From Planctomycetota bacterium (lineage in GTDB: Bacteria; Planctomycetota; MHYJ01; JACQXL01; JACQZI01): a stretch of 21,425 bases of DNA. The DNA is taken from assembly GCA_016207825.1 (NCBI GenBank), contig JACQZI010000034.1:1-21425 (forward strand), read 5' to 3'. The stretch's first letter is position 1, and every line of letters begins with the position of its first letter. The notes beneath the pieces are model-generated. The model saw only the letters and a program-made list of their open reading frames with translations, did no database searches and was not told the origin of the DNA. A program made the position numbers and the translations under genes. Shown here one piece after another: positions 1-21,425 of this stretch.

Positions 1-320
1 CAACTTTTGCAGTTTTTGGATAATAGTTGCTAGCTGTTCGATAACCGGTTGTATTAATTGGAGTTGGATTTACAAGTAGTTTTAGTTTCGGTGAAAATCC
101 GGCAAAAACGGCCCTATTTTATGCACAAGTTCTTGTGCATCGTGCACAAGAACTTGTGCATGATGCAATCCTACACCACTACTATAAACACATAAATAGA
201 AACGCCCTATCTAATTTTTTACAAAGGTGAACGGGCATGGCAAATCTAACCATCCCTAACCCATAAATGAAATTCCCCATCGGCTGAATATGGTTTATTT
301 GCCGGAGGTTGAGGAGAAAT
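1..320. other. Gene-free left edge with one large dyad
   Basis: I see no supportable gene here. All three plus frames are closed by position 79, and the minus-strand open stretch below position 110 has no ATG. A start-like ATG at 237 follows a purine-rich AAAGGTG but stops after nine codons. The only clear structure is the double palindrome at 122–160, described separately. The stretch may be an ordinary spacer, or the decayed end of a neighbouring gene outside the window. Confidence 0.5.
122..160. repeat. Paired inverted palindromes (18 bp + 3 bp + 18 bp)
   Basis: TGCACAAGTTCTTGTGCA at 122–139 is followed, after TCG, by its exact reverse complement at 143–160. Each 18-mer is itself two 8-bp half-sites (TGCACAAG and CTTGTGCA) around a 2-bp centre. 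The block therefore holds four half-sites in alternating orientation and can form an 18-bp stem with a 3-nt loop. No T-run follows on either strand, so a terminator is unlikely. A protein-binding site, a cruciform or a small repeat element are the alternatives; none can be chosen from sequence alone. Confidence 0.8.
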
Positions 321-369
321 AAATAAAAAAGGCAGGAACGAATGTTTCTTCCGTTTCCTGCCTTTTATT
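321..369 (-). terminator. Rho-independent terminator of the RRM gene
   Basis: On the minus strand, 40 nt past the stop codon of the RRM gene, a GC-containing stem pairs 352–366 with 325–340 (AAGGCAGGAACG against CGTTTCCTGCCTT, with one bulge). The loop is 11 nt. A U-rich tract follows at once (TTTTTTATTTATTT on the minus strand). This is a textbook intrinsic terminator. The A/T-rich outer arms make it partly bidirectional. Confidence 0.85.
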
Positions 370-412
370 AGTAAACTGTCCCGCCTTCCGGCGGAATCAA
401 TTCAATCCGGGA

Positions 413-712
413 TTAATAGCGGTCTCTGCGATTCCCGCCGCCGCCGAATTTGTTATCCCGCGGAACCATCGGCCTGGCTTCGTTGACTGTCAGGCTGCGA
501 CCATCAAGTTCCTTGCCGTTAAAGAGTTCGATTGCCTTGGCCGCTTCTTCGTTTGTGGTCATTTCCACAAAGCCGAAGCCCTTGGAGCGCCCGCTATCGC
601 GGTCCATGATGATTTTTGCGCTTTCCACGGCGCCTGCCTGGGCAAACGTCTGCTTCAGGGTTTCCTCGGTGGTGTCGTAGGACAATCCGCCTACATACAG
701 TTTCTTACCCAT
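413..712 (-). CDS. RRM-domain RNA-binding protein
   Basis: A 99-residue protein made of one RNA recognition motif plus a short basic, glycine-rich tail. RNP2 is LYVGGL at residues 5–10 and RNP1 is KGFGFVEM at 44–51. The tail is GGGGNRRDRY. Length and layout match the small bacterial RRM proteins known from cyanobacteria and several other phyla, which bind single-stranded RNA and are often cold-responsive. AAGGGAGA lies just upstream of the chosen ATG, supporting the start. The gene is monocistronic, with its own promoter about 137 nt upstream of the ATG and its own terminator downstream. The long leader suggests post-transcriptional control, but that is inference. The precise RNA target cannot be read from sequence. 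Confidence 0.95.
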   Translation of the reverse strand: MGKKLYVGGLSYDTTEETLKQTFAQAGAVESAKIIMDRDSGRSKGFGFVEMTTNEEAAKAIELFNGKELDGRSLTVNEARPMVPRDNKFGGGGNRRDRY

Positions 713-849
713 AGTCTCCCTTTCTTACTGCCCTTAAATAAATTATTATCGCCTCGCTTAGCGTTTATTTCCAGATTTCTCGGAAGTTCAACTCGCAGGA
801 CGATTTTATTGCATAGTGCGGTAAGGGCATATCCGCTTCTAAAACATTA
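713..849 (-). promoter_or_regulatory. Long 5' leader of the RRM gene with an 8-bp closing pair
   Basis: The stretch between the inferred transcription start (about 849) and the ATG at 712 is non-coding. In the minus-strand transcript, TGCCCTTA (from 829–822) lies near the 5' end and its exact complement TAAGGGCA (from 736–729) lies just before the Shine-Dalgarno site. A long-range pairing could therefore close the leader next to the ribosome binding site. Cold-shock and RRM genes in other bacteria often have long regulatory leaders. That this one is regulatory is inference. Confidence 0.45.
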
Positions 850-855
850 GTTGCT

Positions 856-884
856 ATTATATCGTCTTTTACCAATAATGTCAA
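856..884 (-). promoter_or_regulatory. Consensus sigma-70 promoter of the RRM gene
   Basis: Read on the minus strand: TTGACA (884–879), a 17-bp spacer, then TATAAT (861–856). Both hexamers are perfect consensus at the optimal spacing. Predicted transcription start is near 849. Confidence 0.85.
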
Positions 885-997
885 TACTTTTTTGTATTTC
901 TAACAAGGAAATAAATTGATTAAACCGATTGAGAATTTACGTGCCCTTATCCGCGCCCGGCTTTCCGTATTGAAATCAGCAGAATCCCCTGATTTTA

Positions 998-1025
998 TTG
1001 ACTGGAAAATATTTAAATCTATAAT
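998..1025 (+). promoter_or_regulatory. Promoter abutting the oxidoreductase start codon
   Basis: TTGACT (998–1003), a 16-bp spacer and TATAAT (1020–1025). Only five bases separate the -10 box from the ATG at 1031, so the predicted transcription start falls on or next to the start codon. No Shine-Dalgarno sequence precedes the ATG. The mRNA would be leaderless. Confidence 0.7.
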
Positions 1026-1030
1026 AGAAC

Positions 1031-2074
1031 ATGATGAATATAACTGAATCAACCGAATCAGTTAATGATAAATGCGATGTTGCTATAACCACGCTTGCCG
1101 TTATCGGGGTTGGACATCTCGGCAAACACCACGCGCGGATATGTCGTTCACTTGCCGGCACCAGGCTTGCCGCCGTGGTAGATACTAATCCGAAAACCGC
1201 CCGGGAAAAAGGCCTTGAACTCAACGTGCCGTATTACACGGATTACAAGAAACTCTTTGGCGCAATTTCCGCAACAGTCATTGCCACACCGACAATCACC
1301 CATTATAAAATTGCCAAAGATTTCATCACGCGCGGAATCCATGTCTTTATCGAAAAGCCGATTACCACGACAATCAACCAGGCAAAGAGTCTTATTAAGC
1401 TCGCCAAACAATACCGTGTGAAACTGCAGGTGGGCCATATTGAAAGATTTAATCCGGCATTGAAAGCGGTCCGGGAGGATATCACTTCACCTCGCTTTAT
1501 AGAAAGCCATCGCCTGTCTCCCCTTTCTTTCCGGTCGCTCGATATCGATGTGGTAAGGGACTTGATGATTCATGATATTGATATCGTCTGTTCATTAAAC
1601 AACCAGAAGCCGGTTAAGATATTCGCAACGGGCGTCCCGGTTTTTTCCAGGAAGGTCGATATTGCCAACGCCCGTTTGGTCTTCCCGAACGGCTGCGTGG
1701 CGAATTTGACGGCTTCCCGCGTTTCCGACAAGTCCATGCGCAAGATGCGGATATTTTCCAAAGATGCCTATGCCTCGATCGACTTCGCTTCCAAGAACGC
1801 CCAGGTTTACAGGAAATCCCCCCAAGCGCCCAGCCCTAAAAAAATACTTCAAAATATTGACTTGAACGCAATAAAGGATTATCAATCTTTGATGTTGCAG
1901 AAGTTTTTGGAGATAAAGAATCCGGTAATAGAAAAAACGGACCAGATTGAAAGCGAGCTTGGTGCGTTTATCGGGTCTATCCAAGAAGGCAGGCCGGTCG
2001 TCGTCACTGGAGAAGACGGTTTGAGGGCGCTGGAAACCGCCGAACTTATAATAAAACAAATTAATAAGGAGTAA
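1031..2074 (+). CDS. Gfo/Idh/MocA family NAD(P)-dependent oxidoreductase
   Basis: A 347-residue dehydrogenase with an N-terminal Rossmann fold. The dinucleotide loop is GVGHLG at 26–31, and the family's EKP motif with its substrate/cofactor lysine is at 108–110. GHIERFNPA at 135–143 and MIHDIDIV at 179–186 lie in the region that usually supplies active-site residues. The GHIERFNPA signature is one I associate with nucleotide-sugar members, such as UDP-GlcNAc 3-dehydrogenase of lipid A synthesis, but the substrate here is not proven. About 20 residues precede the fold. Two ATGs stand side by side (1031, 1034) with no later in-frame ATG before the fold. The prs gene begins 4 bp after its stop, and its Shine-Dalgarno lies inside this gene's end, so the two are co-transcribed. 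Confidence 0.9.
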   Translation: MMNITESTESVNDKCDVAITTLAVIGVGHLGKHHARICRSLAGTRLAAVVDTNPKTAREKGLELNVPYYTDYKKLFGAISATVIATPTITHYKIAKDFITRGIHVFIEKPITTTINQAKSLIKLAKQYRVKLQVGHIERFNPALKAVREDITSPRFIESHRLSPLSFRSLDIDVVRDLMIHDIDIVCSLNNQKPVKIFATGVPVFSRKVDIANARLVFPNGCVANLTASRVSDKSMRKMRIFSKDAYASIDFASKNAQVYRKSPQAPSPKKILQNIDLNAIKDYQSLMLQKFLEIKNPVIEKTDQIESELGAFIGSIQEGRPVVVTGEDGLRALETAELIIKQINKE

Positions 2075-2077
2075 TAT

Positions 2078-3022
2078 ATGATGCCTCGAGATAAAATGCA
2101 GGTCTTTGCCGGGCGCGCCAGCACGGAACTGGCCGAGAAAGTCTGCGCCAAATTAAGCATCCCATTGGGCAAAGCGGAAATACGGCCATTTCCGGACGGG
2201 GAAATAGACCTTAAGGTTATTGACGACGTGCGCGGGTCGGATGTCTTTATAATCCAGTCCACCTCCGCACCGGCTGATTCGCATCTTATGGAATTATTGA
2301 TTTTTATAGACTGCCTGAAACGCGCCTCGGTCGAGCGGATAACCGCGGTGATACCTTATTTCGGTTACGCCCGCCAGGACCGTAAAGCCGAAGGGCGCGT
2401 CCCGATAACCGCCAAGCTGGTCGCCAACCTGATTACAACCGCCGGGGCGGATAGAGTGCTGACCATAGATTTGCACGCCGCTCAAATACAGGGATTCTTT
2501 GATATTCCCGTGGACCACTTGTTCTCATCCCCCGTCATGATAGAATACATCAAGCATTTGAGGATACCCAAATTAATCGTTGTCGCTCCTGACGTGGGCG
2601 GCGTAAAACTGGCGCGCGCTTACGCCAAGCATCTCGCAGCCGACCTGGCGATTGTGGACAAGCGCAGAATAGGGCCGCGCCAAACCGAAGCAATGCAGAT
2701 TATCGGAGATATCAAAGGCAAGAATATTTTGATGGTAGACGATATGATTTCCACCGCCACCACAATCAGCAACGCCGCGGAAATAATGCGTTCAAAAGGC
2801 GCCAAGAATATTTACGTCTGCGCCACCCACGCGGTTTTGACCGAGGGTTCTTTGCAAAAACTGCAGAAAGCACGCTTCAACGAGGTGGTTTTATCCGATA
2901 CTATTTACCACAACCCGAAAACGCTGACCGACCAGATTAGGATACTTTCCGTTTCCGGGATGCTCGCCGAAGCAATACGGCGGATACATTACAGTGAATC
3001 GGTAAGCTCGCTGTTTATTTAA
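2078..3022 (+). CDS. prs: Ribose-phosphate pyrophosphokinase (PRPP synthase)
   Basis: A cytoplasmic enzyme making PRPP from ribose 5-phosphate and ATP for purine, pyrimidine, histidine and NAD synthesis. At 314 residues it has normal family length. Visible motifs are FPDGE near 38–42, VIPYFGYARQDRK at 91–103 (ATP region), DLHAAQIQGFF at 131–141 and the PRPP-binding loop VDDMISTATT at 220–229. That loop has S-T-A-T-T where many homologues have D-T-G-G-T; this looks like a lineage variant rather than damage. AAGGAG at 2066–2071 lies 6 bp before the ATG at 2078 (a second ATG follows at 2081), so either could be used. It lies 4 bp after the oxidoreductase gene, presumably in the same transcript. 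Confidence 0.97.
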   Translation: MMPRDKMQVFAGRASTELAEKVCAKLSIPLGKAEIRPFPDGEIDLKVIDDVRGSDVFIIQSTSAPADSHLMELLIFIDCLKRASVERITAVIPYFGYARQDRKAEGRVPITAKLVANLITTAGADRVLTIDLHAAQIQGFFDIPVDHLFSSPVMIEYIKHLRIPKLIVVAPDVGGVKLARAYAKHLAADLAIVDKRRIGPRQTEAMQIIGDIKGKNILMVDDMISTATTISNAAEIMRSKGAKNIYVCATHAVLTEGSLQKLQKARFNEVVLSDTIYHNPKTLTDQIRILSVSGMLAEAIRRIHYSESVSSLFI

Positions 3023-3051
3023 AAAATCGGTAAAATACTATCACGAATACG

Positions 3052-3114
3052 ACGAATAATACGACTTTATTATTCGTGCTATAAGAACCATTTGTGCCAT
3101 TCGTGTTCTTTTTT
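3052..3114 (+). terminator. Hairpins after prs, possible terminator
   Basis: A perfect 10-bp A/T-rich stem pairs 3052–3061 with 3068–3077 around a 6-nt loop. A weaker second stem (AAGAAC at 3083–3088 with GTTCTT at 3105–3110) runs into six T residues at 3109–3114. Together they could end the oxidoreductase–prs transcript before the next promoter. The stems are weak, so this is tentative. Confidence 0.4.
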
Positions 3115-3115
3115 C

Positions 3116-3144
3116 TTGACCAGACGGCAAATTAATCCTATATT
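3116..3144 (+). promoter_or_regulatory. Promoter of the rplY–mutS operon
   Basis: TTGACC (3116–3121), a 17-bp spacer and TATATT (3139–3144). Predicted start is near 3151, giving a leader of about 34 nt that contains AGGAG at 3172–3176, 8 bp before the ATG at 3185. Confidence 0.7.
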
Positions 3145-3184
3145 CGTGTGTTTTGGTATCCGTATAAATATAGGAGCTTGAAGT

Positions 3185-3895
3185 ATGGAATGGGTTAAAA
3201 TTAAAGCAGAATCCCGCAAGGAAAAAGGTTCGACCATTTGCCGCCATTTGCGCAAAAAAGGGCTTGTTCCCGGAATCGTCTATGGTCGTAAAGAACCAGA
3301 GGAACAACTGGTAATCAATGCCAAGGAATTATCAGAAATGCTCCACAAGGGTGTGCGCCTGATAGACCTGGCATTCCCGGATAAAACCGAAAAAGTATTT
3401 GTCAAGGAAGTACAGGTTGACCCGATAAGCGAAGCACCGATTCACATCGATTTCAGCCGCATAGCCATGGATGAAATGCTGACCATGGAAGTGGAAATCA
3501 TCTTGAAAGGACAGCCCAAAGGAATACTGGCCGGTGGGCTTCTGGAACAAAACCTCAGGCAACTCACCATCAAGTGCCTGCCGAATAATATCCCGGATTC
3601 AATCGAGGTGGATGTCGCCGGGCTTGACATGGGAGACTTGGTCAGGGTAAAGGAAATGAAACTGCCCCAGGGCGTCAGCACGGTAACCGATGCGGAAATC
3701 GTGGTGGCCGGAGTGCACCAGCCTAAGGAAGAAGAAGTCGCCGCACCTGCAGGTGAAATCTCCACAACCGAACCGGAAGTAATCACCGCGAAGAAGGAAG
3801 AAACTGAAGAAGGCGAAGAAGGCAAAAAAGGAACCGATGATAAAAAGGCTGCCGTAAAGGAAGAAAAGAAGCCGGCTAAAGAAGAAAAGAAATGA
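3185..3895 (+). CDS. rplY: 50S ribosomal protein L25 (general stress Ctc type)
   Basis: Binds 5S rRNA in the large ribosomal subunit. Residues 1 to about 92 form the L25 5S-binding domain, including the RHLRKKGLVPGIVYG stretch typical of the family. Residues 93 to about 182 match the C-terminal domain of the long TL5/Ctc form. The last 55 residues are a low-complexity lysine- and glutamate-rich tail, probably disordered. At 236 residues it is the long form, not the short E. coli L25. AGGAG 8 bp upstream supports the start. The stop overlaps the start of pth as ATGA (3892–3895), implying translational coupling. The same rplY–pth pairing is common in bacteria. Confidence 0.95.
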   Translation: MEWVKIKAESRKEKGSTICRHLRKKGLVPGIVYGRKEPEEQLVINAKELSEMLHKGVRLIDLAFPDKTEKVFVKEVQVDPISEAPIHIDFSRIAMDEMLTMEVEIILKGQPKGILAGGLLEQNLRQLTIKCLPNNIPDSIEVDVAGLDMGDLVRVKEMKLPQGVSTVTDAEIVVAGVHQPKEEEVAAPAGEISTTEPEVITAKKEETEEGEEGKKGTDDKKAAVKEEKKPAKEEKK

Positions 3896-4446
3896 AAATC
3901 ATCGTTGGGCTTGGTAACCCCGGACTGAAATATAAACATACCAGGCACAATTTGGGATTCAAGGTAATAGACAGCCTGACTGAAGCGAAAGATATCGATC
4001 TTAGAAAATCAAGCAGAAATTACGAGGCGGGCAAAGGAACCATCGAAGGGAACCAGATAATGCTGGTAAAACCGCTGACTTTCATGAATAATTCAGGCAT
4101 TGCGGTTTCGGCACTGGTCACCAAAACAGGCGCGAAGCCTGATGAGCTTTTGGTTATCTGCGACGATTTCCAGTTGCCGCCGGGGAAACTCCGGATACGC
4201 CGGGGTGGTTCAAGCGGAGGCCACAAAGGGCTGGAATCCATCATCGCCGCACTCGGCACGGATGAATTTGCGCGCCTGAGAATCGGCGTGGGACTGCCGG
4301 GAAACATGGATGCGGCGGAATTTGTCCTTATGAATTTCAGGAAAGCCGAACTGGCTGAAATAATCCCGGCAATCGAACGGGCGACAGAAGCCGTTTGCGA
4401 ATGGGTCGCAAACGGAATAGATAAAAGCATGAATAAATATAACTAA
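3892..4446 (+). CDS. pth: Peptidyl-tRNA hydrolase
   Basis: Cleaves the ester bond of peptidyl-tRNAs that fall off ribosomes, recycling tRNA in the cytoplasm. At 184 residues it has typical length. GLGNPG is at 6–11, with N9 and catalytic H19 in TRHN (H20 of the E. coli enzyme). FMN is at 64–66 and the D91 region (CDDFQLPPG) matches E. coli D93. The GGH(N)GL loop reads GGHKGL at 109–114, so the asparagine usual after the histidine is lysine 112 here. The rest of the active site is intact, so the enzyme is probably functional. The start overlaps the rplY stop by 4 bp. Confidence 0.97.
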   Translation: MKIIVGLGNPGLKYKHTRHNLGFKVIDSLTEAKDIDLRKSSRNYEAGKGTIEGNQIMLVKPLTFMNNSGIAVSALVTKTGAKPDELLVICDDFQLPPGKLRIRRGGSSGGHKGLESIIAALGTDEFARLRIGVGLPGNMDAAEFVLMNFRKAELAEIIPAIERATEAVCEWVANGIDKSMNKYN

Positions 4447-4462
4447 AAGGAGCTTTAATCTT

Positions 4463-4831
4463 ATGGCAATTTACGAAGGCATGTTCCTGGCTGACCCGGC
4501 AAAAGCATCGACCGAATGGGAAGAAGTAATGAAGCATGTTACCGAGCTTATCGGCAAACACGGCGGAAAAATCCTCCAATCCACCAAGTGGGCCGAAAGG
4601 AAACTCACTTACCCGATTAAAAGGCGCAACCGCGGGACTTATATCCTTACCTATTTTGAGGCGCCACCGGAAAGCATCACTAAAATAAAAGACGATTTCA
4701 AACTTTCGGAAATCATACTTAGAACGCTGATACTTGCCAAAGAAGGCAAGGAAGCGACAAAAATCCTCGCCAAACCGCTGGAACCCCTTAAGGAACTTCC
4801 ACCCATGGCGCCCAGGAATATGAACAGATAA
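4463..4831 (+). CDS. rpsF: 30S ribosomal protein S6
   Basis: A small-subunit protein that normally pairs with S18 on the platform. It is 122 residues, slightly longer than the S6 core. Family features are the YEGMFL strand at the N-terminus, the W-x-E-R-K-L-T-Y-P-I stretch at about 43–52, GTYILTYFEA at about 58–67, and the ILRTLIL helix. The last 25 residues are a proline- and lysine-rich extension. AAGGAG at 4447–4452 precedes the ATG by 10 bp. It sits 16 bp after pth and 19 bp before ssb, the conserved rpsF–ssb arrangement. Confidence 0.95.
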   Translation: MAIYEGMFLADPAKASTEWEEVMKHVTELIGKHGGKILQSTKWAERKLTYPIKRRNRGTYILTYFEAPPESITKIKDDFKLSEIILRTLILAKEGKEATKILAKPLEPLKELPPMAPRNMNR

Positions 4832-4850
4832 AAAAACTAAGGAGGGAACA

Positions 4851-5291
4851 ATGCCGAGTTATAATCGAGTATTGCTGATGGGAAACCTGACCGCCGACCC
4901 TGAATTGCGATACACCCAAAGCGGCACGCCGGTTTGTTCATTTCGAATCGCGGTAAACGAAGTTTATAAAACACCCTCAGGCGAAAAGAAAGAAACTGTC
5001 ACGTTTATCCCCATCACCATCTGGCGCAAACAGGCCGAAACCTGCGCCGAATACCTGAAAAAGGGCAGACCGGTCTTGGTGGAAGGCAAACTAAAAATGA
5101 GCCAGTGGACATCAAAAGAAGGTGAAAAACGCTCCAAGCTTGAAGTCGTTGGGCTGGGCGTAAAGTTTTTAAGCAGCGGCCCGGCCGGCGACCGCTCAGC
5201 AGAAAGAGCCGCGAGCCATCAGGGCGAGCAACCCGAACCACCATCCGAACCTATGCTGGATGAGGAAGAATCCGAAGATATTCCCTTTTAG
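4851..5291 (+). CDS. ssb: Single-stranded DNA-binding protein
   Basis: Coats single-stranded DNA during replication, recombination and repair and recruits partners through its acidic tip. Residues 1 to about 107 form the OB fold: N-terminal NRVLLMGNLTADPELRYT is characteristic, followed by F-R-I-A-V-N and the W-R-K-Q-A-E helix start. A short polar linker follows. The C-terminus DEEESEDIPF is the classic acidic protein-interaction tip. At 146 residues it is a little shorter than the E. coli protein. A strong AAGGAGGG lies just upstream. The operon also carries mutS, which fits a repair context. Confidence 0.97.
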   Translation: MPSYNRVLLMGNLTADPELRYTQSGTPVCSFRIAVNEVYKTPSGEKKETVTFIPITIWRKQAETCAEYLKKGRPVLVEGKLKMSQWTSKEGEKRSKLEVVGLGVKFLSSGPAGDRSAERAASHQGEQPEPPSEPMLDEEESEDIPF

Positions 5292-5315
5292 ACTTTTATC
5301 ACTGTAGAGCAAAAT

Positions 5316-5708
5316 ATGAAAGAGGAATCGCAGGAGCAAGCCCAACCGGTAAATTATCCCATACGCACCGCCCTGATTTTCCTGGCGGCGCACACCGCTT
5401 TGTTTGCGACGATACTTGCCTGGTCATGGGAAGAACGAATATTTTCCTCTTCAGGCGGCAACTTCATCCTTTACATATTTGAATTCCTCGGCGTAGTCAT
5501 AACCAAAGCCGTCGGGCAGGCGGAAGACCTAACCGTGGTTGCGCCATATATTATTACATTCCTCGTCAATTCAATTTTCTACGCGGCAATCGGGTTTGGA
5601 ATCGGCTCGCTATTCCATGAACTCGGCTGGGTGGAACAAAGCCATAATATTTTCCAGACCGAAGAAGAGCTTTCGGATAAGGATAAAGGAATCGGGCAGG
5701 CTGCCTGA
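5316..5708 (+). CDS. Small three-helix membrane protein of unknown function
   Basis: I do not recognise this 130-residue protein. It has a charged N-terminus, then three hydrophobic segments at about 18–36, 50–67 and 73–100, and a hydrophilic acidic C-terminal tail of about 28 residues (EEELSDKDK). It is therefore probably an inner-membrane protein with a soluble tail. No catalytic motif is visible. The upstream Shine-Dalgarno is weak. It lies 24 bp after ssb and 18 bp before mutS, so it is translated from the same mRNA. It occupies the place where rpsR and rplI usually follow ssb, and it resembles neither. The coding call rests on fit to the operon and the clean membrane pattern. Confidence 0.75.
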   Translation: MKEESQEQAQPVNYPIRTALIFLAAHTALFATILAWSWEERIFSSSGGNFILYIFEFLGVVITKAVGQAEDLTVVAPYIITFLVNSIFYAAIGFGIGSLFHELGWVEQSHNIFQTEEELSDKDKGIGQAA

Positions 5709-5726
5709 AAAGAAACACTCTGAATT

Positions 5727-8384
5727 ATGTCCAGCATACCTTTGATGGAGCAATACCAAAAGGTCAAAAAACGATACCCCGAAGAAATCGTGTTTTTCCG
5801 CCTGGGCGATTTTTACGAGATGTTTTATGATGACGCCAAAACCGCCAGCAAAATACTGGAAATAACGCTCACTTCTCGCTATAAAGGTGATAAATCCGTT
5901 CCGATGGCCGGCATCCCTTACCACTCAGCCACCCCATATATCAGAAAGCTCCTTAAAGCCGGTTATAAAATCGCCGTCTGCGAACAACTGGAAGAGGCGG
6001 ATAACGCTTCCGGTAAATTGGTCGAGCGGGATGTCATCCGCGTTATCACGCCCGGCACGCTGGTCGAAGACAGCCTCCTTGAAACACAGGATAATAATTT
6101 CCTGGCAGCACTTAATATAACGAAAAATAAAACAGGGTTGTCATGGGTGGATGTTTCTACCGGTGTCTTTAAAGTAGCTGAAGGCACACTTCAAGAAATA
6201 CTTACTGAGCTTAACCGGCTAAACCCTTCCGAATACCTGGTGCCGGAAAATTCGGTGAGTGAGTTCCCGAAAATAATCGACCGCTCGAAAACCAGTCTTT
6301 CGGGTTCGCTTACCTCTTTTCCGGGATGGGCATTCGACCATGACAGCGCGTATAAGTCACTGACCAATCATTTCGGCACCGCCGGTTTGGGCGGTTTCGG
6401 GTGCGAGGATTACACCGCCGGAATCGGCGCGGCAGGAGCCATTATCGAATACCTGCATCGCACCCAGGCAGAACCGTCTTCCGTGGAAAGCTCGCTGGCT
6501 ACCTCCGGATTAAAACATATTACGCGCCTTGAACCTTTTATCAGGACAAATCACCTGATGATTGACCGCTCTACGCAATCTTCCCTGGAGCTGGTCAGGA
6601 CAATGCGGGGTGAAGAAAATAATTCGCTCCTAGCAATCATGAATAAAACTACCACCGGCATGGGCGCGAGGCTTCTTAAGGAATGGATTTTACGCCCATT
6701 GAGGAATATCGAACCGATAAACCAGCGCCTCTCCGTAGTAGAATGGTTCCTTTTATCACCTCAAAAGAGGCGGATAATCCAGAAGGAACTGAAAAACATC
6801 AATGACATTGAAAGAATCGTCGGCAGGCTCGGCACAGGCAAGGCGAACCCACGTGATATGGTGGGATTAAAAACCACGCTATTATCACTGCCTGCAGTAA
6901 AAAAGCAGTTGGCTGCCGAAACCGAAAACCCCCCGCTATTAAGAAACATCATTGAAGGACTCGACCCGTTGCCGGAGTTAACTGATTTCATCAATAAAGC
7001 CATCGTTGACGATCCACCGCTTGCCATAACCGAAGGCAGGATAATAAAAACCGGATTTGACGCGGAGCTTGATAAAATCCGTTCCACCTCGCGCGAAGGC
7101 AAACAGTGGATTGCGCGTTTCCAGTCTGATGAAATAAAAAGGACCGGTATTTCATCTCTAAAGGTTGGATTCAATAACATCTTCGGCTATTATATCGAGA
7201 TAACCAATCCGCATAAGGACAAAATCCCGGCAGATTACATCAGGAAGCAGACCCTGAAAAACGCCGAGCGCTACATCACTCCGCAGCTCAAGGATTATGA
7301 AACGCAGGTTCTGCACGCGGACGAACGGGCTAATAAGATGGAATACGAACTCTTTAAAGCAATACGGGATAAGGTCAGCAAATATATCACTGCTCTCCAA
7401 AAGGTTGCCTCTGCCATTGCCGAACTGGATGTTTTATTATCTTTCGCCCAGATTGCACAGGAAAATAATTATTGTAAGCCGACTCTGACAGATGAAACAG
7501 GCATAAAAATAATCGAAGGGCGTCATCCGGTAATCGAAAAAGTGGCGCAGGTTAAATTTATCCCGAATGACACGCTCCTGGATAACGAGAAAAACCGGAT
7601 ACTTCTCATAACCGGGCCGAACATGGCGGGAAAATCGACCTATATCAGGCAGGTCGCGTTAATCGCCTTAATGGCACAAATGGGCAGTTTCGTGCCGGCG
7701 CGCGAGGCGGAAATAGGAATCGTCGATCGAATATTCACCCGGGTAGGAGCTTCGGATGAATTGGCAAAAGGAGCCAGCACCTTTATGGTGGAAATGAACG
7801 AGACTTCCCACATCCTGAATAACGCCACAAAGCAAAGCCTGATTATCCTTGATGAGGTCGGACGTGGAACGAGCACCTTTGACGGAGTAAGCATTGCCTG
7901 GGCGATTACCGAATATATCCACGACCATTTAGGCAGCCGCACGCTCTTTGCCACGCATTACCACGAGCTAACCGAACTCGCCCTGCTTCTACCGGCGGTT
8001 AAGAACTATCACGTCGAGGTAAAGGAATGGAAAACCAAGAACGGAGAGGAAATCGTCTTCTTACATAAAATAGCCGCAGGCGGGACGGATAAAAGCTACG
8101 GGATTCAAGTCGCGCGGCTGGCGGGCCTGCCAAAATCCGTAGTCGAACGCGCCCGTTTGATACTGACCAATCTTGAGGCACAGACATTAAACGAAAAAGA
8201 CCAGCCAAGATTTGCGCCGATCGATGCTAAGAAAATTACCCCGACCGACCCGTTCCAGCTTGCTTTATTCCAATCAAAGCCATCACCGGTCATAAAGATG
8301 ATTAAAGAACTTGACCTGGATAACCTCACGCCCCTGGAAGCGCTTGCAAAACTCCAGGAACTAAAAGATAAACTGAAGGATTAA
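5727..8384 (+). CDS. mutS: DNA mismatch repair ATPase MutS
   Basis: Recognises base mismatches and small loops and starts repair with MutL. The 885 residues match the full-length MutS1 class. The N-terminal mismatch-binding domain has GDFYEMF at 27–33, including the F29-Y-E31 wedge. The ABC-type ATPase near the C-terminus has Walker A GPNMAGKST at 630–638 and Walker B/signature DEVGRGTS at 709–716, followed by an ATHYHELTEL segment. About 90 residues follow, the helical dimerisation end of the family. Nothing looks truncated. The Shine-Dalgarno is weak; the ATG was chosen because the protein starts like other MutS proteins (MEQYQKVKKRYP just before the wedge). It is the last gene of the rplY operon. 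No mutL is in the window. Confidence 0.98.
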   Translation: MSSIPLMEQYQKVKKRYPEEIVFFRLGDFYEMFYDDAKTASKILEITLTSRYKGDKSVPMAGIPYHSATPYIRKLLKAGYKIAVCEQLEEADNASGKLVERDVIRVITPGTLVEDSLLETQDNNFLAALNITKNKTGLSWVDVSTGVFKVAEGTLQEILTELNRLNPSEYLVPENSVSEFPKIIDRSKTSLSGSLTSFPGWAFDHDSAYKSLTNHFGTAGLGGFGCEDYTAGIGAAGAIIEYLHRTQAEPSSVESSLATSGLKHITRLEPFIRTNHLMIDRSTQSSLELVRTMRGEENNSLLAIMNKTTTGMGARLLKEWILRPLRNIEPINQRLSVVEWFLLSPQKRRIIQKELKNINDIERIVGRLGTGKANPRDMVGLKTTLLSLPAVKKQLAAETENPPLLRNIIEGLDPLPELTDFINKAIVDDPPLAITEGRIIKTGFDAELDKIRSTSREGKQWIARFQSDEIKRTGISSLKVGFNNIFGYYIEITNPHKDKIPADYIRKQTLKNAERYITPQLKDYETQVLHADERANKMEYELFKAIRDKVSKYITALQKVASAIAELDVLLSFAQIAQENNYCKPTLTDETGIKIIEGRHPVIEKVAQVKFIPNDTLLDNEKNRILLITGPNMAGKSTYIRQVALIALMAQMGSFVPAREAEIGIVDRIFTRVGASDELAKGASTFMVEMNETSHILNNATKQSLIILDEVGRGTSTFDGVSIAWAITEYIHDHLGSRTLFATHYHELTELALLLPAVKNYHVEVKEWKTKNGEEIVFLHKIAAGGTDKSYGIQVARLAGLPKSVVERARLILTNLEAQTLNEKDQPRFAPIDAKKITPTDPFQLALFQSKPSPVIKMIKELDLDNLTPLEALAKLQELKDKLKD

Positions 8385-8435
8385 TAGCAGGAATAAACCT
8401 TACTCCAAACAAATAAGACTGTTAAATCATGCCTG

Positions 8436-9218
8436 TTACAGTAATGATGCCAAGAACACCTTGACATCATTGGTATCCTTAAGATAAAAATGGGCTGAAG
8501 TGTTGTGAAGTTTGCTCCCGACATAGATGCCTACGCCGCGCCTCTTTAAAAGATTGAAAGCGTCTTCATCGGTTTTATCATCACCGATATAAACAAGCAG
8601 TTTGCCCCCGGCTTTTACACTATTTGCAATAAACCTGAATGCTTCGCCTTTGTTAATAGCGTTTATCGAAGGCCTTATCTCCACCACTTTTTTGCCGTAA
8701 GTCAATCTTACGGATGGGTCTATTTTCCGCCGGACATTCCGGGTTATTTCCAGTATTTCAGGAATGAACTTTTCATTAACCGCCCGATAATGAACCGAAG
8801 AAGTGATGCCCTTTTGTTCTATTATTATTTTGGGAATCTTAAGAAGTTCTTTAGCCAATACACGCCCTATCTTTACCATATTTTCATACGCCAGGTGACC
8901 GTACCGAATTATAATTCCGCGAGCAGGCGCATACACTTCAAAACCGTGGTTACCGCTGTAAAAAATATTTCTTAAACCGACACGATGTATAACATCGCTT
9001 AATGCCCTGCCGGAAATGACGGCAAGAGTTATCCGGCGGTTACGACTAATCATTTTCAACAATTCTTTAACGTCTTTACCAAGATGTGCTTTCCCCGGAT
9101 CTTTGATAATAGGAGTCAAAGTGCCGTCAAAATCCAGTCCAAGAACGATGTGGCGCGCATCGCGCATTAGTTTGCCAAGCCGTTTGGATTTTAAGGCGTA
9201 TTGCGACATAGGTGGCAT
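8436..9218 (-). CDS. otsB: Trehalose-6-phosphate phosphatase (HAD superfamily)
   Basis: Removes phosphate from trehalose 6-phosphate, the last step of OtsAB trehalose synthesis (osmoprotection). The 260 residues match the OtsB family. HAD motif I is LDFDGTLTP from residue 28, with nucleophile D29 and acid D31. SGR is at 69–71, GNHG at 89–92, the motif III lysine region NKGEAF at 189–194, and motif IV GDDKTDEDAF at 212–221; the last is highly characteristic of trehalose phosphatases. It runs convergently to mutS with a 51-bp gap. No trehalose-6-phosphate synthase (otsA) is in the window. The start may be ATG 9218 or Met4 at 9209, because the nearest promoter almost touches 9218 and no Shine-Dalgarno is visible for either. 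Confidence 0.88.
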   Translation of the reverse strand: MPPMSQYALKSKRLGKLMRDARHIVLGLDFDGTLTPIIKDPGKAHLGKDVKELLKMISRNRRITLAVISGRALSDVIHRVGLRNIFYSGNHGFEVYAPARGIIIRYGHLAYENMVKIGRVLAKELLKIPKIIIEQKGITSSVHYRAVNEKFIPEILEITRNVRRKIDPSVRLTYGKKVVEIRPSINAINKGEAFRFIANSVKAGGKLLVYIGDDKTDEDAFNLLKRRGVGIYVGSKLHNTSAHFYLKDTNDVKVFLASLL

Positions 9219-9220
9219 GG

Positions 9221-9248
9221 ATTATAGTACATTATAAAATACTGTCAA
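9221..9248 (-). promoter_or_regulatory. Promoter of otsB touching its start codon
   Basis: On the minus strand: TTGACA (9248–9243), a 16-bp spacer and TATAAT (9226–9221). That leaves two bases before the ATG at 9218, so transcription would begin inside the annotated start and favour Met4. An overlapping alternative is TTGGTA (9259–9254), 17 bp, TATAAT (9236–9231), which leaves 12 bp to the ATG. Either gives a leader of at most about six bases. Confidence 0.6.
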
Positions 9249-9263
9249 TTATTTACCAAAAAT

Positions 9264-9292
9264 TTGACTTGACTATACTGGTTTTATATGAT
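9264..9292 (+). promoter_or_regulatory. Promoter of the beta-barrel gene
   Basis: TTGACT (9264–9269), a 17-bp spacer and TATGAT (9287–9292). Predicted start near 9299, which rules out the in-frame ATG at 9288 and points to ATG 9303 or 9318. The promoter is divergent from, and about 16 bp from, the otsB promoter. Confidence 0.6.
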
Positions 9293-9302
9293 ATGGAGAT
9301 TA

Positions 9303-10280
9303 ATGTATGACGCTTATATGAAAAACACGTTAAAGCTATTATTATTTATTACGCTTCTCCCTGCGAGCATGCTCTTGAATGCAGATGATGAGGTATCGAA
9401 CGGTGACATTGATACGTGCCTAAAAGCTCCTTTAAGGATGAGCAACAATAATTTGCTGCATTCGCTCATCTTAATTCCACCCTTGGAAAGTGCGGAAAGG
9501 ATAAACGAAGGGACAAAAGTTTTCCAAACAGGCGTGGAATACACCAGATTTGCCTTCAAAAACGATAAGGACAGCTGGCTTATGGATTATAACGCATCAT
9601 TGAAAAACGGTTTTATTGATTACCGTGTCGGTCTTTCGAAATCGATGGAACTCAGGCTCGATTTGACCGGCGGAATACTGGCGGAAGGAAAGAGAGAACT
9701 TCTGCTTTTGGACGGCAATGCCGGATACTTAAGCGGAGACAGGGGCTTGGGTTTAAGCAACCTTGTCCTGGGAATAAAGCACAAGCTCTGGGAATCATTG
9801 GGCGCCGATGAGGAAATCCCTTATACAAGCGCATTATCCATCCAATTCAAGAAACCGTTCGGAAATGAAGAAGACCTGCTTTCTTCAGGCGGCAATGACG
9901 TTTCAATTGCTTACTTGGAAACAGATAAGATTGATGAAGCTACTTTTGCCCATTTCCAGTTGGGTTGCACTTTCACCGGAAAGGCAACGGCGTTTTCGCA
10001 GGATTTGGATATCGCCAATCCGCTTTTTTACTCTGCAGGAATAAGCTGGCTCGTCTCGGAAAATACTGCGCTTAGCGGACAGCTCCAGGGCCATGGCAAC
10101 GCCTTCCGGGAAATAAAAACGCTCACACGGAACCCGATTACTGTGCAATGCGGATTCAGATACAAACTCCCGCAAGGACAAGATGAAAGACAGTATATAA
10201 TAGATACCGGATTCGGCTGGGGTTTAAACGGCGACTCGTCTGATTTCATGATGATGTTCAGCCTGGGAAAAGTCTATTAA
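9303..10280 (+). CDS. Exported protein, probable outer-membrane beta-barrel (DUF3187-like)
   Basis: About 325 residues with a signal peptide. The hydrophobic core LKLLLFITLLPASMLL follows a lysine, and the mature protein probably begins near NADDE. The rest alternates polar and hydrophobic residues in short strands with many aromatic residues, as in outer-membrane barrels. The opening pattern (a polar N-terminus, then L-I-P-P-L-E-S-A-E, then a strand pair ending in a G-L-S-K-S-M-E-L motif) reminds me of DUF3187. That is recognition by eye and uncertain. Three in-frame ATGs exist (9288, 9303, 9318). 9288 lies within the predicted promoter; GGAG at 9295–9298 sits close to 9303; 9318 gives the shortest signal peptide. 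The next exported-protein gene starts 7 bp after its stop, suggesting co-transcription. Confidence 0.7.
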   Translation: MYDAYMKNTLKLLLFITLLPASMLLNADDEVSNGDIDTCLKAPLRMSNNNLLHSLILIPPLESAERINEGTKVFQTGVEYTRFAFKNDKDSWLMDYNASLKNGFIDYRVGLSKSMELRLDLTGGILAEGKRELLLLDGNAGYLSGDRGLGLSNLVLGIKHKLWESLGADEEIPYTSALSIQFKKPFGNEEDLLSSGGNDVSIAYLETDKIDEATFAHFQLGCTFTGKATAFSQDLDIANPLFYSAGISWLVSENTALSGQLQGHGNAFREIKTLTRNPITVQCGFRYKLPQGQDERQYIIDTGFGWGLNGDSSDFMMMFSLGKVY

Positions 10281-10287
10281 TAATTAT

Positions 10288-11811
10288 ATGGGCAATAAAA
10301 TGCCACTTTCCATTATTATATTGTTGATTATGTTATCAGCGCAACCACTCTTTGCGCAGACTTTCGGGGATAATATCCGCGTTGACGATACGGGAAATAA
10401 TGTTATTACACAATCAAGCCCGTCAATAGCCATAGACGAGAACGGAAATATTTATGCCTCATGGACTGATGAAAGAAACGGGCATCCGGACATATATTTC
10501 TCCAAAAGCACGGATAGTGGCGCGACCTTCGGCGCGAATATCAAGGTAAATGACAATAACGCGTCAGCCTCCAAGCCGTCAATGGCGCTTGACAGCAATG
10601 GGAATATCCTCATCGCCTGGCAGGACGAAAGGAACGGCAACCCGGATATATATTTTGCGCAAAGCGCTAATGGCGGAATAACCTTTACGGCGAATACAAG
10701 GGTGGATGATACAGGCGTTTCCACCGCAACACAATCAACTCCGGTTATCGGAATCCACCAGGGCAGTAACAGCATCTATGCCGCCTGGATTGATGAGCGC
10801 GAGGGCGCCAAGCACATATATTTTACCAAAAGCACTAATGGCGGGACGAGCTTTTCGGCAAACATTAAAATAGACGATGCCGGTTCAATCACTCCGGATA
10901 ACGTCAGCCTGGCGGTTGACGACAACGACAACATCTATATTTCCTGGAAAGACGAAAGAAACGGAAGCCCTGATATTTACTTTGATACGAGCAACAACGG
11001 CGGCGCAAGTTTCGGGGTTGATAAAAAGGTGAATAGTGTCAGTTCATCAAGCGGATTCCCGAAAATCGCGGTCGATTCAAACAGCAATATCTATCTCGCC
11101 TGGCAGGATAATAGAAACGGAAACTTGGACATTTATTTCTCGTCAAGCACGGATACCGGAACAACTTTCAGCGCCGACCTGCGGGTAGATAACACAGGAA
11201 TCAGCACCTCCTCTCAACAAGCCCCGGTTATTATAACCGATTCGATAAATATTTACATTACCTGGCAGGATAATAGAAACGGCCCGCCTGACGCGGGTGA
11301 CATCTACTTTGCGCAGAGCATTACCGCCACCCCCAATTTCACCACCAATGTAAGGATAGATGATACCGGCACTTCCACCAGCACCCAAACTGCCCCATCG
11401 TTAACCGTGGACAGCTCTGGATATATCTACGCGGTATGGTCCGATAGCCGGAAAAGCTTAGGCGATACGGATATCTATTTTGCCACGACCAATGTAACAA
11501 GCACGGTTATTTCCGGCTCAAGCGGCAATCCCGCAACCAGCGATAAAAAATCTAATGGTAGTTTAAACTGCTTCATTGCCACGGCGGCTTTCGGCACGCC
11601 CATGGCAAAAGAGGTTGTTGTATTACGGCGATTCCGGGATAAATACTTATTAACGAATCCGGCTGGAAAATATTTGGTTGATGCTTATTATAAGATAAGC
11701 CCGCCGATTGCAAAAGTGATTAGTAAAAATAGTACACTGCGGAGCATAACACGTATGACACTTAATCCTCTTGTTAATTGCATGCGGAACATAGATAGGC
11801 AAAAAGATTAA
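10288..11811 (+). CDS. Exported seven-repeat Asp-box propeller protein with CFI-type C-terminus
   Basis: 507 residues. A signal peptide (1–23) is probably cut after PLFA. Seven repeats follow, each with a W-x-D-x-R motif (tryptophans at 59, 111, 167, 220, 272, 326, 384) and mostly followed by D-I-Y-F and an Asp-box such as STDSGATF. Spacing is 52–58 residues. Seven such repeats fit one seven-bladed sialidase-type beta-propeller, but no sialidase catalytic arginine triad or tyrosine was identified, so a binding or structural role is more likely than catalysis. After a Ser/Gly linker, CFIATAAFG at 428–436 opens a roughly 70-residue C-terminal domain with V-V-L-R-R-F-R-D-K-Y-L. This matches what is annotated in many genomes as the CFI-box C-terminal domain, seen on surface proteins. 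No Shine-Dalgarno; a second ATG lies at 10300. Confidence 0.85.
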   Translation: MGNKMPLSIIILLIMLSAQPLFAQTFGDNIRVDDTGNNVITQSSPSIAIDENGNIYASWTDERNGHPDIYFSKSTDSGATFGANIKVNDNNASASKPSMALDSNGNILIAWQDERNGNPDIYFAQSANGGITFTANTRVDDTGVSTATQSTPVIGIHQGSNSIYAAWIDEREGAKHIYFTKSTNGGTSFSANIKIDDAGSITPDNVSLAVDDNDNIYISWKDERNGSPDIYFDTSNNGGASFGVDKKVNSVSSSSGFPKIAVDSNSNIYLAWQDNRNGNLDIYFSSSTDTGTTFSADLRVDNTGISTSSQQAPVIITDSINIYITWQDNRNGPPDAGDIYFAQSITATPNFTTNVRIDDTGTSTSTQTAPSLTVDSSGYIYAVWSDSRKSLGDTDIYFATTNVTSTVISGSSGNPATSDKKSNGSLNCFIATAAFGTPMAKEVVVLRRFRDKYLLTNPAGKYLVDAYYKISPPIAKVISKNSTLRSITRMTLNPLVNCMRNIDRQKD

Positions 11812-11871
11812 TACGAAACACACGATACGAATGAATACGAATATTATTGGAGTAGACTTATCCGAAAATTT

Positions 11872-12179
11872 ACGATTTGATACAGGGAATCTCACGGCTT
11901 TACTACCGGGGGGTTACGGTCAAATACCAGGGGACTTACGGTTTTACTGCCGGGGGGTAACGGCTTTACTACTAAGGGGTAACGGCTTTACTACCAGGGG
12001 CTAACGGATTTACTACCAAGGGGTAACGGCTTTACTACCGGGGGGTTACGGATTTACTACCAGGGACTAACGGTCTTACTACCAGGGGGTTACGGTCTTA
12101 CGACCGGGGGGTAACGGCTTAATACCAGGGGGCTCACGGCTTAATACCAGGGAACTCACGGCTTTACTGCCGGGGGGTA
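11872..12179. repeat. Tandem array of fourteen 22-bp repeats
   Basis: Fourteen consecutive units, every one exactly 22 bp, with no spacers. The typical unit starts ACGGCTTTACTACC and ends with a run of 3–6 G and then TA, TT or CTC. The unit beginning at 11872 is the most diverged (ACGATTTG); those at 11894 and 12026 are identical. Units vary by point substitutions only, never by length. Neighbours sometimes share variants (12114 and 12136 both have CTTAATACC and CTC ends), consistent with local duplication. The period is not a multiple of three and stop codons occur, so it is not coding. It is not CRISPR, since there are no unique spacers. Confidence 0.95.
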
Positions 12180-12185
12180 ACGGAC

Positions 12186-12205
12186 AGGGGCGTATCGCCC
12201 CCCCT
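12186..12205. repeat. GC-rich hairpin at the end of the array
   Basis: GGGGCG (12187–12192), loop TAT, CGCCCC (12196–12201), followed by CCCT that can pair with the outer A after a 3-base bulge. It follows the last partial array unit directly. Small palindromes of the GGGGCG/CGCCCC kind with a nearby CTAC are scattered through many bacterial genomes, but identity with any such family is not proven here. Confidence 0.55.
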
Positions 12206-12300
12206 ACGTTGTATTTTTCTAAAAGTTATAACATATTATAGAACAAAATGATATAGCCGAAAATGGGGTCGAAAAAGTCCCCCTAATGTAGACTTTACAA

Positions 12301-12393
12301 AAATATGCATTATATTGATTTCTGGGTGTAAATATGCGCTATATTGAGTTTAGAAGAGATTGATGACGATAAATACGCGTTATATGGTGTTTT
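12301..12393 (+). repeat. Three 21-bp direct repeats upstream of the HTH gene
   Basis: AAATATGCATTATATTGATTT (12301–12321), AAATATGCGCTATATTGAG (from 12330) and AAATACGCGTTATATGGTG (from 12371). The shared core is AAATAYGCRYTATAT. Starts are 29 and 41 bp apart and the last copy ends about 40 bp before the HTH gene. Such iterated sites are typical of operators or of terminal repeats of a mobile element; which one is unknown. Confidence 0.75.
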
Positions 12394-12434
12394 AGGGCAG
12401 TTTAAAGCGATAACTCGCAAATAGGGTTTACTTT

Positions 12435-12881
12435 ATGGCTAAAAAGTGTCGGTTTATCAGATTGGAGCGGAAGCAACGTGAGGAACTGAATGCTTTTATA
12501 GGCGTGCTGGTTGCAAAACAGAGCTTGTCTTCGTTACGTCGTGTGCAGGCGGTTATGCTTTCGGATGCGGGTAAAATGCCCTCAGAGATAGCCCGGACAT
12601 TAGGTGCGTGTGAGGCTTCGGTCTATCGCTGGCTTTTGGGCTACCGGAAATTCGGTCCGGCAGGACTGGCCGGACGGGTTCAGCCGGGCAAATTAACTCC
12701 TGAGCAGATTGATAAACTTTTAGGAATAAGCGGCCGTCGTCCGGTACAAGATGGGAAAGCGGGTAAAAAGCCATGGAGTTTCCGGAAGATATCCCGCTGG
12801 GCCAAGTCGAACTGGAATGTCAGTATCTCTGCGGTCCGTTTGAGACAGATTATTCTTAAGCGGATATTGATGGATAAATAA
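12435..12881 (+). CDS. Stand-alone IS630-type helix-turn-helix protein (DDE domain absent)
   Basis: 148 residues resembling only the N-terminal DNA-binding half of IS630-family transposases. It shows R-R-V-Q-A-V-M-L at 35–42, a first helix-turn-helix at about 49–70 (EIARTLGACEASVYRWL), the linker G-P-A-G-L-A-G, and a second winged segment at about 113–144 (W-S-F-R-K-I-S ... ISAVRLRQIILK). A full transposase runs to about 340 residues with a catalytic DDE domain. Here a stop follows and the next sequence is the promoter of the giant gene, so no catalytic part remains. A weak AGGG precedes the ATG. It is either a decayed insertion-sequence remnant or a captured DNA-binding regulator; the intact frame and the direct repeats just upstream make the second worth considering. 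Confidence 0.75.
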   Translation: MAKKCRFIRLERKQREELNAFIGVLVAKQSLSSLRRVQAVMLSDAGKMPSEIARTLGACEASVYRWLLGYRKFGPAGLAGRVQPGKLTPEQIDKLLGISGRRPVQDGKAGKKPWSFRKISRWAKSNWNVSISAVRLRQIILKRILMDK

Positions 12882-12892
12882 TGAAAACAGGA

Positions 12893-12921
12893 TTGACTTA
12901 GTTAAGAATGTATGATATAAT
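12893..12921 (+). promoter_or_regulatory. Promoter of the giant surface-protein gene
   Basis: TTGACT (12893–12898), a 17-bp spacer and TATAAT (12916–12921). The ATG at 12935 lies 13 bp further on, so the leader would be about 7 nt and contains no Shine-Dalgarno. The giant gene therefore seems to have its own strong promoter, separate from the HTH gene. Confidence 0.75.
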
Positions 12922-12934
12922 CTGATTTTTATAT

Positions 12935-15900
12935 ATGAAACAGTTTAAAAGATATTTCTTCGCTATTGTTTTAGTTTTTGCCTTTCAGTTTGTAATTAAT
13001 CTCAATCCGCTCCAGGCGGAAGTGACGATTGATGCCGGACTTACAGATGCGACTTTTGAATATAATCCTTCACCGTGCGCAGTATTCATTAATGCCACTA
13101 CCGGTTATGTGTTTAATGTTACGGGCGGTAATTTTGTTTATCGTAAGACAACTGACGGTGGGAAAACATGGGCGGCGGCCGTAACATTCATGGCGGCTAA
13201 AACCTCAGGGAATATTGCAGTTTGGTATGACCGTTGGACGCCTAATGATAATGCCGGCACCCGAATACATATTGCGGCTTCAGAAACAGGAACCGATGAC
13301 ACCTGGTACCATTATTTAGATACCGCAACCGATACACTTCGCCCGGCTGGCGCCATTGCCGTAAGATTAGGAGCTTCTTATGCACTGGCAGATGGCGGAC
13401 CAACTATTTGCAAATCAACCGAAGGCTACTTGTATATTGCCTGTTTTTCTAGTACTGCCGCGCACCGGGGAGTCTCAAGGTCTGTAAATGGTGGTGATGC
13501 ATGGGTAAATATTACACCTGGTTTTCTCTTTGATGATGACGATGACCACTGCCAGCTTTTGCCCTTAGCTGGTGGCGATGTCCTGTGTATCTATAATGAT
13601 ATGACGGCGAGTCAAGGCCTCTGGTTTGTCTGGGAAGAAGATACGGATACCTGGTCGGCAAGTGCCACGGTCTTAGATACCTGGACCGAGAATGCGACCT
13701 ATAATGCCTGCTTTGGTGCCACCTGTATCCGGAATACTTCTTCCAATGATATTTATCTGTCCGCCAATAATTCACCCAATAATGCGTCCGGTGACCTGAA
13801 GGCATATAAATTCACGGATAGCACCCACACCTGGGCCGTCTTAACGGATATACTGACTGATACGAATGGGTGTCTTGATGTCAAGATGTTCCGTGACCTG
13901 AGTAACGGCGATTTGTACGCCATATATGTAAGAGGTTGGGCTGAAAACTACAACCAGGTCTTTTCCAGGAAGTCAACTGATGGTGGCAACACCTGGGGAC
14001 CTGAAACCCTGGTAAGTTATACTTCAGACGACCACAAGTACGTAAGAACTAATCTAATGAGTGCAGATATAAAACGTATCTTCTGGTACAATGATGACCT
14101 GAACGATTTATTGTGCGATGCCCGGTATATCCTGACCTGGCAAGGTCTGAGTCGGGACTTTGATGACCCCAATAATTGGTCGCCCGCGATTGCCCCTACG
14201 AATGCCTATAGTTTAATCATCCCTCAAGTAGGCTCGGGTAATTATCCTTTGATTGATTCCACGACCGTAGGGGCGAATCAGAATTGTAAGGCACTTACTA
14301 TCAATACCGGTGCTAATATCCAGTTAAACGGGCTTGACCTTACGTGTTATGGTCCGGTGGTGATAGAAGAGGGTGGTGAACTAAAGATTACCAACGGAGG
14401 CAGTCAGTTCAATATTCGGGTAAGTTATGAGAATTACGGCACCTTAACAAATACGGAAGGTGACGTGGTCTTACAAGGTCCTGGAGATGGTCCGGTTGCC
14501 CCGGCCTTAGTCAAAACTAATTGCGCCGGTACAGGCAAGTCCTTTAAGTTCCTGAGGATTCCGGCATACGCAAGACTCAGCGATGGAGTTACCCTTGAAG
14601 TTACGGGGACAGGTGGTTTAGGATTCCAACTGAATGGTGGATACCTCTATGCCGGTAACAATACTACCCTGATTACCTATGATAGCTGGGGAACAACCAC
14701 TGGTAAATTCTATAAAGACACCAGCACGGTCATCTTAAAAGGCACGGGTAATATCCCTTATGAGAGCGATGCGGTACTGCCTTATGAGTTTTATAACCTC
14801 CAGATAGATGGTACTTTTTCTGTCGCTGGAACAAATCAATATGTATATAATCATCTAACTATTACTGAAAATGGTAGTTTAGCAGCCTCCACTTATAACA
14901 TCTATGGATACGGCAACTGGGTAAATAACGGTTCATTCAATGCAAGTAGTGCTGAGGTGCAATTAATCGGAACAAGTTCTTCTGCGATTACCGGCACAAC
15001 CCAGTTTAATATCGTTCGTTTTGGCGATGGGACTAATGCCAAAACCATTACCTTGCAGAGCGGCGCTGATATTAAGGCAACTAATACCTTGGAAATCAAA
15101 GCAAATGCGGTACTTAACGGTTCGCCAACAGGCGGTCCTAATGCAACACTAACCATTCCTTCAGGATGTATGCTTACTATTGGCGGAACGTGGCAACCGC
15201 GAAACGGAACTTTTATCTGGCAGAAGGATGATACCCAGGAACAACTGCCTGCATTGGCAAACGGTTTTTATAAATTGATAGTTGACCCTTCGGGATCGGG
15301 TAATGTTACCCCTAACGGGGCGTTAAATATAGGGAGTGATTTTTATATTAAATCCGGCACTTTTAACGGCGGCAACGTATTAACACATACTATCGGCGGA
15401 GATTGGATTCAAGACGGCGCTTTTTCTTCCGGCACTTCCACCATTATATTTAATGGCGCCGATTGTGAAATTCTTAAGTCCCCGAGCAATGCCGGTTCAC
15501 TTACTTTTAATAGTCTTACTTCATCCGGCACTTTGACCAAAATAGAATACGGTAAGTCCATAGTAGTAACCGGTAATTTCAATATTACCGCCGGAACTTT
15601 TAACGCCGGAACTGCGACTGTATTCACCATAAGTACCTGGACTGATAGTGGAGCATTCAATGCCGGGACAAGCGAAGTTATTTGGAAAGGCGGTCAGATT
15701 CCCGAACAATCCGGCGGAAATGCACACGAGGATTTCTATTCGCTGACCGTTGACGGAACTTGTTCGCTTGACGGCGCGAATTCGGACAAAACCTTTACTA
15801 TAAATAAGCATCTCAAGATAAACAGCACAAAGTCTCTTGATGCCGGCTCACCGGCTACGCCTTATAATATTGAACTCAAGGGCAATTTCCAATTGGACGG

Positions 15901-18900
15901 TAGTTTTACTGCAGGCAATTCTAAACTCCTTTTAAACGGTACGGTTAAACAGACCCTGAACGGTTCGACTTCGCTTACCATAAATAATCTTGAGATAAAT
16001 AAAACAACAGGTGACGCAAATGCTAAGACTGTGGAACTCGCTTTTGGTTTGGGAGGTACCGATTTAACCATTAACGGCACTACAAATATTTTAGCCGGCA
16101 TTCTTAATTTAGGCTCAACTGCTGATACGGTGGTTTCGCAAGGCAATATAACAGTCGGCAATGCTTCCGGAACGGATGATTCCATAATTTCTATGTTGGG
16201 TGGTGTTACTTTGCAGATGGGTAATGGAACGGTTCTGGAAGTAAAAACACCGGACGGGATTCTGGAATCGGCGCAAAGTGGTTTGATACCGTTAGTTACT
16301 TCCACTAACCCGGGAACTAATTTCTATTATATAAAAATAGCAGGCAAAACGCGGGTGAATGGCTTGCAGATAAAATCCATAGGCTCAGCCGGGACGTTTA
16401 CTGACCCGGGTGCAAATCACGGCGTTACCATCCTGACCACGGCTGATATTTATAGCGCGGGAGATACTTATTTTGACCAGGTTACCTTTGATGACATTCA
16501 GGGTTCCGGTACGCGTGATACATATTTAAGAGTTTTCCGTAATGCCTCATCTCCTCAATTGTCCCTTGAGTTTAATAAGCACAAATATGACGATGGAGCG
16601 GTAGATGCAAACGCAGATGTTAATGTTTATCTAAATCGTGGTTCAACCGGCAGTACGATTATCCAGTCAATGTCTTCTGGGAATAAGGGCGGCACTAATG
16701 CAGAAACCTATGACATGAGAGATGATTCATCCAGTCCGGGTGATGACCCTGACCCGGGCTCCATCCAATGGCCTATCAACAAGGTCTGGACCGGATTAGT
16801 GAGTGATGCCTGGAATGTTGACGGTAACTGGAAATTAGAAGACGGTTCGCCAACTGAAGCGCCGGGTGGTTCTGATTCAATAACTATTCCGTCCAATCCG
16901 GACAGCAATCCTGATAAATGGCCTGTTATATCAGCCAATGCGTCAGTAAAAAATATTACGTTACAGTCGCCGATTAGCGCAGTTCCTACAACCGTATTGT
17001 CGGTTAACGGCTCATGGATATTTACCATCTACGGCACATGGACAATCAATGATTATACTAATTGCCTGTTTGACCCCGGAACGTCTACTGTGGATTACGC
17101 AGGGTCTTCAGGACAGGGCGTGGTAGCCACGACTTATTATAACTTGCAACTTTCCAATACTTCGGGATTGCAAATGGTTTTCGAGCCCATTATTATCTAT
17201 AACGATTGCACTATTCTTGGAGGCGTTAACTTTATTGCGACCACGACTGATGTCCGCGTTGAAGGCAACTGGAATAATTACGGAACTTTTTCGCCCGGCA
17301 ATTGTACTATTAAGTTTCAGGGGAATTCCGGTGGTCAGGAACAGAATATTACGGGCGGACAATTTAGGCACCTGGAATTCTCAGGAAGCGAATCCAAGAA
17401 GATAAACGGGACGACTGAAGTATTAGGAAATGTCTCTATTGCTGGCGGCGCCACGGTTAATGCTACAGACCAGAGCGCGATAGATATCAAAATCGGAGGT
17501 AACTTTACGGTTACCGGCACATTCTCTGCCGGACTTTCTACAATAATCTTTAACGGCGCCGCGGCACAGGAACTGATTCGTCCTGCGGGAACGATTTCGT
17601 TTAATAATCTTAAATTACTAAATACCGGTACATCATTAAAATTAGTCCAGCAATCAGGCGGAGCCACGACCCAGACAATAACTATTTCTACCAGTGATAA
17701 TGCCGGCAATACCAATTTAGGAAATATTAATATCGGAACCGGAACAACACTGGATGCGACTAATGACATTATTAATTGCGGCGGCAACTGGCTGGTTAAC
17801 GGATCTTTTACTTATGACGGCTCAACTGTTAGCTTAAATGCCTCAGCAGCCCAAGCTATTAAAACTAATTCCTCTTTTTATACGCTTAATATCGCTAATT
17901 CACATTCTTCAGATTACGTCACCTTTGAAGGCAATATTACGGTAAATAATAATCTTAATATCACTGACGGTCAGGTGAAACTGGATATCGGAACCGCGCT
18001 GAATCATGGTGTAGCAGACAATGTCACGATTGCCGGCGGGGCAAAATTGGAAATGGGAATAAGTAATTTAGTAATTGGCAATTCATCTGTTTTTGGTGAT
18101 TTAAGCATTAACGGCCAGTTTATAATGTCTTCTACAGGCACGGCTGCTCCGACTTTGAAGTTACACGGCGATTCAGGCACAGTAAATTACACGGTAGAAG
18201 CCAATAGGCCTGATATTACGGTTAACGGGACATTTCAAACGCTTTGGTCTAACGGCGCTAAGCCTCTGATTCAAGCTTATAATCCGATTACGCCGGGTCC
18301 CTTTTATTGTTTTGCTGTGAAGGCAAGCGGGATAATTAATGTAAACGGATTGGTTATAGATTCGGCTTATACTTATGACAGCGTAACTACTATATTCTCG
18401 GCATTACTCTTAGAACCAGGTGCTGTTTGCAGTAATCTGAATAATGTAGATTATCAGAATATCATGGGTGGGGTGAGCGGAACTTATCGTGGCTTGCAGT
18501 TCCGGATTGCTTCCGGTACCTATATATTTGATGGTTGTTCCTTTGACGATACCTGCACATATAATGTCAGGACCGATAATGGAACGCCAACCATTAATAT
18601 GACTAATGCCGGCGGAACGCGCGGGGTATCTACCTATGAGGACCAGGTATCGGGTACAATCAACTGGATTGCCAACCGCATATGGAACGGCGGTGCGACC
18701 GACATTTGGACGAATACTGCCAATTGGGACGGTGCTTTGAGAGCCGATACTACGGATGAAACAGCTATTATTAACCGAGTTTTGCCTAATGGTTATAACC
18801 CTCGTGTTAGGACTGCGAGTTATACAATAAGAAACTTAGTTATTAAAAATAGTAATACGGTATTTATAGATGATGATGGCGGTGATGACCTTACCGTCAG

Positions 18901-21425
18901 CGGTGATGTTATCATGGAACCGGGAAGCGGGATTACGATGAAGGATTTTGCTACTTGTTTACTGTATGTACAGGGAAACTGGGATAACCAGGGAGGAATA
19001 TTAGACCAACAATCAACCGGCGGTATTATTTATCTCAGAGGCGTGGGTAAAACCATATCAACCGAGACCGGATTCCGCAAGCTTTCTATTGACACTGCCG
19101 GTACTTCATATACGCTTGTGGATGGCGCTACGGTTGCCATAAGCGGGACTTCCGCTTCCTATTTCATCAATGCCACGGCAATGCTGTATGGCGGAAATAA
19201 TACCAATCCTGCAACATTAAAGGCATCGGTCTGGGCGACCAATCTTAATCGGTTTGATGCAGGTAATTCTAAGTTTGTCTGGATGGGAACGACTAATGTG
19301 CCTTTAGAAACATATTACGACCTGCAAATTGGAAGCCAATCCGATGGCTACAATATTTCCACCACTTATGCTTATAGCGCAGACAGGTTGATTAACCGCC
19401 ATTTGATTGTTGATGCCGGGTCAACACTGACTCTTAATCAAACAGGCGGCACCCTTATTGTTAAAGGTAATATCTGGGTAAAAGAAGGCGCAACGCTTAA
19501 TCTGAATAATGCTACAGTCAGGTTAGAAGGCGATTTTATAATAGATGGCGTCGTCAACGGCGGGACTTCAACCGTGATATTCGGCGGCGGCATTAACCAG
19601 AAAATAAGAAGTACGGTTACTCCGCCTTCTTTGACGCTTAATGATATCCAAATAACACCCACTACTATTGCCGAATTGAATATGCCGATTACCACCACCA
19701 ATATTAATTCGGGGTTGGCATCACCGCACGGCATTATTAAATTGAATTCATATCAATTGGTAATTACCGGACAATGGAACGATTCGGATGCCGGAGATAA
19801 TTTAACAGAAGATACCGGCACGGTTTATTTCTACGGAACTTCGGCAACCATACCCAATGAAACCTGGTATGACCTGAAAGTCGGCGCGCCGAGTGCGGAT
19901 ACGACTTATACCCTACCGAACAATACCACGGTAAAGAATGATATTACTTTTAATGAAAATGGAATTATTAATTCGGGCGGGTTTGCGCTGTATGTCGCCA
20001 GGCACTGGATTGATAACGGCAGCGAAGATAATTTCACGGAAGGCGCCGGGACAGTCCAGTTTAACGGTACGGTCCAGCAAAATGTATCGGGCGAAACGTT
20101 TAATAATCTCATAATTACCAACACCGGCGTGGCGGTTTCGGTAATTGCACAAGGAAAATTAACTGTATCAAATAATTTAACGATATCCAATGGAACGCTT
20201 GATTTCGGGAGCGGGTTTGTCGGCGGAAACAAGCACACAATAGGCGGTTATTGCTATATAGATAACGGCAAGCTAAAGCTGAATACCTCCTCAATCAGCA
20301 TAACCGGCTTATTACGGATAGGCGACGGGTCCGTTGGCAGCGGTATTCTGGATATGACGGCAAATTCCACGGACGACCCTGATGTGACAGCAACCGGCGG
20401 TGTAAATGTAACCTCAACCGGCACGCTTGACGTGACCGGATCGTCAGCTTCCATTACTGCAGGTGGCAACTGGGTGCGTACGGGTAGTTTTAACCTGGGC
20501 CAATCCAAGGTAATCTTAAGCGGAGACGGCAATTATATTACCACAACCGGAACAAGCGATTTCTATGCATTGCATATAAATGCAGGCAGTGTGATTTCCG
20601 CCTCGACCGATTGCAGTATAACCAATAACCTGGTGGTAACCGGCCAATTCGGCACGGCCAATAAGACCGTGGCGGTAAGCGGCAACATCACCAACGGAGG
20701 AATAATCTATATCGGTGAGGCAGCCGCTGCCGGGACGCTTGACTTAGAAGGTGATTTTACAGGAGGCTCTTTAAGATTCATTAACGGAGGCAGTTCCTTA
20801 CTCTATTTTTCCGGAGCAAGCTTTGCTCCGACAGACTTAATGGCTTCTAACGGGACTATTATTTTTGATAATACATTATCCGGACAAACCATACCATCAT
20901 ACACGTATAATAATATCAGGATTCTCAAAAGCGGGCAAACCGCCACAGCCGGAGGGAATCTGGCAATAAACGGCACCTTGAATGTATCCAGCGGGATATT
21001 CGACGGAGATGACGGCTCGGCAAGAGTGCATACCATCGGCGCCATCTCCAACAGCGGCACGGTCAAGATGGACCTGGCTTCTACCATAAATGTTACCGGC
21101 AACACGATAAACGCAAGCCAGGTAGATATCGGAATCGGGACGTATAACAATGCGGTTAATTATACCAATACCGGAGGCACAACCACCCTCGGTGCGGGAC
21201 TGCTGGATATAAACGGCAATCTTACAGGAGGAACAATAGATTTTAATAATACAACCGGCACATTGCGAATAGCCGGTACCTTTACACCAACCACGCTTAA
21301 TGAAGATGCCGGCACGATCATATTTGACGGCACAGGACAGGCTATACCGGCTGAATCATATTACAATTTAAAGACCGGCAGTATCAATACGACTTATACA
21401 TTAGGCGGAGCTATCCAGGTAAAAG
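12935..21425 (+). CDS. Giant exported Asp-box and beta-solenoid repeat protein, partial at the right edge
   Basis: I read this frame codon by codon from ATG 12935 to the edge and found no stop: at least 2830 residues, C-terminus missing. Residues 1–28 are a signal peptide (hydrophobic core FAIVLVFAFQFVI, cut near LQA). Residues about 30–400 hold three Asp-boxes (TDGGKTW near 73–79, SVNGGDAW 183–190, STDGGNTW 347–354) and a DDDDD run at 200–204, a sialidase-like propeller region. Three W-x-G...NW headers follow (402–415, 1285–1299, 1917–1931), each opening a long Gly/Asn/Thr-rich solenoid. Units of about 71–95 residues start G-x-W/F, then G-S/T-F-x-x-G-x-S and often F-N-G (at 660, 751, 822, 900, 983; 1367, 1444, 1522, 1617; 2279, 2356, 2511). 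An acidic proline linker lies at 1263–1276. It is probably a cell-surface adhesin or fibre; the anchor lies beyond the window. Confidence 0.92.
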   Translation, partial: MKQFKRYFFAIVLVFAFQFVINLNPLQAEVTIDAGLTDATFEYNPSPCAVFINATTGYVFNVTGGNFVYRKTTDGGKTWAAAVTFMAAKTSGNIAVWYDRWTPNDNAGTRIHIAASETGTDDTWYHYLDTATDTLRPAGAIAVRLGASYALADGGPTICKSTEGYLYIACFSSTAAHRGVSRSVNGGDAWVNITPGFLFDDDDDHCQLLPLAGGDVLCIYNDMTASQGLWFVWEEDTDTWSASATVLDTWTENATYNACFGATCIRNTSSNDIYLSANNSPNNASGDLKAYKFTDSTHTWAVLTDILTDTNGCLDVKMFRDLSNGDLYAIYVRGWAENYNQVFSRKSTDGGNTWGPETLVSYTSDDHKYVRTNLMSADIKRIFWYNDDLNDLLCDARYILTWQGLSRDFDDPNNWSPAIAPTNAYSLIIPQVGSGNYPLIDSTTVGANQNCKALTINTGANIQLNGLDLTCYGPVVIEEGGELKITNGGSQFNIRVSYENYGTLTNTEGDVVLQGPGDGPVAPALVKTNCAGTGKSFKFLRIPAYARLSDGVTLEVTGTGGLGFQLNGGYLYAGNNTTLITYDSWGTTTGKFYKDTSTVILKGTGNIPYESDAVLPYEFYNLQIDGTFSVAGTNQYVYNHLTITENGSLAASTYNIYGYGNWVNNGSFNASSAEVQLIGTSSSAITGTTQFNIVRFGDGTNAKTITLQSGADIKATNTLEIKANAVLNGSPTGGPNATLTIPSGCMLTIGGTWQPRNGTFIWQKDDTQEQLPALANGFYKLIVDPSGSGNVTPNGALNIGSDFYIKSGTFNGGNVLTHTIGGDWIQDGAFSSGTSTIIFNGADCEILKSPSNAGSLTFNSLTSSGTLTKIEYGKSIVVTGNFNITAGTFNAGTATVFTISTWTDSGAFNAGTSEVIWKGGQIPEQSGGNAHEDFYSLTVDGTCSLDGANSDKTFTINKHLKINSTKSLDAGSPATPYNIELKGNFQLDGSFTAGNSKLLLNGTVKQTLNGSTSLTINNLEINKTTGDANAKTVELAFGLGGTDLTINGTTNILAGILNLGSTADTVVSQGNITVGNASGTDDSIISMLGGVTLQMGNGTVLEVKTPDGILESAQSGLIPLVTSTNPGTNFYYIKIAGKTRVNGLQIKSIGSAGTFTDPGANHGVTILTTADIYSAGDTYFDQVTFDDIQGSGTRDTYLRVFRNASSPQLSLEFNKHKYDDGAVDANADVNVYLNRGSTGSTIIQSMSSGNKGGTNAETYDMRDDSSSPGDDPDPGSIQWPINKVWTGLVSDAWNVDGNWKLEDGSPTEAPGGSDSITIPSNPDSNPDKWPVISANASVKNITLQSPISAVPTTVLSVNGSWIFTIYGTWTINDYTNCLFDPGTSTVDYAGSSGQGVVATTYYNLQLSNTSGLQMVFEPIIIYNDCTILGGVNFIATTTDVRVEGNWNNYGTFSPGNCTIKFQGNSGGQEQNITGGQFRHLEFSGSESKKINGTTEVLGNVSIAGGATVNATDQSAIDIKIGGNFTVTGTFSAGLSTIIFNGAAAQELIRPAGTISFNNLKLLNTGTSLKLVQQSGGATTQTITISTSDNAGNTNLGNINIGTGTTLDATNDIINCGGNWLVNGSFTYDGSTVSLNASAAQAIKTNSSFYTLNIANSHSSDYVTFEGNITVNNNLNITDGQVKLDIGTALNHGVADNVTIAGGAKLEMGISNLVIGNSSVFGDLSINGQFIMSSTGTAAPTLKLHGDSGTVNYTVEANRPDITVNGTFQTLWSNGAKPLIQAYNPITPGPFYCFAVKASGIINVNGLVIDSAYTYDSVTTIFSALLLEPGAVCSNLNNVDYQNIMGGVSGTYRGLQFRIASGTYIFDGCSFDDTCTYNVRTDNGTPTINMTNAGGTRGVSTYEDQVSGTINWIANRIWNGGATDIWTNTANWDGALRADTTDETAIINRVLPNGYNPRVRTASYTIRNLVIKNSNTVFIDDDGGDDLTVSGDVIMEPGSGITMKDFATCLLYVQGNWDNQGGILDQQSTGGIIYLRGVGKTISTETGFRKLSIDTAGTSYTLVDGATVAISGTSASYFINATAMLYGGNNTNPATLKASVWATNLNRFDAGNSKFVWMGTTNVPLETYYDLQIGSQSDGYNISTTYAYSADRLINRHLIVDAGSTLTLNQTGGTLIVKGNIWVKEGATLNLNNATVRLEGDFIIDGVVNGGTSTVIFGGGINQKIRSTVTPPSLTLNDIQITPTTIAELNMPITTTNINSGLASPHGIIKLNSYQLVITGQWNDSDAGDNLTEDTGTVYFYGTSATIPNETWYDLKVGAPSADTTYTLPNNTTVKNDITFNENGIINSGGFALYVARHWIDNGSEDNFTEGAGTVQFNGTVQQNVSGETFNNLIITNTGVAVSVIAQGKLTVSNNLTISNGTLDFGSGFVGGNKHTIGGYCYIDNGKLKLNTSSISITGLLRIGDGSVGSGILDMTANSTDDPDVTATGGVNVTSTGTLDVTGSSASITAGGNWVRTGSFNLGQSKVILSGDGNYITTTGTSDFYALHINAGSVISASTDCSITNNLVVTGQFGTANKTVAVSGNITNGGIIYIGEAAAAGTLDLEGDFTGGSLRFINGGSSLLYFSGASFAPTDLMASNGTIIFDNTLSGQTIPSYTYNNIRILKSGQTATAGGNLAINGTLNVSSGIFDGDDGSARVHTIGAISNSGTVKMDLASTINVTGNTINASQVDIGIGTYNNAVNYTNTGGTTTLGAGLLDINGNLTGGTIDFNNTTGTLRIAGTFTPTTLNEDAGTIIFDGTGQAIPAESYYNLKTGSINTTYTLGGAIQVK

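Follow-up and report, generated by a model that had tools for sequence, protein, structure and literature searches.

A giant planctomycete gene with a propeller head, predicted solenoid-like blocks and a conserved membrane-protein neighbour

Introduction

Planctomycete giant genes of the Reva and Tummler class were surveyed in the Fuerstia marisgermanicae study, where genes >5 kb were present in 29 of 29 planctomycete genomes, fifteen genomes had genes >20 kb, and the largest gene was 36 kb (PMC5177795). In Apilactobacillus kunkeei, the Giant1-5 proteins are extracellular and 3,000-8,000 residues long (PMC12863079). Giant surface genes are therefore already known as common in Planctomycetota, and the gene described here, which is >5 kb and encodes a signal peptide and repetitive extracellular domains, is ordinary in kind and a new member.

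The DNA analyzed (“the window”) is a stretch of 21,425 nucleotides that makes up the entire contig C34 of a planctomycete genome of 2.89 Mb (42 contigs, 97.6% complete). An original prediction, read from the letters of the window, proposed a giant surface-protein gene at its 3' end.

Results

From the ATG at 12935 to 21424 on the forward strand, all 2,830 codons predicted to form an uninterrupted frame are open in one frame with no stop, a run with a probability of ~10^-72 at the local base composition. The gene was also expected to leave the window, and it does so: the final 140 nt of the window recur exactly in two stretches of contig C22 (Table 1), into which this overlap leads. The frame resumes there and is open up to C22:6607. 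At C22:6600-6661, the last 62 nt or so of the 140-bp repeat are then present as an exact 62-nt tandem copy that shifts the frame, and beyond it the shifted frame is open through C22:13044. The duplication was left in place, and the two C22 frames were read separately. Extension to the stop codon thus reaches the gene end at C22:13044, giving a total of about 7,110 codons provided that the duplication is an artefact, and the window covers the first 40% of a real gene with ~7,100 codons. As for frameshifts, the frame within the window is intact, whereas the duplication at C22:6600-6661 does break it in this assembly.

Table 1. Features of the giant-gene locus, in window coordinates
Feature	Position	Strand	Remarks
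Secreted 507-aa beta-propeller protein with CFI-box C-terminal domain	10288..11811	+	
Sigma-70-like promoter, TTGACT-17-TATAAT, TG before -10	12893..12921	+	11/12 matches; chance possible
Giant surface-protein gene, 5' part, 2,830 codons	12935..21425	+	Continues on C22 to 13044
Predicted signal peptide, residues 1-28, likely cleavage after LQA	12935..13018	+	Hydropathy, sequence
Predicted Asp-box beta-propeller head, residues ~29-400	13019..14134	+	Sequence, model, relatives
Block 1, W-G...W...NW cap, residues ~402-1284	14138..16786	+	
Block 2 with cap, residues 1285-1916	16787..18682	+	
Block 3 with cap, residues 1917 on, into C22	18683..21425	+	
Tract of ~4 kb, 5' part, homogenized with second copy later in giant gene	20135..21425	+	Boundary approximate
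140-bp exact repeat	21286..21425	+	Also C22:1-140 and C22:6460-6599; contig break site

G003, a genome from a different family of this order, carries a collinear ortholog (63-68% identity) as one uninterrupted frame of 6,814 codons (C1:25864-46308). The three pieces of the gene align to it in order: window residues 414-2830 to ortholog residues 372-2768 (67%), the first C22 piece to residues 2723-4872 (61%) and the second to residues 4853-6814 (66%). Differences from the ortholog fall on the three codon positions at 26%, 18% and 58%, which indicates that the giant frame is under protein-level (purifying) selection.

The 62-nt duplication is likely, although unproven, to be an assembly error, because the ortholog has a single copy at this place and because the duplication sits at the repeat where the contigs break. 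Were the gene truly broken at C22:6600-6661, its product would have ~4,985 residues and lack the C-terminal propeller described below. The duplication is exact and out of frame, but it is placed precisely at the repeat that also broke the assembly, it is missing from the ortholog, and the 6.4-kb frame downstream and the gene after it are both open and conserved, which makes a true break rather improbable.

The 140-bp repeat lies inside the giant gene and broke the assembly, which is why contig C34 stops within the gene. In a tract of ~4 kb that spans it, the two copies within the gene are more alike than the orthologous copies are: 497 informative sites support a grouping by genome against 75 for one by position. 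Outside the tract the balance tips the other way, with 90 sites by genome versus 678 by position. Both genomes show homogenization over the same part, a clean case of concerted evolution in one gene. Recombination within the giant gene is the simplest explanation of these site patterns and would account for the breaks of short-read assemblies there. Such giant genes are probably under-counted in short-read assemblies.

With so little distance between the near-consensus promoter and the ATG, the giant mRNA would be almost leaderless if the promoter is used. The original prediction of a signal peptide agrees with an N-terminal hydrophobic segment followed by LQA|E. Likewise, the Asp-box region is borne out by three Asp boxes of the all-beta head, which lie in the N-terminal 350 residues of the protein, by a match of the isolated head domain to BNR_2 in Pfam (E 1.2e-8) and by a propeller in the AlphaFold2 model of residues 28-1100 (eleven sequences, mean pLDDT 68). 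The structure prediction suggested as a check thus gives a propeller for the head, and its best PDB matches are the PLL lectins of Photorhabdus (Z 24.6 over 309 residues, at an rmsd of 3.2 Å). Glycoside-hydrolase propellers rank next (Z ~21), and GH145-type propellers, sialidases and ulvan lyase are also among the structural matches. By fold match, the predicted head would be a seven-bladed propeller. Sequence searches of the PDB with the head (phmmer and profiles) returned no PLL.

A profile search against sialidases had been suggested, and the result is divided. BNR_2 is matched, and the Asp boxes lie in a beta-propeller as in GH33 (three boxes, propeller in the model), but the catalytic hallmarks are missing: the RIP motif ([FYMIVL]RIP) is absent from six of six head relatives, and, as for a conserved arginine triad, no arginine column is common to all six. 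A sialidase identity was rejected on these two grounds, and sialidase activity of the head seems unlikely.

The G003 ortholog has no head, and its N-terminus is solenoid-like. Relatives of the head, at 36-38% identity, were found only in family f50, in five genomes, where they head proteins with Ig-like repeats. Since the head is absent from G003, sits on Ig-like bodies in f50 and on a solenoid-type body here, it occurs on different bodies and, judging from these comparisons, has been exchanged between lineages. In the five f50 loci (L116-L120), the Asp-box head is attached to Calx-beta or Ig-like repeat proteins, and in at least three of the five the head gene directly follows a radical-SAM-like gene.

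The remainder of the protein consists largely of blocks, each opened by a W-G...W...NW cap. There are seven in total, three beginning in the window and two in each C22 piece, and the G003 ortholog has seven caps too. Gly, Asn, Ser and Thr abound in the blocks, hydrophobic residues recur in them at lags 2, 6, 8, 14 and 19-23, and the AlphaFold2 model has regular short strands from residue 400 onward. This strand pattern, the composition and the moderate-confidence model suggest that the blocks are beta-solenoid-like. No family in Pfam, NCBIfam or PHROG covers them, and block profiles gave chance matches only against the PDB and Pfam, with no solved solenoid matched. Because the head filled the list of the fold search, the lack of solenoid entries there does not speak against the fold. 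Of the three or more beta-solenoid segments first proposed, the repeated segments stand, at seven, whereas a match to a solved solenoid was not found; the suggested pectate-lyase-like profile search gave a negative result, as the blocks match neither pectate lyase nor any other enzyme family.

Over its last 400-odd residues, the protein matches the designed PQQ-like propellers ‘Cake’ with an E value of 8e-30, and this region is conserved in G003 and in another genome, G002. Its structure model is poor (pLDDT 46) and goes no further than agreeing with a propeller. The C-terminal open reading frame showed no transmembrane segment or sorting signal by Pfam, NCBIfam and hydropathy. Specifically, there was no Pfam or NCBIfam match to an autotransporter outer-membrane beta-barrel and no NCBIfam match to a type IX sorting domain (TIGR04183-type); where a secretion-signal C-terminal family had been envisaged, a PQQ-like propeller was found instead. 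The total length and the anchor had both been placed beyond the window edge. The rest of the gene was indeed found there, but no transmembrane or sorting signal was found in the giant protein itself.

The next gene (C22:13056-16643) encodes a PQQ propeller, Fn3, a beta-helix and a CFI-box, and its C-terminus has a hydrophobic membrane helix with an Arg/Lys-rich end. CFI-box NF041770 is matched at this C-terminus with 95-105 bits against a cut-off of 40. The giant gene and this partner adjoin in the present genome, in G003 (a homolog with 50% identity) and in G007 (a related CFI-box gene), and in G002 the N-terminal part of the partner follows the giant gene up to the contig end. The adjacency suggests that the C-terminal propeller of the giant protein may dock on the partner, which would then likely anchor the rod on the cell. 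A nucleotidyltransferase gene lies at C22:18513, beyond a 251-codon gene; in G003 it directly follows the partner, with 37% identity. The genome has three CFI-box genes, two of which flank the giant gene (the partner and the 507-aa protein in Table 1). The third, C32:1897-2103 (L151), is within a 1,926-codon frame away from the giant locus.

The neighbours of the locus include the housekeeping genes mutS, ssb, rpsF and pth. Upstream of the giant gene, in non-coding DNA, an array of a 22-nt unit (ACGGCTTTACTACCGGGGGGTA) occupies 11894-12184 with ~11 or more copies that are 77-80% alike. A 148-codon helix-turn-helix ORF at 12435-12881, resembling the N-terminal half of an IS630-type transposase, is a single copy in the genome and ends 54 nt before the giant gene.

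The nearest named relatives of the MutS are from Planctomycetota including Scalindua (54%), in keeping with a planctomycete host. One f50 member with a head relative encodes hydrazine synthase; none was found in this genome, and the host is thus probably not of the anammox type.

A profile of the C-terminal third has matches in 60 of 392 planctomycete genomes. Strong ones came from the order, as well as from family f26 and two genomes of the class, and many weaker ones span a cap or a propeller blade only. Three genomes of the same order (G004, G005 and G006) have at most marginal matches, and some of these genomes are incomplete. Pattern scans of genome contigs and viral contigs and tblastn against plasmids and phages returned no relatives of the giant. 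A frame of >7,100 codons in a genome of the same genus (G001) was rejected as the ortholog, being similar in length but without caps and with a different start; this separate giant without W-G-NW caps occupies C69:43617-65000 and beyond (L145/L146). The original view of the gene as an accessory feature applies to the variable head, while both the body and the gene that follows it have been kept across the order's families.

Discussion

We lean slightly towards a Sec-exported, rod-like surface adhesin with an exchangeable tip that is anchored through its partner. The signal peptide, the propeller head and the repeated solenoid-type blocks agree with the giant surface protein originally predicted. 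By its length, the adhesin would have a mass of ~0.7 MDa. Its fold suggests that the N-terminal propeller may serve as an exchangeable glycan-binding tip, and the seven capped blocks could act as a stiff spacer with a length of very roughly 150 nm (~6,300 residues, at ~20 residues and 0.48 nm per rung). At the other end, the C-terminal PQQ-like propeller would dock on the product of the next gene, and this partner, through its propeller, Fn3, beta-helix, CFI-box and C-terminal transmembrane helix, would hold the rod on the cell. As the site patterns show, the repeated blocks are homogenized, most simply by recombination inside the gene. Much more tentatively, and with some doubt on our side, this may be a cell-surface system conserved within the order: a fibre of ~7,000 residues, built as propeller-rod-propeller, that a separate CFI-box membrane protein holds by propeller docking, with tip exchange between lineages and a rod renewed by gene conversion.

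A structural component of the cell envelope, sheath or S-layer type would likewise be large, all-beta and rich in Gly, Asn, Ser and Thr, as well as conserved in several families of the order, and S-layers are possible in planctomycetes (PMC12288469). We nevertheless consider this role, as opposed to that of an adhesin, unlikely, as the protein is the product of a single, very long gene and has a distinct tip domain that can be exchanged, and three genomes of the order, some of them incomplete, have marginal matches at most.

The Asp boxes, the BNR_2 match and the structural matches to GH145-type propellers, sialidases and ulvan lyase could also be those of an extracellular enzyme, with a sialidase or polysaccharide lyase/hydrolase as head and blocks that bind or process polysaccharide. 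This is improbable, since the head family has neither the RIP motif nor a common arginine, PLL lectins score higher, the searches linked the blocks to no enzyme family, pectate lyases included, and the ortholog lacks the head yet keeps the rest. The structural matches also include phage fibres with propellers, but a phage tail fibre or prophage gene can be dismissed as extremely improbable given the signal peptide, the housekeeping neighbours, the lack of a PHROG match and the lack of relatives in the phage and viral collections.

With the partner-anchored adhesin as the preferred reading, an unexplained planctomycete giant gene becomes a defined, testable and conserved unit of giant rod, membrane-bound partner and nucleotidyltransferase, and a role as fibre partners is suggested for CFI-box proteins.

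The giant genes described in planctomycetes are likewise >20 kb and predicted to function in cell-surface adhesion or carbohydrate binding, but they were surveyed by size (PMC5177795), whereas here domain order, the partner gene and recombination within the gene mark out one family. Photorhabdus PLL proteins are seven-bladed lectins with the fold that is predicted for the head. At 9-14% identity there is no sequence-level match between them, and the PLL proteins are small free lectins, not tips of giant rods (PMC6943638, PMC12203525). Giant1-5 of A. kunkeei also combine a long rod, terminal binding domains and recombination within genes, but they belong to a Gram-positive species and have one N-terminal solenoid, helical repeats and an SH3b-type C-terminus (PMC12863079). 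In the planctomycete protein, by contrast, the rod would consist of solenoid-type blocks, with predicted propellers at both ends.
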